NCBI GenBank assembly: GCA_019358855.1 | Contig: JAHHII010000010.1 | Location: 62,001 to 126,000, forward strand | Origin: Timaviella obliquedivisa GSE-PSE-MK23-08B | Lineage (GTDB): Bacteria > Cyanobacteriota > Cyanobacteriia > Elainellales > Elainellaceae | Length of the DNA stretch: 64,000 nucleotides | Reading direction: 5' to 3' | Shown here: piece after piece, positions 1 through 64,000 of the stretch | Layout of the letters: each line of letters begins with the position of its first letter | Numbering within the stretch: position 1 is the first letter of the stretch | Program-made: the position numbers and the translations under genes | The notes under the pieces: generated by a model | The model's input: only the letters and a program-made list of their open reading frames with translations | Database searches by the model: none | Told to the model about the DNA's origin: nothing

Positions 1-228
1 GTGTATTTCTTAATCTTGATTAACCGAACATTTTTTGGGCGGTTGCCAGAAACGCTGGCAAATTTGCCGCGTGTGCGGTGGCAAGATCGATTACCTTCAG
101 CGATCGTGACGGTTTTAATTATTGCTTTAGGGCTACAACCCAACTGGATGTTGCGGTGGAGTGAGGCAACCACAACGGCGTTAGCTCCGATCGCTGGGCA
201 TGTGGCGTTAGAGGTTTCGGTAAAATGA
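1..228 (+). CDS. ndhD4: NDH-1 subunit NdhD4-type, C-terminal end (partial)
   Basis: This is the last 75 codons of a gene that begins before the window. The residues are strongly hydrophobic and carry the segment NRTFFGRLPETLANLPRV followed by a final membrane helix and a tail with WSEATTTA, which I recognise from the NdhD3/NdhD4 proton-pumping subunits of cyanobacterial NDH-1 complexes in the thylakoid membrane. The next gene, 64 bp on, encodes a CupB-type CO2 hydration protein, and the order ndhF4-ndhD4-cupB is the usual one for the constitutive CO2-uptake complex NDH-1MS'. The choice of D4 rather than D3 rests on that neighbour. The apparent GTG at base 1 is not a real start. Confidence 0.8.
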   Translation: MYFLILINRTFFGRLPETLANLPRVRWQDRLPSAIVTVLIIALGLQPNWMLRWSEATTTALAPIAGHVALEVSVK

Positions 229-292
229 AATTGGCTATCCTATCGTCTTGACTTTTTGAATTCAATTTTTAACCCTAAATTTTATCCCTCCG

Positions 293-1417
293 ATGCTGCC
301 AACTCTTAACCTACCTGCTTCAACCCATCCCCTCGCTCATATTATCGATCGCCTAGAAAACGGCGGGGCTTTGCTGCCAGAATCGCCAGAGAATTTAATG
401 GAAGTGGTTGGCGTGCTCAAAAGCTACGGAGTAGTGATAGGAGCTTATCATCGCAATTTGACTTATATTGCCGACCACCAGTTTTTAGTGCTGTTTCCAT
501 TCTTCAAATATTTCAATGGAGAAGTCACGTTTAACAAGCTATTGAGGCATTGGTGGCACGATCGAATCAATTACGAGTTTGCTGAATACTGCATGAAGGC
601 GATGTTTTGGCATGGCGGCACGACGTTAGATGCTTATTTAGATAGCCCTGAATTTGATGAAAAAGTGGGACGGGCGATCGCGGCTAAAGTAAGTAGTAGT
701 CCGATGGGCGCTATCAATTCTCTGCTTCCTGATTTTTTGCCCGAACAAGTCCGTCTTTTGGCTTATTACAGCGCTTTAGGGCAGTTCTGGAACGTAATGA
801 GTGAGATGTTCTTAAATCTTTCCGATCGCTATGACCAAGGTGAGATCAAAACCATTACCGATGTCGTGGATCACGTTTTGCAAGGTTTGGTTGCGGCAGC
901 GAATCAGCCCATTACCTACGCCGTAGAAATTAAAGGCAAAACTTACGATATTATTCCCGAATCCGCAGGGCTAAAGTTTTTAATGGATACGGCTGTGCCC
1001 TACGTTGAGGCAGTCTTTTTCCGCTCATTTCCCTTCTTTGGTACAGTCTCTTACAATGCTCAAGCAGGACAAATTCCCGATGAGCAGGCAGGCTTTAATT
1101 ACGGGGTACTGTACGCTGATCCGCTCCCTGTGGGTGGGGCAGGCATTCCGCCAACGCTGCTCATGCAAGATATGACGCACTATTTACCAGATTATCTACG
1201 TCAGTTTTATCGCAAGGGGCTACGGGGTGAAGATGATCTGCGAGTGAAAATTTGTATAAGTTTTCAAAAGTCAATGTTTTGTGTCACGACGGCTGTCATT
1301 TTGGGTTTGATGCCTCATCCGGATGCCACTGATTTGCAGCAACAACGGGTGAATCGGCAGTATTTAGAAGGATGGATGGATCGACTGGTAGATTCACGGT
1401 TATCTAGCATTCAGTAA
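293..1417 (+). CDS. cupB: CO2 hydration protein CupB/ChpX
   Basis: This 374-residue protein belongs to the ChpX/ChpY (CupB/CupA) family. These proteins sit on the cytoplasmic side of specialised NDH-1 complexes and turn CO2 into bicarbonate, feeding the carbon-concentrating mechanism. The sequence has the family's conserved Trp, His and Tyr-rich stretches, such as LLRHWWHDRINYEFAEYCM near residue 90 and FFRSFPFFGTVSYNAQAG near residue 245. Its length matches CupB (about 375) better than CupA (about 430-450), which suggests the constitutive, low-affinity complex. It follows ndhD4 closely and is probably co-transcribed with it. I see no separate promoter in the short gap. Confidence 0.88.
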   Translation: MLPTLNLPASTHPLAHIIDRLENGGALLPESPENLMEVVGVLKSYGVVIGAYHRNLTYIADHQFLVLFPFFKYFNGEVTFNKLLRHWWHDRINYEFAEYCMKAMFWHGGTTLDAYLDSPEFDEKVGRAIAAKVSSSPMGAINSLLPDFLPEQVRLLAYYSALGQFWNVMSEMFLNLSDRYDQGEIKTITDVVDHVLQGLVAAANQPITYAVEIKGKTYDIIPESAGLKFLMDTAVPYVEAVFFRSFPFFGTVSYNAQAGQIPDEQAGFNYGVLYADPLPVGGAGIPPTLLMQDMTHYLPDYLRQFYRKGLRGEDDLRVKICISFQKSMFCVTTAVILGLMPHPDATDLQQQRVNRQYLEGWMDRLVDSRLSSIQ

Positions 1418-1437
1418 AATTGCTGGATTCAGTTTGA

Positions 1438-1692
1438 ATAAGAACTTCGATTCATATGGGTAAATACCTTGGCTTGGCAAATCAATTAGTGATGCTAGCC
1501 GCTTGTTCGATTGTGATTTTGCTGTGCGTTTGGGCTGGTGCTTTGGTGTCAGCGTCGTTCTGAAGGGTGGTTGGGTGCGCCTGCCATGCTGTTAATAAAT
1601 GGGCAACCGTCAAAAATTCCGTTGGCGATCGTGGCGGTTTTAGGCGTTGCGTTTCCGCTAGTAAGATTGTCATTGTCTACAGATCTCTTCCT
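1438..1692 (+). pseudogene. Remnant of a PepSY-associated membrane protein
   Basis: Two overlapping frames give one recognisable C-terminal piece of a PepSY_TM (PiuB-like) membrane protein. The first frame, 1438-1539, reads a histidine-glycine lead-in and a membrane helix (GLANQLVMLAACSIVILLCV). A shift of one base near 1537 leads into the second frame, which reads WCQRRSEGWLGAPAM and a second helix with IPLAIVAVLGVAFPLV. In intact family members these segments are contiguous, with an SGxVMWWxRRP-type join where the shift lies here. The large N-terminal part is missing and cupB ends directly upstream. The remnant runs into the 3' end of the LysR gene. It is not functional as read. Confidence 0.6.
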
Positions 1693-1701
1693 ACGTAAGT
1701 C

Positions 1702-2586
1702 CTACAAAGTAAACATTCCAGTTTTGCGCAGTAAATCTAAAAATGTAAAGACTGCGGGTGGATGCAGAGTACTGGCTAAAACGGCCGCACCCACGACTCG
1801 CTCTAGGGGTTCTGGAAGCGATCGCACCACGATGCCATCGGGAATTGGCATGGCGGTTAGTTTGGGCAAAATCGCTGCCCCCAACCCTTGTGCCACCATG
1901 CTGACAATGGTGGAATCTTCTTTAATTTCATACGCTACTTTTAGCGATTGCCCCCACTTTGCCCAATGCTTACGCACTGCTGAGGTGCATTCAGCATAGT
2001 TATACAAAATGAAGGAATAGGTCGATAGTTCTTCCCAGGTCAGGGTTGGAGAAACTGTTTCTGCCGACTTTGGGAGTAGCACCACAAACTCATCTCTAGC
2101 AATTTCCCACGTATCAAATTCTTCCGAGCGAGGTAAGGGTACCAAGCCGATGTCAACCTGTCCTTCGCGCAGTGCCCGCTCTACCCCTAAAGGATCTGCC
2201 TCCGTTAGGGTCACTTCAATGCGGGGAAAACGCTGACGAAACTGCACCATGAGCGGTGGCAATAGATGAGTGGCGGCGCTGCGAAAAGATGCTACTCGGA
2301 CGCTGCCGCCTTGTAGTCCTTTAGCCAGGTTGACCTCGTAGTCGATGCTTTCGCAGCATTGAAGAATTTGGCGGGCGTGGGCAATTACCCGATCGCCGAC
2401 TGGGGTAGGACGGGCACCGAACCGTCCTCGCGTTAGGAGCGATACGCCGAGGTGGTCTTCGAGGGCGGCGATCGCCCGGCTTACAGCAGATTGTGAAATA
2501 TCGCACTTTAAGGCTGCTGTCGAGAAACTGCTCTCCTCTACTACGGTCAATAAAATCTGTAGGTGGAAAATGTTTATAGAATGCAT
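1702..2586 (-). CDS. LysR-family transcriptional regulator
   Basis: A 294-residue LysR-type regulator of normal length. Residues 1-60 form the winged helix-turn-helix (LQILLTVVEESSFSTAA, then SQSAVSRAIAALEDHLGVSLLTR), and residues 90-290 the periplasmic-binding-protein-like effector domain. It does not carry clear signatures of NdhR/CcmR, CmpR or RbcR, so the effector is unknown despite the neighbouring CO2-uptake genes. The gene is divergent from a cupin-like gene; the 111-bp gap holds a direct repeat that could be the operator. LysR regulators commonly control the divergent neighbour, so the cupin-like gene is the likeliest target (inference). Confidence 0.85.
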   Translation of the reverse strand: MHSINIFHLQILLTVVEESSFSTAALKCDISQSAVSRAIAALEDHLGVSLLTRGRFGARPTPVGDRVIAHARQILQCCESIDYEVNLAKGLQGGSVRVASFRSAATHLLPPLMVQFRQRFPRIEVTLTEADPLGVERALREGQVDIGLVPLPRSEEFDTWEIARDEFVVLLPKSAETVSPTLTWEELSTYSFILYNYAECTSAVRKHWAKWGQSLKVAYEIKEDSTIVSMVAQGLGAAILPKLTAMPIPDGIVVRSLPEPLERVVGAAVLASTLHPPAVFTFLDLLRKTGMFTL

Positions 2587-2646
2587 CTATCCAGTTTCTG
2601 CATAGATAGGAGTCGGGATCGGTTTTGTTTCTTAAAAGATGCCGAG

Positions 2647-2674
2647 GTTAACGTGATGTCATGACTGTTAACGT
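2647..2674. promoter_or_regulatory. Direct repeat in the lysR/cupin divergent promoter
   Basis: GTTAACGT occurs at 2647-2654 and again at 2667-2674, with a 20-bp period (about two helical turns). The palindrome GTCATGAC lies between them. The site is in the middle of the gap between the divergent LysR and cupin-like genes, which is the usual place for a LysR-type operator. The binding protein is inferred from position only. Confidence 0.4.
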
Positions 2675-2697
2675 ATCGTAATCTTTTATCCGGTGTC

Positions 2698-3192
2698 ATG
2701 TTTACCCTCATCCCCTACCAAAAGTTTCGAGATACTCCTAGCGTCCGTTTTTTTGATATCACGATCGCCAATTCTAATGCGCGAGATCTAGTGTTTCATG
2801 AAGGCGCAGCAGTAAGTCCTAATAACTCCGCTGCGGGTCACTGGCAGTTTTATTTACACCCTAATCAGCAGGATAATCTGTTGGCGTTGACGGGTGGTCG
2901 AACTTTTTACCTGGTCAATTTTTCGTGGAAAATCCCGTTTCACATTGTGCGGCTGAAGGCAAATGGAGATATTCTCCAAATTCCTCCGGGCACCTTTCAC
3001 CGATCTGTTTCTGATCAAGAAGGTTCTTTGGTATTAAATCAAGCGGTGCGGACTGCTCGGGCGACGGTGGCGAGTGAGTTTCGGGTTTATAATAGCGGCG
3101 AAATTCCTCGGCTTTGGCGAGTGACGGCTAGGGGTGCTCCGGCTCCAAAGACTCATGGATTTGAGGAGTTTGGGCGGTTGCGGGTTGCTTGA
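2698..3192 (+). CDS. Cupin-like protein of unknown function
   Basis: A 164-residue soluble protein that looks like a small single-domain cupin. It has alternating beta-strand patterns, a HEGAAVSPNN segment near residue 35, HWQFYLHPNQQDNLLALTGGRTFYLVNF near residue 48-75 and a second strand block ending in IPPGTFHRSVSD (residues 95-107), resembling the two cupin motifs with His residues that could bind a metal. No substrate can be assigned. It is divergent from the LysR gene and probably regulated by it. The ATG at 2698 is the only start that keeps the N-terminal strand. Confidence 0.6.
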   Translation: MFTLIPYQKFRDTPSVRFFDITIANSNARDLVFHEGAAVSPNNSAAGHWQFYLHPNQQDNLLALTGGRTFYLVNFSWKIPFHIVRLKANGDILQIPPGTFHRSVSDQEGSLVLNQAVRTARATVASEFRVYNSGEIPRLWRVTARGAPAPKTHGFEEFGRLRVA

Positions 3193-3242
3193 GGTTTTTG
3201 AGTGCTGCTTGAGTGGGATGCTTTGGATGGTGGGCGGCTGTG

Positions 3243-3311
3243 CCGCAATTCGGGGGACTTCCCCCCGTACCCCCGCGATGTGGGGTCCTAACTCCCCCAC
3301 GCCCCCCGAAA
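3243..3311. repeat. GC-rich hairpin-forming stretch
   Basis: Between the cupin-like gene and clcA (3193-3491) lies a run of alternating C and G blocks (GGGGG, CCCCCC, CCCC, GGGG, CCCCC, CCCCCC) that can fold into several hairpins. Its make-up recalls the GC-rich cores of the MITEs elsewhere in the window, but no terminal inverted repeats are visible. I see no gene in this gap. Confidence 0.35.
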
Positions 3312-3491
3312 GGGATGGCTGAGTTTGTACGTTCGTTATTTAGAGTTAATTCAGGTTCTTAAATTTGGGTTCTGGAGTGCTTTTTGCTGGGTGGTGGGGG
3401 AGACATAGCCGTCTGATGCGGGAAGTTGAAGGGGAATAATAAATCAAGACTGGGCTTCTCAAGGCTTAATGACGGGTTGAAATGAGAATGA

Positions 3492-6119
3492 TCAGGTAAT
3501 TGCGCCTCGTACTAAAATCACTGTGCAGTTAGTGTCACGGGCGATCGCTTCTGGCACATTTCCTCGCAAAACCTGCTGCAATAATCCTTCTCGGCTGGCT
3601 CCTAACATCATCACATCACAGTGCTCTTGTCGAGCTAGTTGCGTGATTGCGTCTGCTACCGAACTATTCCAGAGCGATCGCGCCATCACCACTGTTTCTA
3701 GGTCATTGGACAACTTCTTGACTGTTTGATGAAGTCCTACTGCGTCTTCTATAGAAGGTTGGGTTGGAAATACTTGACAAATGCGAACGCTGGTAAGGGT
3801 TCCTAAAGTCAAAAGGGCAGGCAGGTGTTTTAACGCTTGTTGTGCATTCGGACCGCCTGCCATAGGAACGAGCCAACGGTTAAAGGTTGGGGCTTCATTT
3901 AACCTCACTAAAACAACGGCACAAGCTGCCTGCCGAATGATGGTATCGACCACGTTTCCAAATACTCGACCTGGAGTGCTGGTATTGCCCTTCCAACCCA
4001 TCAGCAGTAAATCAATATGTCGGTCTTTAATGGTCTCTAGCATCGCTCCTGCGGCATCGTGGGCAATGCGGAGTTGGGTGTGAACCTGAATTTGATGGTC
4101 GCGTCCCATCTGTTCGGCTTGGCGGAGTAGCCTGCGTCCACTGGTGGTGCGAACTATCGCTTCTGATGGGGAACTTCCTCTTGGAATGGTGATCACTTGC
4201 AGACATTCCACCTCGTAGTTCCGATCGCTGGCGATCGCCATTGCCATTTTCATGAGCATTGGCGCGGTTTGAGGGTTACTTAACGGCACCAGCATACGCC
4301 CAGAACCCGTAGCAGGCGATCGGGTTTGATAAACCACGTAAGAGGGCTCAGACGGAGAACCAAACTGGTTTTCGGCATTAAGCTGGTCTGCTTCAGCGCG
4401 AATAATGTCAGCCCGCGTGATAATTCCCACAAGCTTTTGTCCCTCTGTTACAGGTAAACGACTGAGTTTAAAACGGTTCAGCAAATATAAAACTTGCGTT
4501 AACTGGTCTTGAGAATTCACTGTTACAGGCTGAGGAGTCATAATGTCTGCCAGCGTGATTTCTCCATCCTTAATTGCGGGACGACGTGATAAATCTGACA
4601 AATCAGTCTGCGTAATAATGCCAATCAATTTACCGTCATCGACGATGGGAAAGCCGCGATGATGAGAACTCGAAAAAGCTTGCACTGCCTCGGTTAAGGT
4701 CATGTGGCTTGAGAGCGTTTCGACTCGACGCTGCATTAAATCTGCCGCCGTTAACTCTGCCCAAGAATCACTGATCGCTGAGTCTTGCGTAATATGAATG
4801 CCGTTCCATGCCAGCAGCCGACCGTAGATTGAGCCGGGGGCAATGCGATCGCTAATTAAGTAAGCAACCACTGAGCCAATCATCAGCGGTAACACTAAAT
4901 TAAAGTCGGCAGTAATTTCAAAGACAATGACGATCGCGGTAATCGGACCGCGCGTCACGGCACTAAAAAATGCTCCCATTCCTGCCAATGCATAGGTCGT
5001 CGTTGGGCTAACTCCAGCCGGAAATCCTAACGGGATGCCAACCCACTGTTCTAACGCCAATGCCATAAATCCGACTGACTGTCCTAATGCTGCTCCCAAA
5101 ATTAAGGAGGGAGCAAACAACCCGCCGGGCGCACCTGACCCAGCGGCAATCATCGTCAAAAAAAACTTAACCCCAAACGCCAGCAGTGTCACGTACCACA
5201 GCGTATTTCCCATGCTCAGCGACTCTTGCAACGCTGTGTTATCTCGAAACTCTGGAGGAAGCGCTGCCACCACCATGCCCGAAAGTAACCCCGCTAGACC
5301 AATCTTCCAGGGCAGGCTAACTTTTAGCACGTGGCGGTTAAATGTCATGCTGGCAAAAATTCCTTGACAGAACAGTGCCCCTAGCAATCCTGCCAATAGC
5401 CCCAGAATTAAGAAAAACGGCACGTCTTGCAGCGAAAAGCTGGTGAAGCGATCGCCTATGTCCTGACTGAGGCTCAACCCTTGTCCGCCTAATAGTCGAG
5501 ATACCACTGCCCCAATAAATGAAGCTAAAATTGCTGTCCCTAAAGTCAAACCCGAAAAATCTTGCAGAAACTCTTCCACCACAAATAGCACTCCGGCAAT
5601 CGGCGCATTAAACCCTGCCGCCAACCCTGCCGCCGCTCCTGCTGCAATCAACTGCCGCCGATATTCGGGTGAGGTGGGAATCCAACGGCTGAGTTGGGCT
5701 GCCAGCGCCGCGCCAATTTGTACCGTTGGACCTTGTCGTCCTAGATTTAATCCTGAACCGACTGCAAGAATGACGCTAACCATTTTGACGATCGCCACCC
5801 GCAGATTAAGGGCGATCGCCACATTTCCCAGCATTGCCTTGACCTGAGGAATGCCGCTTCCCGCTGCCTCTGGTGCAAACCGCGCAATGAGCCAGCCCGA
5901 GCATAATCCGCCCATCAGCCCTATTCCTGGCAGCACTAACCAGGCTGGAGCCAAGTACGATGTCTGCACTCGCCAAGCTCCGACCGCACCAATGCCATGC
6001 TTAAGCAACACTGCGGCAAGTCCAGAGACTAGCCCAATTACACAGGCTTCAAAGATGGCAAGCTTTTTTTGCCCAATCAACAAATAGCGGATTTGGTGAG
6101 GCAGGGAAATGATCCACAT
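3492..6119 (-). CDS. ClC-type chloride channel/transporter with CBS and USP domains
   Basis: An 875-residue protein in the inner or thylakoid membrane. Residues 20-445 are a ClC core with GSGIPQ (87-92), GRQGPT (127-132), an EE pair (182-183) and GAPGGLFAP in the second half. Two CBS domains follow (about 460-510 and 525-580), then two universal-stress-protein domains (about 610-735 and 745-875), the last ending in a GNVPEAIARDT-type USP motif. CBS and USP domains bind adenine nucleotides, so channel activity may follow cell energy state (inference). The gating glutamate of GREGP is a glutamine here (Q129), while the second, internal proton glutamate region (EE) is kept. That may indicate a channel-like or permanently open pore. 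Confidence 0.88.
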   Translation of the reverse strand: MWIISLPHQIRYLLIGQKKLAIFEACVIGLVSGLAAVLLKHGIGAVGAWRVQTSYLAPAWLVLPGIGLMGGLCSGWLIARFAPEAAGSGIPQVKAMLGNVAIALNLRVAIVKMVSVILAVGSGLNLGRQGPTVQIGAALAAQLSRWIPTSPEYRRQLIAAGAAAGLAAGFNAPIAGVLFVVEEFLQDFSGLTLGTAILASFIGAVVSRLLGGQGLSLSQDIGDRFTSFSLQDVPFFLILGLLAGLLGALFCQGIFASMTFNRHVLKVSLPWKIGLAGLLSGMVVAALPPEFRDNTALQESLSMGNTLWYVTLLAFGVKFFLTMIAAGSGAPGGLFAPSLILGAALGQSVGFMALALEQWVGIPLGFPAGVSPTTTYALAGMGAFFSAVTRGPITAIVIVFEITADFNLVLPLMIGSVVAYLISDRIAPGSIYGRLLAWNGIHITQDSAISDSWAELTAADLMQRRVETLSSHMTLTEAVQAFSSSHHRGFPIVDDGKLIGIITQTDLSDLSRRPAIKDGEITLADIMTPQPVTVNSQDQLTQVLYLLNRFKLSRLPVTEGQKLVGIITRADIIRAEADQLNAENQFGSPSEPSYVVYQTRSPATGSGRMLVPLSNPQTAPMLMKMAMAIASDRNYEVECLQVITIPRGSSPSEAIVRTTSGRRLLRQAEQMGRDHQIQVHTQLRIAHDAAGAMLETIKDRHIDLLLMGWKGNTSTPGRVFGNVVDTIIRQAACAVVLVRLNEAPTFNRWLVPMAGGPNAQQALKHLPALLTLGTLTSVRICQVFPTQPSIEDAVGLHQTVKKLSNDLETVVMARSLWNSSVADAITQLARQEHCDVMMLGASREGLLQQVLRGNVPEAIARDTNCTVILVRGAIT

Positions 6120-6257
6120 TAGAAAAAGATGGAAAGGACTTTTTACGTTTCATCTTGCACGATCGAGAGACAAATCTAAGGATTTCCCAGAATTCGATCG
6201 CATTAAAATAGCAAGGATTCGGGGTCGGCACGCAAGCGCTACGCCTAAAAGTTTTCG

Positions 6258-6782
6258 ATGGAATGGTTTTCTATGATTTCTTTTTTACTGGCTGATGAGA
6301 GAGCTACTCGTAACTTAGGAATTGCTTTAGGGCGATCGCTCCTTCCTGGTTCCATCTTGTTACTAGAAGGCGATTTAGGCAGCGGTAAAACAACCTTGGT
6401 GCAGGGCATTGGCGCAGGGCTAGGAATTACCGAACCAATTAGTAGCCCCACCTTTATTTTGCTAAACGAGTATCCTGAAGGTCGCATTCCGCTCTATCAC
6501 CTTGACTTGTACCGATTGCAGCCGTCAGAAGTAGAGGCATTGTATTTGGAAAGTTACTGGGATGGCACAGAGTTTCCCCTAGGAATTGTGGCGATCGAGT
6601 GGGCAGAACGGTTGAGACATTTGCCGTTAAATTACTGGAACATTCACTTGACCTGGGTTGAGGCTGGCGGCAGGCAGGTCATCATCAAGGCGATGGGAGA
6701 CATTGCTCAAGCGCAGTTAATGCAGTTCAGGAGTTCGCTGAAGCTGGCTACAGAATTAGAAATAGACGCGCTAGATAGCTGA
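6258..6782 (+). CDS. tsaE: tRNA threonylcarbamoyladenosine ATPase TsaE
   Basis: TsaE is the ATPase that works with TsaB and TsaD to attach threonylcarbamoyl to A37 of ANN-decoding tRNAs. The 174-residue protein has the Walker A motif GDLGSGKTT at residues 38-46, the family segment SSPTFILLNEY near 63-73, YHLDLYRL, and IEWAERL near residue 115. A second ATG five codons on (6273) is an equally good start. The 3' end overlaps the convergent flavoprotein gene by 76 bp, so the last 25 residues are an extension beyond the usual TsaE core. Confidence 0.92.
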   Translation: MEWFSMISFLLADERATRNLGIALGRSLLPGSILLLEGDLGSGKTTLVQGIGAGLGITEPISSPTFILLNEYPEGRIPLYHLDLYRLQPSEVEALYLESYWDGTEFPLGIVAIEWAERLRHLPLNYWNIHLTWVEAGGRQVIIKAMGDIAQAQLMQFRSSLKLATELEIDALDS

Positions 6783-7822
6783 TGAGCGATCGCCCCTGCG
6801 GCTGCTAACCCCGATTGTAAAGCGCTTTCTATCTGCTTGCCGCCACACCAATCACCCGTACACACCAAGGGCAATGGCGCTGCACTAAGGCAGGTTTCAG
6901 CCAAAGGATTCTGGGCAAACGCATAGCGCCAACGATGGACTTGCAGCAGGTTGGGAGTCGGCAGATCGGGGATGAGTTCCTTGATGCGACCCAGCAAATG
7001 ATGCCCGATCGCCTGTAAGTCATCCGTTTCTAGATGCTGTTTGGCAAAGGCGGCGTTACTTTGCACCACCAAAACTGGATGGGTGGCATCAGGAAACTTA
7101 CTATTGTCAAAGCTGACCCAAGCAATTTCGGCATCTTGCGAGGATGTCAGGGCTTTCCAGGTAGGCAAGTCAAGTGTCGGAGGATAGGTGGCGATCGCCG
7201 TTAAACAAGCGTCGAAGGTAGGCGATCGAAGCTTTGCCCAAAAGTCATCTCTCACCCATTTTTCTAAAGTCTCTGCCAAAGGCTCCAACAGCAGCAGCGC
7301 TTGCGGTGCCGGAATCGCCACAACTACCGCCTTCGCCCCCAAATTTGGCATCATCTCCACATTTGCAGGTTCCAGCGTTAGCTCCCAAGTTTGGTTAAAC
7401 GTCACAGACTGTACCCGCTGTCCTCGATAAATCTCCAGCCCACTGGATAGAAATTTAGCCGCTGCTGTCATGCCGTTAGGAGATGCATAGTGCTGAATTT
7501 CTAAACCTGCTGATATTCCAGAGGGACTCCACTCACTAATTTCCATTGTCCAAGGCTCGATCACGGCTTGGGCACATAGCGTTTGAATCAACTGCTGCGA
7601 CAGATTCCCCTGTACTTGCAAACACCGTACCCCGTGATCTGCAAACGCTTGGGGCAACCGACGCGTTGCCAACCGCCCGCCCAGCCCGCGTGATTTCTCA
7701 ATCACAACGACGCGATATCCTTGCTGCTGAAGCGCTTGGGCACAGACTAAACCCGCTAAACCTGCTCCTATCACTGCTACGTCAAACTGGCTCTGCACTG
7801 CTCCTTCCATCTCTGCTGACAT
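6707..7822 (-). CDS. Renalase-like NAD(P)/FAD-dependent oxidoreductase
   Basis: A 371-residue flavoprotein of the renalase/amine-oxidase-like family. Residues 14-42 form the dinucleotide-binding fold with VIGAGLAG and an acidic end (VVVIEKSRGLGGRLATRR). The C-terminal FAD-contact motif is TGDWCGGKQIESALQSGLAAA. Bacterial relatives oxidise aberrant dihydro forms of NAD(P)H; the substrate here is not proven. The last 25 codons are read antisense to the end of tsaE. The protein is soluble, with no signal peptide. Confidence 0.78.
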   Translation of the reverse strand: MSAEMEGAVQSQFDVAVIGAGLAGLVCAQALQQQGYRVVVIEKSRGLGGRLATRRLPQAFADHGVRCLQVQGNLSQQLIQTLCAQAVIEPWTMEISEWSPSGISAGLEIQHYASPNGMTAAAKFLSSGLEIYRGQRVQSVTFNQTWELTLEPANVEMMPNLGAKAVVVAIPAPQALLLLEPLAETLEKWVRDDFWAKLRSPTFDACLTAIATYPPTLDLPTWKALTSSQDAEIAWVSFDNSKFPDATHPVLVVQSNAAFAKQHLETDDLQAIGHHLLGRIKELIPDLPTPNLLQVHRWRYAFAQNPLAETCLSAAPLPLVCTGDWCGGKQIESALQSGLAAAGAIAHQLSSASISNSVASFSELLNCINCA

Positions 7823-7920
7823 TTTGTAGAATATGGGACAATCGAAGCTGTAATAGTTTTGCTAATTTTCTTAAGACACATTGATTATCAAATTAGTTTA
7901 TCGCAGGGGAGGAACGGACT

Positions 7921-8751
7921 TTGGACGAGATGCGAGCCGCGTTGGATTTGGCAACAGATGAGGAGCTAGAGTCACTGACCGAGATTTTATTTCGGCGTAA
8001 GTTTAATCCGCTGGACTATGTTTGTACGCCTGAACCCATTGAAGTTCTGTGCCAAGAGCGGCAAAGCTGGATTGATTCTATCGAAGCGCGGTTTCGGTTT
8101 GTTGCCGCCGATGGGATGACTGTGCTGAAAGGTCGAACTCGCCATATGACCTATCGGCAAATTCTGCTACAAGTTTGCCGTTACCTCAAAATTGATTGCT
8201 CCCTCAGCCTTTCTACCGAAGATCTCGAGTCAGAAGTTTTCCTTCATCTCTTAAGTCGCGCTTGGAAACAGCTTCCCTTCTCCGAAAAGTCTGCTTTAAC
8301 AGGGAAATTGCAGCAAGCGGTTTCAGAATCTCATTTGGCAAAACAACTGCCGCTCTCATCTCAATCTGACCCGATGAAATTGATTTTGAAAGGTGGCAGC
8401 GCGATCGCTGTTAGTTCAGTCGTTCGTCCATTGCTGTTACAGGTTGTTGCCCGTCAGTTTGCTATTCACGCTGCTACTTATCAAATGGCTCAGCAAACTG
8501 TTTTGAGCGGTGCCGCGCAGCTGAGCAGCCGCGTATCGTTACAAACCGCGTCACGAGGAATGGCAGTTAGCGCAGCCCGGTATGGCGCAGTTCGGGGCGT
8601 GTTTGCTGTTTTGGGCCCAGCAATGTGGGCGTACTTCTTTGCAGATTTGGGCTGGCGAGCGATCGCCACTAACTATGGTCGCGTTATCCCTGTTGTATTC
8701 ACATTGGCACAAATTCGCCTCACCCGCGCTGAGTGCTTCGAGCTAGCTTAA
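7921..8751 (+). CDS. YaaW-family (UPF0174/DUF3944-like) protein
   Basis: A 276-residue protein similar to the YaaW family of unknown function. The first half is acidic and helical, starting with ALDLATDEELESLTEILFRRKFNPLDY. The second half (about 150-276) is rich in Ala and Val, with hydrophobic helices that may associate with a membrane. The start is a TTG at 7921, preceded at good distance by GGGGAGGAACGG, a strong ribosome binding site; the in-frame ATG at 7930 is the alternative. It is first in a run of five + strand genes ending in ruvC. Confidence 0.7.
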   Translation: MDEMRAALDLATDEELESLTEILFRRKFNPLDYVCTPEPIEVLCQERQSWIDSIEARFRFVAADGMTVLKGRTRHMTYRQILLQVCRYLKIDCSLSLSTEDLESEVFLHLLSRAWKQLPFSEKSALTGKLQQAVSESHLAKQLPLSSQSDPMKLILKGGSAIAVSSVVRPLLLQVVARQFAIHAATYQMAQQTVLSGAAQLSSRVSLQTASRGMAVSAARYGAVRGVFAVLGPAMWAYFFADLGWRAIATNYGRVIPVVFTLAQIRLTRAECFELA

Positions 8752-8786
8752 ATCCCTCAAACTTGCCTCCTCTCTGTTCTCCTTCC

Positions 8787-9233
8787 ATGTCACAGGCAAA
8801 GCAACCCCTCACCTATTACGACCTTTTGGGCTTACATCCCTCTGCATCAGTGCAGCAAATTCGTCGGGCATATCGAGAACGGAGCAAGCTTTATCATCCC
8901 GATACAACAGTGCTACAAGCCGCGATCGCGACTGCCAAGTTCCACGAACTGAACGAAGCCTACGGAACCCTCAGCAGCCCCGATCGCCGCAGTCAGTACG
9001 ATCGCAAAATTGGCTATTCGCGCGTTCCCTTCGTTCAACCGTTGCCTAATCTTTACGACCCTCCCACTCCTCGGACTAGCAAGCCCTATCGCTCTTCGGC
9101 ATATCTTGATCCAAGCGATCGCCCTCTCTCTCCTGGAGAAATATTTGCCCTATTTATCATGGGCGCAACGTTGATCGGATGCCTTCTCCTAGTGTTAATC
9201 GTGGGCGTGGCGCGTGGAGAAATAGCCTTGTGA
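8787..9233 (+). CDS. J-domain protein with a C-terminal membrane helix
   Basis: A 148-residue DnaJ-like co-chaperone. Residues 8-75 make up the J domain with the HPD tripeptide (SKLYHPDTT) that stimulates DnaK ATPase. There is no Gly/Phe-rich or zinc domain. A proline-rich linker leads to one hydrophobic helix (about residues 115-142), so the protein is probably membrane-anchored and recruits DnaK there (inference). The ATG at 8787 gives a J domain right after the start. A longer frame from 8733 would overlap the YaaW gene and adds nothing conserved. Confidence 0.85.
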   Translation: MSQAKQPLTYYDLLGLHPSASVQQIRRAYRERSKLYHPDTTVLQAAIATAKFHELNEAYGTLSSPDRRSQYDRKIGYSRVPFVQPLPNLYDPPTPRTSKPYRSSAYLDPSDRPLSPGEIFALFIMGATLIGCLLLVLIVGVARGEIAL

Positions 9234-9252
9234 TACATTAATCCAAGTAATC

Positions 9253-9555
9253 ATGATCTCTAATGACAACCCGCCCGATCGCATGAATCTTCCTTCTGCC
9301 AATACCCCCCTCTATAATCATCCTCTGCCCGATATTGAAGAGTGGCTGCGCTCTAAAGGCTGTCAGCAAGACTCTAATAACCTTCACTGCTGGACGCTAC
9401 GAAATCCGGGTTGGGAAGCCGAACTTTGGCTGGAAGTTGATGCCCTCACCGTTCGCTATTTTGGCGCAGCAGAAGATGGGGGAGACATAATGCGCACCTT
9501 CAAATATTCCTTGAGTCGCCACGACTTGGAAGCCGCGATTTTCTCAGGCCCTTAA
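9253..9555 (+). CDS. DUF3143 protein
   Basis: A 100-residue protein of the cyanobacterial DUF3143 family, recognised from LPDIEEWLRSKGCQQD, the WELxxPGWEAEL-like segment (WTLRNPGWEAELWLEVDALTVRYF) and the final YSLSRHDLEAAIFSGP. The function is unknown. It follows the J-domain gene by 19 bp and ends 3 bp before the SWIM gene, so it is almost certainly in the same transcript. DUF3143 genes are commonly found next to small J-domain genes in cyanobacteria (from memory). Confidence 0.82.
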   Translation: MISNDNPPDRMNLPSANTPLYNHPLPDIEEWLRSKGCQQDSNNLHCWTLRNPGWEAELWLEVDALTVRYFGAAEDGGDIMRTFKYSLSRHDLEAAIFSGP

Positions 9556-9558
9556 CCC

Positions 9559-10389
9559 ATGAATTCCTACGAATCCCAACCCAACCGCGAATGGTGGGCA
9601 CAACGCTGGATTGATGTCTTAGAATCGTTCGGTTGGATTCGGCGGCTAGAACGCGCCCGCATTTATGCCCGCGAGGGGAACGTTCTCAACATTGACTTTC
9701 ATGACAATGCTCAGGTTTCTGCGCTCGTTCAAGGCACTGCCCCAGAGCCTTACCAGGTCTCTCTATCCCTTGACTCGTTCGATGATGAGCAATGGCAGTA
9801 CGTGATTGAGTCGATGGCAGAGCGGGCGATTTTTTCGGCAAAGCTGCTGGCTGGAGAAATGCCGCAAAATATCGAGGAAGTCTTCACGGCTAATGGCTTA
9901 AGCCTGTTCCCGTTGACCAAGTTTGATATTCATAGCCAATGTTCTTGCCCTGATCAGGCAAATCCTTGTAAGCACATTGGCGCAGTTTATTACCTCTTGG
10001 GCGATCGCTTCAGCGAAGATCCTTTCGTGTTATTTCAACTGCGAGGACGTGCCAAAGAACAAATTATTACTGCCTTGCGTCAGTTGCGTAGTACTCCGAT
10101 CGAGGAAATTGCTGAAACGCCTCAGTCTGCGCCCCTCGATCTACAAAAATTTTGGCAATACAACCAGCCGCTAGACTCCTCTCTCGTCGTTATTACGCCT
10201 CCTCCTAGCAGTGAGACAGTTTTGGATTTATTAGGCGCTATTCCACTGAAATCAGAAGCGTCGGCGGTTTCGGCAAATCAGGCAGCCGTTGCAGCGCAGC
10301 TAGCATTGGACTATTTGCAGACTATTTATGCCCAAGTGAGTCAGCAAGCGGTTCTAGCCGCAATGACGACAGGCAGTCGGCAAGAATGA
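9559..10389 (+). CDS. SWIM zinc-finger protein
   Basis: A 276-residue protein with a SWIM zinc finger: CSCPDQANPCKHIGAVYYLLG at about residues 132-152, giving the CxC...CxH ligand set. The N-terminal 110 residues (WWAQRWIDVLESFG... to the MAERAIFSAKLLAGEMP segment) match the usual architecture of bacterial SWIM proteins that sit beside SNF2 helicases. No helicase gene is present nearby. The C-terminal 100 residues look poorly structured. It may bind nucleic acid, but there is no direct evidence. Its stop overlaps the ruvC start by 4 bp (ATGA), which suggests coupled translation. Confidence 0.82.
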   Translation: MNSYESQPNREWWAQRWIDVLESFGWIRRLERARIYAREGNVLNIDFHDNAQVSALVQGTAPEPYQVSLSLDSFDDEQWQYVIESMAERAIFSAKLLAGEMPQNIEEVFTANGLSLFPLTKFDIHSQCSCPDQANPCKHIGAVYYLLGDRFSEDPFVLFQLRGRAKEQIITALRQLRSTPIEEIAETPQSAPLDLQKFWQYNQPLDSSLVVITPPPSSETVLDLLGAIPLKSEASAVSANQAAVAAQLALDYLQTIYAQVSQQAVLAAMTTGSRQE

Positions 10390-10883
10390 ACGTTCCTGAT
10401 GATTTGAACCATTGCATTATTTTGGGCATTGACCCAGCGATCGCCAGTATCGGTTTTGGGGCAATTCGAGGCAATCAAGCCTTGGAATATGGCGTGATTA
10501 CCACCCCCTCGAAAGTGCCCACCTACGAACGTCTTAGTCAAATTCGCAGCGATATTGCCGAACTCTGCAACCTGGTTAAGCCCGAAATTGTTGCCCTAGA
10601 AATGCCATTTTTTGGACGCGAGAACACCAATGCCAGCAAGGTTTTACGAGCGCTCGGTGTAATTGAACTGGCATTGGGCGATTGGGGCATTACCGATTTG
10701 ATCTTTCTCCATCAATCGCAAGTTAAATCGGCTGTGGCGCAGTATGGCTCTAGTAAAGGTGAAGTGAAATTGGCAGTCATGCATATCTTTGGGTTGGCGA
10801 AACCGCCTAGCCCCGATGATAGTGCCGATGGATTGGCGATCGCCTACGCTGCCCAATGTGGGGCAAGAGCAAACGTCACTTAA
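10386..10883 (+). CDS. ruvC: Holliday junction endonuclease RuvC
   Basis: RuvC cuts Holliday junctions made during recombinational repair. The 165-residue protein has the expected acidic active site: D16 in LGIDPAIASIGFG, E72 in ALEMPF, and D145/D148 in DDSADGLAIAYA. It is of normal length and overlaps the SWIM gene by four bases, so the two are translated together. The known partners RuvA and RuvB are not in the window. Confidence 0.9.
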   Translation: MNVPDDLNHCIILGIDPAIASIGFGAIRGNQALEYGVITTPSKVPTYERLSQIRSDIAELCNLVKPEIVALEMPFFGRENTNASKVLRALGVIELALGDWGITDLIFLHQSQVKSAVAQYGSSKGEVKLAVMHIFGLAKPPSPDDSADGLAIAYAAQCGARANVT

Positions 10884-10919
10884 TTGATCTGGTCATCCTC
10901 TTTATCCTGTCACAACCTG

Positions 10920-12530
10920 TTACGAGACACCCACAGGCACGCCCAAATCCTGCAAGATACCCCGAGCCGCTGTCTCTGCCGTTTCACAAGCGCCATTCAT
11001 ATATCCTTGAGAACCGGGCGAACAGTGTTCTCCAGCAAACCAAATATTGCCTACGCGCTCCCCTTCTGCCCCGCCGATCGTTGTCCATTGTCCGGGCAAA
11101 TAACAGGCATAAGAACCTAGCGAATACGGCTCGGCTGCCCAGAACGATCGCACCACTTTTCCTTGCTGTGCCGCGCTAATTCCTGGAAAAATCCCTTCAA
11201 AATCACTTAATAATTTCTGTGCCTGCGCCTCAACATTGCCTTCTCCCAGCGTTATTCCATTCGTCCCTCCTCTCAAATTGGTCAGCCATCCTGACGAGCC
11301 GATCGCATAGCGGGCACTTTCCCAAGTATTTTGAAAATCTAAATCGCTGTAAACGCTAATAGTAGAGTGATAGCGCGATCGCCAAAGGCGCTCCTGAAAG
11401 GGCATAGACAGCTTTGTACTAGTGCCATAGCCTAACTCAGCGATCGCCCGCCGCTTTACGGGTGGCAAATCGATCGCCAATTCAATATGTCGCAGCACTC
11501 CAAACGGCACCGTTACCAAAATGTGTTCATAAGTGCGTTCCACACTCGTTGAGCCTTGCCGTAAACTAACCTGATAACCACCCGCTGATTTTGCTCGAAT
11601 AGACTCCAGTACCGTCCCCGTCTCCACGGCTCTGTGTAGTCGCTCTGCCAGTCTCTGCGGAATCTGATCATTGCCGCCCACCACGTGATAGCGCTCATCG
11701 CTAACTCCGTAGGTACTCCACTGACCCACCTCCGCTCCAATCAAAAACAACATATTCAAGCAAGACTGTGACTCTGCATCTCGCCCAAACTCAGTAATGT
11801 AAGCCACTTTCAGCAGTTGATCCATCGCCCACGACATGGGTGTCGTTGCTAAATATTCTGCAATCGAAAGGCGATCGAGCCGCACTGCTGCCTGACTCGG
11901 ATCGTGGTAGCTAATATTGCGATCGGCTCTGCCGTTACCGCAAGGGTCGCCCAACCTTTGCAAATCATTAGCAATTCGCTTTGCCAAGGGCGAAAACTCC
12001 TCAATCACCTGCTGCTGGCTGATCCTGTGTCCCTGAAAAAATAAAACCTCTGGCTCTAACCCCATATCTGCCAAGCGCAGATCAGCCAGTTCTAGCCCTA
12101 ACTCTGTTGCCAGCGATTGCACCGCAGTATGACGAGTATCAATAAATTCTCCCCCCATTTCCACCACGCCCGGAGTGCCTGCCACATTCCGCAAACTCCG
12201 CAGTCGCCCTCCCACCCGCCGACTTGCCTCCACTACATCTGCCTGTACTCCCGCCTGCTGCAACCGATAAGCTGCCGTTAGCCCTGCTATCCCAGCCCCC
12301 ACAATCAGCACGCTCGATCTATCCGAAAATGTGCGACTAGATGCCCTTTCATTCGTCATGGTTGGAAGCAGCCCTGCTCCCCTAACCCCGATCGCTGCCA
12401 TTCCCCCTAATACTTGCCGCCGCGAGAGCCTCAGATCCCTGACTTCATCCTTCGGCATCCCCGTCTTTGCCGAAGTCACATAAATCTGATAAGCCTGTCG
12501 CAACAGATCAACCAACGCCGTTCTAGCCAT
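10920..12530 (-). CDS. Flavin monoamine / L-amino-acid oxidase family protein
   Basis: A 536-residue FAD amine oxidase. A twin-arginine-like sequence (LSRRQVLGGMAAIGV, residues 34-48) suggests Tat export. The Rossmann motif VLIVGAGIAGLTAAYRL is at about 74-90, with an acidic FAD-ribose residue (VVEASRRVGGRL) and the C-terminal FAD motif NIWFAGEHCSPGSQGYMNGA. The substrate (amine, polyamine or amino acid) cannot be read from the sequence. A 32-bp dispersed repeat lies inside the gene at 11919-11950 and adds the peptide DPCGNGRADR in frame, probably in a surface loop. The gene converges on ruvC with a 36-bp gap. Confidence 0.82.
   Translation of the reverse strand: MARTALVDLLRQAYQIYVTSAKTGMPKDEVRDLRLSRRQVLGGMAAIGVRGAGLLPTMTNERASSRTFSDRSSVLIVGAGIAGLTAAYRLQQAGVQADVVEASRRVGGRLRSLRNVAGTPGVVEMGGEFIDTRHTAVQSLATELGLELADLRLADMGLEPEVLFFQGHRISQQQVIEEFSPLAKRIANDLQRLGDPCGNGRADRNISYHDPSQAAVRLDRLSIAEYLATTPMSWAMDQLLKVAYITEFGRDAESQSCLNMLFLIGAEVGQWSTYGVSDERYHVVGGNDQIPQRLAERLHRAVETGTVLESIRAKSAGGYQVSLRQGSTSVERTYEHILVTVPFGVLRHIELAIDLPPVKRRAIAELGYGTSTKLSMPFQERLWRSRYHSTISVYSDLDFQNTWESARYAIGSSGWLTNLRGGTNGITLGEGNVEAQAQKLLSDFEGIFPGISAAQQGKVVRSFWAAEPYSLGSYACYLPGQWTTIGGAEGERVGNIWFAGEHCSPGSQGYMNGACETAETAARGILQDLGVPVGVS
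11919..11950. repeat. 32-bp dispersed repeat, copy 1 (inside a CDS)
   Basis: The segment starts GCGATCGGCTCTGCCGTTAC and ends with AAGGGTCGC. It is 29 of 32 identical to 34871-34902 and similar to 41499-41530. Here it is in frame inside the amine oxidase gene and encodes DPCGNGRADR. Confidence 0.6.
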
Positions 12531-12599
12531 AAAATCAAGATTTAGTTACTACAAAAATAATTTTCTTCGTCCCCTCCTGCCATTAGAAGGAACTCGTCT

Positions 12600-12866
12600 A
12601 TGCCCTGGTTTGTCAAAATTGAAAAAGGCATTGTCAGCAAACCGACTTTTGACCAGTTTGTCCCTGCCCACAAAGACTATGTTAAAAACTTAATTGCGAA
12701 CGGGCACCAAGCAAAAACCGGATACTGGAAAGAATTCGGCGGCGGAATGCTGTTGTTTCAAGCCACGGACTTAGCAGAAGCCAGGGCGATCGCTGCTCAA
12801 GATCCGCTCATTAAAAATGGCTGTGTTGAGTACGAACTACACGAATGGTGCATTGTCATCGAATGA
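12600..12866 (+). CDS. YciI-like protein
   Basis: An 88-residue protein with the ferredoxin-like YciI/YCII fold: a first strand (WFVKIEKGI), a helix with His in FDQFVPAHKDYVKNLIANG, a GGGMLLFQA strand, and the AEARAIAAQDPLIKNGCVEYELHEW segment that is typical of the family's C-terminal half. YciI proteins are small enzymes or stress-associated proteins without a fixed role. It starts 69 bp upstream-to-upstream from the divergent amine oxidase and lies before smpB. Confidence 0.78.
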   Translation: MPWFVKIEKGIVSKPTFDQFVPAHKDYVKNLIANGHQAKTGYWKEFGGGMLLFQATDLAEARAIAAQDPLIKNGCVEYELHEWCIVIE

Positions 12867-12931
12867 CCTCCCTAAAAGATGACTAACGACTGGTTAAGAT
12901 TGAGAATGTGGAAAGGACTGGAGACAAACGT

Positions 12932-13396
12932 ATGAGCGATGACGACGGATTCAAAATAGTGGCGGACAACCGTCAAGCCCGATTTCTTTACGAAATCCTC
13001 GAAACCTACGAAGCCGGAGTCGAACTCCGAGGCACTGAGGTCAAATCAATTCGTCATGGCAAAGCAAACCTGCGCGATGGCTACGCCCTCATTCGCAAGG
13101 GCGAGGCATGGCTTCATAATGTCCATATCTCTCCTCACCAAACTGCCAGCCAAGTTTTTAACCACGAGCCCCTCCGTACCCGCAAACTTCTCTTACATAG
13201 CAAAGAAATCAGCAAGCTAGTCAGCCAGGTAGATCAGCAAGGACTCACCGTCGTGCCGCTCAAAATGTACCTTAAACGCGGCTGGGTTAAACTCACGATC
13301 GCCCTAGTTCGAGGCAAAAAACTTCATGACAAACGAGAAGACCTGAAGCGCAAACAAGAAACCCGAGAAATTCAGCGTGTTATGAAAAATAACTAG
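12932..13396 (+). CDS. smpB: SsrA-binding protein SmpB
   Basis: SmpB carries tmRNA to ribosomes stalled on broken messages. The 154-residue protein has the conserved core [29 protein letters not shown], the NLRDGYALI segment, HNVHISPH, and the lysine-rich C-terminal tail ([14 protein letters not shown]) that enters the mRNA channel. The ATG at 12932 follows an SD-like CTGGAGA and matches the usual N-terminus; a frame opening at 12908 would add eight atypical residues. The tmRNA gene ssrA is not seen nearby. Confidence 0.93.
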
Positions 13397-13504
13397 TCAC
13401 TTAACTAGTCAATGAGTGGGTGATGGGGGGGCGATCGACAAGGCTTAAATGGTTAACTGACGCTCAGAGAATGCAACAAAATATTGCGAATTCGATTGGC
13501 TAAT

Positions 13505-13522
13505 GTTACATTTCTTTACAAG
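13505..13522 (+). promoter_or_regulatory. HLR1-like RpaB binding site before the sRNA candidate
   Basis: GTTACATT and TTTACAAG are separated by two bases. This fits the HLR1 consensus (G/T)TTACA(T/A)(T/A) N2 (G/T)TTACA(T/A)(T/A) except for the last base. HLR1 is bound by the response regulator RpaB in cyanobacteria. A -10-like TACAGT lies at 13526-13531, so the box covers the -35 region, a position expected for repression in low light (inference). Confidence 0.6.
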
Positions 13523-13537
13523 GTCTACAGTATGTCC

Positions 13538-13655
13538 CTATCCGGCTTGGCGTGATGCAAATTCATTAACACCGTCAGTTAGGGCATTCAATAGTCCTGA
13601 TTATCTCCTTCCAACACAGCGAATCGAGCCAGCCTACGTGAAGGCTGGCTTTTCA
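13538..13655 (+). ncRNA. psrR1: Putative photosynthesis-regulating sRNA (PsrR1-like)
   Basis: Between smpB and the RRM gene lies an untranslated unit with its own parts: an HLR1 box (13505-13522), a -10-like element (TACAGT), about 85 nt of sequence, an unpaired pyrimidine stretch CTCCTTCC (about 13606-13613) able to pair with ribosome binding sites, and a strong intrinsic terminator at 13626-13653. The transcript would be about 115-120 nt. PsrR1 of Synechocystis is about 131 nt, is high-light induced, is controlled by RpaB through HLR1 and acts by pairing near the start codons of photosystem I and phycobilisome mRNAs. The match is to this architecture; I cannot align it to known PsrR1 here. 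The 5' end is estimated from the -10 element. Confidence 0.5.
13626..13653 (+). terminator. Intrinsic terminator of the sRNA candidate
   Basis: GAGCCAGCC pairs with GGCTGGCT across an 8-base loop and is followed by TTTTC. The stem is nearly all G-C. It lies about 230 bp after smpB, too far to be needed only for that gene. Confidence 0.75.
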
Positions 13656-14054
13656 CTAAGTATCTTGTAACCCCAAGTTAAATTGCACTAACTGTCACCG
13701 TTTTTCTCTCAAACTCCTAAAGGTGTGTCATGGTTTGAAAAGAAGGTAAGAGTTTTAATTAAATCTTGGGTAAATCCGGTTTGAGATCACAATGCCGTGA
13801 TAGCTTAATGAATGGCGAAGACACCTTAATGATGTTTACAATGTCGATCGCACTAAACCTACTTATTTAAGCGACATTGGGCAATCATCATTCCACAGTA
13901 TTTATCTTGCAAGTTTGTAGGTAGGATTATCAAAGTTGGTTAAGCAGCGACACAGCCTACCGATAAAGAGGGTCAGATCCGGTTCCTCTACTGATGTAGG
14001 GAACATAATTTTCCAAATCGTTTATCTCTTTTAAGCCTCTGGAGGTTTTTTATA
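13656..14054 (+). promoter_or_regulatory. Long upstream/5' leader region of the RRM gene
   Basis: About 400 bp without a gene. It holds an inverted repeat CAATGTCG...CGACATTG (about 13839-13880), a small hairpin AGAGG...CCTCT (about 13967-13990), and an SD sequence CTGGAGG just before the ATG at 14055. Long structured leaders are known for cold-regulated cyanobacterial rbp genes, so part of this may be an mRNA leader. No promoter could be fixed with confidence. Confidence 0.4.
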
Positions 14055-14510
14055 ATGTCTATTCGCATATACGTGGGTAACTTGCCCAAAGAGTTTGAGC
14101 GTGAGGAATTAGAGGCTGTGTTCGCCGAATTTGACGAATCTGCATCTACTAAGGTGATTACCGATCGCAAAACTGGTAAATGCCGTGGTTTTGGTTTTGT
14201 CACCGTCAAAACTGACGAACAAGCTGATGTTCTCATCGAAAAGTTCAATGGCTTTATGTTCAAAGACACCGAACTAAAACTTGAGAAAGCACTCCCTCGA
14301 GCTAAAGGTAGCGAAGAAGGTGCCCCCGCAGCAGCTCCTGCGGGCGGCGGTTCAGCCAAGCGCAGCAAATCATCTAATAGCGGCAACAAATCCCGCCGCC
14401 CCGCGACTGCCGAGCCTACCGAGTCTGAATCTGTTCAGCCCGATCCTCGCTGGGCACAGGATCTAGAAAAGCTCAAGCAACTGCTAGCCGCTCAAACGAC
14501 CAATTCTTGA
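14055..14510 (+). CDS. RNA-binding protein, single RRM (Rbp3-like)
   Basis: A 151-residue protein with one RNA recognition motif at residues 2-80. RNP2 is IYVGNL and RNP1 is KCRGFGFV. The tail is not the glycine-rich tail of cold-induced RbpA proteins. It is basic and Ala/Ser-rich and ends in a conserved-looking helix DPRWAQDLEKLKQLL. Length and tail resemble Synechocystis Rbp3, which helps keep photosystem mRNAs at the thylakoid membrane; that link is by analogy. The gene has a good SD and a strong terminator at 14641-14690. Confidence 0.82.
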   Translation: MSIRIYVGNLPKEFEREELEAVFAEFDESASTKVITDRKTGKCRGFGFVTVKTDEQADVLIEKFNGFMFKDTELKLEKALPRAKGSEEGAPAAAPAGGGSAKRSKSSNSGNKSRRPATAEPTESESVQPDPRWAQDLEKLKQLLAAQTTNS

Positions 14511-14640
14511 TCTATAAATCTAGAATTGCTTCTCATTAAAACTCAGTACATCCCATAAGATTTACTCTTTTAGAAACATTGATCTTCTAGACCAGAAACC
14601 CCTCATTCTGATTAGAGCTTCTTCAACAGCAGCCCTTCTT

Positions 14641-14690
14641 TAACAGCAGCCGATGACCTCAGAAAAAATTCTGGAGTCGGCTGCTGTTTA
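14641..14690 (+). terminator. Intrinsic terminator of the RRM gene
   Basis: TAACAGCAGCCGA pairs with TCGGCTGCTGTTTA, a 12-13 bp stem with a loop of about 23 bases. Half of the stem sequence (AACAGCAGCC) is also duplicated just upstream near 14625. Confidence 0.65.
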
Positions 14691-14698
14691 TTGGGTTA

Positions 14699-14850
14699 GG
14701 GAGTTGCGTGAAAATAAAACCCCAATGGGATACATTGACTTATCAGCCCCCTAAATCCCCCATTCTGGAGGACTTTGACAGGTTCGGAAGTCCTGCCCCA
14801 GAATGGGGGATTTAGGGGACGGTTCGGGGCGTTATTTAATCGCAACTCCC
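14699..14850. mobile_element. MITE family A, copy 1
   Basis: A 152-bp non-coding element with terminal inverted repeats GGGAGTTGCG / CGCAACTCCC, extended by AT-rich GTGAAAATAA / TTATTTAAT sequence. TTA flanks both sides (14696-14698 and 14851-14853), which suggests a 3-bp target duplication. The core is a GC-rich hairpin with CCCCCTAAATCCCCCATTCT on one arm. A second copy is at 22101-22394. No transposase is encoded. Confidence 0.75.
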
Positions 14851-14864
14851 TTAGGCGCTTTTAC

Positions 14865-17051
14865 TTAAACAAGAAGAAGTATTTTTTGTAGCAGAATGTC
14901 GGGACGAACTGGTTGAAAGAGCCAATCATCTGCCCCGATCGCCAGCCAGTCTATTCTCGCTCCTATCTCAGCTTCATCAACCATAACCACCACTTTGACC
15001 CGGCTCATTGCTAGATTTTGGCGCAAGCCCTGAACTAGACTAGCGCCATCAATATCTGAAAGCCGAGCATTGGTAATAACCATAAAAGGACGAAGCGCTT
15101 CAATTGAGTCAATTGCCGTCAAGCCTTCTAGCAACCACACCACTTGATAGCCCGCCGCTGTTAAAACGTCACAAACCACGGTTGCATTGTCTTCATCATG
15201 CTCAATCAAAACGATGCGCCCTTGAGGCTGCTCCACCATTGGCGGAATCCGCACCTTAATTTTGCCTAGATGAGAAGTCGGCAGCCGTACTGTAAAAATA
15301 GAGCCGACCTCTGGTATGGACTCTACACCTACCCACCCGCCATGTAGTTCTACTAACTGCTTTACTAGCGCTAGTCCTAAGCCTGTACCTCTGTACTGGC
15401 GATGATAGCCTGCGTCAAGCTGCCGAAATTTTTGGAAAAGCAGCGGTATTTGGGCTGCAAAAATACCGATTCCTGTATCTTTAACTTGAAAGGTGACTTG
15501 ATTTTCTTCTCGAGACACCCGTAAGGTAATTTTTCCGCCTTCAGAAGTAAATTTAACGGCATTGTCCATCAAGTTAAATAAAATTTGCTGCACCCGCCGA
15601 GGATCTGCCGTGAAAGGCTCAACTTTTTCTTTGGATGGCAAGTCTAACTTCAAGTCGATCGATCGCAGTGTTGCTTCTGCCTCAAATGCTTTAAGGGTCT
15701 GGCGTGCCAATAGGATCGGAGAAACCTTCCCTAACTCCAGCGTCATCTGGTGGGAGTCTGCTTGTGACACGTCGAGAATGTCATTAATTAAGCTTAAGAG
15801 TTGTTCGCCGCTGTCATGAATGATTTGCAAAAAACCTTGCTGCCGTTCATTGAGCGTATCTTTTGACCATCGTTGTAGCGTCGTAGACATACCAATGATG
15901 CAGGTCAAAGGCGTGCGGAGTTCGTGAGTAACGCTGGCAAGAAATTCGCTTTTAGCTCGGTTTGCAGATTGAGCAGTTTGCGTTACGGCTTGAAGTTCCT
16001 GAGTGCGTTCAATGACTCGCTGCTCTAAGGTTTGCTTTTGTTGCTGGACTTCAGCATAAAGCTGGGCTTGGCTAATGGCGATCGCCAAATGTTCAGCAAT
16101 CTGCTGTAAAAATTGTCGTTCACTCTCTTGCCATTGGCGCGTGTGATGGCATTCATGAGCGACCAAAAAGCCCCAAAGCGCTTGATTCTGAAAAATAGGC
16201 GCAATTAGCTTCGATCGCACCTGCGCAGTTTGTAGAAAATGCAGTAAACAAGGGGTGGTTGCATAGGATATGTTGACATCTTCTACCGCCAAAGCTGAAC
16301 CTTGACAATAAAGGACAGAATGTCGAGAGCTTTGTAGGACATCGCAGGCATCGATTAAATGCAAAACCGATGAGATTTCATCAGAAGCTTTAGCCTCGTA
16401 TGCGACAAAGCCGCTTTCTGGGGAAGCGTCATTAGCATGTCCCAGTTGGTAAATGATCAGACGATCGGCATTTAAAAACTGTCGCCCTTGCTCCACAGCC
16501 GTTTGAAGAATCACAGGTAACTCTAAACTCTGGCGGATTTGGGTAGTGACTCGCTGAATTTGCTGCTGCATGGCGATCGTTCCAGCATGTTCAGAAGCTA
16601 AAGAATTTGTCGTAAGAAGATTAATGAGCTTGAGAGTAAATTCAGATTGGGCATGAGGATTATTAGGCTGCACTGCTATAGGAAACTGCTGAGATTGAGA
16701 GAGAAAAAGGGCGATCGCTTCCGGCTCAAACGTTAGACCAATGCGGTAACCCTGCACCACCTGTTCTCCTACCAAAAGCGCGCTGAAATCTGCCGACACG
16801 ACTCCCATAAACTGGTCAACTCTCAGCCCCAACCACTCAAAGGTCGGCTCTTGATAGAGTAATCGTGCTACTTCTGGCGATCGCTGCGTCAGTACCTTTG
16901 CATCAGCACTCGCTGTTTCTGCCAAAAGCTCTTGTAATTGGATAAACTGTGAACTCGATAAAACCTGGCTTACCCCTAAGGGTTTAAAAGATTGCATAGC
17001 TTCGTCTGCACCAAATACTGCGGCTATCAGCCGAGTTGAGGAAAAGGACAC
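14865..17051 (-). CDS. Hybrid histidine kinase with GAF and degenerate receiver
   Basis: A 728-residue soluble sensor kinase. Residues 1-150 resemble a DICT-type sensory region. Residues 170-330 form a GAF domain with LWGFLVAHECHHTRQW, a form common in cyanobacterial phytochrome-related GAF domains; C268 (TTPCLLHFL) sits about where cyanobacteriochromes attach bilin. A coiled linker (332-365) leads to HisKA with phosphoacceptor H376 in VTHELRTP, then the ATPase domain with N497 (NLMDNAVKF), DTGIGI and GTGLGLAL. The C-terminal receiver (612-728) has N661 instead of the phospho-Asp and Q713 instead of the conserved Lys, so it should not accept phosphate. No partner response regulator is adjacent. 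Confidence 0.88.
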   Translation of the reverse strand: MSFSSTRLIAAVFGADEAMQSFKPLGVSQVLSSSQFIQLQELLAETASADAKVLTQRSPEVARLLYQEPTFEWLGLRVDQFMGVVSADFSALLVGEQVVQGYRIGLTFEPEAIALFLSQSQQFPIAVQPNNPHAQSEFTLKLINLLTTNSLASEHAGTIAMQQQIQRVTTQIRQSLELPVILQTAVEQGRQFLNADRLIIYQLGHANDASPESGFVAYEAKASDEISSVLHLIDACDVLQSSRHSVLYCQGSALAVEDVNISYATTPCLLHFLQTAQVRSKLIAPIFQNQALWGFLVAHECHHTRQWQESERQFLQQIAEHLAIAISQAQLYAEVQQQKQTLEQRVIERTQELQAVTQTAQSANRAKSEFLASVTHELRTPLTCIIGMSTTLQRWSKDTLNERQQGFLQIIHDSGEQLLSLINDILDVSQADSHQMTLELGKVSPILLARQTLKAFEAEATLRSIDLKLDLPSKEKVEPFTADPRRVQQILFNLMDNAVKFTSEGGKITLRVSREENQVTFQVKDTGIGIFAAQIPLLFQKFRQLDAGYHRQYRGTGLGLALVKQLVELHGGWVGVESIPEVGSIFTVRLPTSHLGKIKVRIPPMVEQPQGRIVLIEHDEDNATVVCDVLTAAGYQVVWLLEGLTAIDSIEALRPFMVITNARLSDIDGASLVQGLRQNLAMSRVKVVVMVDEAEIGARIDWLAIGADDWLFQPVRPDILLQKILLLV

Positions 17052-17172
17052 AAAAATTTTAATTAAGACCTGGCTTCATCTTGCCTTCCCGGGTTGAGTC
17101 AATGCCCAGTTCACCATAAAATCTTTAGGGTTGACAGCCCTACCTGTTCAAAATCTCCTATACTTCCCCTCT

Positions 17173-18120
17173 ATGACTGCCACCCTCAAAACTACGCCTC
17201 GTCTCGCCTCTCAATTGGTGAACGGCATCCTTGCCATCAAACCATTAGCTGCCCTCGCTAAACATCAAGCCCGCTCCATGATGATTAAACGTGCAGAATC
17301 GATTGGCGTTTACTGGCGGCAAGAAGTTCAAATCTTGCGATCGCGGGGCAGCCAAGCCGAATTTGCTCCTGAGTGGGAAACCGAACTCGCTCAAGTCAAA
17401 AACCCTAACCTCACCTATCCTGACTATTACCTTCGCCCTTTCCATGCCTACGAACAAGGCAACATGAGTTGGGAAGCTGCCATGGAAGTAGAAGTGGCAG
17501 CCCATGCTGTTCATGCCAAAATTTGGCAAGATGCGGGAGCCAAAGGAGACGGGATGCTGCGGCAAAGCTATCACGACGTTTTGCAGAAGCAGATTGCGAT
17601 CGCTCCCCAAGCCATTCTAGACATAGGCTGTAGCGTTGGGATGAGCACCTTTGCGTTGCAGAACATTTATCCTCAAGCGCAAATTACTGGGCTAGATTTG
17701 TCGCCCTACTTTTTAGCGATCGCTCAATACCAGTCCTTTCAGCGCTCTACCCAGCCTGCTCCGACCTGGCTCCACGCTGCCGCCGAAGCCACTGGGCTGC
17801 CTGATGCTTCCTACGATCTCGTTTCGGCACACTTAGTTTTCCATGAGTTGCCCCAACCTGCGGCGATCGCCATTCTTCAAGAAGCTCGTCGCCTTCTTCG
17901 CCCCGGCGGGCACCTCGCCATCATGGACATGAATCCCCAATCCGAGGTCTATGCCCAGATGCCTCCCTACATCCTCACCCTGCTCAAAAGCACCGAACCC
18001 TACCTCGACCAATACTTCGCCCTTGATCTTGCTCAAGTCATTTATGACGCAGGCTTCGATCGCCCCACCATTACCTCCAATAGCTCCCGCCACCGAACCC
18101 TCGTTGCCCAGGTGCGTTAA
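17173..18120 (+). CDS. Class I SAM-dependent methyltransferase
   Basis: A 315-residue protein with a methyltransferase domain in its second half. SAM-binding motif I is AILDIGCSVGMSTFAL (about residues 150-165) with an acidic end at TGLDLSPYFL; later motifs are SYDLVSAHLVFHEL and EARRLLRPGGHLAIMDMNP. The first 120 residues are a family-specific helical region (YYLRPFHAYEQGNMSWEAAMEVE) found in a group of cyanobacterial and plant-like methyltransferases of unknown substrate. The ATG at 17173 is chosen; an upstream TTG at 17131 is part of a promoter-like TTGACA sequence. Confidence 0.83.
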   Translation: MTATLKTTPRLASQLVNGILAIKPLAALAKHQARSMMIKRAESIGVYWRQEVQILRSRGSQAEFAPEWETELAQVKNPNLTYPDYYLRPFHAYEQGNMSWEAAMEVEVAAHAVHAKIWQDAGAKGDGMLRQSYHDVLQKQIAIAPQAILDIGCSVGMSTFALQNIYPQAQITGLDLSPYFLAIAQYQSFQRSTQPAPTWLHAAAEATGLPDASYDLVSAHLVFHELPQPAAIAILQEARRLLRPGGHLAIMDMNPQSEVYAQMPPYILTLLKSTEPYLDQYFALDLAQVIYDAGFDRPTITSNSSRHRTLVAQVR

Positions 18121-18177
18121 AATACAGCCACAAAAATATTCCTAAGTTCACCCTTTAAGGGTCGTGGGGCACATTCA

Positions 18178-18402
18178 TCAAGCAGAATTCGCATAAGCTG
18201 TCAGCAGTTCCTTTGCCAAGTAAAGGTCTGCGATCGCTTGCTCACGCCCAACACTGGGAAAATGATCTAGGAATTCATTGAGTGGATTGCCCGCTTCGAG
18301 ATAATCGAGCAACGTTTTCATTGGCACACGAGTTCCAACAAAAATAGGAGTTCCTCCTAATATTTCAGGGTCGCTATGAATCACACGCGCTGCAATTGTC
18401 AT
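18178..18402 (-). CDS. DUF433 protein (antitoxin-like), without a partner
   Basis: A 74-residue DUF433 protein: ARVIHSDPEILGGTPIFVGTRVPMKTLLDYLEAG is the family's hallmark and the rest is a short helical DNA-binding-like domain (EFLDHFPSVGREQAIADLYLAKELL). DUF433 genes usually pair with a downstream DUF5615 PIN-like toxin. Here the next gene downstream is the convergent methyltransferase, so no toxin is present. It may be a remnant of a toxin-antitoxin pair or a free-standing regulator. Confidence 0.82.
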   Translation of the reverse strand: MTIAARVIHSDPEILGGTPIFVGTRVPMKTLLDYLEAGNPLNEFLDHFPSVGREQAIADLYLAKELLTAYANSA

Positions 18403-18655
18403 ATCAGTTATCCGATAGCAGGAATCTACTCGATCTTAGCCTACGACTAACTGCTCAGAACGCTTATTAAAAGCGATCGCCCCAACACTAAACTTAGAGT
18501 AGCTTTCAACCTTAGATGTGAACAGATGTGCCTCCGATACTGTCACCACCTAGACTAATTGGCATAATAGTTGCGCTCAGCGGCTGTAAATAACCTCAAA
18601 CTTAGTACCAGCGAATTCCTTCAGTCTGCTGCAACATGATTGTTTGGGCTGATGG

Positions 18656-19129
18656 CTACACCTCGCTTTTTATTGGGTAGCTATGCAGAAACTTACTAAC
18701 ATCTTCGATTAGCTCCCAAACCTCTTCTTTTGAAGGAGGGTTAGATACTGCATGACTACAACGATTTCGAACATCACCCATGACTTGAATGCGTCGATGT
18801 TGTGTTTGATCATAAATCCTTGCAGATTTCAGTGTTTCACTTAGTGGGTCAATTGTATTACCACGTAGTACGAGAGGGGGGATTTGACTAACGCACAATG
18901 CTCTCAAATGCTCTTCAAGAACGACTCCAGCCATTGCTCCAGCCGCAGGAAAATAACCAGTCTTGAAAAGGACTTTTGCCTCAAACAAAGGGTCACTTGC
19001 CTCTTCCCTAGATGAAGGACTGCTTAGAATTTCTTGAACGACTGTTTTGAAACCAAACCATCTTGTCTTTGTAGCCTCAGTACCCGCTGGACGACGCGAA
19101 ATCGCGGCACGAATTTGAGGGTTGGTCAC
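18656..19129 (-). CDS. HEPN-domain protein, in frame with the upstream DUF262 gene
   Basis: As read, a 157-residue protein from a GTG start. Residues 45-150 form a HEPN domain (EAKVLFKTGYFPAAGAMAGVV, then GDVRNRCSHAVSNPPSKEEV) with the ribonuclease-type motif R-x4-H at R121-H126. The first 35 residues (NPQIRAAISRRPAGTEATKT, RWFGFKTVVQEIL) do not belong to HEPN. They look like the normal C-terminus of a DUF262 protein. The frame is continuous with the DUF262 gene upstream apart from one TAA at 19172-19174, with 14 open codons between. HEPN ribonucleases are common in toxin and phage-defence systems. Either this is the 3' half of an inactivated fusion gene or it is expressed separately by restart or readthrough. 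Confidence 0.7.
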   Translation of the reverse strand: MTNPQIRAAISRRPAGTEATKTRWFGFKTVVQEILSSPSSREEASDPLFEAKVLFKTGYFPAAGAMAGVVLEEHLRALCVSQIPPLVLRGNTIDPLSETLKSARIYDQTQHRRIQVMGDVRNRCSHAVSNPPSKEEVWELIEDVSKFLHSYPIKSEV

Positions 19130-19171
19130 AATGTAAAACTTATAAGCCTCGAAAATAGATTTTGCTACAGG

Positions 19172-20137
19172 TTAAACTTTTGAGGGTGGATGTCCTATAA
19201 GAGCAGATGCCTGAATATCAAGGGCAGAGATGGAGAATTTCTTTTCCCATCGCCCCTCATCTTGCGATGCTCCTTCATCCACAGAATAAAGTCGTCCTGA
19301 ATGCTCACCAAACACTATGTAAACGTTCTGCATAGATTGCTGAAACATTGTTCTAAGCTCAGCAACCTGCACTTTCTCTTTAGGTGCGTATCTACCCATG
19401 TAGTCGTTAAGAAATCGCTTTAAATTACCTGCATAGTGGTCGATTCTATTCGTAAATGAGAAGAATCGAAGAATCATTTCACGTTCAATGAATCGTGATT
19501 CTGGAGAGTTATGACCTTTGATTTTCCGCCAATTACCATCCTGCTCCAGCTCTGTCAGCAAATCGCAGAACAAACCTCGATAAACACAATTTCTAATTTC
19601 CTGTTCATTTAGTGCCATCGCTCCACGATTTAATCTCTCAAAGATTTCATAACGCAAATCTTGATTTGTTCCCGCGTCAATGACAATGCTGCGGATAGGA
19701 GCATCCATAATCTTTTCTTGATCTTGCTCAGACAGTTCCTGAAAAAGCTTACCGTTTAGACTACTTAATTTTTGAAGCTTCTGTAATTTGAAGTTATTGG
19801 TAACAAATTTAATTAACGTTGTCAAACGTTGCTGTCCGTCAACAACTTCAAGCTTCCCTGTTTCAAGACGCACAAAGTAGAGGGGCGGAATCGGTATTTG
19901 CAATAACAATGACTCTATAAGGCGTGATGGCAACTCAGGTTTCAGTTCCCAGACATACTCACGCTGGTAATGGGGTTGTGGATTAATCTGTCCCCGCTCA
20001 AACTTGTCACGCAGTGTCGAAATAGTCCAGTCGTGAGGTTGGCTAGCAACAGGTCGAGCATCAGGTTTATCTGCCACCTCTTCTACTTCGGGTTCAAGCT
20101 CTGCGTAAACTTCATCCGTTTCATAAGTATCTATCAT
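19172..20137 (-). CDS. DUF262 (GmrS/ParB-like) protein, interrupted 5' part of a DUF262-HEPN fusion
   Basis: A 321-residue DUF262 protein. The ParB-like nucleotidase core has PHYQREYVW (56-63), LIESLLLQIPIPPLYF and VVDGQQRLTTL with the DGQQR motif at 100-104. DUF262 is the N-terminal part of GmrSD-type modification-dependent restriction enzymes and of several defence proteins. The usual C-terminal third is cut short at GRWEKKFS...GHPPSKV by TAA at 19172-19174, but reading past the stop in the same frame restores it (PVAKSIFEAYKFYI, then the start of the HEPN protein). Changing one base of the stop (for example to GAA) would give one protein of 493 residues. The N-terminal 30 residues are acidic. 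Confidence 0.72.
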   Translation of the reverse strand: MIDTYETDEVYAELEPEVEEVADKPDARPVASQPHDWTISTLRDKFERGQINPQPHYQREYVWELKPELPSRLIESLLLQIPIPPLYFVRLETGKLEVVDGQQRLTTLIKFVTNNFKLQKLQKLSSLNGKLFQELSEQDQEKIMDAPIRSIVIDAGTNQDLRYEIFERLNRGAMALNEQEIRNCVYRGLFCDLLTELEQDGNWRKIKGHNSPESRFIEREMILRFFSFTNRIDHYAGNLKRFLNDYMGRYAPKEKVQVAELRTMFQQSMQNVYIVFGEHSGRLYSVDEGASQDEGRWEKKFSISALDIQASALIGHPPSKV

Positions 20138-20298
20138 TTTGCTACAAGTTATTACGTGTACGCTTTGACCCGATGCATTCTAAGCCAAAATCTTCTATCC
20201 AAGCACTTTTAGAGGCACTACTTTACCCCGCATCTCATCCGCACAATACCTTAAGCAAGATGGCAGCAGAATTTTAAGACGCGATCGCCCCACTAACT

Positions 20299-21165
20299 CT
20301 ACACAGTCGCAAATGCAGGCACTTGCCGCTGGGCGATCGCCGCCTCCTGCTTCAATCCATAGACCTCACAGGAATTATTCGGGCTTTCAATCAGCTTCAC
20401 CTTGTGTAGCTTTGCCCCGATCGCTCGAATCGGTTGCTCCAGCAAATCCCGAATGTGAATTGCAATATTTTCAGCCGTAGGAACCACCTCAGCAAAGTAA
20501 GGAATATCCTTATTCAAAAACGTATGGTCAAACGGCTCCACCACAAACTCATCCACTGCTTTTTGAAACGCCACCAAATCCGCAATCATCCCTGTGCGGG
20601 GTTCAATTTCGCCCTGAATTGTCACTTCTAAGTGGTAGTTGTGCCCATGCCCATTTACCCTGGCGCACTTGCCATAAATTTCCGAATTTTGCTCTAGGGT
20701 TAGGGTCGGCAACGCCAGACGGTGAGCCGCGCTGAAGTGTGTACTAATGGTGAGATAAGCTTCCATATTGTGACCCTTGTATTCTGCCCAAAGTTCAGGA
20801 TGTTCAAAAAGTTGAATGCGCACCAGCGGTAAATGTGCCGCCAGCCTTTGCCAAATCACTCGCGCTATGTTTTCTGTAGTGGGTAAGCCTTGCTGAAACT
20901 CCTCCCAAGCCTCATTGAGGTAAGAAAAATCAAGTTGGCTCGTTACTTCCCGCTTAATCACCTGCTTCACATCAGATAGGTTCAGCACCATGCCATACTC
21001 GTCCAAATCCCCTTCCATGGATACGTAAAGGACGTAGTTGTGCCCATGCCCAGGGAAACGGGTACAAAGCCCAAATTTTTCAATGTTCTCAGCCTCGCTT
21101 AGCTCTGGCAACCAGTAACGATGGCTCGCAGAGAACTGGGCTCGGCGATCGATGATGCATTTCAT
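20299..21165 (-). CDS. 6-carboxytetrahydropterin synthase-like protein, tandem two-domain
   Basis: A 288-residue protein made of two PTPS/QueD domains. The first (about 1-135) has FSASHRYW and CTRFPGHGHNY; the second (about 136-275) has FSAAHRL and CARVNGHGHNYHLE. Both keep the zinc-binding His residues and the catalytic-type Cys, so both active sites look complete. The family converts dihydroneopterin triphosphate to 6-carboxytetrahydropterin (queuosine path) or to 6-pyruvoyl-tetrahydropterin; cyanobacteria also make pterin glycosides. Tgt, the last step of queuosine insertion, is encoded 2.3 kb away, but which pathway this protein serves is not settled. Confidence 0.85.
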   Translation of the reverse strand: MKCIIDRRAQFSASHRYWLPELSEAENIEKFGLCTRFPGHGHNYVLYVSMEGDLDEYGMVLNLSDVKQVIKREVTSQLDFSYLNEAWEEFQQGLPTTENIARVIWQRLAAHLPLVRIQLFEHPELWAEYKGHNMEAYLTISTHFSAAHRLALPTLTLEQNSEIYGKCARVNGHGHNYHLEVTIQGEIEPRTGMIADLVAFQKAVDEFVVEPFDHTFLNKDIPYFAEVVPTAENIAIHIRDLLEQPIRAIGAKLHKVKLIESPNNSCEVYGLKQEAAIAQRQVPAFATV

Positions 21166-21216
21166 AGGCGTAAGGAGTGTTAAGTTCCGTAACTTACCTA
21201 GAATAACAAGGTTGAG

Positions 21217-21984
21217 TCAGAAATGACTTTGAAAAGCCGTTAGACTAATTAACAAAATCGCCTCCGTCCACTCCACCACAGCCCCATAAGTATCCCCCGT
21301 ATGCCCCCCCAGCTTACGGTTGAACCAGGCAGGAACAAGCAAGGCGATCGCCACCCCACTCAGTAACCCCACCCCCAGCCATCGTGCATTCAAAAACACA
21401 AAAATGGGCAGCAAGTTCAGCAGTAGCAACATTAGCAGCGACGGCACCACATCTCGCCAAGACCGAAGGGCTGCCTTATGGAAGGCTCCTTTACCCGTTG
21501 GTTTTAAGTACGGATAACGCGCGATCGCCACCTGCTGCGCCCAGCGTCCCCAGCCTGCTACCAATGGCAATAAAAACCATCGCCAGTCTGGTAATTCTGC
21601 CAACGCCGCAGTCTTGAGTAAGAGGAGCGCGATCGCCGCGATCGCCCCAAAAGCGCCCGTATGGCTATCCACCATCACCTCCAGTCGCCGCTGCGGATCG
21701 GTCACTGCCAGCCCATCCGCAGTATCCATTGCCCCATCTAGGTGCAGTCCGCCTGTAATCGTAACCCAAGCCACCACCACTACCGTGCTCCGGGTCAAAA
21801 TAGGCATCCCGACAAGTTGTAAGCTTTGATCAAGTAGCCCTAGCAAAGCTCCAATTCCTAGCCCAATGAGCGGCGCTAAACGCGCAACCTGTCGAAAGTC
21901 CAGCGTCCAGGCAGGAACCGGAATGCAGGTATAGAAGGCGATCGCCGCCATGACACTTGCCACCCCATCTGCCAAGAATTTCAT
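21217..21984 (-). CDS. cobS: Adenosylcobinamide-GDP ribazoletransferase CobS
   Basis: CobS joins adenosylcobinamide-GDP and alpha-ribazole in the last steps of cobalamin (in cyanobacteria, pseudocobalamin) synthesis, in the inner membrane. The 255-residue protein has several membrane helices and the family motif [17 protein letters not shown] followed by [18 protein letters not shown]. It starts with ATG at 21984, 52 bp downstream of the start region of the pterin synthase's 3' neighbour, and may be read with that gene's transcript only in part. No other cob gene is near. Confidence 0.92.
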
Positions 21985-22100
21985 AGTTTCTCCTGAACGT
22001 CGTAGGGTTTAATCGTATTAAAGAATTACGCTGACAAAAAGAGGTAAGGGAAAGTGCGAACACTCGCTTCCCCTTGCCTCTTCATCGTTCACTGTACTTA

Positions 22101-22394
22101 GGGAGTTGCGTGAAAATAAAACCCCAGTGAGATGCATTGACTTATCAGCCCCCTAAATCCCCCATTCTGGGGCAGGGCTGATCTATTGAAAGAAGGAAAA
22201 TACCTCTGCTCCTTATCCTTCTGTTGAGTATCGGTAGACACCCATATAAGCTCAAACCCAAGAATGCCGGTCATGAGGTTTTCCTCTAATCAATAGATCA
22301 GCCCTGCCATTCTGGGGGACTTCGAAAGGTTCGGAAGTCCCCCAGAATGGGGGATTTAGGGGGCGATTCGGGACGTTATTTAATTGCAACTCCC
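22101..22394. mobile_element. MITE family A, copy 2, split by another element
   Basis: Ends are GGGAGTTGCG (22101-22110) and TTGCAACTCCC (22384-22394), flanked on both sides by TTA. When the 138-bp element at 22171-22308 and one copy of its target duplication are removed, the rest is the same hairpin MITE as at 14699-14850, with a nearly perfect GC-rich stem. Confidence 0.75.
22171..22308. mobile_element. 138-bp inverted-repeat element nested in a MITE
   Basis: Ends are perfect 18-bp inverted repeats (GGCAGGGCTGATCTATTG) that extend imperfectly inward. CATTCTGGG is present at both junctions, giving a 7-9 bp target duplication depending on where the ends are drawn. The interior has no coding capacity. 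It inserted into the left arm of the family A hairpin. Confidence 0.72.
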
Positions 22395-22869
22395 TTAGCA
22401 CGCAGCGAATGCAATAGGTTCAGCCCTATCGCTGAACTTCTCAACCCTACTTCTCATTCATAATGAAAACGTCAAATGGGCAAAAACTACAAACTTTAGA
22501 GGTTGCACAAAGCGGATTTTACGTAACTTCCGTAAATCCAGTTAAGAGATTGTTCAGAGACTTGAGATATTATTGGTTCAAGTACAATTTTTATAGCCGC
22601 TAGGGTTAAATCTTTAACCCGTTCTAGCCTCATTCCCCGGAGGTCAAAGCGATCGCCTTAAACTTGCACTTGTGAGTATTACGGTTACTCACTTTCTATT
22701 CTCGCGAGTTTTCAGCTTTTTAGAAGTGTACCCATTTCAAATTGACGAGTAGCAGTTTATCCAATCCCTTGTGTTAAGCAATCGTCCACAGATGCAGGCA
22801 AGGTTTTTTCCGCCCATTTACCAGTCGTTCAACCAAAGGTCATTCGCTCGACCTAAGGCTTCCTCACCT
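22395..22869 (+). other. Gene-free stretch with several small inverted repeats
   Basis: About 475 bp without a supported gene. It holds inverted repeats TTCAGC...GCTGAA (22419-22436), TTTACG...CGTAAA (22520-22537) and GGGTTAAA...TTTAACCC (22605-22622). It probably carries the promoter and leader of the gene that starts at 22870. Confidence 0.4.
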
Positions 22870-23349
22870 ATGAGCTACGATAAACTCCCTGGAAATACTC
22901 ATTTGCCTGCGCCTTGTATTGTTGACACAGGCATCGTGGTTAACAAACAAGACATGCGCCGTCTACTCTGCGATTTGAGCCGAGTTCGCTACTGTTACAC
23001 CCAAGACAACGATGTTCTGACAGAAGATGAAGGTTACCTACTAGAGGTATTTTCCGACCCTCAGCGCTCGACCCTGGTAGCCAACCACACTCTTTATATC
23101 AACGTTCATAGCTTTGATTGTTTGAAGCTAGAGCGAGTGCCCAAAGGACAGTCTTCGGCACCTGAACAGCAGGCTTGTTTTGACTTGATTCAAGACAATC
23201 GTCAGCTTCGCCTCATTCCCCTTACCAATCCGCTTCAAGAGCAAACCAGTCGCCACCTTAACGCGGCAGCGCTAGAAGCAGTGGTTGCAGAAGTTTTATC
23301 TGCCAGCTGGGACGTCCGGATTGATGATGAAGAAAACTTTCCTTCCTAA
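22870..23349 (+). CDS. Conserved-looking protein of unknown function
   Basis: A 159-residue soluble protein that I do not recognise. It begins SYDKLPGNTHLPAPCIVDTG and contains MRRLLCDLSRVRYCYTQDNDVLTEDEGYLLEVF, an evenly mixed alpha/beta sequence with acidic patches, and ends acidic (DDEENFPS). No membrane segment or signal peptide is seen. The frame is open from a GTG at 22771, but the ATG at 22870 removes a low-complexity, Arg/Phe/Pro-rich lead that looks non-coding. An intrinsic terminator follows at 23378. Confidence 0.6.
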   Translation: MSYDKLPGNTHLPAPCIVDTGIVVNKQDMRRLLCDLSRVRYCYTQDNDVLTEDEGYLLEVFSDPQRSTLVANHTLYINVHSFDCLKLERVPKGQSSAPEQQACFDLIQDNRQLRLIPLTNPLQEQTSRHLNAAALEAVVAEVLSASWDVRIDDEENFPS

Positions 23350-23377
23350 AAGTCTCTTCCCTTAGAGAGATTCTCAG

Positions 23378-23413
23378 CAGCTAGATATCCGTTTTGGCTA
23401 TCTAGCTGGTTTT
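23378..23413 (+). terminator. Intrinsic terminator
   Basis: CAGCTAGATA pairs with TATCTAGCTG across an 11-base loop and is followed by GTTTTAGG. It lies 28 bp after the unknown gene's stop codon. Confidence 0.7.
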
Positions 23414-23453
23414 AGGTTAATTCGTTTAACCTGATCTTGTGACCTAATCTTGA

Positions 23454-25522
<2,069 letters not shown>

Positions 25523-25613
25523 TCAGGCTCCGAAATCAATATATTAGTGGGGCAATACGTTAGCGGGGCTAGTCGCTATTCTGTCATATTATTCTGTAAA
25601 AAAAGCTTCATAT

Positions 25614-26339
25614 TTACCCTGCCAAAATTTCGCCCGCCGACTGATCGAGTAACCAATAGAGTTCGCCTGCAGGTTGAATCAACCGAGAAGGATAGGCTAG
25701 ATCATCCCCTGTTTCAGCAAAGATTTGGGTCAGAGCGGGCTGTTTAGAGGCTCCTGCAACAACGAAAAAGACGCAGCGAGCATGGTTAATGAGGGGAACT
25801 GTGAAGGTGAGACGAGGCTGACCATCTTTGTTGCCCACGGCAATGAGGCGATCGCTTACTTTCAACGCTGGCGTGTGGGGAAACAGTGATGCGGTATGCC
25901 CATCATCCCCCATGCCCAGCAGCACAATATCGAAAACTGGGAAGATTTCTGAAGAGGTATTAAAGAATTCGTAAAGCTGGATTTCATGCTTCTGAGCCGC
26001 CATCGCGGGTTCTGGTTCATCGGTGGGCATCGGATGAATGTTGCCCTCTGGAATAGGGACTTTGCTAAGCCATGCCGATCGCGCCATGCCTTCATTACTA
26101 TCAGGATGAGCCGGGGGCACATAGCGTTCGTCGCCCCAAAAAACATGGATTTTGTCCCAGGGTAAATCTTGAGTAGCGATCGCCTCGTACAAGGGCTTGG
26201 GCGTGCTGCCTCCCGATAAAGCAATAGTGCAGATACCTCGCTCTTTGACCGCTGCCATCATTTTCTTAAGGACAAGTTGCAGCGATCGCTCAATCAACGC
26301 ATCGGTACTGGGCAAAATTTCCAGAGATTTGTTAGTCAT
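25614..26339 (-). CDS. pgl: 6-phosphogluconolactonase
   Basis: Pgl hydrolyses 6-phosphogluconolactone in the oxidative pentose phosphate pathway, in cyanobacteria the main source of NADPH in the dark. The 241-residue protein has the family motifs IALSGGSTPKPLYEAI (about 39-54), FWGDERYVPPAHPDSNEG and LLGMGDDGHTASLFPHT. It is of normal length. The zwf and opcA genes are not in the window. A decayed hicAB pair lies directly upstream. Confidence 0.94.
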   Translation of the reverse strand: MTNKSLEILPSTDALIERSLQLVLKKMMAAVKERGICTIALSGGSTPKPLYEAIATQDLPWDKIHVFWGDERYVPPAHPDSNEGMARSAWLSKVPIPEGNIHPMPTDEPEPAMAAQKHEIQLYEFFNTSSEIFPVFDIVLLGMGDDGHTASLFPHTPALKVSDRLIAVGNKDGQPRLTFTVPLINHARCVFFVVAGASKQPALTQIFAETGDDLAYPSRLIQPAGELYWLLDQSAGEILAG

Positions 26340-26373
26340 TTTGAGTTAGGTATGAATCATTGGGCTAGGAATA

Positions 26374-26586
26374 TTATGCTGCGATTTCAACATAGGCAGA
26401 TGAAGGAGGGGGCTAGGGAACAGCTAATCCTTCTAGTTTTAAGCCCTCTAGATAGAAGACGATTGCTTCCCGCATGTTTCTGCTCAACGTCGGACTGCGT
26501 GACTCTAGTAGGGCAACCTGGTAAGTCTGGGGAGTCGGCAGAAAATATCCAGTTTCAGTAGGCTCGATCACTACAAGATATTTCAT
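26374..26586 (-). pseudogene. hicB: hicB antitoxin pseudogene
   Basis: The frame from ATG at 26586 to TAA at 26374 reads MKYLVVIEPTETGY, then loses similarity, then resumes with NMREAIVFYLEGLKLEGLAVP, a TAG stop, and PPPSSAYVEIAA. The missing middle (SADSPDLPGC...SDVEQK) is found in another frame. So the gene has two compensating frameshifts and one internal stop compared with a normal HicB. The amino-acid similarity to HicB on both sides is clear. It overlaps the hicA remnant by one base (TGATG), as in intact pairs. Confidence 0.78.
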
Positions 26587-26772
26587 CACTTCAAACCCGT
26601 TTGTTTCAGAATACTGTTCAATGTTCCTGATGCTAGATCGTCTCCTAGTTTTCCAGGGATAGTTACTAACCTAGACTTGCTAGGATGGCTTCTACTAACG
26701 ACAGCTACCTCTAGTGCGAGCCAAGTACCATCCGTCTTCTTCTGTTAGCTTAATAATTTCCCTAACTTTCAT
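26586..26772 (-). pseudogene. hicA: hicA toxin pseudogene
   Basis: From ATG at 26772 the frame reads MKVREIIKLTEEDGWYLARTRGSCR and then two TAG stops; after a one-base shift it continues HPSKSRLVTIPGKLGDDLAS and GTLNSILKQTGLK, the normal end of a HicA mRNA interferase. The catalytic His of the GSHR motif is Cys here. Together with the neighbouring hicB remnant this is a dead type II toxin-antitoxin module. Confidence 0.78.
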
Positions 26773-27059
26773 TAGTCTCAAGAGTAGAGAGAGGACAGAG
26801 ATTTGTCAATTTGAGACTCACAAGATTGCTCTAGCCCGATCGATACAATTTGTTGCATTGTTAAAGTTCTGGGGCATTCTACGGTTGAGTTTTTTTGAGT
26901 TACTATCAAGAGTCTTTATTAATTAACAGCTAATTGAAGTCATCAACGGCTGATCAGCCTCCTGCATTCAACACCTTTTAGTAGAGCTTTAGACATTTGT
27001 CCCGCTCATTTAGCTTGTCCAAAATCCAATCTAGCAGTCACTAAACCTAACTTTTTGCC

Positions 27060-27839
27060 ATGCGTTCAACAAAACCTAGCCTATCTTCCTCTACTCTGAT
27101 CTCACGCACTCTTAAAACAGTGGGTGTCGTCATCATTTTGGCGATTCTGCTCGATATTGGCATTGCGGCTATTCCTTACAACTTTGCCGATCGCCTCTGG
27201 CAAATTGGGTTTACGACTTCACTGGTCGATCGCGGGATTGTGCCGATGGTTGGCATTGTGCTGTTTTTGACCGGGTTTTGGATTGATAGCAATTTAGAGA
27301 GTGAGCCAGGGCGCAAGAGTTGGTTTGCAGAACCCAGGTTTTGGGCACTCGCTTTGGCTAGCCTTTTGGGTGCCCTTTACTTGATTCTTTTTCCTCTGCA
27401 CTTAAGCAATGTGGGCTGGAGCAACCAGCAAGCTTTAGAGCAAATTAGCCAAAAAGCAAAACAAGCCGAGACTGAGTTAGGCAATCAACTTACCACCGAA
27501 GTTAACTCCCAGCGATCGCAAATTAGCCAGCTTATTGCCACCAATGATGAGCAGTTAGGGCAACTAGTGACCAATAACCAACTCTCTAAGGAACAAGCCG
27601 ACTTAATTCGCAGATTTAAGGCAGATCCCAAAGCCGTCGAGCCGTTTCTTAACCAACGCATTGAAGAAACCAAAACCCAGCTTCAAACCCGAGTTGGCAC
27701 TGAAAAGCTAGAAGCTGAGAAAAAAGCAAAGACAGAATCTCTTAAATCTGGACTCAGAATCGGCATTAGCAGTCTGCTCTTGGCAGCGGGCTTTATTACG
27801 ATTGGCTGGACAGGGCTTCGTAATATTCGGCAACTTTAG
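27060..27839 (+). CDS. HpsJ-like four-helix membrane protein
   Basis: A 259-residue membrane protein with three hydrophobic helices near the N-terminus (about 20-38, 58-75, 92-112), a long charged, Gln/Glu-rich helical region (about 120-225) and a final helix (about 232-250). This layout matches the HpsJ family, named after a hormogonium polysaccharide secretion gene of Nostoc. A glycosyltransferase gene follows 25 bp later, which fits a role in polysaccharide export or motility (inference). The assignment rests on topology and general similarity. Confidence 0.55.
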   Translation: MRSTKPSLSSSTLISRTLKTVGVVIILAILLDIGIAAIPYNFADRLWQIGFTTSLVDRGIVPMVGIVLFLTGFWIDSNLESEPGRKSWFAEPRFWALALASLLGALYLILFPLHLSNVGWSNQQALEQISQKAKQAETELGNQLTTEVNSQRSQISQLIATNDEQLGQLVTNNQLSKEQADLIRRFKADPKAVEPFLNQRIEETKTQLQTRVGTEKLEAEKKAKTESLKSGLRIGISSLLLAAGFITIGWTGLRNIRQL

Positions 27840-27864
27840 GGCAACTTAAGGCGGACAAAAGGCT

Positions 27865-28791
27865 ATGTTTTCGGTCTACATTCTCACCCATAATGAAGAA
27901 CTAGAGATCGCGGCTTGCATTGAGTCTGCTCTGCTTTCCGATGATGTGATCGTGGTGGATTCTTACAGTAGCGATCGCACTCTAGCGATCGCCAATCAAT
28001 ATCCGGTTCGGATTGAGCAACACGCCTTTGAGAGCCACGGTAAACAAAGGACTTGGATGCTAGAAGCTATCACCCCAAAGCACGAATGGGTCTACATTCT
28101 AGAAGCTGACGAACGCCTTACTCCAGCATTGTTTCAGGAATGCTTAGAAACCCTTCAAGATCCTCAGCATGTGGGCTACTACGTCGCAGAGCGGGTTATG
28201 TTTATGGGTCGTTGGATTAAGCGCAGCACCCAATATCCTCGCTATCAACTCCGGTTGCTCCAGCGCGGTAAGGTGTGGTTCGATGACTACGGACACACCG
28301 AACGAGAAGTGTATGAAGGGACAACCGGGTTCCTGAAGGAAACCTATCCTCATTTCACCTGTGGTAAAGGTCTGAGCCGTTGGATTGATAAACACAACCG
28401 CTACTCGTCTGATGAGGCGATCGAGACGCTACGTCAGTTGGAAAGCGGCACAATTGATTGGCGCAGTCTGTTCTGGGGAACAACAGAGGTAGAACGTCGC
28501 AGAGCCTTAAAGAACTTGTCTCTGAGAGTTCCAATGCGACCCATAGTACGATTCTTTTACATGTATCTGATTTTGGGAGGCTGCTGGGATGGTAAAGCTG
28601 GCTTTACCTGGTGTGCCCTCCAAGCCTTCTACGAGTATCTCATTCTTCTGAAGGCATGGGAACTGAAGTTGAACCCAGTGCCTTCAGCAATGTCACTCAC
28701 CACCCATGACGTAAATACCATGAGTAGGAGCATTTTAGAACCTCAATCATCCAGTGCGTCTTCTAGCGCAATTCCAGAAAGGGGGCGGTAA
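27865..28791 (+). CDS. Family 2 glycosyltransferase (WaaE/KdtX-like)
   Basis: A 308-residue GT-A glycosyltransferase. The nucleotide-sugar domain starts at once with VYILTHNEELEIAACIESAL; VVDSYSSDRT and ILEADERL are the sugar-nucleotide and metal-binding motifs. The second half (HTEREVYEGTTGFLKETYPHF and the C-terminal aromatic helices) is typical of the WaaE/KdtX group of beta-1,4-glucosyltransferases acting on cell-surface polysaccharides. It is probably co-transcribed with the HpsJ-like gene. The last 49 bp overlap the convergent NYN gene, and the Ser-rich tail there may be a late extension. Confidence 0.82.
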   Translation: MFSVYILTHNEELEIAACIESALLSDDVIVVDSYSSDRTLAIANQYPVRIEQHAFESHGKQRTWMLEAITPKHEWVYILEADERLTPALFQECLETLQDPQHVGYYVAERVMFMGRWIKRSTQYPRYQLRLLQRGKVWFDDYGHTEREVYEGTTGFLKETYPHFTCGKGLSRWIDKHNRYSSDEAIETLRQLESGTIDWRSLFWGTTEVERRRALKNLSLRVPMRPIVRFFYMYLILGGCWDGKAGFTWCALQAFYEYLILLKAWELKLNPVPSAMSLTTHDVNTMSRSILEPQSSSASSSAIPERGR

Positions 28792-29348
28792 GTGTAGCCC
28801 TGACGGGGTGTTTTCTGAATGTCTTCTTTAATGGAATCTAAGTCGATGTAGCGATCGGAGACATTGATCAAGCTGTCGCTGGTCATCGAGCGAAGGCTGA
28901 CGACCTCGACCCGCACACCCCGGTAGCTAACTGCATCAACGGCATAAGCCAGGTCGCCATCGCCACTCACTAACACAGCCGTGTCGTAAGAACCAACTAG
29001 CGCCATCATGTCTACTGCAATTTCTACATCTAGGTTGGCTTTTTTAGAGCCATCAGGAAGTTGCACTAAATCTTTGGAAATGACTCGGTAGCCGTTGCGC
29101 CGCATCCATAGCAAGAAACCTTGCTGCTTTTCATTAGTGCGATCGACCCCTGTGTAGAAGAACGATCGCAGCAATCGCGAACCACCTGTTAATCGACAAA
29201 GAAGTTTGGTGTAGTCAATCTCAATGCCCAACTGCAAAGCTGCATAGAACAAATTAGAGCCGTCAATAAAAATTGCAACGCGCCCCCGGTTCTCAAGAAC
29301 TTGCTCGGGAGTAAACATTGAATCGCCTTCGGGGTGGTGGTTGAACAT
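28743..29348 (-). CDS. LabA-like NYN-domain protein
   Basis: A 201-residue NYN (PIN-like) protein of the LabA/DUF88 family. The acidic residues of the presumed nuclease site are in VAIFIDGSNLFYAAL, KANLDVEIAVDMM and VLVSGDGDLAYAV. In Synechococcus elongatus, LabA is a negative-feedback output factor of the circadian clock; relatives are thought to act on RNA. A second ATG ten codons on (29318) is possible. No kai gene is nearby, so the clock role is only by homology. Confidence 0.82.
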   Translation of the reverse strand: MFNHHPEGDSMFTPEQVLENRGRVAIFIDGSNLFYAALQLGIEIDYTKLLCRLTGGSRLLRSFFYTGVDRTNEKQQGFLLWMRRNGYRVISKDLVQLPDGSKKANLDVEIAVDMMALVGSYDTAVLVSGDGDLAYAVDAVSYRGVRVEVVSLRSMTSDSLINVSDRYIDLDSIKEDIQKTPRQGYTYRPLSGIALEDALDD

Positions 29349-29496
29349 GTTTTCTCATACCTCGGGTTTTTTAAAATTAAATAAACAAGTAACGACGATG
29401 ATATTTGATGAAATTGTGTCTCTATAAGGTCATCTACTTTGTGGGCTTGCAAGCAACCCGTTATTTTGAGAAGGCTCAAAATACTCTCTCCTCATC

Positions 29497-31095
29497 TTAC
29501 AGAGCCTCAGGGGGAAGGTCGAGACGAGGAAAAATTGACTGAGGCTCTCCTAAAGGCTGCCCTCCTGACAGAACACCCCATTCTGTATGCTCTGCAAAGG
29601 GCAGAACCTGGTTTACTTTTGGGTCATTAAAGTCAGCAGTATAGCCAAGCTGCCGATAAATAGCATTGCTCAGGTTGGGGATCACGGGAGAGAGTAGATA
29701 GGCTGCTAATCGGACGGTTTCCAAGACCGTATACAAAACTTGCTCTAGCTCGACCTGCTGACCTTGCTTGTAGAGTGTCCAGGGAGCTTGCTCATCGACA
29801 AACTTGTTGCTGGCACGGATCAACGCTAGAACAGACTCGCAGGCTTGACTAAACGCCAAGGCTTCGTAAGCTTGGGTGACTACACTGCTCAGCACTTCTC
29901 CTTTCGATCGCAGAATGCTGTCCTTAGGAACAACATCAGGAGAGATATTAGGAACTTGTGCCTTCCCATACTTCAACACCATCTTCAGCGTCCGATTCAG
30001 TAGATTGCCCAAATCATTCGCCAAGTCAGCATTGAGAATATTGACAAACCGAGTCTCGTTAAAGTCTCCATCGCGTCCAAACTCGATCTCTTTAAGAAAG
30101 TAGTAGCGAACCGCATCCGAGCCGTAGCGCTGCGTTAGGTCAAAGGGATCAACCACATTACCTAAGCTTTTACCCATCTTCTGTCCATCTTTAGTTAAGA
30201 AGCCATGACCAAAAATCTTGCCGGGTAAAGGTAGTTCCGCCGACATCAGCATGGCAGGCCAGTAGATGGCATGAAATCGCAAGATATCTTTCCCAACCAT
30301 GTGTAGGTTGAAGGGAAACCATTGGTCTATGGCGTTTTCCAAGGAAGGCTCAACATTAGGGGGGAGTAGGGCTGTGACATAGCCGAGAAGCGCGTCAAAC
30401 CAAACATAAATAGTGTGCTTGGGATCGGCGGGGATCGGAAAGCCCCAATCCATGTTGACCCGTGAAATTGAGAAGTCTTGTAGCCCTTGGCTGACAAAGC
30501 TTAAGACCTCATTGCGGCGACTTTCAGGTTGAATAAAGTCGGGCTGGGCTTGATAGAGATTTTCAAGGGGTTCTTGGTATTTGGAGAGACGGAAAAAATA
30601 GTTTTGCTCATCACGCCATTCTGCTTCTTTGTTGATGTGGATCGCGCACCGATGCCCATCTAAGAGGTCTCGTTCTTCCTTAAATTCTTCGCAGGAGACG
30701 CAGTACCAACCTTTCTGCTGCCCTAAATAAATATCTCCATTGTTCCAAACTCGTTGAAAGAATTCGCGCACAATCACTTCATGGCGGGGATCGGTAGTAC
30801 GGATGAAGCGATCGCACTGAATGTTTAACAATTCCCAAAGTGCCTGAAAGCCTGCTGCTACTGTATCGCAGTGCTCTTGAGGCGATCGTCCGAGTGCCTC
30901 AGCAGTGCGTTGAATTTTTTGCCCATGCTCATCGGTTCCTGTCACCATGAGAACAGACTTGCCTCGTAACCTCTGAAATCGAGAAATGACATCTACTGCG
31001 ATCGTGGTGTATGCGCTGCCAATGTGCGGCAAATCATTCACATAGTAGAGAGGAGTTGTGATGGCAAATGTGTTTTGTTTATCGTTAGAACTCAT
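29497..31095 (-). CDS. metG: Methionyl-tRNA synthetase
   Basis: MetG charges tRNA-Met. The 532-residue class I synthetase has the HIGH-type motif PHIGSAY (about 24), the connecting domain with CVSCEEFKEERDLLDGHRC as a partial zinc knuckle, the WFDALLGYV segment and the KMSKS-type loop DGQKMGKSLGNV. The C-terminal tRNA-binding EMAP-like domain found in longer MetG proteins is absent, which is usual for this short form. It is a single-gene unit, with about 940 bp free of genes upstream. Confidence 0.95.
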   Translation of the reverse strand: MSSNDKQNTFAITTPLYYVNDLPHIGSAYTTIAVDVISRFQRLRGKSVLMVTGTDEHGQKIQRTAEALGRSPQEHCDTVAAGFQALWELLNIQCDRFIRTTDPRHEVIVREFFQRVWNNGDIYLGQQKGWYCVSCEEFKEERDLLDGHRCAIHINKEAEWRDEQNYFFRLSKYQEPLENLYQAQPDFIQPESRRNEVLSFVSQGLQDFSISRVNMDWGFPIPADPKHTIYVWFDALLGYVTALLPPNVEPSLENAIDQWFPFNLHMVGKDILRFHAIYWPAMLMSAELPLPGKIFGHGFLTKDGQKMGKSLGNVVDPFDLTQRYGSDAVRYYFLKEIEFGRDGDFNETRFVNILNADLANDLGNLLNRTLKMVLKYGKAQVPNISPDVVPKDSILRSKGEVLSSVVTQAYEALAFSQACESVLALIRASNKFVDEQAPWTLYKQGQQVELEQVLYTVLETVRLAAYLLSPVIPNLSNAIYRQLGYTADFNDPKVNQVLPFAEHTEWGVLSGGQPLGEPQSIFPRLDLPPEAL

Positions 31096-31546
31096 AGAAT
31101 AATAAAAAACTTTTGGATTAATCGTTTTACTATACTTAAAGGGCTAAAGAGCTAACAGTAATGGCTTCAGCATAACTTGTTTGGCAGAGACAACTACCTC
31201 AAAGGTAGAATAGTACGTTGCCTAAGGATGCAGAAGAATCAGAACTTGTAGGAGTTAGCTTTTTTGAGTCAACTCTTTTTGAACGTTAGACATCTTTAAA
31301 ATCTTGAGTGAGCTTACCTAAATTGAGTTGCGGTGACTACCTCAAACTATTAGCTGAGCCGCTATCAATACAGCAGGCTGGGGATGTTGAGTCATTTACC
31401 TCTCGAAAAACCAGTGCTGCTCCACAAAGACATGGGCTCTTTCACAGTTGGTGTTAGCTCTAATAATATCTCAATGACTTCAAACCCATCTCAATAGAAC
31501 TGTCATCAATACCTATGCCTCTAATAGTTGGAGATTATGAATCAGC
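31096..31546. other. Gene-free stretch upstream of metG
   Basis: About 450 bp. The metG promoter should lie here. Both strands have only short frames broken by stops and no family could be recognised in them. It ends at a MITE. Confidence 0.4.
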
Positions 31547-31549
31547 TTA

Positions 31550-31699
31550 GAGGTTGTCTGAGAAGTCTAGGTTGCTATCCAATCCGCCCCCTAAATCCCC
31601 CATTTTGGGGGACTTTGAAGAAGGAGTGGCTCGGAAGTCCCCCAAAATGGGGGGGTGGGGGGCGAGTGTAAGAATCTTTGATACCTCTTAGACATCCTC
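31550..31699. mobile_element. MITE family B, copy 1
   Basis: A 150-bp element with terminal inverted repeats GAGGTTGTCTGAGAAGTC and (complement) GAGGATGTCTAAGAGGTA, flanked by TTA on both sides (31547-31549, 31700-31702). The core hairpin has CCCCCTAAATCCCCCATTTT and its complement, close to the core of family A. A second copy is at 49041-49189. Confidence 0.72.
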
Positions 31700-31702
31700 T
31701 TA

Positions 31703-32034
31703 AGGATTGCTGAGAACTTGCAGCTATTGAAAATATGAACTCAGTAAGTGACTGCAATATAAACCAAAGGTTGGTGGTTTTTTTGACCTAAATTTGACAT
31801 AAAAGAGCATTTTGGTGTCATGAATAAACCTCTATTTCTAGGAGTTTTATTAACTTTTTCTTAACTAAAATGCAGTCGTTTGTGCCCGAAACGCTGATTC
31901 TGCTGTAGTACTAACTCTACGTATCTGTCTAAGGACAGTTAAAGACAGAGACGTTTAGATTAAGCCTGACATAGAAAATTCTTGTAGATTGGTATTAACG
32001 ATACAGATGGTTCAGAAAGTCTCTAGGAGGCGCA
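31703..32034 (+). other. Gene-free stretch upstream of the acyltransferase
   Basis: About 330 bp. A small hairpin with a T run (ACCAA-AGG-TTGGT then GGTTTTTTT, about 31763-31783) could be a weak terminator. The end carries AGGAGG before the TTG start at 32035. No gene is supported. Confidence 0.4.
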
Positions 32035-32745
32035 TTGCGTAATAGTCCGCTGCTGATTTCCCAACAACTGCTTGCTGCTTTGGGAACACAGACATTTTTT
32101 TATCATCAAGACCGAGTGCCGCAAGAGACGGCTGTTCTGGTGGTTAGTAACCATCGTAGCTTTATGGATGCGCCATTGTTAATGGCAGCGATCGATCGCC
32201 CCATCCGCTTTGCCTGCCATCATTACATGGGTCAGGTTCCGGTCATGCGCGAGTTTGTGACGCGGTTAGGGTGCTTCCCGCTGGATGTGCCTGAACAACG
32301 ACAGCAGAGTTTCTTTCATCAAGCAGGGCGACTCCTCCAATCGGGGCAGTGTGTTGGCATTTTTCCAGAGGGCGCGCAGCCTATGGTGCAGTTGACTCAG
32401 CCTGGGAAAATAGGAATTTTTCATCGGGGTTTTGCGCACCTTGCATTGCGAGCTCCGGTAGAGGATTTGGCTGTTTTGCCAGTGGCGATCGTGCCTCAAA
32501 CTGAAACGAGCCGTTCTGCTTTTCCGCTCAAGTTACTCAGTTGGTTTGATCCTTCAGAGCCTTTGTTTAACCAGTCGGGAGCACACCCAATGGTGATTTA
32601 TCAGCGGGTTGATATCTTGGTGGGTCGCCCAATTTGGATCAGTGCGTCGCAGCGGCAGGCATTTCAAGGTAAACAGGCAAAATCAATGGTGACAGAGCTA
32701 ACGAGTTATTGTCAGTTAGAAATTAAAGAGTTGATGCAACGGTAA
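32035..32745 (+). CDS. 1-acyl-glycerol-3-phosphate acyltransferase-like protein
   Basis: A 236-residue PlsC-family acyltransferase. The catalytic motif NHxxxxD is SNHRSFMDAP (about 38-47) and the phosphate-binding motif is GIFPEGAQP (about 107-115). Such enzymes acylate lysophosphatidic acid at sn-2 at the membrane. The start is TTG at 32035, with AGGAGG four bases before it, which makes this start likely although there is no ATG. An alpha/beta hydrolase gene follows after 37 bp, so the two probably work on lipids together. Confidence 0.8.
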   Translation: MRNSPLLISQQLLAALGTQTFFYHQDRVPQETAVLVVSNHRSFMDAPLLMAAIDRPIRFACHHYMGQVPVMREFVTRLGCFPLDVPEQRQQSFFHQAGRLLQSGQCVGIFPEGAQPMVQLTQPGKIGIFHRGFAHLALRAPVEDLAVLPVAIVPQTETSRSAFPLKLLSWFDPSEPLFNQSGAHPMVIYQRVDILVGRPIWISASQRQAFQGKQAKSMVTELTSYCQLEIKELMQR

Positions 32746-32782
32746 CGATCATTCGTCAGAACCTCTTGATGGGAATGGTAAG

Positions 32783-33616
32783 GTGAAAAATAGTAATCTA
32801 AAGACGCTTATGAAAGAAGTTGTTCATTCATTGCGGCTGATTGCACCGCAGCAGCGAAATCCAAAGGCTCCTTTGCTCGTCTATTTGCCAGGAATGGATG
32901 GGACGGGGGAGTTATTTGCCCATCAGCTTGGTAGTTTGGGCAAGGTGGTGAATGTCCACTGTCTTACAATTCCTGGAGATGACTTGAACGACTGGGAGGC
33001 TCTGACCGAGCAGGTTGTAGCATTGGTGGAAGCAGAGGTGCAGGCGGGTGACCAGCGACAGGTTTATTTGCTGGGAGAGTCTTTTGGGGGATGTTTAGCG
33101 ATTAAGACTATTCTACGAGCGCCTCATTTGTTCGATCGCCTGATTCTTTCTAATCCAGCTTCTGCGTTTAAGCGTCAGCCTCTACTGTTTTGGGGATCAT
33201 ACTTAGTGCAACCCCAAATAGATCCTATTCATCAATGGTCTTGTGCTAACTTTGTGCCGTTTTTAGCAGCAGTGGAGTACATTGCGCCCCGCGATCGCCA
33301 GCTTTTATTGCAAGCGATGCAGTCAGTCACGCAAAAGTCTTCTATCTGGCGTTTGTCAATGCTACGGGGGTTCAATGTTACGGATGCTCAGTTCAGAAGC
33401 ATTTTGCAACCCACTTTGTTAATTGCCAGCGGACGCGATCGCCTGCTGCCTTCATTTTCTGAAGCAGAGCGGCTGGCAAGGCTGCTGCCCAATGCTAGAG
33501 TTCAAGTCCTACCCCACAGTGGACATGCATGTTTGCTAGAAAACCAGGTTGATTTGCTTGAAATTATGAAAGCAAATGCATTCCTAGATTTTCCTGAAAT
33601 TGCCTTGAGCGCTTAA
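32783..33616 (+). CDS. Alpha/beta hydrolase resembling the hydrolase half of phytyl ester synthases
   Basis: A 277-residue alpha/beta hydrolase. The opening PLLVYLPGMDGTGELF and the nucleophile elbow LLGESFGGCLAI, with NPASAF after it, resemble the N-terminal half of plant PES1/PES2 proteins. The likely triad is Ser in GESFGG, Asp in SGRDRLLP and His in PHSGHACLLE. It follows a PlsC-like acyltransferase gene, so hydrolase and acyltransferase are separate here rather than fused. The start is GTG at 32783; ATG at 32810 is possible. The substrate is not known. Confidence 0.72.
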   Translation: MKNSNLKTLMKEVVHSLRLIAPQQRNPKAPLLVYLPGMDGTGELFAHQLGSLGKVVNVHCLTIPGDDLNDWEALTEQVVALVEAEVQAGDQRQVYLLGESFGGCLAIKTILRAPHLFDRLILSNPASAFKRQPLLFWGSYLVQPQIDPIHQWSCANFVPFLAAVEYIAPRDRQLLLQAMQSVTQKSSIWRLSMLRGFNVTDAQFRSILQPTLLIASGRDRLLPSFSEAERLARLLPNARVQVLPHSGHACLLENQVDLLEIMKANAFLDFPEIALSA

Positions 33617-33636
33617 GGTTGAGATGATCTGATGGA

Positions 33637-34116
33637 TTAACCTTTACCCACGAACTGCTTAAGTTGCTGAGTCAAACTGTCAATTAAGCTTCCATCTGTT
33701 CTAGAAGTAACTTCACTTTCAATTTGCTTCATGGTTTCTGGGGGCAACCCTAGTAAGCTCACTAGCTTTTGGTAGGCAGCAGCCTCATGGTCATTAATGA
33801 GATCCTCTTGGTGGGTTCGAGCGCTAGCTCCAATCACTTCGTAGCCCAAACGTAGCACTAGTTCTTTTTCTTCAGTGCTTTGAAGTTGGGGTGTTAACTC
33901 CTCTAGCTGGATGTTCTGCATCATGTAGTCTTGCAATTCTTGCTGAAGGCTTTGCTGCTGGGCTGGGTCGGTGGCAAAAATACTGCTGAAGCGATCGAGC
34001 ATAACATCGACCTCTTCTTCGGCTAAACCACCATCTGACCACGCCATAGCAGTAACAATCCGTAGCAAATTCATCTGACGAGGAGTAATGGAAGGAGGGG
34101 GAGGGATTTGAACCAT
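33637..34116 (-). CDS. TerB-family protein
   Basis: A 159-residue helical protein of the TerB/DjlA-N type: RQMNLLRIVTAMAWSDGGLAEEEVDVMLDRF has the paired Asp/Glu residues that bind a metal in TerB, and a second such unit is around GASARTHQEDLINDHEAAAYQKLVSLLG. TerB-like proteins are linked to membrane stress and tellurite resistance in other bacteria, but single genes in cyanobacteria have no known role. No other ter gene is near. Confidence 0.75.
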   Translation of the reverse strand: MVQIPPPPSITPRQMNLLRIVTAMAWSDGGLAEEEVDVMLDRFSSIFATDPAQQQSLQQELQDYMMQNIQLEELTPQLQSTEEKELVLRLGYEVIGASARTHQEDLINDHEAAAYQKLVSLLGLPPETMKQIESEVTSRTDGSLIDSLTQQLKQFVGKG

Positions 34117-34207
34117 CGTGCGATCTCCTCAATTAACTTTAAAAGGATAGATTTACCCTACCATTGACCCATTTGGGTTGAGTTAGGGCAGTTACAGATC
34201 GTTATGT

Positions 34208-34996
34208 CTATCCTTCTATGTTTGCTAAAAGCCAGGGCATTAGAGACGGAAGTTGGCGTTGCCAGGCCGTTTCGTGGTGAACTTCTCCTTCAGCCAAGCG
34301 AAATTGTAGCTCGTGATTTCCATAACCTAAGTCTTTAAGGTGATGATAGAAGTCACGGGTAATGGGTACATAGTCAAGCCAAACGCCAGAGAACGAGTAT
34401 TGTTCGGCTCCGCCTACATAGAGCAAAATTTTTGACCAGTGGCGCGTGGGGCTGTCCCAAAGGCTAAACATGTACCGATCGCCCCACATCAACGCAGGCG
34501 ATAAGCAGCCAATTCTTCCAAAGACTTGTGGATAGGTTTTACCCAAGTACAACGTCATTAATCCGCCCATGCTAGCTCCCATTACACCCGTCCATTGGGC
34601 TTCGGGGCGGGTTCGATAGGTGCGATCGATGTAGGGTTTGAGATGATTGACTAAAAAATCGGCGCAGAGGTTTGCCCGTCCACCAATCCATGAAGAATAT
34701 TCGGAGAGGCGATCGCCTAAATGATCAATTCCTACAATAATCCAGGGCTGGATTGCTCCTTCTGTCACCAGTTTTTCTAGCGTCCAGTTAATGCACCAAG
34801 TGTCATACGTCGCAGACTCAGGATGGGCAAAAATGTTCTGCCCGTCGAAGACATAGAGAACAGGCAGGGGGCGATCGGCTTCGCCGTTACCGCCAGGGTC
34901 GCTCTGGTCATAGCCATCTGGCGTGTAGATGCGAACCGTGCGCTTAATTTGCTCGGGTGGAGAAAAGAAATCGTGAAGAATTTGGATATTACCCAT
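34208..34996 (-). CDS. Enterochelin esterase-like hydrolase
   Basis: A 262-residue alpha/beta hydrolase of the esterase D/enterochelin esterase family (PF00756 type). Motifs: LYVFDGQNIF, WIIVGIDHLGDRLSEYSSW, the nucleophile GASMGGLMTLYLG and a late His in GEVHHETAWQ. No signal peptide. A 32-bp dispersed repeat at 34871-34902 lies in frame and encodes DPGGNGEADR between residues that are normally close together (YTPDGYD and PLPVLYVFDG). The substrate is unknown. Confidence 0.8.
   Translation of the reverse strand: MGNIQILHDFFSPPEQIKRTVRIYTPDGYDQSDPGGNGEADRPLPVLYVFDGQNIFAHPESATYDTWCINWTLEKLVTEGAIQPWIIVGIDHLGDRLSEYSSWIGGRANLCADFLVNHLKPYIDRTYRTRPEAQWTGVMGASMGGLMTLYLGKTYPQVFGRIGCLSPALMWGDRYMFSLWDSPTRHWSKILLYVGGAEQYSFSGVWLDYVPITRDFYHHLKDLGYGNHELQFRLAEGEVHHETAWQRQLPSLMPWLLANIEG
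34871..34902. repeat. 32-bp dispersed repeat, copy 2 (inside a CDS)
   Basis: GCGATCGGCTTCGCCGTTAC plus CGCCAGGGTCGC. It is in frame in the esterase gene and encodes DPGGNGEADR, much like copy 1 at 11919-11950. Confidence 0.6.
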
Positions 34997-35083
34997 AGAA
35001 ACCCTTGAAGTCCGATGTTCTCTAATCCTGGTTTAGGGGGGCATGGTCTGACGATTACCCCTGAGAGTAATCTTATGAAACCA

Positions 35084-35112
35084 AAACCCGGTATTTTACA
35101 AAACCGGGTTCT
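35084..35112 (-). terminator. Terminator after moeB
   Basis: AAACCCGGT pairs with ACCGGGTT across a 10-base AT-rich loop, 10 bp after the moeB stop. On the minus strand the stem is followed by TTTTGGTTTC. Confidence 0.65.
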
Positions 35113-35121
35113 TAGTTCAAG

Positions 35122-36393
35122 TTAGTATTCTGGCACCGATGGATCGATTTCGCGGCTCCAAGCCAGGATGCCGCCTTGAACATTGGTGCCTTCAATGCCT
35201 GCTTCTTTGAGGAGGGCGATCGCCTTAGCCGATCGCATCCCCGACTTGCAATGCACCACTAATCTATGCCCATTTAGGAGTTCCCTAACTTGGGCAACAC
35301 CGCCGCCGCTTTCAATGTCGGGCAGGGGAACCAACACCGACCCAGGAATTTGGGCAATTTGGTATTCGTTAGGATTACGCACATCTAGCAGCACAAAGTC
35401 ATCGGTGCCGCTGTCAAGTAGCTGTTTCAGATCTTGAACAGTGATTTCTTTCATATTTGCCTGCTGTTGCTCCTCTGCTGCTTTAGCTTGGGGAATGCCA
35501 CAAAACACTTCATAATCAATCAGCTTTTCAATCACTGGACGAACAGGATTAGGCTGCAACTTGAGCTCGCGGAAGGTCATATCTAAGGCGTTGTAGACGA
35601 CCAAACGACCGCTGAGCGTCCGCCCTTTTCCCAAAATAATCTTGACGGTTTCGGTTGCTTGAATCAAGCCGATGATGCCTGGAAGAATGCCCAGCACGCC
35701 TCCTTCAGCACAAGAAGGAACCTCTCCAGGCGGCGGTGGATCGGGGAATAAATCTCGATAGTTCGGACTTAGAGCCGTTTCATCGTAGAACCAATCTTTG
35801 CCCATTTGCCGAAGATCAGTTTTTTGGTTTGCCGAAAGTGCATCCCAGCCTTCAGGACGTTTCCAGCCGCCCTTATAGTTAAACACGGTTGCCTGTCCGT
35901 CAAACCGCAAGATGGAACCGTAAACATTAGGCTTGTCCAACAAGACGCAAGCATCGTTGACTAGGTAACGAGTTGGAAAGTTATCGGTGCCATCGACCAC
36001 AATGTCATAGGGCGCAATGATGGCGATCGCGTTCTCAGAGCTAATTCGGGTTTCGTACAGATCAATCTGGCAATGGGGATTAATTTCGAGAATGCGGCTT
36101 TTTGCCGATTCAATCTTGGGCTTGCCGACCCAGGATGTGCCATGAATGACTTGGCGATGGAGATTGGATTGATCAACTACATCAAAGTCAACAATGCCAA
36201 TACGACCGATACCAGCAGCAGCAAGGTAAAGCAACAGCGGTGAACCCAGCCCACCTGTGCCGATGCACAGAACACTGGCTGCTTTCAGGCGTTTCTGACC
36301 CTCTAAGCCCACTTCTGGCAAGATGATATGGCGAGAGTACCGTTCGTAGTCATCACGACTAAGCTGGACATCATCCAGATTGGGATTTAGCAT
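35122..36393 (-). CDS. moeB: MoeB/ThiF-type adenylyltransferase with rhodanese domain
   Basis: A 423-residue E1-like enzyme. Residues 15-250 bind ATP (CIGTGGLGSPLLLYLAAAGIG, near 44-64) and adenylate the C-terminus of MoaD- or ThiS-like sulphur carriers; the conserved Cys is in VPSCAEGGVLG. Residues 325-423 are a rhodanese domain with the active-site loop CKSGMRS that can supply sulphur. This MoeBR/MOCS3-like form serves molybdopterin and possibly thiamine or tRNA thiolation. It is of normal length for the fused type. Confidence 0.9.
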   Translation of the reverse strand: MLNPNLDDVQLSRDDYERYSRHIILPEVGLEGQKRLKAASVLCIGTGGLGSPLLLYLAAAGIGRIGIVDFDVVDQSNLHRQVIHGTSWVGKPKIESAKSRILEINPHCQIDLYETRISSENAIAIIAPYDIVVDGTDNFPTRYLVNDACVLLDKPNVYGSILRFDGQATVFNYKGGWKRPEGWDALSANQKTDLRQMGKDWFYDETALSPNYRDLFPDPPPPGEVPSCAEGGVLGILPGIIGLIQATETVKIILGKGRTLSGRLVVYNALDMTFRELKLQPNPVRPVIEKLIDYEVFCGIPQAKAAEEQQQANMKEITVQDLKQLLDSGTDDFVLLDVRNPNEYQIAQIPGSVLVPLPDIESGGGVAQVRELLNGHRLVVHCKSGMRSAKAIALLKEAGIEGTNVQGGILAWSREIDPSVPEY

Positions 36394-36610
36394 AACAAAC
36401 TCAACAAAACGCTAAAGGGTAAAGTTTGAGGAGGCAAAACTCATTGAGGGGATGAAATTCCGTCTGCTTCAGTTTCTACTCTATTAGAGCAGTTGCAGAG
36501 GAATATGGACGATTGAGTTTGATAAGTTGGGTTACTTTTAAGTAGACACATTAGGGCGATCGCGCCGCTCAGTCACCCTAGTTCAAAGAGATCGCAAGCG
36601 AAAAAATCAT

Positions 36611-36651
36611 AAAAAAAGAGCGAGGTTCTACAGGGTAGCTTTCTCGCTCTT
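36611..36651 (-). terminator. Terminator after gyrA
   Basis: AAGAGCGAG (36616-36624) pairs with CTCGCTCTT (36643-36651). On the minus strand the stem is followed by a run of seven U. It lies 25 bp after the gyrA stop codon. Confidence 0.8.
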
Positions 36652-36675
36652 AAAGCCATCAAGGTAGAAAACTTT

Positions 36676-39447
36676 TTACTCTTCCAAATCCTCTACAGCT
36701 TCATCGTTGACTGCATCTGCCGCCTCATTACTGATAGCACTCGTGCTGATATTCTCTACAACTTCGTCTGTTGCTTCATTGCCATCCTGGCTAGAGTCCG
36801 CCATAGTCTCCTCTGCGGCTTCCGTAAGTTCGACTGTTTCCTCCTCTGCCCCTTCCCCCGAAGACGGCACCAGAGCCACAGCCACGATCGCATCATCCTC
36901 ATCTAGGCGTTGCACCCGCACCCCAGTCGCCGCGCGAGACTGACGAGAAATCGCTTTGACAGCCTGACGAATAATAATCCCCCGGCTAGTCACCAGAATA
37001 ATTTCATCCTCCTCACCAACCACCTGCATGGCTGCAAGCTGGTCACCTTTCTTACGGAACTTGATGGCTCGAAGCCCCAACCCTGCTCGGTTTTGCAGCC
37101 GGAACTGCGCAACTGGAACCCGCTTGCCCATGCCGCCCGTTGTAATGATCAATGCCCAAGGCCCTTGATCAGCATCGGTCACTTCCGCCGTCTCGGCTTC
37201 CCCTGCTTCAGCGATCTCGGATGTTTCTACCGTCTCTAGAGCTTCTACCGCCTCCCCTTCAACTTCCTCCACCTCAGCCTCGTCGCTCTCCAACATACTG
37301 GCAATGACTTGGCTCGGCAGTATATCCATACTAATGAGCTCGTCGCCCTTACGAAGCGACATTGAGCGAACGCCCCGCGTTGGTCTCCCCAAGGGACGGA
37401 GTTGCTCTTGACTGGCACGGAAGTGGATTGCCATGCCCTGGCGCGTGCTGATCATGATGCTATCTTCAACACGGGCTAGGCGTACCCAGCGAAGTTGGTC
37501 ACTTTCTTCGAGAGAGATGGCAATTAAACCATTAGAACGAATATTGCTAAAGGCAGAAAGCCGGGTCTTCTTGATAAAGCCCTTCTGAGTCAGCATGACC
37601 AAGTACTCCTCGTCGGTGAAGGCACTGACTGGGACAATTGATGTGATTTTTTCCTCGCGGGAGATCGGCAAAAGTTGCACAACGGGCATTCCGCGCGAGG
37701 TGCGAGAGCCGATCGGAATTTGGTATGCCTTAACGCAGTAGGAAATGCCGCGATCGCTAAAGAACAAGACGCTGTCATGGTCGCAACAGGTGAGGAAGTG
37801 ATCGACCCCATCGTCTTCCTTCATGCGCGTTCCGGCTTTGCCGCGCGTCGCCCGACTCTGTGCCTCAAACGTGCTGACGGGCATCCGCTTGATGTAACCC
37901 TGCTCAGTGATCATGATGATCGCCTGCTCATTGGCAATCAAATCGGTATCCGACAGTTCGCCGTCTGCCCGTTCAATGATGGTGCGTCGAGGGTTTGCAT
38001 AGGCAGTTCGCAGTTCGGTTAGCTCAGTTTGAATAATTTCCAAAATCCGTTCCCGCCGTGCCAAAATGTCACGCAGGTCAATGATTTTGACCATCAAATC
38101 ATTGTGCTCGTGGTCAATTTTCTCAGATTCTAGGGCAGTCAAGCGGCGAAGCTGCATTTGTAAAATTGCGTCGGCTTGAGCCTCGGAAAGGCTTTGAGAA
38201 GCGATCAGTTCTTGCTTGGCCGTAGCGGTGTCTGCCGCCCGACGAATCAAGGCAATGATGGCATCAAGATTTTGCAATGCTATTAGCAAGCCTTGGAGGA
38301 TGTGATCGCGCTCTTCTGCCTTGCGTAACTCGTAGCGGGTGCGCCGGGTAATGGTTTCGATGCGGAAGTCGAGGAAGACTTCCAGGAAGCGCTTAATGCT
38401 CAAAAGCTGGGGTTCGCTGTTAACCAGCGCCAGCATATTGACCCCAAAGTTGGCTTGCAGCGGAGTTTGCTTGTACAGGTTATTGAGGACAACACGAGCA
38501 TAGGCATCTCGGCGCAGTTCAATCACAACTCTCATGCCATCGCGATCGCTCTCGTCTCGAATATCAGAGATGCCTTCTAAGCGATGCTCGTTGACCATTT
38601 CCGCAATCCGCTCAATCATTGCCGCCTTGTTAGTTTGGTAAGGCAACTCAGTGATGATGATGGCTTCTCGGTCAGGACGACCCCGCTGTTCCAGGGTTTC
38701 AATACTGGCCACGCCGCGCATGGTCACAGAGCCGCGCCCCGTGGTGTAAGCCTCTTTAATACCGCTGGTTCCCAAGATCTGCCCACCTGTCGGAAAGTCT
38801 GGACCGGGGATGTACTGCATTAACTCCAAGTCAGTGATCTCGGGGTTGTTAATCAGTGCCACTACGCCATCTAGCAGTTCGCCCAAGTTGTGGGGCGGAA
38901 TATTGGTTGCCATTCCGACCGCAATTCCTGAGGAGCCATTCAGCAGTAGCTGAGGGATACGGGAGGGCATCACTAACGGCTCTTGTTGAGAGCCATCAAA
39001 GTTATCAGTAAAGTCAACGGTTTCTGATTCAATGTCACGCAGTAGGGAGTTAACCGTCAGTCCCTGTAAACGACACTCGGTATATCGCATTGCTGCGGGT
39101 GGGTCGTTATCAATAGAGCCGAAGTTGCCGTGCCCGTTAATTAAGGGGTACCGCATGGAAAAATCTTGCGCCATCCGCACCAGGGCATCATAAACGGCAG
39201 TATCGCCGTGAGGATGGTACTTACCCAGCACTTCCCCGACCACACGGGCGCATTTTCTGAAGGGGCGATCGTGGGTTAAGCCTAGCTCGTGCATGGCATA
39301 CAAAATGCGACGGTGAACTGGCTTAAGACCATCCCTCGCATCGGGCAATGCTCTGCCTACAATGACGCTCATGGCGTATTCTAGGTAAGACCGAGACATT
39401 TCGATGCGCAGATCTGTAGGGACAATCCGCTCTTGGGGAATGCTCAT
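36676..39447 (-). CDS. gyrA: DNA gyrase subunit A
   Basis: GyrA forms the DNA-cutting half of gyrase. The 923-residue protein has the catalytic Tyr at Y122 ([10 protein letters not shown]), with T83 and D87 in [13 protein letters not shown] (the quinolone-determining region). The C-terminal beta-propeller starts near residue 510 and includes the GyrA-box region [14 protein letters not shown], a variant of QRRGGKG. Two unusual acidic parts are present: a 45-residue insert around residues 716-762 rich in Glu and Ala between propeller blades, and an acidic tail of about 60 residues. Acidic tails can tune supercoiling in other GyrA proteins. It is a single gene with its own terminator. Confidence 0.92.
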
Positions 39448-39666
39448 AAGTTAAAAACTCCAAAGACTTTCGCGTTTAGCAGCAATGTGAAAAGCAATAA
39501 TTTAGCGGGTTTTTACCAGGACAATAGCAGGATATCTGCTGCTAATTTGCTTTGAAATAATAGCATATTTTTGGGGTTGCTGAGGTAAAGCGTGTAGCTT
39601 TAAGCACCTGGGTTAGACGAGTTTAATCAACGGTAAAATAGAGTCGCTCGATCGCTTTACTCGCCT

Positions 39667-40596
39667 ATGATTTCCATCATTTACTCTGACCAGTTTCTAG
39701 CGCATCAAACAGGTGCTTACCACCCTGAAAGTCCGGGGCGATTGACGGCAATTACCCAAGCCCTTCGCGCTGCACCTTGGGCAGATCAACTGGACTGGCG
39801 ATCGCCCGCGCCCATCGACCAACAGGGCGATCGTTTGATGGATGCAATTCATGCAGTTCATCCTAGTCGCTATGTCGAAGCCGTTCGGGAGGTTGCCAAG
39901 GCTGGTGGGGGGCATATCGATCCAGATACGCCTGTTTCTGCTGCTAGCTATGATGTGGCGTTGCTAGCAGTGAGCGCCTGGCTGGATGGAGTCGATCGCG
40001 TTTTAGAAACGGGTGAGCCTGCCTTTGCACTAACCCGACCGCCAGGGCATCATGCGTTACCCACAAAAGGCATGGGCTTCTGTATTTTTTCCAATGCAGC
40101 GATCGCGGCTTATTACGCCTTGAAGCAACCCGGAGTTACACGAGTCGCAATTTTAGATTGGGATGTACACCATGGGAATGGCACCCAGGCGATCGTGGAG
40201 AAAAATCCCCAGATTATTTTTTGCTCCTTACACGAGTTTCCCCAATATCCGGGCACAGGCACTACTGAAGAGCGCGGCAAATTTGATAACGTCTTAAATT
40301 TTCCCATGCAGGCAGGCAGCACGTTAGCGGACTATCAACCGCTGTTTGCAGAAAAAATCCTGCCGTTTCTCCAACAATTTCAGCCCGACCTGCTGATCGT
40401 AAGCGCTGGATACGATGCCAATCAGGCTGATCCCCTTGCCTCAATTTCATTACGCTCCGAGGATTATGGCGTGTTAACTCACGACTGCTTACAGGTCACT
40501 CAGCGAGTGCTTTTTGGGCTAGAAGGAGGCTACGATTTCACAGCTTTGGCTCAGTCGGTAGTGGCTACAGTCAAGGCAACCTTAAAGCAACACTAA
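39667..40596 (+). CDS. Histone-deacetylase-family protein
   Basis: A 309-residue zinc deacetylase of the bacterial HDAC-like group (acetoin utilisation/acetylpolyamine amidohydrolase type). Motifs: ALTRPPGHHALPTKGMGFC with the catalytic His pair, VAILDWDVHHGNGTQAI with zinc ligands Asp and His, and SAGYDANQADPLA with the second zinc Asp. The substrate (acetyl-lysine or acetyl-polyamine) is not known. It precedes tpiA by 87 bp, in the same direction. Confidence 0.88.
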   Translation: MISIIYSDQFLAHQTGAYHPESPGRLTAITQALRAAPWADQLDWRSPAPIDQQGDRLMDAIHAVHPSRYVEAVREVAKAGGGHIDPDTPVSAASYDVALLAVSAWLDGVDRVLETGEPAFALTRPPGHHALPTKGMGFCIFSNAAIAAYYALKQPGVTRVAILDWDVHHGNGTQAIVEKNPQIIFCSLHEFPQYPGTGTTEERGKFDNVLNFPMQAGSTLADYQPLFAEKILPFLQQFQPDLLIVSAGYDANQADPLASISLRSEDYGVLTHDCLQVTQRVLFGLEGGYDFTALAQSVVATVKATLKQH

Positions 40597-40683
40597 AGCG
40601 TAACTGAGCCTGATTTAAAAAAATTCTCCTCAACGCCGTAAACTGATTAAAGTTCGTTTCGTAGCTCAGAGTCAGGTAATCCC

Positions 40684-41418
40684 GTGCGCAAGGTTATTAT
40701 TGCTGGCAATTGGAAAATGTATAAAACTCAAGCAGAAGCACTAGAGTTTTTGCAAGGTTTTTTAGATCAAGTTTCAGAAACGCCCGAAGATCGGGAAGTG
40801 GTATTATGCGTGCCGTTTACAATTTTGAGCACGCTATCTCGAAATCTGCATGGCTCTCGCATTCAGGTGGGGGCACAGAATGTTCATTGGGAACCCGCAG
40901 GGGCATATACGGGCGAAATTTCTGCACCCATGCTGACTGAACTCAACGTGCGTTATGTCGTGGTTGGGCATAGTGAACGACGGCAATATTTTGGTGAAAC
41001 CGATGCGACGGTAAATCTACGATTGAAGGCAGCCCAACAGTACGGTTTAACCCCCATTCTTTGCGTCGGCGAAACTAAGCAACAGAGGGATGCAGGGCAG
41101 GCAGAAGTAGTCATTGCGAATCAGTTAGAAAAAGATTTAGTAGAGGTGGATCAGCAGAAGTTAGTGATTGCCTATGAGCCGATCTGGGCGATCGGGACGG
41201 GTGACACTTGTGAAGCCGGTGAAGCAAATCGGATTATCAGCCTGATTCGCAGCAAGCTCAGCAATCCGCAGGTCACGATTCAGTATGGTGGGTCGGTGAA
41301 GCCAAACAATGTAGATGAGATTATGGCACAACCCGAAATTGATGGGGCGTTAGTCGGTGGAGCCAGTTTAGAGCCTCAAGATTTTTCTCGAATTGTGAAC
41401 TATCAACAACGCTTCTAG
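40684..41418 (+). CDS. tpiA: Triosephosphate isomerase
   Basis: TpiA interconverts glyceraldehyde 3-phosphate and dihydroxyacetone phosphate in glycolysis and the Calvin cycle. The 244-residue protein has GNWKMYKT with the catalytic Lys, [13 protein letters not shown] with His, [11 protein letters not shown] with Glu, and the phosphate-binding [11 protein letters not shown] and GALVGGASL. The start is GTG at 40684 ([13 protein letters not shown]); no nearer ATG exists. Confidence 0.95.
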
Positions 41419-41485
41419 AAAAATCAACAGGAAGGTTTCAAAAAAGATCAGGAATGTGTTTTCTCTTTTGTCATCGTGGGTATGA

Positions 41486-42277
41486 TTGGAGCGATCATTC
41501 GATCGACTGCGCCGTTACCGCCAGAGTCGCAGCCTCAGCCTAAATCGGGTCTTTAAAGTCGTGCAAACCTCCTTTCTTTCCGAATCAAGTCACCCGCTCA
41601 TTAGCGTCTTGAACCATTGTAGCGATCAAGATTTGCTGACTTTGTTTCAACGCCACCCCGATCAGGGTCAGTATTTTGTGATGATCTTCTGTCGTTATAG
41701 TCCGATCGTCCACACGTTGATTAGACACTCGGTGCGATCGCCCGTTCAAGCCGATTATTTGGTTGCCACAACCTGGCGGCATATTTTCAATGAACTGGGC
41801 GGTTTAGACCTACGCGATGGCTTGCCTGCTGGCGCTCCTCCGACAACGTTGCAAAATTGGCTCATCAATATGACGGCTGCTTGCATTAATCGGGTAGAAT
41901 TGCCGCCCGTAGAGTCCATTCAGTATTCGCTTCAGGCTACCTCGCCGCCGCTATGGTGCTATGTGGAGCGATCGCTCGACCAGTTAGAGCCATTGCAACG
42001 CTTGATCATTCTGATGGCGCAAACCTTCCACTGGAGCGAAACCCGTATTTCTGCATACCTTCAGGCAGAGGGTGAGTTTTTATCTCCGGTTGAGGTAAAA
42101 CAGGCATTAGCTGAGGCGTACTACCAGCTTGAAAGAGTTCTGCCGGAAGACATCAGCGAGATTTATCTGGATCAATTGCCTCGTCGCTCTGACTCTACTG
42201 AAGGAAGCGATCGAGATGAACACGACGAAGACTTGTTTGATCTAGCGGCATTGGGATTAGAGCAGCAATCGAGATAG
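41486..42277 (+). CDS. Sigma-70-like (ECF-type) protein, divergent
   Basis: A protein of up to 263 residues. The middle resembles sigma region 2 (DQDLLTLFQRHPDQGQYFV, then ADYLVATTWRHIFNELGGLD) and the part around LEPLQRLIILMAQTFHWSETRISAYL resembles region 4, while the tail is acidic. It may be a diverged ECF-type sigma factor or a relative that lost promoter recognition. The start is uncertain: a TTG at 41486 gives an Arg-rich lead encoded by a dispersed 32-bp repeat (41499-41530), whereas a GTG at 41564 skips it and gives 237 residues. It follows tpiA. Confidence 0.6.
   Translation: MERSFDRLRRYRQSRSLSLNRVFKVVQTSFLSESSHPLISVLNHCSDQDLLTLFQRHPDQGQYFVMIFCRYSPIVHTLIRHSVRSPVQADYLVATTWRHIFNELGGLDLRDGLPAGAPPTTLQNWLINMTAACINRVELPPVESIQYSLQATSPPLWCYVERSLDQLEPLQRLIILMAQTFHWSETRISAYLQAEGEFLSPVEVKQALAEAYYQLERVLPEDISEIYLDQLPRRSDSTEGSDRDEHDEDLFDLAALGLEQQSR
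41499..41530. repeat. 32-bp dispersed repeat, copy 3
   Basis: Matches copy 2 at 28 of 32 positions and shares the stretch CGCCGTTACCGCCAG. It lies at the start of the sigma-like gene, either in its 5' leader or in its first codons. Confidence 0.55.
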
Positions 42278-42306
42278 GGGCGTAAAAGCTCTAGTGAATT
42301 TTTTGC

Positions 42307-42720
42307 TTACGAACCGGGCTTATCGCCTTGCTCTAAGCGAAGTTTGGTATCTTTTTCAAACCAATTAATGACTTGAGCCGTGGTGAGATTGGCGATCGCT
42401 CCACTTTCCTCGTCTGCTGCAATGCGCTGTAAGGGCTTCAGCGACGACATCACCAGTTGCGTAAAAAACATCTGAAATGATTCTTTATCTTCCACTTCTA
42501 TGGAAATGCTTTCATCTTGCTCGACCCAGGCTAAAACCTGCTGGGGAGAAGTTTCCTCGATCGATTGATCGCTTTCTTGAGCAATTTTTTTAAGCGATCG
42601 GAGGGAATAGAGAGCAATACGTGTGAGGAAGCGATCGCGGGAAGTCATCAAGGCTTTATCAACCTCAGCCGCTTCATCCACGGTAAGAAACCCTGTCATA
42701 ATCTCTTGAAAATCAGTCAT
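42307..42720 (-). CDS. Small helical protein of unknown function
   Basis: A 137-residue acidic protein that I do not recognise. It starts DFQEIMTGFLTVDEAAEVDKALMTSRDRFLTRIALYSLRSLKKIA and has a second block, SFQMFFTQLVMSSLKPLQRIAAD, that looks like a repeat of the first (an LxSLKxIA-type motif twice). No signal peptide or membrane segment. It is 37 bp downstream of sufR on the same strand and may share its transcript, which would place it under SufR autoregulation (inference). Confidence 0.6.
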   Translation of the reverse strand: MTDFQEIMTGFLTVDEAAEVDKALMTSRDRFLTRIALYSLRSLKKIAQESDQSIEETSPQQVLAWVEQDESISIEVEDKESFQMFFTQLVMSSLKPLQRIAADEESGAIANLTTAQVINWFEKDTKLRLEQGDKPGS

Positions 42721-42757
42721 CTTTTTATATAATTACTCAAGATATAAAATTCAAAAT

Positions 42758-43393
42758 TTACTTCGGCTGCACCAAATATCCACACCGATGTTCGCCTCCC
42801 GCCAGCCAGTGAGTCCGCTCAACTTTACAGTCTTGGAGCGCCAACTCAAACATTTCTAGCTCGTTGCCACAAACACTAGGAAAAGATTCAACAATTTGGG
42901 AAATTGCACAGTTGTATTCCGTAATCACAAAGGAATCGATCGCATCGGCAGTAGAGTGCCATTCTGCCATATAGCCTTCGGTTTTGCGGATTTCGACCAA
43001 GTTTGCCACTCGTTCTTGCAAAGAGCCGCTGCCCAACCGCTGCCGATATTCTAGGGCTTTGCGCACCCACTGTTTACGCAGGAGATTGCTAACTTGATCC
43101 TTGCCAACGGTTTCTGCCAAGGTGTCGAGCAAATCGAGGGCGAAGTCGTCGTAGCGATCGGGCAGGCGATCGCGCCCTTCTCGGCTTAACTTGTAAGCAT
43201 AGTTAGGACGACCCATGCCCACCGCCACCGATTGATGCTCAATCAGCCCTTCCTCTTCAAGATTCTTTAAGTGCCGACGAATTGCTTGCGGACTAATGCC
43301 CAAACTGTCCGATAGCGCCTGAGCCGTCGTCTCGCCCTGCCTTAATAGATGATTCAGAATATCTTGCTTAGTCGGCTGCTGTGTGGCTGTCAT
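42758..43393 (-). CDS. sufR: Iron-sulfur cluster biosynthesis repressor SufR
   Basis: SufR is an Fe-S-binding repressor of the suf operon and of itself. The 211-residue protein has a DeoR/ArsR-like winged helix (QDILNHLLRQGETTAQALSDS, then SPQAIRRHLKNLEEEGLI) and C-terminal cysteines C162, C175, C189 and C204, matching the spacing of the cluster ligands in the Synechocystis protein. With the cluster bound it represses; loss of the cluster derepresses. It is divergent from ftrC-sufBCDS, with two CAAC-N6-GTTG operators in the gap. Confidence 0.94.
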   Translation of the reverse strand: MTATQQPTKQDILNHLLRQGETTAQALSDSLGISPQAIRRHLKNLEEEGLIEHQSVAVGMGRPNYAYKLSREGRDRLPDRYDDFALDLLDTLAETVGKDQVSNLLRKQWVRKALEYRQRLGSGSLQERVANLVEIRKTEGYMAEWHSTADAIDSFVITEYNCAISQIVESFPSVCGNELEMFELALQDCKVERTHWLAGGEHRCGYLVQPK

Positions 43394-43497
43394 CTTTTCT
43401 CCCGAAACCCCTTAACCCAATCTGTGTCTGTCGATTTTCCCGAAAGTGTCAGAGATACTGCCAAAAAACTTTATGCTGAAAAGCTGGAAGTCAAAAC

Positions 43498-43528
43498 TTG
43501 ACTTTAACAACTCTTTTGTTGCTAAACT
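43498..43528 (+). promoter_or_regulatory. Promoter with SufR operator 1
   Basis: TTGACT (43498-43503) and TAAACT (43523-43528) form a promoter-like pair with a 19-bp spacer. The palindrome CAAC-TCTTTT-GTTG at 43508-43521 lies between them, exactly the SufR consensus CAAC-N6-GTTG. Repressor bound there would block RNA polymerase. Confidence 0.7.
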
Positions 43529-43544
43529 ACATCTATGGGTTAAG

Positions 43545-43558
43545 CAACACTAAAGTTG
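43545..43558. promoter_or_regulatory. SufR operator 2
   Basis: CAAC-ACTAAA-GTTG fits the SufR consensus. Its centre is 37 bp from that of operator 1. Two operators between sufR and the suf genes are also known from Synechocystis. Confidence 0.75.
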
Positions 43559-43598
43559 TTTTAATTATAAAAGCTATTCTACTCCCCGACTCATCGCC

Positions 43599-43955
43599 AT
43601 GAACCCAAACCCCAGTCAAGGTAGCGACAAAAGCCTGGAAGCCATGCGGCATTTTTCTGAAACCTATGCTCAGCGCACAGGCACCTACTTTTGTGTTGAT
43701 CCTAGTGTGACGGCTGTCGTGATTGAAGGTCTTGCTAAACATAAAGATGACCTTGGCGCGCCTCTTTGTCCTTGTCGCCACTATGAAGATAAACAGGCGG
43801 AAGCCTCTGCTGCCTACTGGAACTGTCCCTGCGTCCCCATGCGTGAGCGCAAAGAGTGTCACTGTATGCTGTTCCTCACTCCTGACAACGATTTTGCAGG
43901 CGAACAACAGCACATTACCTTCGATGATATTCGCGCGGTCACCAATCAAACCTAG
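43599..43955 (+). CDS. ftrC: Ferredoxin-thioredoxin reductase catalytic subunit
   Basis: FtrC takes electrons from ferredoxin and reduces thioredoxin through a 4Fe-4S cluster beside an active disulphide. The 118-residue protein has all signature cysteines: YFCVDP, CPCRHY, WNCPCVPMRERKECHCMLFL. It sits between the SufR operators and sufB (42 bp to the sufB ATG), so it is probably read from the SufR-controlled promoter with the suf genes. In Synechocystis ftrC is not part of the suf operon (from memory), so this placement is notable. The variable subunit FtrV is not in the window. Confidence 0.94.
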   Translation: MNPNPSQGSDKSLEAMRHFSETYAQRTGTYFCVDPSVTAVVIEGLAKHKDDLGAPLCPCRHYEDKQAEASAAYWNCPCVPMRERKECHCMLFLTPDNDFAGEQQHITFDDIRAVTNQT

Positions 43956-43997
43956 CCCTTTATTAGCCTAATCCTTCTTTGTCTTGAGAGAGCACCC

Positions 43998-45437
43998 ATG
44001 ACCACGACCACGGTTAAGTCCCTTGTCAATCAGCCTTATAAGTATGGTTTTGTCACCGATATTGAATCTGAATCGATTCCTGCTGGGTTAAGCGAGGATG
44101 TCGTTCGGCTGATTTCGGCTAAGAAAGAAGAGCCGGAATTCATGTTGGAGTTTCGCCTGAAGGCTTATCGGCAGTGGTTGAAGATGACTGAGCCGAATTG
44201 GGCTGAAGTAGGGTATCCGGCGATCGACTATCAAAAAATTGTTTATTACTCCGCTCCCAAAAAGAAAGAGAAGCTTGGCAGCCTGGATGAAGTTGACCCA
44301 ACCTTGCTAGAAACGTTTGAGAAGTTAGGAATTTCTCTTTCTGAGCAGAAGCGTCTTTCTAACGTCGCAGTCGATGCCATCTTTGACAGCGTTTCTGTGG
44401 CAACTACGTTCAAAGACAAGTTAGCAGAACAGGGCGTGATTTTCTGCTCCATCTCCGAAGCGCTCCAAAAGCATCCTGACCTAGTGCAGAAGTATCTGGG
44501 TAGCGTTGTGCCAGCGGGTGACAACTTCTTTGCGGCGCTGAATGCGGCGGTGTTCAGCGATGGCTCTTTCGTTTACATTCCCAAGAACACGAAGTGTCCA
44601 ATGGAGCTATCTACCTATTTCCGCATCAACAACGGCGATTCGGGGCAGTTCGAGCGGACATTGATTGTGGCTGAAGAAGGAAGTTCGGTCAGCTACCTCG
44701 AAGGTTGCACTGCGCCCATGTTTGACACCAATCAGCTTCATGCGGCGGTGGTTGAACTGGTGGCGTTGGACAATGCTGATATCAAATACTCCACAGTGCA
44801 AAACTGGTACGCGGGCGACGAAAACGGCAAAGGTGGTATTTATAACTTTGTGACCAAGCGGGGTTTGTGCCAAGGCGTAAATTCCAAGATTTCTTGGACG
44901 CAGGTGGAAACAGGTTCGGCGATTACCTGGAAGTATCCTAGCTGTGTGTTGGTGGGCGATCGCTCAGTCGGTGAATTTTATTCAGTAGCGCTGACCAATC
45001 ACCGTCAGCAGGCAGACACCGGCACCAAAATGATTCACGTTGGCAAGAATACGCGCAGCACGATTATTTCTAAGGGAATTTCGGCGGGACGTTCTGAAAA
45101 TAGCTATCGGGGTTTGGTGAAAATGGGCCCCAAAGCGGCAGGTGCCCGCAACTATTCTCAGTGTGACTCCATGCTGATTGGCGATAACGCTGGAGCCAAT
45201 ACCTTCCCATATATCCAGGTGCAGAATAATACTGCCAAGGTAGAACACGAAGCCTCGACCTCCAAAATTGGAGAAGACCAACTGTTTTACTTTAGCCAGC
45301 GGGGAATTTCTTCTGAAGACGCAATTTCGATGATGATTAGCGGCTTTTGTAAGGATGTGTTTAACCAGTTGCCAATGGAATTTGCAGTGGAAGCCGATCG
45401 CCTTTTAAGCCTGAAGCTAGAAGGTAGTGTGGGCTAA
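43998..45437 (+). CDS. sufB: Fe-S cluster assembly protein SufB
   Basis: SufB is the scaffold subunit of the SufBC2D complex, which builds Fe-S clusters. The 479-residue protein has the expected [17 protein letters not shown] region, the beta-helix core ([18 protein letters not shown]) and the C-terminal motif [26 protein letters not shown] with the conserved Glu and His near the cluster site. It is the first suf gene proper, followed 68 bp later by sufC. Confidence 0.97.
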
Positions 45438-45505
45438 GTTAGACTGCCCCTCAATCTCAAAAAGCTTTTTATCGCCCAAATGTTGCTGAAGTAAGTGGTG
45501 TTTCC

Positions 45506-46297
45506 ATGATTGTTGAGAACAGCGAAGTTATTTTATTGGTCAAAAATTTGACTGCGAGCGTTGATGGCACGCCCATTTTGAAAGGGTTAAACCTGGAGAT
45601 TAAGGCGGGCGAAATTCATGCCATTATGGGCCCTAATGGTTCTGGGAAAAGCACTTTTTCTAAAGTATTGGCAGGACATCCGGCATACGAAGTGACGGGC
45701 GGTGAGGTGCTGTACCAAGGGCAAAACTTGTTTGATATGGAGCCGGAAGTGCGATCGCGCTCTGGTCTCTTTCTGGCGTTTCAGTACCCGCTAGAAATTC
45801 CAGGCGTGAGTAATGTAGATTTCTTGCGAGTCGCATACAACTCTAAGCGCAAGCATGATGGATTAGAAGAGCTAGATGCCTTCGACTTTGATGACTTGGT
45901 GCAGCAGAAGTTAGAAGTCGTGAAAATGAAGCCGGAATTCCTCAGCCGCAGCGTTAACGAGGGCTTTTCGGGCGGCGAAAAGAAGCGCAACGAAATCCTG
46001 CAAATGGCAATGCTGGAGCCAAAGCTTGCAATTTTAGATGAAACCGATTCAGGCTTAGATATCGATGCCCTCAGAATTGTAGCTGGCGGGGTCAATCAAC
46101 TTTCTCAACCCGATAATGCAACGCTATTAATTACTCACTATCAACGCTTGCTAGATTATATCGTGCCAGATTTTGTGCATGTCATGGAAGGAGGGCGGAT
46201 TCTAACTACGGGCGGCAAAGAGTTGGCGTTTGAGTTAGAAGAACGGGGCTATGAATGGGTGCGGGAAGACGAAGTCGCGGAGGTATCGGCGCGATGA
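45506..46297 (+). CDS. sufC: Fe-S cluster assembly ATPase SufC
   Basis: SufC is the ABC-type ATPase that drives conformational change in SufBCD. The 263-residue protein has Walker [17 protein letters not shown] (about 42-57), the SufC-type Q-loop, the signature [14 protein letters not shown], Walker [13 protein letters not shown], and the H-loop [10 protein letters not shown]. Its stop overlaps the sufD start (ATGA at 46294), giving coupled translation. Confidence 0.97.
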
Positions 46298-47682
46298 GTA
46301 TTCAAGCTTCGGTGATTCCTGATTTAGAAATAGCTAGCACGGCATCTGAAAAGCGATCGGCTTGCCTATCAAATTTGTTGAAGCTGCGATCGCCGTTCTT
46401 GACAGTCGCTTCACCCTGGCTACAATCCATTCGTGAGTCAGCAGCAACTCAAGTTCAAGCACTCGCTATTCCTTCTACTCGTGATGAAGAGTGGCGCTTT
46501 ACTGATCTCTCTGCGCTAATGTCATCTCAATTTTTGAGCAGTACCTCTAATCCGCTTTCAGTGGATTTGAATGAAATTAAATCTCTCCTCATTCCAGAAG
46601 CAACGCATCGTTTAGTGTTCGTTAATGGTGTTTATAATTCTGGGCTTTCCCAGGTCAATGATTTACCTTCAGGATTGTTTGTTGGAAGTTTAAGCGAAGC
46701 TTTAAAGGTGGAAGCGGTCTACACTGCTCTTCAAGCTCATTTTGGGCAGCAGCCAGGAAGCGAGGATGTTTTTACCCTTCTCAATACCGCTAGTTTTAGC
46801 GATACTGCTGTGCTTTGGGTTGAGAAAAACCAAGAAATAGCGGCTCCTGTACAATTATTATTTCTCTCTTTAGATGGCGCTGAACTGACTATTTCTCATC
46901 CTCGTTGTTTGATTGTTGCAGAGAAAAGTAGTAGCCTGACTGTTGTTGAAGATTACGCTTCACTGGGTCTTAAAAGTAATTTGTGTAATGCGGTCACTGA
47001 GGTTTGGGTGGACGAAAATGCTCAAGTTGAGCATACTCGGATTCAGCGCGAATGTCATGCCGCATACCACATTGGTAAGACAGTAGTTTCCCAGGCAAGA
47101 TCCTCTCGATACACTTGTAATGCGGTCAGCACTGGCGCAAAATTATCGCGGCATAACCTAGAGATTTACCAAACGGGTGAACAGACTGAGACAACGCTCA
47201 ATGGATTAACAATGATTGCGGGCGAACAAGTGGGAGATATGCATAGCGCGATCGCCCTTACTGCTCCCCATGGTACTACTCATCAACTGCACAAATGCAT
47301 TGTGAACGATCGGGCACACGCTATTTTTAACGGCAAAGTGTTCGTTCCTAAAGCTGCCCAAATGACCAATGCCGGACAGCTTAACCGTAACTTGCTGTTA
47401 TCGCCCAAAGCCAGGGTTGATACCAAGCCCCAGCTTGAAATTGTCGCCGATAATGTGAAGTGTACGCACGGCGCAACGGTCAGTCAACTTGAAGATGACG
47501 AGGTGTTTTATCTGCAAAGTCGCGGGATTGATGCAGAAAGTGCGCAGAAGCTCTTGGTTTATGCGTTTGCGTTTGAAATTATTAGCAAGATTCCGATCGC
47601 CTCTCTCCAAGAAGACCTGGCGCAATGGGCAAGGCGACCCTTGCGGTATCTGCGAAGCAGCACGCCCCTCGAACAGACTTAG
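46294..47682 (+). CDS. sufD: Fe-S cluster assembly protein SufD
   Basis: SufD pairs with SufB on the SufC dimer. The 462-residue protein has [13 protein letters not shown] near the N-terminus, a beta-helix core, and the C-terminal SufBD motif [23 protein letters not shown] followed by [23 protein letters not shown], where Cys and His are the conserved residues. The ATG at 46294 overlaps the sufC stop; a longer frame from 46255 would lie inside sufC and is rejected. Confidence 0.95.
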
Positions 47683-47737
47683 CTTTTGACTTCAGGCAAT
47701 TGCTCATTTTTACCTTTATTCCTTACCCTTTTTTGCT

Positions 47738-49000
47738 ATGACGCTTACCCAAGAGAAAACACTTGCAGCCTGCGTTCGTGCAGATTTTCCTATTTTGAAC
47801 CAGGAAATTCACGGCAAGCCTTTAGTTTATTTAGATAATGCTGCTTCGTCTCAAAAGCCCTTAGCAGTATTGAATGCGTTGCAGCATTACTATCAAAACG
47901 ACAACGCCAACGTGCATCGGGGCGTACATACCTTAAGCTCACGCGCAACAGATGGGTACGAAGGAGCGCGCGATAAGGTGGCAGCGTTTGTGAATGCGGC
48001 GCACCGTGAAGAAATTATTTACACGCGCAATGCCACGGAAGCAATTAACTTGGTGGCTTATGCCTGGGGAATAAGTACGTTGCAGCGGGGTGATGAAATC
48101 ATTTTGTCGGTGATGGAACACCATGCTAATTTAATTCCTTGGCAGTTTGTGGCGCAGAAAACAGGAGCGGTGCTGCGGTTTGTAGAACTGACCAAGACAC
48201 AGGATTTTGACCTGGATCACTATAAATCTTTGGTTTCAGATAAAACGAAGCTAGTGTCAGTGGTTCATGCTTCTAACACGCTAGGCTGCATTAACCCCGT
48301 CGCAGAGATCGTGGCGATCGCCCATCAATACGGCGCAAAGGTGTTGATCGATGCTTGCCAAAGTGTTCCTCATAGCGGGGTAGATGTTCAGGCGCTAGAT
48401 TGCGATTGGCTCGTGGCATCGGGTCATAAAATGTGTGCCCCAACTGGAATTGGGTTTCTTTATGGAAAGAAAGAGCTACTGCGCTCTATGCCGCCTTTTA
48501 TGGGGGGAGGTGAGATGATCGCCGACGTGTTTTTCGACCATGCAACCTATGCTGATATTCCCCACCGATTTGAGGCAGGCACTCCCGCCATTGGAGAAGC
48601 GATCGCTCTGGGTGCCGCCGTCGATTATTTGATGGCGATCGGCATGGACAAAATTCATGCCTACGAGCAAGAGCTAACCGCTTACCTATTCCAACAGCTA
48701 AATCCTATTTCTGAAGTTAAAATCTATGGTCCTCAGCCCGATGCTGGAGTTACTAACCGAGTCGGGCTTGCATCCTTTACAACGGGTGCGGTTCATCCCC
48801 ACGATTTATCAACAATTCTTGATCAAGCTGGGATCGCTATTCGCGCTGGGCATCACTGCACCCAACCCTTACACCGTCATCTAGGGGCACAGTCTACTGC
48901 CAGAGCTAGCGTTTACTTCTACAACACCCGCGAGGAAATTGATACTTTTATTACGGCATTGAAAGAAGCGATCGAGTTTTTCGGCGGTATCTTTGGTTAA
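47738..49000 (+). CDS. sufS: Cysteine desulfurase SufS
   Basis: SufS takes sulphur from cysteine, using pyridoxal phosphate, and hands it to SufB. The 420-residue group II desulfurase has [11 protein letters not shown], the His of [11 protein letters not shown], the PLP lysine in [14 protein letters not shown] and the catalytic Cys in [14 protein letters not shown]. No SufE gene is adjacent. It is the last gene of the suf cluster; a MITE begins 40 bp after the stop. Confidence 0.95.
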
Positions 49001-49040
49001 TTCAATCCGATCGCGGGATCAATTGTTTCATTGAGTCTAA

Positions 49041-49189
49041 GAGGTTGTTTGAGAAGTCTAGATTGCTATCCGACCCGCCCCCTAAATCCCCCATTTTGAG
49101 GGACTTTGAAGGAAGACGGTGCGGAAGTCCCCCAGAATGGGGGGTTGGGGGGCGAGTGTAAGAATCTTTGATACTTCTCAGACATCCTC
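49041..49189. mobile_element. MITE family B, copy 2
   Basis: Ends are GAGGTTGTTTGAGAAGTC and (complement) GAGGATGTCTGAGAAGTA; the flanks are TAA and TGA, fitting a TNA target. The core is the same CCCCCATTTTGAGGGACTT-type hairpin as in the copy at 31550-31699. It lies between sufS and tspO, and with its flanks fills most of the 308-bp gap. Confidence 0.72.
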
Positions 49190-49308
49190 TGAGGGACAAT
49201 TGCCAGACGAGTAGAACTAACTGCACGAGGACAACCTCTTCCGTTTGTATGAATCCAGACGAGAGCGTTGTCTGATATTGTGACAGCATCTTCCGCAGGT
49301 CAAAAAAC

Positions 49309-49797
49309 ATGATCAAATCTTGGATGGTCATTGGCGGCGTTACTTTGGTTGCCGGACTACTGGTTCAACTCTTCATGACTCCCCGTGGGATCAAGTGGTT
49401 CAAACGCCTTCGTCGTCCCAGTTGGCTAACGTTTGAAGCAGCAATCCCGATTATTTGGACAACCGTTTTTATTTGCGGAGCTTGGTCCGCCACCCTAGTT
49501 TGGGAAACTCTAGCGAAAACTCAAGCGGGGCGCTCGCAAGCCTGGCTATTCATGGGCGGCTACCTGCTGGTAGAACTCGTTACCCTTGCCTATAGCCCTG
49601 TGATGATGAACCTCCAAAGCCTCAAGGTTGGCACCCTCATCGGTGGAACTGGAGCCTTGTTGGCAGCATTATTGGCGATCGCAGTTTGGCAGGTTTCACA
49701 AACTGCGGCTTGGCTCTTGCTCCCCTATTTGCTCTGGAGTCCTATTGGCACCTACACGACCTGGGCAATGGCACAGCTTAATCCTCAAGATGCCTAA
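49309..49797 (+). CDS. TspO/MBR-like membrane protein
   Basis: A 162-residue protein with five membrane helices, the topology of TspO (the bacterial homologue of the peripheral benzodiazepine receptor). The segment RPSWLTFEAAIPIIWTTVF after helix 1, the SPVMMNLQSLKVGT loop and LLLPYLLWSPIGTYTTWAMAQLNP fit the family's last two helices, although several of its Trp residues are changed. TspO binds tetrapyrroles and acts in stress and light responses; the divergence here leaves the ligand uncertain. Confidence 0.68.
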   Translation: MIKSWMVIGGVTLVAGLLVQLFMTPRGIKWFKRLRRPSWLTFEAAIPIIWTTVFICGAWSATLVWETLAKTQAGRSQAWLFMGGYLLVELVTLAYSPVMMNLQSLKVGTLIGGTGALLAALLAIAVWQVSQTAAWLLLPYLLWSPIGTYTTWAMAQLNPQDA

Positions 49798-49916
49798 AAT
49801 TATTGAATAGATTCGGAATTGCTGACGTGGAATCCCTCAATCTCCAGTAACCTTAGAACTGATCTCATCTCAGATCACCTTACTTTAGTTTGTCAGCGAG
49901 TTCAGGAGAATCGTGC

Positions 49917-50384
49917 ATGTCTTTTTTAAGTCAATCTTCCTCCCCATTCCCTCATCAATTTATGGTTAAAGCCTCAATTGTGGCGGCGTTAAGCTTCTGG
50001 CTGGTCGGTTGCTCTGAGAATCGCTCCTCGCAATGTGTCAAGCTGATCGGTGTGGCAAATCAAGCCGTTAATTCGATCGAGGCGGTGACCGCCCCTAGCA
50101 GTGCCGATAGCATTGAGGCGCTGAGAAAGATTGCGGTTGTTGCTGAGGATACTAACAAGGCAATGAGAGATCTCAGTTTGACAGATGGAAAACTGATCGA
50201 GTTTCGCGATCGCTTCACCGCCATGTACGAAGCGACCAGTGCTGCCACACAATCGCTGATTCAATCCTCAAGCATCAAAGATACGGCGGCTTCCCAGAAG
50301 GCATATGAAGACCTGAAGGCTTCTACCAGTCAAGAGTCGCCTTTAGTGGATGAAGTGAATCAGTACTGCAATGCGGGTCAGTAA
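49917..50384 (+). CDS. Small lipoprotein
   Basis: A 155-residue protein with a lipoprotein signal: a hydrophobic stretch (ASIVAALSFWLVGC, about 19-33) ends in the lipobox LVGC, so the mature protein would start at Cys and be anchored to a membrane. The rest is helical and polar (EALRKIAVVAEDTNKAMRDL), with two more Cys residues, and no family is recognised. The ATG at 49917 puts the signal closer to the N-terminus than the frame from 49890. Confidence 0.7.
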   Translation: MSFLSQSSSPFPHQFMVKASIVAALSFWLVGCSENRSSQCVKLIGVANQAVNSIEAVTAPSSADSIEALRKIAVVAEDTNKAMRDLSLTDGKLIEFRDRFTAMYEATSAATQSLIQSSSIKDTAASQKAYEDLKASTSQESPLVDEVNQYCNAGQ

Positions 50385-50426
50385 AGTCGGTCAGTCAAGA
50401 TAATTCTTATAATTTTTAACGTCAAT

Positions 50427-51131
50427 TCAAAAAAAATCTTCAGCCCTGCCATATTGAGCGATCAGTGGGGATTCTGATGCTTGATTGCCTAACCATGCCC
50501 AGAGTTGGTCGCCGTGGGAATAATGCCACCATTCTTTAGGATGCTGCCGAAACTCGGCCTTGATCATGGCTTGTTTGAGAATCTGGCGATTATGGTGAAA
50601 GGTGCGGTTTGATAAAGAGTCTCTAAAGTAATCGGGGTAAGACCGGGGTGACATTTCATCAATGGGTGAACCCATGGCGATCGCGCCCTCTCCATCAACC
50701 AAAGTGACATCGATTGCTGCGCCTGTGCTATGAGGCGGCGGCATTGCCGGATTTAGGTTTGGAACTGCCCAAAATTCGTAGACTTCTTCTAAAAACTCCT
50801 GGCGCTGTGTTTCAGTAAGATCCCACAGATGTAACCCTCTAGCCTGAACCGTTTGCGCTAGAGTGTAATCCACCATAAACTGCTGAACGGCGATCGGGCG
50901 GTAGGCATCGAAAATTTGGATGCGCCAGTTTGGGTACTCTATTTGCAGAAAATGTTGCGCTTGTAGCAGGCGTTCTAGGACACCTTGCCGAAGATAATAA
51001 GGAGAGCGCTCTCCATAGGGCGCACCTAACCTGACATAAGGATGCGGCTGCTCGGCTGCAAACTGATAAATAGGAATCGGCAGGAGTGATTCTCCGCATT
51101 CTTGAATTGGAACTTGCTGGTAGAGTTTCAT
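50427..51131 (-). CDS. D-alanyl-D-alanine dipeptidase (VanX/DdpX type)
   Basis: A 234-residue M15D peptidase. The zinc site reads HSTGAAIDVTLVD (SxGxxxD with the preceding His) and EWWHYSHGDQLW (ExxH), and RIQIFDAYRP supplies the conserved Arg. These enzymes split D-Ala-D-Ala; outside vancomycin-resistance clusters they recycle cell-wall peptides. No van genes are near. No signal peptide is visible, so it acts in the cytoplasm. Confidence 0.85.
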   Translation of the reverse strand: MKLYQQVPIQECGESLLPIPIYQFAAEQPHPYVRLGAPYGERSPYYLRQGVLERLLQAQHFLQIEYPNWRIQIFDAYRPIAVQQFMVDYTLAQTVQARGLHLWDLTETQRQEFLEEVYEFWAVPNLNPAMPPPHSTGAAIDVTLVDGEGAIAMGSPIDEMSPRSYPDYFRDSLSNRTFHHNRQILKQAMIKAEFRQHPKEWWHYSHGDQLWAWLGNQASESPLIAQYGRAEDFF

Positions 51132-51233
51132 CTAGGGCACATCAATGTCAGGATAGTTTCTCAGAATAGTTTGCGACTCAAACCATCGGTTTGTGTCGTT
51201 TCTCCCTCGTCACTCACATACCCTAATTGAACT

Positions 51234-52046
51234 ATGAAGTCTTACGTTGTTGCTGCCGTGCAAATGAACAGTCTGCCAGATTTAGAAAAAAATCTGGCGC
51301 AGGCAGAAGATCTCATTGACCTTGCTGTCCGCCAAGGGGCTGAGTTGATTTGTCTGCCAGAGAACTTTTCGTTTTTAGGGGATGAAACTGCCAAATTTGC
51401 TCAAGCAGGGGCGATCGCCCAAGGCAGCGAAAAATTCCTCAAAACGATGGCACAACGCTATCAAATCACGCTATTGGGCGGCGGATTTCCGGTTCCTGCC
51501 CCCACAGGCAAAGTTTATAATACTGCCCTTTTGATTGGTCCTAGCGGCGAAGAGCTATCTCGCTACGAGAAAGTTCACCTATTCGATGTGAATTTACCGG
51601 ATGGTAATACCTATCAGGAATCTGAGGCAGTGTCGCCAGGAGAACAAATGCCTTCAGTGTATCCCTCTAAAGAATTAGGACATTTGGGGCTTTCGGTTTG
51701 TTATGACGTGCGATTTCCTGAACTATATCGCCATTTGTCGCAGATGGGCGCAGAGGTGTTGTTTATTCCAGCAGCTTTTACGGCTTATACCGGTAAAGAT
51801 CACTGGCAAGTTTTGTTACAGGCACGGGCGATCGAAAATACCTGCTATGTTGTTGCCCCTGCCCAGACGGGTAAGCATAATTCGCGCCGTCAGTCCCATG
51901 GTCATGCAGTGATTATTGACCCGTGGGGGATTATTTTGGCAGATGCAGGCGAGCAGCCTGGCGTGGCGATCGCCTCGATCGAACCTTCTCGCTTAGAGCA
52001 AGTCCGTCGTCAAATGCCATCTTTGCAACATCGCGTTTTTATTTAA
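51234..52046 (+). CDS. Nitrilase-family carbon-nitrogen hydrolase (Nit1-like)
   Basis: A 270-residue hydrolase with the Glu-Lys-Cys triad: E in ICLPENFSFLG, K in RYEKVHLFDVNL and C in GLSVCYDVRFPELYR. The YEKVHLFDV and RALENTCYV-like (RAIENTCYVVAPAQTGKHN) segments resemble the Nit1 group, which repairs deaminated glutathione. That substrate is likely but not proven. The gene is divergent from the dipeptidase gene. Confidence 0.85.
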   Translation: MKSYVVAAVQMNSLPDLEKNLAQAEDLIDLAVRQGAELICLPENFSFLGDETAKFAQAGAIAQGSEKFLKTMAQRYQITLLGGGFPVPAPTGKVYNTALLIGPSGEELSRYEKVHLFDVNLPDGNTYQESEAVSPGEQMPSVYPSKELGHLGLSVCYDVRFPELYRHLSQMGAEVLFIPAAFTAYTGKDHWQVLLQARAIENTCYVVAPAQTGKHNSRRQSHGHAVIIDPWGIILADAGEQPGVAIASIEPSRLEQVRRQMPSLQHRVFI

Positions 52047-52128
52047 ATGTGTTTAATCTTTAAGGGCGATCGTCATGAGGGCGATCGCTCTTTAAAACGT
52101 GCCCACCCTCGACAAGTTTGCCTAACCC

Positions 52129-53496
52129 ATGGTTGATCTCACTTTATGGACTTTTTTTTCTCCCCTACTGGCTACCGAAGCCCAAGCTGAAACAGGCTCC
52201 CTCGTTTTAGCAGGCGTTTTACTGAGCTTAGTCGTGATTTATCTCGCTGCCAAACTGGTTGGAGAACTTTGCGCCCGTATTAATCTTCCTTCTGTGTTAG
52301 GAGAACTCGTGGGCGGCGTTTTGGTGGGCGTATCTGCCTTCAATCTCCTGATTTTTCCTGATAGCAGCGGAGCCTTTCACTCGCTCATTCTCGACTTTCT
52401 GCAAGTTACCGCAGGGCTAACCCCCGAAGCCATTCCTGGCGTAGGCAGTTCTATCAGCGAAGTCATTTCCTTGCTGTCGGAACTAGGCGTGATTATCCTT
52501 CTGTTTGAAATCGGTCTAGAGTCTAACCTAAAGGAACTCATTCGCGTGGGACCGCAAGCTGCTGTAGTGGCGATCGTAGGGGTGGCAGTGCCGTTCGCAG
52601 CAGGCACGAGTGGATTGATTCTTTTGTTTGGAGTCCCTGCAATTCCAGCAATCTTTGCGGGGGCGGCATTGACGGCAACTAGCATCGGTATTACTGCCAA
52701 AGTGCTGGCAGAACTTCAGAAGCTAAGTTCTAGAGAAGGGCAAATTATTATTGGGGCAGCGGTGTTGGATGATGTACTCGGTATCATCGTTCTGGCAGTT
52801 GTGGCTAGCCTTGCTAAAACTGGAGAAATCCAGGTCAGTAATATTGTTTATCTAGTTGTTGGCGCAAGCGTTTTTCTGATTGGCTCCATTTTTCTGGGTC
52901 GTCTACTCAGCCCGTATTTTGTGGCATTGGTCGATCGCCTCCAAACCCGTGGCAATCTTTTGCTTTCCTCCCTAATCTTTGCTTTTGTGTTGTCTTACAT
53001 TGGCGCAGTGATTCACCTTGAAGCAATTTTAGGCGCTTTTGCCGCCGGGTTAATTCTTGCCGAAACTGACAAACAAAGAGAGCTAGAAGAACAGATCTTG
53101 CCGATCGCCGATATGCTTGTTCCAATTTTCTTTGTGGTGGTAGGCGCGAGAACCGATGTCAGCGTCCTTAACCCATTTGTGCCCAGCAATCAAGAGGGCT
53201 TGATTATTGCTTCCTTTCTGGTAATCGTGGCAATTATTGGCAAGGTTGTAACGGGCTTAGGCGTGTTTGGACAACCGGGCATTAATCGGCTAGCGATCGG
53301 GGTGGGTATGATTCCTCGGGGTGAAGTAGGGCTAGTTTTCGCAGGTGTAGGCTCAACCACAGGCATTCTCGACAAGTCTCTCAACGCCGCCATCATTGTT
53401 ATGGTAATTATCACTACCTTCATAGCTCCTCCGTTATTGCGCATCGTTTTCGACAAAGCAGATAAAGCGATCGAAGAAGCAAAGTCCGAAAGCTAA
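52129..53496 (+). CDS. CPA2-type cation:proton antiporter
   Basis: A 455-residue membrane protein of the KefB/NapA-like CPA2 family with about 12 helices. The ion-binding Asp pair is in GAAVLDDVLGIIVLAV (about residues 204-219), and IPRGEVGLVFAG near residue 390 is a conserved late helix. There is no TrkA-N or other regulatory domain at the C-terminus. It exchanges Na+ or K+ for H+ at the plasma or thylakoid membrane. Confidence 0.87.
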   Translation: MVDLTLWTFFSPLLATEAQAETGSLVLAGVLLSLVVIYLAAKLVGELCARINLPSVLGELVGGVLVGVSAFNLLIFPDSSGAFHSLILDFLQVTAGLTPEAIPGVGSSISEVISLLSELGVIILLFEIGLESNLKELIRVGPQAAVVAIVGVAVPFAAGTSGLILLFGVPAIPAIFAGAALTATSIGITAKVLAELQKLSSREGQIIIGAAVLDDVLGIIVLAVVASLAKTGEIQVSNIVYLVVGASVFLIGSIFLGRLLSPYFVALVDRLQTRGNLLLSSLIFAFVLSYIGAVIHLEAILGAFAAGLILAETDKQRELEEQILPIADMLVPIFFVVVGARTDVSVLNPFVPSNQEGLIIASFLVIVAIIGKVVTGLGVFGQPGINRLAIGVGMIPRGEVGLVFAGVGSTTGILDKSLNAAIIVMVIITTFIAPPLLRIVFDKADKAIEEAKSES

Positions 53497-53644
53497 TTGT
53501 ATTAAGTTGAAAATGTAGACAGGGTTCAATGCAAATGCTCTGTCCTTGCCTAGTACGGAATTTCCTCTATTTGTACTGTAGTGTTCTGCAACTAAAATCC
53601 TGTGATAAACTCATCGCTCAATAAACCCATTTAAAAGATCTCCT

Positions 53645-54574
53645 GTGTCTCAATCTTCATTTTTTGACTCTTCATCCCCTAGCGCCCGATCGCTCTCTGC
53701 AATAAATCCCTCAGAATCCCAATTTTGTCCTAGTGCTTCCTCTTCTGAGACTCAGCGCGATCGAATTGGGGTTTTTGATAGCGGCGTGGGTGGGCTGACG
53801 GTTCTGAGGGAACTGTATCGTCAACTGCCGAACGAATCGATTCTTTACTTTGGCGATACTGCCCGTCTGCCCTATGGCACCCGCTCTCAAGCCGAAATTG
53901 TGCAGTTCTCCCGCGAAATCCTGATATGGATGCAGCAGCAGGGCGTAAAGATGGTGATGATGGCGTGCAATACTAGCTCGGCGCTGGCATTGGAAATAGT
54001 GCGATCGGAGTTTAATATTCCGATTTTGGGCATCATTTTACCCGGTGCCCGCGCAGCAGTCCAGGCAGGCAAACGCATCGGCGTTATTGCCACGCCCGCC
54101 ACAGCAGCCAGCAATGCCTATCGTCAGGCTATTCAGGAGATCGACTCAAGTGTTCAGGTTTGGCAAATGGCTTGTCCCGAATTCGTGCCCTTAATTGAGC
54201 ACGATCGCATTCGTGAGCCTTATGCCCAGGAAGTTGCCCAAGAGTACTTAGCGCCATTGTTAGATCAAGAGATCGACACACTGGTACATGGCTGCACTCA
54301 CTATCCTCACCTCAACCCAGTTTTAAAGTCTATTCTGCCGCCGTCGGTCAAAATTGTTGACCCAGCGGTACATTTAGTCAAAGCTGCTTCCCAAGAATTA
54401 GATTTATTAGGCTTAAAAAATACGCGGGTGGCGTTGCCCACGCGGTTCTGTGTCAGCAGCGCTCCGGCTCGGTTTGCCCAACTATCAGTGCAGTGGCTAG
54501 GCTGTACGCCGTTGGTAGAACAGGTCGATATCCGAGAAATGACTCGTCAATCTATGCTCAAGGCAGTAGATTAA
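53645..54574 (+). CDS. murI: Glutamate racemase
   Basis: MurI makes D-glutamate for peptidoglycan. The 309-residue protein has IGVFDSGVGGLTVLREL, YFGDTARLPYGT, the first catalytic Cys in MACNTSSALAL and the second in VHGCTHYPHL. The GTG start at 53645 gives a Ser-rich lead of about 37 residues that is not part of the fold; a later start is possible. The TAA stop overlaps the ATG of the next gene (TAATG), so the two are coupled. Confidence 0.93.
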   Translation: MSQSSFFDSSSPSARSLSAINPSESQFCPSASSSETQRDRIGVFDSGVGGLTVLRELYRQLPNESILYFGDTARLPYGTRSQAEIVQFSREILIWMQQQGVKMVMMACNTSSALALEIVRSEFNIPILGIILPGARAAVQAGKRIGVIATPATAASNAYRQAIQEIDSSVQVWQMACPEFVPLIEHDRIREPYAQEVAQEYLAPLLDQEIDTLVHGCTHYPHLNPVLKSILPPSVKIVDPAVHLVKAASQELDLLGLKNTRVALPTRFCVSSAPARFAQLSVQWLGCTPLVEQVDIREMTRQSMLKAVD

Positions 54575-55755
54575 TGCTGTTTCTTGTGTTGTTGCTGCTT
54601 TTGGCGTTGCTTGCGAGCGTCCTCTATGCTCTCAAACTCCGCGATGCTGCTCAAGAGGCTCCCAGGCTCCATCTCAAAGTTCAGAAGGGCGAACTGACTG
54701 CCGTCTCAGTCATTATTCCTGCCTACAACGAGGCTGAAAATATTGAGGACTGCGTTTGCTCGGTTCTGCTGAGTACCAACTTGCCGCCTGAAAAATTAGA
54801 AGTTTGGGTTGTGGACGATCAGTCTGTGGATGAGACGTGGGAAATTTTGCAGCGGTTGCAAACTCGTCTAAATGATCCTCGCCTGAAGCTAATGGCGGGT
54901 AAGCCTCGTCCCAGTGAGCAGGTTTGGCTAGGGAAAAACTGGGCTTGTGCACAGGCGGCGGCATCTGCACAGGGCGATTATTTATTATTTTTAGATGCAG
55001 ATCTGAGGCTCAATGAAGGAGCGATCGCCACTGCTTTGCAGTTCGCTCAACAGCAGCAAACCGATCTTTTTACAATTTGTCCTACCGTTGTTTGTGACTG
55101 CCTGGCAGAATGGCTAGCCCAGCCGCTGATCATTCACACCATGCTGATTGGCTTCGACTTCAAAGCCGTCAACGATCCCTCTACCGACGCTGCCTTTGCC
55201 GCTGGGATGTTTATGCTGTTCCGCCGAGCCGCCTACGAGCAAATTGGGGGACATACAGCGGTGGCTGACCAGGTTGTAGAAGATGTGGAACTGGGGCGGC
55301 TGGTGAAATATAGCGGGCTGAAGTTGAATTGTTTCCTGGGCAACGAACTGGCATCGGTGCGAATGTATCGAACCTGGGCGGCTTTGTGGGAAGGGTGGAC
55401 AAAGAACCTCTATGCGGGTGGGCAACGGAACCCCGTGAGCATGTCTAAGTTTGTCCTAGTGATTTTGTTGATGTGCGTTGTTCCTTGGATTGGGTTGTTC
55501 GTCTCGATCGCCCACCTCATTCCGGGCTGGAATCTTTGGAGCCTCCTTACTCTGATCCTTAGCCTATCTATCATTGCCATGCATTACGTGATCCGGCGCA
55601 TCGGTTCATCGGCTTCTGGCATTTCCCCGCGCTACTGGTGGCTAACTGGGTTGGGTGGAATTTTTGTAGTGGCGATCGGTCTAACCTCTGTGCTGAAAAC
55701 TGAGACAGGCTGGGGCTGGACTTGGCGGGGACGTTCGCTGAAACAGTCTGGTTAA
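54574..55755 (+). CDS. Membrane glycosyltransferase family 2 (CruG-like)
   Basis: A 393-residue protein with one N-terminal membrane helix, a GT2 domain (SVIIPAYNEAENIEDCVCSVL, VVDDQSVDET, LFLDADLRL, and QVVEDVELGRLVK with the catalytic Asp region) and three C-terminal helices. The layout and motifs resemble CruG, which adds sugar to myxol in cyanobacterial carotenoid glycosides; CruF is not adjacent. The ATG at 54574 overlaps the murI stop by one base, so translational coupling is likely. A different membrane-lipid or pigment acceptor remains possible. Confidence 0.7.
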   Translation: MLFLVLLLLLALLASVLYALKLRDAAQEAPRLHLKVQKGELTAVSVIIPAYNEAENIEDCVCSVLLSTNLPPEKLEVWVVDDQSVDETWEILQRLQTRLNDPRLKLMAGKPRPSEQVWLGKNWACAQAAASAQGDYLLFLDADLRLNEGAIATALQFAQQQQTDLFTICPTVVCDCLAEWLAQPLIIHTMLIGFDFKAVNDPSTDAAFAAGMFMLFRRAAYEQIGGHTAVADQVVEDVELGRLVKYSGLKLNCFLGNELASVRMYRTWAALWEGWTKNLYAGGQRNPVSMSKFVLVILLMCVVPWIGLFVSIAHLIPGWNLWSLLTLILSLSIIAMHYVIRRIGSSASGISPRYWWLTGLGGIFVVAIGLTSVLKTETGWGWTWRGRSLKQSG

Positions 55756-55785
55756 GTGACTTATCCGGGAGGCTGATACTAAACG

Positions 55786-55843
55786 CCAAAAAGAGAGAAA
55801 CAAACAGAAAATTGAGCCCCCTTCTGTCTGCCCTCTCTTTTGG
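55786..55843. terminator. Bidirectional terminator between converging genes
   Basis: CCAAAAAGAGAG pairs with CTCTCTTTTGG, with an inner ACAGAA...TTCTGT pair. It lies between the converging glycosyltransferase and GTPase genes, and T-rich tracts are formed on both strands. Confidence 0.6.
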
Positions 55844-55990
55844 TGGAAACTGTTGCCAGTCCCAGATAAAGCCTATTCTCTTACAGATTTAAGTAGGCAA
55901 AGTTGTGATAAAGACATGACAAGGAAATGGTGAAAATACTGAGAAACCGGTTGAAATGAATTGGGCGATCGCTTTTCTCTTGCTTCTCCC

Positions 55991-57403
55991 TCATTGATTC
56001 TTATCCAATTTTTCTCGAAGCTCTCCCTTAATTCGGCTTAAAATTGAAGCTTCGTCTAGGGTGGCAAGAATTTTGTCTACAACAGCTTTTGGACTGTCTT
56101 CGCCCCACGATGCGCCATTAGCGAGGTAACTTTTTACAACTTGTCCAATGGCGTAAGTCGAGACTCCAGCAACTCCTGCCTGAGTCAGAGCAACAGAAAA
56201 GTAGGGTGCCAGGGAAATACCTCCGGTCGCTGGAGCGGCTGCACCCAAGAAGCTTTTAAGAGAACCTAACCCTAAAGTCGCAATCAGTTCACTCGCGGTA
56301 ATGCCGCCCATACTGAGGGCAATTTTTTGTAATAACCCGATCGCCCCTTCCTGGGTCATGGGAATGCCGTAGAGACGGGAAAGAGTCAGAATTAGGGCAA
56401 TGTCAATGACAATGCCGCTGAGTAAATCGATCACCATGAGGGGATTCAAAGCGATCGCCACACCCTTTGTCATCACTCCTTGCCAAATGACATCATTGGC
56501 GCTGCGATCGCGGATCTCCATCTTGCGCTGTACCAACTGTTCGTTAACAACTCCCGTGTACAGCATCGTATTCAGCGCTACCAGAGATTTTCCTTCCCGG
56601 TGCAAAATTTCTAAAATCTTCAGCTTCAAGTCATCGACCTGCGGCATACTGCGGTTCAACCGAGCTACCACGGTGCCATCGGGTTGCCGCACTGCCTGCG
56701 CGACTAAAGGAGAAGCCGCTGCCATAACAATCTCTTCCGGCGACAGCAGTTCGCGCACTCGATCATCTCGGATTTTGGCGTAAATGGCTTGGCGATCGGC
56801 TTCAGGATATTGATCCACTTTATTCAGCACTAATAAAATGGGCTTACTCGCTTGCCTCAACTCCGAAAGCGCCTGGTATTCTACCTGAGTCATATCGCCC
56901 GCAATCACAAACAAAATCAAATCTGCCTGTTGCGCTAACTGCCGCGCCAAAGCCTCACGGGTTTCGCCATCAATTTCATCAATACCTGGCGTGTCAATGA
57001 GCTCAATCCGAGAAGTTCCCAGTCCTGGCACTGTGACCCGCCACAGATCAGAACTTCCCCCTGCGATCGGCTCGACGCTCCACTGAGCAGTTTGCACCGT
57101 TTGGGTAATCCCATGGATAGGGCCCGTCTCAAATATTTCTTGCCCTAGCAGCGCATTAAGGAGTGAAGATTTACCCCGCCCGACCATGCCAAAAACTGCA
57201 ATATGCACAACTTGGCGATCGAGCTTATTTAACATTGACTCTAGTTCCAGAATCTCAGTCTCTAGCCCTGTCCGCTCCCTAGGTGTGAGGTCAATGCGGG
57301 TTACTAAATCGCGCAGCACATCTTGCGCCTGACGATAATTTAACTCTGCCTGGATATCATCAAAGCCGTGGATGGTTTCTTCTAACTCAGCATCGGGATT
57401 CAA
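55991..57403 (-). CDS. Era-like GTPase with DUF697 domain
   Basis: A 470-residue protein. G1 is FGMVGRGKSSLLNAL (residues 71-85), G3 is IDTPGIDE and G4 is LVLNKVDQ, giving a dynamin/Era-like GTPase domain (about 60-280). The C-terminal half has hydrophobic helices (about 310-430) of the DUF697 type that attach it to a membrane. The cellular role is unknown; related proteins are thought to act in membrane remodelling or envelope stress. It stands alone in its orientation. Confidence 0.82.
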   Translation of the reverse strand: MNPDAELEETIHGFDDIQAELNYRQAQDVLRDLVTRIDLTPRERTGLETEILELESMLNKLDRQVVHIAVFGMVGRGKSSLLNALLGQEIFETGPIHGITQTVQTAQWSVEPIAGGSSDLWRVTVPGLGTSRIELIDTPGIDEIDGETREALARQLAQQADLILFVIAGDMTQVEYQALSELRQASKPILLVLNKVDQYPEADRQAIYAKIRDDRVRELLSPEEIVMAAASPLVAQAVRQPDGTVVARLNRSMPQVDDLKLKILEILHREGKSLVALNTMLYTGVVNEQLVQRKMEIRDRSANDVIWQGVMTKGVAIALNPLMVIDLLSGIVIDIALILTLSRLYGIPMTQEGAIGLLQKIALSMGGITASELIATLGLGSLKSFLGAAAPATGGISLAPYFSVALTQAGVAGVSTYAIGQVVKSYLANGASWGEDSPKAVVDKILATLDEASILSRIKGELREKLDKNQ

Positions 57404-57526
57404 GGCTATCTCCGAAAATGTCTACCCTACTGCTTTCGATTTTGCCTGAATTCTCAGTCAAAGGCGATCGGTTTTCCGCCTGAGGTGCAGAAGATGAGAA
57501 TAAGGTTGCAAGTTTGTAACAATTCT

Positions 57527-57544
57527 GTTACATTGATTTACATA
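57527..57544 (+). promoter_or_regulatory. HLR1 (RpaB) site before hli
   Basis: GTTACATT-GA-TTTACATA is a full match to the HLR1 consensus bound by RpaB. It is centred about 41 bp before the hli start codon. RpaB control of hli genes by this motif is well known in cyanobacteria. Confidence 0.8.
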
Positions 57545-57576
57545 AGGAAACACATAAAAAATATCTGGAGAAATTT

Positions 57577-57786
57577 ATGAGAAGCGGCAGCATCCTGGAC
57601 GAACAAGGCAAAATGAACAACTTTGCGATCGAGCCTGAAATGTATGTTGATGCAGTTGCGCGGACTGGATTTACTGAATACGCTGAAAAATTAAATGGTC
57701 GTTTGGCAATGCTTGGCTTCGTGACCATGGTGGCTTTAGAAGCAGTATCGGGTCATGGATTGGTGACTCTACTACAAAGCCTGTAG
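57577..57786 (+). CDS. hli: High-light-inducible protein (one-helix Hlip)
   Basis: A 69-residue single-helix member of the light-harvesting superfamily. The chlorophyll-binding motif is FTEYAEKLNGRLAMLGFVTM (about 43-62), with the ExxNGR pair that binds chlorophyll and salt-bridges helices in a dimer. Hlips protect photosystem assembly and dissipate energy under high light. The start ATG at 57577 follows CTGGAGAAATTT, a good ribosome binding site. An HLR1 box precedes it, and an intrinsic terminator is at 57866-57905, so it is a single-gene unit. Confidence 0.92.
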   Translation: MRSGSILDEQGKMNNFAIEPEMYVDAVARTGFTEYAEKLNGRLAMLGFVTMVALEAVSGHGLVTLLQSL

Positions 57787-57865
57787 CTGCCGTATCCGGC
57801 TCAGATTTACGACTCAGATTCTATATTTCAAACAGTTCAAACAGATCAAACGCCCAATTTTGATG

Positions 57866-57905
57866 ACCTCCCGAATCCTTAGAAGATTTGGGAGGTATTG
57901 TTTTA
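57866..57905 (+). terminator. Intrinsic terminator after hli
   Basis: ACCTCCC pairs with GGGAGGT, with an inner AATC...GATT pair, and is followed by ATTGTTTT. It can also end transcripts from exbD on the other strand only weakly. Confidence 0.72.
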
Positions 57906-57914
57906 AAGAGAACT

Positions 57915-58316
57915 TTAAGGACGCTGCGTCGCGATCGCCATCCGCACGCCCGCAATTTTCCGTAACCGATCCATGACCGCTACTACCCGTCCGTGGGCTA
58001 CGCCTTGATCAGCATTAATCACGACAAAAGGCGGCTGCCCCTTCGCTGCCAATCCCCTTACCTGGGCTTCTAGTACTTCCAAGTCCATCGGCTGACGATT
58101 AAGCGCTAAATTGCCTGATCGATCGATCGTCACCACCGTTTGGCTTTGGGGCTGGCTTTGAGCAGTGGTTGCTCCTGGCAAATTAACAGGCAAGCCCTCA
58201 GAACGAGAAAGATAGAGCGTGGACATGATGAAAAACGTCAAGATGGCGAAGATCACATCGATCATCGGCACAATGTTGATCTGAGAGGGAGATTCAGGCT
58301 CTTGAGGGAGACGCAT
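57915..58316 (-). CDS. exbD: ExbD/TolR-like protein
   Basis: A 133-residue protein with one N-terminal membrane helix (about 14-36: INIVPMIDVIFAILTFFIMSTLY) carrying the essential proton-binding Asp of ExbD/TolR (D19), and a periplasmic domain after it. It works with an ExbB-type proton channel to energise TonB or Tol transport across the outer membrane. It follows exbB by 41 bp. No tonB gene is in the window. Confidence 0.88.
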   Translation of the reverse strand: MRLPQEPESPSQINIVPMIDVIFAILTFFIMSTLYLSRSEGLPVNLPGATTAQSQPQSQTVVTIDRSGNLALNRQPMDLEVLEAQVRGLAAKGQPPFVVINADQGVAHGRVVAVMDRLRKIAGVRMAIATQRP

Positions 58317-58357
58317 AATAAAATCAGGATTGAAACTAGGGCGATCGGGTCAATAAA

Positions 58358-59005
58358 TTATTGGGCTGCGGGATAGGAGACGCTGCGTCCTTGGCGACGG
58401 CGATGGATCAGTTCTAGCTGTCCTCCATATTCCTGAATCAGCGCTGTTTGGCGGAGGTATAGCCCTCGAAACAAGTTAGCAAATAGCAGCGTGGAAATTG
58501 CCACGATCAGCCCCGATGCAGTCGAAACTAATGCCTCACTGATCCCCGCTGTAACGTTAGTGCTAGAAGTTCCGCCAATATTGCCAATTTGCAAAGACCC
58601 AAAGGAAGCCATGAGTCCTAAAATTGTTCCTAGCAACCCCAGCAGCGGTGAAACGCTAATCACAGTGTCAAATACTGTATTGAAACGCTTCAGTAAAGGT
58701 AATTCGGCTTGGGCAGCGCTTTCTAGTGCTAATCGAAATTCTTCTGGAGTGGCTTGCTCTAACTCTAGAGCCGCAAGAAAAATTCGGGCGATCGGTAAAT
58801 TTAAATTCTGTTCCAGCTTTTGTAATGCTGCCTTGCTGCTACGACGATACAAGCTCAAAACATCCCTCACCACTTTGTCTTGGCGCTGAACAATCTGACT
58901 CCAAAATAAAACTCGTTCTAAAACTAGCGCCAGTGCCAAAATAGACAGCCCTAGCAAAGGGTACATGACTACCCCACCTTGCGCAAACAGGTTACCGATT
59001 GGCAT
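58358..59005 (-). CDS. exbB: ExbB/TolQ/MotA-type proton channel protein
   Basis: A 215-residue membrane protein with three helices: one at 10-30 and two at about 110-130 and 150-180. The last two hold the family's LLGLLGTILGLMASF and SEALVSTASGLIVAISTLLFANLF motifs. Together with ExbD it forms a proton-driven motor in the inner membrane. It is the first gene of the exbB-exbD pair, with the start at 59005 well conserved. Confidence 0.9.
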   Translation of the reverse strand: MPIGNLFAQGGVVMYPLLGLSILALALVLERVLFWSQIVQRQDKVVRDVLSLYRRSSKAALQKLEQNLNLPIARIFLAALELEQATPEEFRLALESAAQAELPLLKRFNTVFDTVISVSPLLGLLGTILGLMASFGSLQIGNIGGTSSTNVTAGISEALVSTASGLIVAISTLLFANLFRGLYLRQTALIQEYGGQLELIHRRRQGRSVSYPAAQ

Positions 59006-59054
59006 AGGGTATCCTCACCTCGTTAGAACATTTTTAGGCTACGTGCGCTGCCTT

Positions 59055-59101
59055 CAGCAGTATGCTAACAGCAACCCGCTATTAGCATACTGCTGTTTTT
59101 T
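59055..59101 (+). terminator. Strong hairpin with T run, no clear + strand gene
   Basis: CAGCAGTATGCTAA pairs perfectly with TTAGCATACTGCTG and is followed by six T on the + strand. Both flanking genes (exbB and DUF2993) are on the minus strand, so the terminator would serve an unknown + strand transcript or act as a roadblock or processing hairpin between them. Confidence 0.65.
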
Positions 59102-59145
59102 GTCCTTGATTTTTTTTGTCCTTAAGCAAACTCTTTTAATGCGGC

Positions 59146-59940
59146 TCAACCTGTACCCGGGAAGTGTTCAATCTGGGCGTATCCGCTAAAAACTAGCTGT
59201 TGACCTTGAGTTTCTAGCCGATTAATTCGCAGCATTACGCCATCTAAATCAAAACGATCTAGATCTACCATGTTGTCCAAAATTTCAGCAAATGCCTCGG
59301 TTAACACTTCCGACAAACCTCTGATATCTTCTGGAACAGCTTCAGGATTAAATTGGGGGTCTTTAAAGGCAACTCGGCGGCGCTTTTCAACAGCTAGAGT
59401 CGCCATCAGTTCAATCGGGACATCGCTACGGTTAGGTAAGTCGGTTTTGGCAGAAATACTGATTTGGTTTCCAGGAAGAAGCTTTAACTCAATATCACGA
59501 AAGGAAATAGGTTCACCCCCAGACAAATTAGTCAATGATTCCGTGTCTAGATTTTGAAGACGTTTTTGGACTAAATCTGCCTCAAAGGCTCGATTAATGG
59601 AATCTTCAGAAAGGATGATTTGCGCGATCGCCTGAGTTGGCTGCTTTAAGCGCAACTGCCCACCCAGTACGGAACCAAAGTCAATGGCGACCGCATCAGT
59701 TTCAAACGACATTTCCTCCACCTCAAACTGTCGCTTAATCACCAAGCCTCGTCCGCTCATCTTAAAGCTGTCAATGCTACCTTGCAAAATCTTGCTAGCA
59801 GGATTACACCGCACAGAAACCTCCACCGATTCGCACTGGCTAAACAAGTGTCGAATCGATTGAGTAGCAGCAGCATTGAGCATTCGCTCCCCAAAATCGG
59901 CATTAGGACTACTCTTTGAACCTGTAAAACCACCAAACAT
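59146..59940 (-). CDS. DUF2993 protein (LmeA-like)
   Basis: A 264-residue protein of the DUF2993 family. It starts MFGGFTGSKSS, a common beginning of the cyanobacterial members, and continues with a beta-rich pattern (SVEVSVRCNPASKILQGSIDSF, then GGQLRLKQPTQAIAQIILSEDSINRAFEADL). The mycobacterial relative LmeA acts on lipomannan; the role in cyanobacteria is unknown. The ATG at 59940 is preferred to one at 60042, which adds 34 Cys- and Asn-rich residues unlike the family. Confidence 0.78.
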   Translation of the reverse strand: MFGGFTGSKSSPNADFGERMLNAAATQSIRHLFSQCESVEVSVRCNPASKILQGSIDSFKMSGRGLVIKRQFEVEEMSFETDAVAIDFGSVLGGQLRLKQPTQAIAQIILSEDSINRAFEADLVQKRLQNLDTESLTNLSGGEPISFRDIELKLLPGNQISISAKTDLPNRSDVPIELMATLAVEKRRRVAFKDPQFNPEAVPEDIRGLSEVLTEAFAEILDNMVDLDRFDLDGVMLRINRLETQGQQLVFSGYAQIEHFPGTG

Positions 59941-60040
59941 GCGGTTGCTCGTTTTTAAGGGCACTGTGTCTTGTTGTAACAGAATGTTAACATTTCGGCA
60001 AACGTTGCGTTGCTTACAAACCTTATAAATTGATAAAGGC

Positions 60041-60220
60041 ACTGATTGGCAATGATTATTAATGACTCATTTAACCTCGACGCATAGCAAGGTTCCACCT
60101 CCACACAAATATCAATAACCTCAATAACTATCTCCATAGCATCAATAGTCAACTCTTTAGCCGCTATGGAAATCGGCACAAGGGTAAGTACAGTTTGAAA
60201 TCGTCTCTCGCAAAATACTA
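60041..60220. other. Gene-free stretch upstream of DUF2993
   Basis: Together with the next two entries, it makes up a gap of about 600 bp. It should hold the DUF2993 promoter. The short frames on both strands do not look like coding sequence. Confidence 0.35.
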
Positions 60221-60221
60221 A

Positions 60222-60267
60222 TAGCGTTTAATTGTCCTTGCCCTACAGCCTTGTGGGGCAATTTTTA
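60222..60267 (+). terminator. Duplicated terminator, copy 1
   Basis: A 46-bp unit with hairpin TTGCCCTACAG / TTGTGGGGCAA followed by TTTTTA. It is 43 of 46 identical to 60316-60361. Confidence 0.65.
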
Positions 60268-60315
60268 TTTGTGAACTAAGCTTGCCGATCAACAGAATTT
60301 TTAGCAGAATGGAGA

Positions 60316-60361
60316 TAGCGTTTAACTGTCCTTGCCCTACAGCCCTGTGGGGCAATTTTTT
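60316..60361 (+). terminator. Duplicated terminator, copy 2
   Basis: The same 46-bp unit as at 60222-60267, 94 bp further on, with hairpin TTGCCCTACAG / CTGTGGGGCAA and a run of seven T. The stem is better paired than in copy 1. No + strand gene precedes it within 400 bp. Confidence 0.65.
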
Positions 60362-60549
60362 TAACATTTCTGAAAGAAATAGCTATGTTAAATGCCCATA
60401 CTAAAACTAGATCAACAGATTGAATAATGGGGAAAGGCAAAATTTACCCTAGCCAGACTGCTTCACTCAAACTGAAAACTGTTGGCATAGAACCTAAAAT
60501 TATGGAAAATTCAAGTATGTATCTTAGCAGAGGTTAAGAGGTAGCTCCT

Positions 60550-60870
60550 GTGAAGATCGTTTGGGAACAAAGCGTATACGTTGGTAATGCTCCTGTGTTC
60601 TGCGCTATTTGTGGACATAGAGCCTATCCAACCCGAGGCAGTAGGAATCAGCTATTGCTTGCCGTGATCTATGACTATCAGGGGGTTGCCTGTGGCGAAG
60701 CCTGCCGAGGTTGTGTAGCATCAGGCGCATCGGGCATTCGGCAAAAGCTGCAAGACCAGATTCAGTCTTTTCAAAAGAAGATTGCTGAGCTAGAACATTT
60801 AGGAGTAGGAGAGGTTCAGCCACCTTCTCTGGAAGAAGAGTTTCAATTGCATCGGCAAGATGTTTCATAG
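60550..60870 (+). CDS. Small Cys-rich protein of unknown function
   Basis: A 106-residue protein from a GTG start. The first part has CAICGH (residues 18-23) and CGEACRGC (48-55), which together could bind one zinc. The rest is a charged helix (RQKLQDQIQSFQKKIAELEHLG), probably a coiled coil. No family is recognised. Zinc ribbon plus coiled coil suggests binding to nucleic acid or protein, without further support. Confidence 0.6.
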   Translation: MKIVWEQSVYVGNAPVFCAICGHRAYPTRGSRNQLLLAVIYDYQGVACGEACRGCVASGASGIRQKLQDQIQSFQKKIAELEHLGVGEVQPPSLEEEFQLHRQDVS

Positions 60871-60882
60871 CTGAATGTGAGC

Positions 60883-61002
60883 TTATTGATGATTTTTGCG
60901 CTGGTTAAACCAAATGGTAAAGAACATCATGAGGAAACTACTGATTAAAAGCCCAAATGCTAGCATTCCTCCTATCCAATCGAGCCAATCGGTGTTTTCC
61001 AT
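60883..61002 (-). CDS. Small single-helix membrane protein, 39 residues
   Basis: The frame reads MENTDWLDWIGGMLAFGLLI, then SSFLMMFFTIWFNQRKNHQ, then TAA. One membrane helix is flanked by acidic residues at the N-terminus and basic residues at the C-terminus, fitting an N-out, C-in topology. GGAG lies nine bases before the ATG at 61002; a start at 61017 would add five residues. It converges on the Cys-rich gene. I do not recognise the family; similar short proteins serve as subunits of membrane complexes. Confidence 0.5.
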   Translation of the reverse strand: MENTDWLDWIGGMLAFGLLISSFLMMFFTIWFNQRKNHQ

Positions 61003-61155
61003 GGCGCTGTTCTCCATCGAATTCTGCCCAAAATCTACTCTTGAAGCTTAGAAGATTTGAATGTTTCTCTGCAAAAGTTCTTGTAGGACAAATTAATCCA
61101 ATCGCTCTTTCGGTTCGTACTGATCCTGAACATGAAGAGCAATGAGGATTTCATC

Positions 61156-62658
61156 ATGGCAAATAGCAATTTGGGGCGCTTGAATGATACGAAGGTGGTA
61201 ACGGCTTCAGTACGTCGGGACGATCGCTTTGATACTTACCAATTTCGGCTGAAGGATCGCAGCAGCTTAACAGGAAAGTTAGGGAACCTGAGGGGCGGAA
61301 ACGCTGATTTGGAGCTTTTTAGTCGCGATCGCCAGCGCATTGCCAAATCCACCACATCTGGCGCTGACTCCATTACTCAAACCCTCGATGCCGGAGTTTA
61401 TTTCTTTCGAGTTAAACAACGCAGTGGTAATGATGTCAGTTATCGCCTTCGCTTGTCCAATGCTCCCTTTGTTCTACCTGACACCGTAGGGAATAGCCAG
61501 AGTGAAGCTAAGCAAATTTCCTTGGGAGCAACCTCCAGCAGCTTTGTCGATTCGGTTAGTCGGTCAGACAACAACGACTACTATCGGTTTGATGTCACGA
61601 CCCCTGGTAATCTTAGCTTGAACCTGAACGGGCTAAGTGGCAACGCCGATGTGCAGGTGCTTAATGGTAATGGCAATGTAATTGGTTCTTCTACCAACGC
61701 TGGGAATGCAGATGAGTCATTAAATCTCAACCTTGCTGCAGGCACCTTTTTTGTACGAGTGTTTCCCAATGCGCCCAACCAGAGTACTCCCTATAGTCTG
61801 AATGCAACACTCACACCGCTAAAGCTTTTTGGCTTAACAGAGCAAAATAACCTAATTGCCTTCAATGCCGACAACCTTAACGCCGTCACTGTAGGGGCTG
61901 TCACGGGGCTTGCTACCGGAGAAACGTTGGTGGGTATCGATTTTCGGGCTACGACTGCCACTGCTGCCAATGGACAAAGCCTCAATGGTGGCTTATATGG
62001 CTTAGGTAGCACCAATCGGCTTTACAGCATCAACATTGCCACTGGTCAAGCAACTTCAATCGGTACTGCGCCTTTTAGTCCAGGAATAGACGGAGCATCT
62101 TTTGGTTTTGACTTTAACCCTGCGCCCGATCGCATCCGGTTGGTGAGCAACACCGACCAAAACCTACGCTTAGTCCCCGATGGCACTATGGCTCCAGCCG
62201 GAACTGTGGCGGATGGTAACGCTGGTGTTGCTGGCATCCAATCCGATACCTCGTTAAGCTACATCACAGGCGACGTTAATGCTGGGGTTAACCCTAATAT
62301 TGTGGCAGCTGCCTATGCCAATAACCGGGTGGGGGGTAGAACAACGCAGTTTGTCATTGATGCTGACTTAGATGTTTTGGTCAGGCAGGGTAGCCCAGGG
62401 GGCAACGCGTCCTCTCCTTTTGGTGCATCGCCGAATGGAGGATTGCTAACTACTATTGGGGCGCTAGGATTCGATTTTGGCAACAACACCGCCTTCGATA
62501 TTTCGACGGATAGCAATCTGACCGATACAGCGATCGCCACTTCAGGTTCAACCTTGTACGGCATCAATCTTGCTACAGGTGCTGCTAGAAACTTGGGCAC
62601 AGTGACTGCGAATGGCGCAGCCGTCAATGTTGTCGGGCTCTCGACACGAGTAGTCTAA
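61156..62658 (+). CDS. PPC-domain and DUF4394 protein
   Basis: A 500-residue protein. Residues 1-215 contain two PPC-like (pre-peptidase C-terminal) beta domains: the first ends in AGVYFFRVKQRSGNDVSYRL, the second has DNNDYYRFDVTTPGNLSLNL and LAAGTFFVRVFPNAPNQSTPYSL. Residues 225-500 form a DUF4394 domain (LFGLTEQNNLIAFNADNLNA, GIDFRATTATANGQSLNGGLYGLG-like, ATSIGTAPFSPGIDGASFGFDFNP). It is rich in Asn, Gly and Thr and poor in Lys and Cys, as in secreted proteins, yet has no Sec signal, so a type I or other route is possible. The ATG at 61156 follows a GAGG ribosome binding site. Confidence 0.8.
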   Translation: MANSNLGRLNDTKVVTASVRRDDRFDTYQFRLKDRSSLTGKLGNLRGGNADLELFSRDRQRIAKSTTSGADSITQTLDAGVYFFRVKQRSGNDVSYRLRLSNAPFVLPDTVGNSQSEAKQISLGATSSSFVDSVSRSDNNDYYRFDVTTPGNLSLNLNGLSGNADVQVLNGNGNVIGSSTNAGNADESLNLNLAAGTFFVRVFPNAPNQSTPYSLNATLTPLKLFGLTEQNNLIAFNADNLNAVTVGAVTGLATGETLVGIDFRATTATAANGQSLNGGLYGLGSTNRLYSINIATGQATSIGTAPFSPGIDGASFGFDFNPAPDRIRLVSNTDQNLRLVPDGTMAPAGTVADGNAGVAGIQSDTSLSYITGDVNAGVNPNIVAAAYANNRVGGRTTQFVIDADLDVLVRQGSPGGNASSPFGASPNGGLLTTIGALGFDFGNNTAFDISTDSNLTDTAIATSGSTLYGINLATGAARNLGTVTANGAAVNVVGLSTRVV

Positions 62659-62698
62659 GTCAAAAAACTGCATCGAAAATCTGTAGGCACACGAAATA

Positions 62699-62725
62699 AG
62701 GGGACACAGTTCAACTGTGCCCCCT
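62699..62725. terminator. Bidirectional terminator
   Basis: AGGGG-A-CACAGTT pairs with AACTGTG-C-CCCCT with a one-base loop, an almost perfect stem. It lies between the converging DUF4394 and rpsU genes. Confidence 0.6.
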
Positions 62726-62835
62726 CGCTCTTATATATCATTGGAACTACATTTTTAGAGACCACCTTCTTACTACAAAACCTGCCCACTGAAAGGTAGA
62801 GCAGAGGTTGGTAGCTGGAGGGTATCACTTACGTT

Positions 62836-63015
62836 TTAACGGAACCGACGCTTACGTCTTGCCATAATTGCTTTGCGCTTGCGCTTTTCTAGCGGGGTTT
62901 CAAAATGACGATGACTTTTCACGTCGGCTAAGATACCTGCTTTTGAAACTTGGCGCTTGAATCGACGTAATGCAGATTCAATCCCTTCATTTTCACCTAA
63001 GACCACCTGGGTCAT
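62836..63015 (-). CDS. rpsU: 30S ribosomal protein S21
   Basis: bS21 is a small basic protein of the 30S subunit, near the anti-SD end of 16S rRNA. The 59-residue protein reads [20 protein letters not shown], then [20 protein letters not shown], and ends [13 protein letters not shown], as expected. The frame is open three codons further upstream (63024), but MTQVV is the conserved start. It is a single-gene unit. Confidence 0.93.
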
Positions 63016-63145
63016 GCGTACCACTCCTTCGTTTTATTTCCAAAAAACTAACAATTACCAAGCATATCTTAACCCGTTTAGTACGAATCGGGTTTTACCA
63101 GGGAGTATGATTACATCTGTTCCTTTTCTTCACTTAAAATTTGCA

Positions 63146-64000
63146 TGTCTTTTCAGGTTTCTCTAGGTCAGTTGGTCGAGCTTTTGGCAGCTACTCCTCT
63201 TCATCTCTCTGAGAATGATCTACGATCGCCCATCACAAGAATCACCACTGACAGCCGCAGTTTGCAAGCAGGCGACTTGTTTATTGCCTTACGGGGAGAA
63301 AAATTTGATGGGCATGGGTTTACAGAGCAGGCCATACAGCAAGGGGCGATCGCAGCAATTACTGATTACCCTGTGGCAGGAGTTCTTGCTCTGCCGCTGC
63401 TAATCGTGAAAGACACGTTAGAGGCATATCAAGCGATCGCCCATTGGTGGCGGAATCAGTTTAAGCATCCGGTAATTGCGGTGACTGGCTCGGTGGGCAA
63501 GACCACGACTAAGGAGCTTATTGCCTCGGTTTTAGCGACTCAGGGCAAAGTGCTGAAGACGCAGGCGAACTACAACAATGAAATAGGAGTGCCTAAAACG
63601 CTGCTAGACCTTGACGATCAGGACTATGCAGTAGTGGAAATGGGAATGCGAGCAGCAGGTGAAATCGCTTTACTAACCCGCATCGCGCGCCCAGACATCG
63701 CTGTCATTACCAACGTGGGAACCGCTCACATTGGACGACTAGGCTCTGAACAGGCGATCGCCAATGCCAAGTGCGAGTTGCTCGAAAAACTCCCAGAGAC
63801 AGGCATTGCTATCCTTAACCATGACAACTTGCGCTTAATTGCAACCGCAGCGAAGGTTTGGCAGGGCAAGGTGTTGACCTATGGGTTGGAAGGTGGCGAT
63901 TTACAAGGCGAGCTTTTAAGTGCCACAACGCTAAAGGTTGAGGGTAACGTTTTACCCCTGCCTTTGCCAGGTCGGCACAATGCTTTGAACTACTTGGCAG
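63146..64000 (+). CDS. murF: UDP-MurNAc-tripeptide:D-Ala-D-Ala ligase MurF (partial)
   Basis: The first 285 codons of a gene that runs past the window. MurF adds D-Ala-D-Ala to UDP-MurNAc-tripeptide, the last cytoplasmic step of the peptidoglycan precursor. The N-terminal domain has ITTDSRSLQAGDLFIALRGEKFDGH; the ATP-binding motif is AVTGSVGKTTTKEL; VVEMGMRAAGEI and NVGTAHIGRLGS are further Mur ligase motifs; NHDN and PGRHNALNYLA follow before the edge. The start ATG at 63146 gives a typical N-terminus. Confidence 0.94.

Follow-up and report, generated by a model that had tools for sequence, protein, structure and literature searches.

Between smpB and a gene for an RRM protein of the Rbp3 type, the genome of Timaviella obliquedivisa GSE-PSE-MK23-08B carries a small unit composed of an HLR1 box, a core and a terminator (13505–13653; coordinates are those of the window, i.e. 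the whole stretch of 64,000 nucleotides that was analysed, and all features of this locus lie on its plus strand). The question is whether this unit is the gene of PsrR1, as a first-pass annotation of the same DNA proposed, a leader of the downstream RRM gene or an sRNA gene of some other family. Among the sRNAs through which the RpaB-dependent light response operates, PsrR1 is the best known; it acts on genes of photosystem I and antenna. Strong induction after a shift to high light and pairing with the ribosome-binding regions of psaL, psaJ, chlN and cpcA are characteristic of it. According to the data described below, the unit is probably a free-standing sRNA gene under RpaB control and belongs to a family conserved among cyanobacteria, which is distinct from PsrR1 and would repress its targets by core pairing. 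The kind of sRNA is already known, while the family, with its RpaB-type light promoter, is unnamed and absent from Rfam. At the level of sequence it is characterized by a predicted hli-type promoter, an unpaired core (TCTCCTYCCAACACAGC here, with AACACAGC almost unchanged across members), an intrinsic terminator and, in most loci, an adjacent Rbp3-type gene; control by RpaB, induction in high light and pairing with targets are suggested by these features.

Predicted promoter of the small RNA gene

The HLR1 box GTTACATTTCTTTACAAG at positions 13505–13522 has one mismatch to the consensus KTTACAWW-N2-KTTACAWW quoted in PMC13421787. By themselves such matches are unremarkable, as the whole window contains four of them with at most two mismatches versus 1.5 expected. 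Comparison of homologous loci was more informative: the best upstream match reached at least 13/16 in 51 of 59 loci (a set that includes some close relatives) and in only 4 of 58 downstream control stretches, leaving eight of the 59 loci without a good HLR1. The box named in the first-pass annotation is therefore retained, and it is regarded here as a predicted RpaB site.

The annotated −10 element, TACAGT at 13526–13531, was rejected, since it is absent in the nearest relative and is not conserved. Conserved spacing favours another position: the tetranucleotide TTGC was found 21–23 nt upstream of HLR1 in 43 of the 50 homologous loci where a simpler HLR1 pattern detected a box (eight others gave none), so that the −10 element was placed at TACATT (13507–13512), inside HLR1. 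Together with the −35 element TTGCGA (13484–13489) and a spacer of 17 nt this implies a transcription start near position 13518, and the HLR1 box, overlapping both the −10 element and the start, would then occupy approximately −13 to +5. According to the review PMC13421787, HLR1 located between −38 and +23 means repression by RpaB, which is relieved in high light.

The same layout was registered in the window's own hli gene, where a perfect HLR1 (57527–57544) is preceded by TTGC at a distance of 21 nt and followed by a gene encoding a 69-aa Hli-type protein (57577–57786, PF00504). Based on this similarity, the sRNA promoter is naturally understood as one that would be freed from RpaB in high light. 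RpaB-repressed promoters of the hli type share with it both TTGC 21 nt before HLR1 and the location of HLR1 over the −10 element, but drive a protein gene instead of an RNA with a terminator. The hli promoter and gene (57506–57786) may also serve as an internal positive control for RpaB in the Timaviella genome. As a separate observation, the −35 region at 13470–13489 (TGYAAMRAAATRTTGC in many homologues) resembles an imperfect HLR1 in inverted orientation, and the promoter may therefore hold two RpaB sites. A simple consensus scan of the locus listed neither promoter nor terminator; the latter was missed due to its short T run.

Conserved core, terminator and the neighbouring RRM gene

From the promoter spacing, the terminator and a match to the covariance model described below, the sRNA gene was assigned to positions 13518–13653, with a predicted 5′ end and a length of about 136 nt. 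A 55-aa open reading frame (13503–13670) was considered as a coding alternative and discarded, as it begins upstream of the presumed RNA start. The minimum free energy fold of the segment 13537–13655 has −34.6 kcal/mol (z −2.40), and 2 of 200 shuffled sequences folded as well. In this fold the conserved core TCTCCTTCCAACACAGC (13604–13620), which alignments also single out as the probable pairing region, is unpaired, including the stretch CTCCTTCC (13605–13612), which the first-pass annotation had noticed as an exposed anti-ribosome-binding element. Motif TCTCCTYCC was strongly conserved within the first alignment of 23 loci, and in a larger set AACACAGC was kept in 68–70 of 70 aligned members, whereas the preceding C-rich half varies.

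The terminator (13627–13653, AGCCAGCCT...AGGCTGGCTTTT), likewise present as annotated, consists of a stem AGCCAGCCT/AGGCTGGCT followed by TTTT. Seven of its eight pairs showed two-sided changes (33 cells, 21 of them coming from a single pair). The whole modelled structure, with nine of 12 pairs changed on both sides (40 cells), scored better than all 500 shuffles, in an alignment that had been fitted to the same structure. The small core hairpin of the model is unsupported by covariation, and one of its pairs is broken in 41 sequences.

Homologous loci were collected by a DNA search of 146 genomes including the own one, 28 of which matched. In 23 loci the core, the terminator and an HLR1-like box, in most cases about 100 nt upstream, were found together, and these were aligned; six further places turned out to be short unrelated stretches. 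A covariance model made from the 23-locus alignment (hereafter R1) matched 171 of 388 genomes of the class at E ≤ 0.05 and 144 of 388 at E ≤ 1e-4, training genomes included and with the reservation that E-values of such models are rough. Within the own family a match was obtained in 32 of 36 genomes, the four misses being 68–88% complete, and in the own genome the only match is the locus under study (G000:C10:75587-75658). Weak matches (E 0.003–0.04) appeared in the small-genome family f2. A scan with an exact pattern gave 44 stretches, of which 38 are cyanobacterial by title, with hosts including Phormidesmis, Leptolyngbya, Elainella, Moorena and Trichocoleus, and six come from outside cyanobacteria. 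None of these six contains the terminator pattern, which, however, also missed six cyanobacterial loci matched by R1 (L074, L079, L084, L088, L099 and L103). Of the elements that the first-pass annotation had combined in one small unit, HLR1, the exposed stretch and the terminator hold as one small RNA gene.

Rfam gave no matches at gathering score in the window, and a permissive scan of positions 13380–14060 returned chance-level matches only. A description of the family was not found in the open-licence literature searched; Georg 2014 (PsrR1), outside that scope, could list these loci. The motif of Yfr1 is ACUCCUCACAC. Like the present family, the Yfr1/Yfr10 sRNAs, named in PMC6778093, have a short conserved unpaired C-rich motif, but the motif is different, and the permissive scan of 13380–14060 gave no Rfam match to such a family.

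The upstream neighbours of the gene are smpB (12932–13396, PF01668), which is retained at the majority of own-family loci, and a gene for an 88-aa protein with a YCII domain (12600–12866, PF03795). Downstream lies the gene of a 151-aa protein (14055–14510), in which the first-pass annotation recognized an RRM protein like Rbp3. It was right in this respect: cluster II proteins (Rbp3 type) are defined in PMC9333190 by RRM and a C-terminal PDPRWA motif, and the translation contains both PF00076 and PDPRWA. Such a gene follows on the same strand, at a distance of 308–931 nt (median 473), in 44 of 57 loci. This frequent arrangement is what one would expect if the RNA served the RRM gene as a 5′ leader or an attenuator, with its terminator controlling read-through into rbp3. 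Yet in 13 of the 57 loci no RRM gene was found downstream (L097 having only 66 bases left there and L004 about 1.2 kb), and all 13 keep the core and terminator together with an upstream HLR1 match of 14–16/16, even though the simpler HLR1 pattern gave none in two of them (L105 and L106). Neighbours of these loci, seen for 12 of the 13, vary between lineages. Since HLR1, core and terminator are kept in the absence of the RRM gene, the RNA appears to be its own unit, and its role as a leader is very unlikely. Pairing of the core with the rbp3 leader of the window is poor (−9.0 kcal/mol). The 5′ part of the RNA seems to be dispensable, because in the short variants L024, L068 and L096 the HLR1 box lies just 41–42 nt from the core, and only core and terminator are kept.

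Linkage to the RRM gene could also mean that the RNA mainly binds protein, with a core that is recognized by Rbp3 or some other protein instead of acting as an antisense seed, and the position of the most invariant part, AACACAGC, beyond the anti-ribosome-binding stretch fits such a function. The persistence of the family at 13 of 57 loci where no RRM gene adjoins it and strong pairing of the core with some photosystem II leaders (see below) argue in the opposite direction, making this explanation quite unlikely.

Comparison with PsrR1

Several properties of the free-standing sRNA gene do resemble PsrR1 (SyR1 of Synechocystis 6803 and relatives). The promoter is of the same HLR1/RpaB type, with an identical distance between −35 and HLR1 in five of nine psrR1 loci. 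Sizes are similar (about 130 nt, 131 nt according to PMC6202907, versus the predicted 136 nt), and in both RNAs an unpaired C/U-rich stretch precedes the terminator. One may therefore suppose that the sRNA is an orthologue of PsrR1 whose sequence has changed past recognition in those lineages that show no other PsrR1. Other features differ. The core of PsrR1 is CCTTCCATTGACATTGAGTTCTCCTAG versus TCTCCTYCCAACACAGC in the present family, the terminators are dissimilar, and the Synechocystis gene occupies the fabF–hoxH spacer, while members of the family lie elsewhere.

To locate PsrR1, SyR1 primers from PMC2662882 were used. One of them matched three genomes with at most two mismatches, and in one of these loci (L126) its site lies between ORFs recognized as FabF and HoxH, i.e. 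in the published place. BLAST with this PsrR1 gave matches in 10 of 291 genomes: four of the genus to which L126 belongs, two from family f32 (G135 and G154) and four weak ones. At E ≤ 0.5 a covariance model of PsrR1 (R2) matched nothing in the own genome, not even the sRNA locus, for which the first-pass annotation had suggested just such a scan. The same result means that a clear PsrR1 gene elsewhere in this genome was not found at that threshold, with a model that is weak on divergent copies. The presumed PsrR1 of S. elongatus (L175, assigned by this R2 match, HLR1 and length rather than by coordinates) reached just E 0.04, so a divergent copy in the own genome could be missed. Among 36 genomes of the own family R2 gave 12 with a match at E ≤ 0.5, none of them strong; the best one (E 0.0055 in G024) follows a small ORF, an arrangement also seen for some copies in f32. 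The lack of a strong PsrR1 in the own family is in line with divergence of an orthologue, and so is the sequence CTTCTCCTCCTCGACTCAGC of L175, which vaguely resembles the core. When R1 was applied without filters to PsrR1 loci, matches at the PsrR1 place appeared in 11 of 13, all weak (6–13 bits, E ≥ 0.14 with the best at 13 bits); they, too, speak for an orthologue.

Genomes containing both genes speak against an orthologue. In 30 hand-chosen genomes R2 gave good matches in eight f31 genomes lacking R1 and also in f32, and five f32 genomes (G117, G135, G154, G207 and G333) have R1 matches at E ≤ 1e-4 and R2 matches at E ≤ 3e-7 at different places, so that PsrR1 and the sRNA are there separate genes. 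Among genomes with R1 from eight further families, none of eleven gave an R2 match below 0.05, again with the limited sensitivity of this model to divergent copies. When eight PsrR1 sequences were scored against a matrix built from the core, none exceeded its shuffled versions (both positive controls had themselves contributed to the matrix alignment). Within 750 nt upstream of Rbp3-type genes the core was seen in three f32 genomes and not seen in three genomes of the Synechocystis type and one of the S. elongatus type. The poor pairing of the sRNA core with the own psaL leader, described below, also disagrees with PsrR1. Thus size, HLR1 layout and the anti-ribosome-binding stretch noted in the first-pass annotation stand, identity with PsrR1 does not, and a PsrR1 orthologue diverged to such an extent is unlikely.

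Apart from this comparison, PsrR1-like elements with terminators were observed directly after an ORF for a small membrane protein of about 56 aa (L169, L185, L186 and, near position 1500, L141). The ORF resembles MYTT...NNYA.EP..YYA and has 114 aa in L141. Several R2 matches per genome were registered in f32. Perhaps the elements following the small ORF are relatives of PsrR1 derived from 3′ UTRs.

Candidate targets and possible role

Pairing of the free-standing sRNA was estimated from duplex energies between its 34-nt core and leaders (−50 to +30), accessibility being ignored. The own leaders belonged to 434 ORFs, taken from the window and from 320 kb of a single contig, and target genes were recognized by eye with partial verification in Pfam. 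The psbK leader ranked first of 434, psbE and psb28 shared rank 14 and apcF was at rank 16, and with the reversed core these four dropped to ranks 115–202. Ranks of other photosynthetic leaders were low: apcE 190, hli 238, psaL 270, IsiA-like 350, petC 372 and psaC 374. Taken together, the ten genes of photosynthesis paired no better than others (one-sided p 0.20, or 0.39 without psbK). The psbK leader (G000:C3:24084-24112) contains, 20 nt ahead of the start codon region, the sequence GCTGTGTTG, which is complementary to CAACACAGC of the core.

Leaders of relatives were compared with the same 434 own-genome leaders. For psbE, 12 of these paired equally well or better in the case of G001 and none in that of G003; for psbZ of G009 there was none, and for the cytochrome c6-type gene of G030 there was one. 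For apcF, psaL and cpcA of relatives the 55 leaders of the window were borrowed as background. Leaders of the apcF type fell within the best three of 55 in four of four genomes, those of the cpcA type ranked 45, 2 and 5 of 55 in three genomes, and psaL was the best of 55 in G015 and G005 (two of eight relatives' genomes) and not in the other eight of ten leaders. Hence, of the targets proposed by the first-pass annotation (psaL, psaF, cpcA), the own psaL is a poor partner, although psaL pairs very well in two of eight relatives' genomes and apcF-type leaders do so in four of four. In a test fixed in advance, psb leaders within a further 800 kb of the genome were expected in the top 15%. A motif list picked out a single psb gene there, psbU, which is too small a sample to weigh; counted from the first ATG, its leader stood at rank 91 of 871, and an apcA-type gene of the same sample was at rank 277.

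A search of 36 genomes for the 16-nt complement of the core with one mismatch gave at least 154 sites versus at least 65 for the reversed control, antisense sites of the RNA itself included. Nearly all of the 40 listed sites that were viewed lie inside coding sequence, and two recurrences, one in a DnaK-like ORF (G017, G011) and one in another ORF (G027, G032), look like protein conservation. For the pattern combining core complement, ribosome-binding site and ATG, 38 sites were counted, while the reversed control gave 19; the 38 are distributed over 19 of 36 genomes, and four of them lie at the RNA's own antisense. By eye, nine of 30 viewed loci precede plausible starts (L275, L281, L283, L284, L287, L288, L292, L295 and L297), and three of the nine are photosynthesis genes: own psbK (L288), psbZ of G009 and the cytochrome c6-type gene of G030. 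Pairing thus hints at photosystem II rather than photosystem I, the side on which PsrR1 acts, and the hint is post hoc, as psbK, psbZ and the cytochrome first surfaced in the complement-pattern search.

Based on these data one can propose that in low light RpaB bound to HLR1 would block transcription of the sRNA, whereas in high light it would leave the box, allowing synthesis of the RNA of about 136 nt. The core would then pair with ribosome-binding regions and repress translation, as PsrR1 does, with psbK, psbE, psb28, psbZ and apcF as candidate targets selected by pairing alone. A more specific version, in which the sRNA serves as a photosystem II-side counterpart of PsrR1, repressing these five genes in high light in lineages where PsrR1 is undetected and having Rbp3 as a linked partner, is tentative and rather doubtful.

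If the interpretation as a separate RpaB-controlled family is true, it would represent a second widespread sRNA with the promoter logic of PsrR1, present in lineages without detected PsrR1. The sRNA network of RpaB would be extended across much of the phylum, perhaps aimed at photosystem II, and the linkage to the Rbp3-type gene would provide a testable case of a bacterial sRNA associated with an RRM protein.
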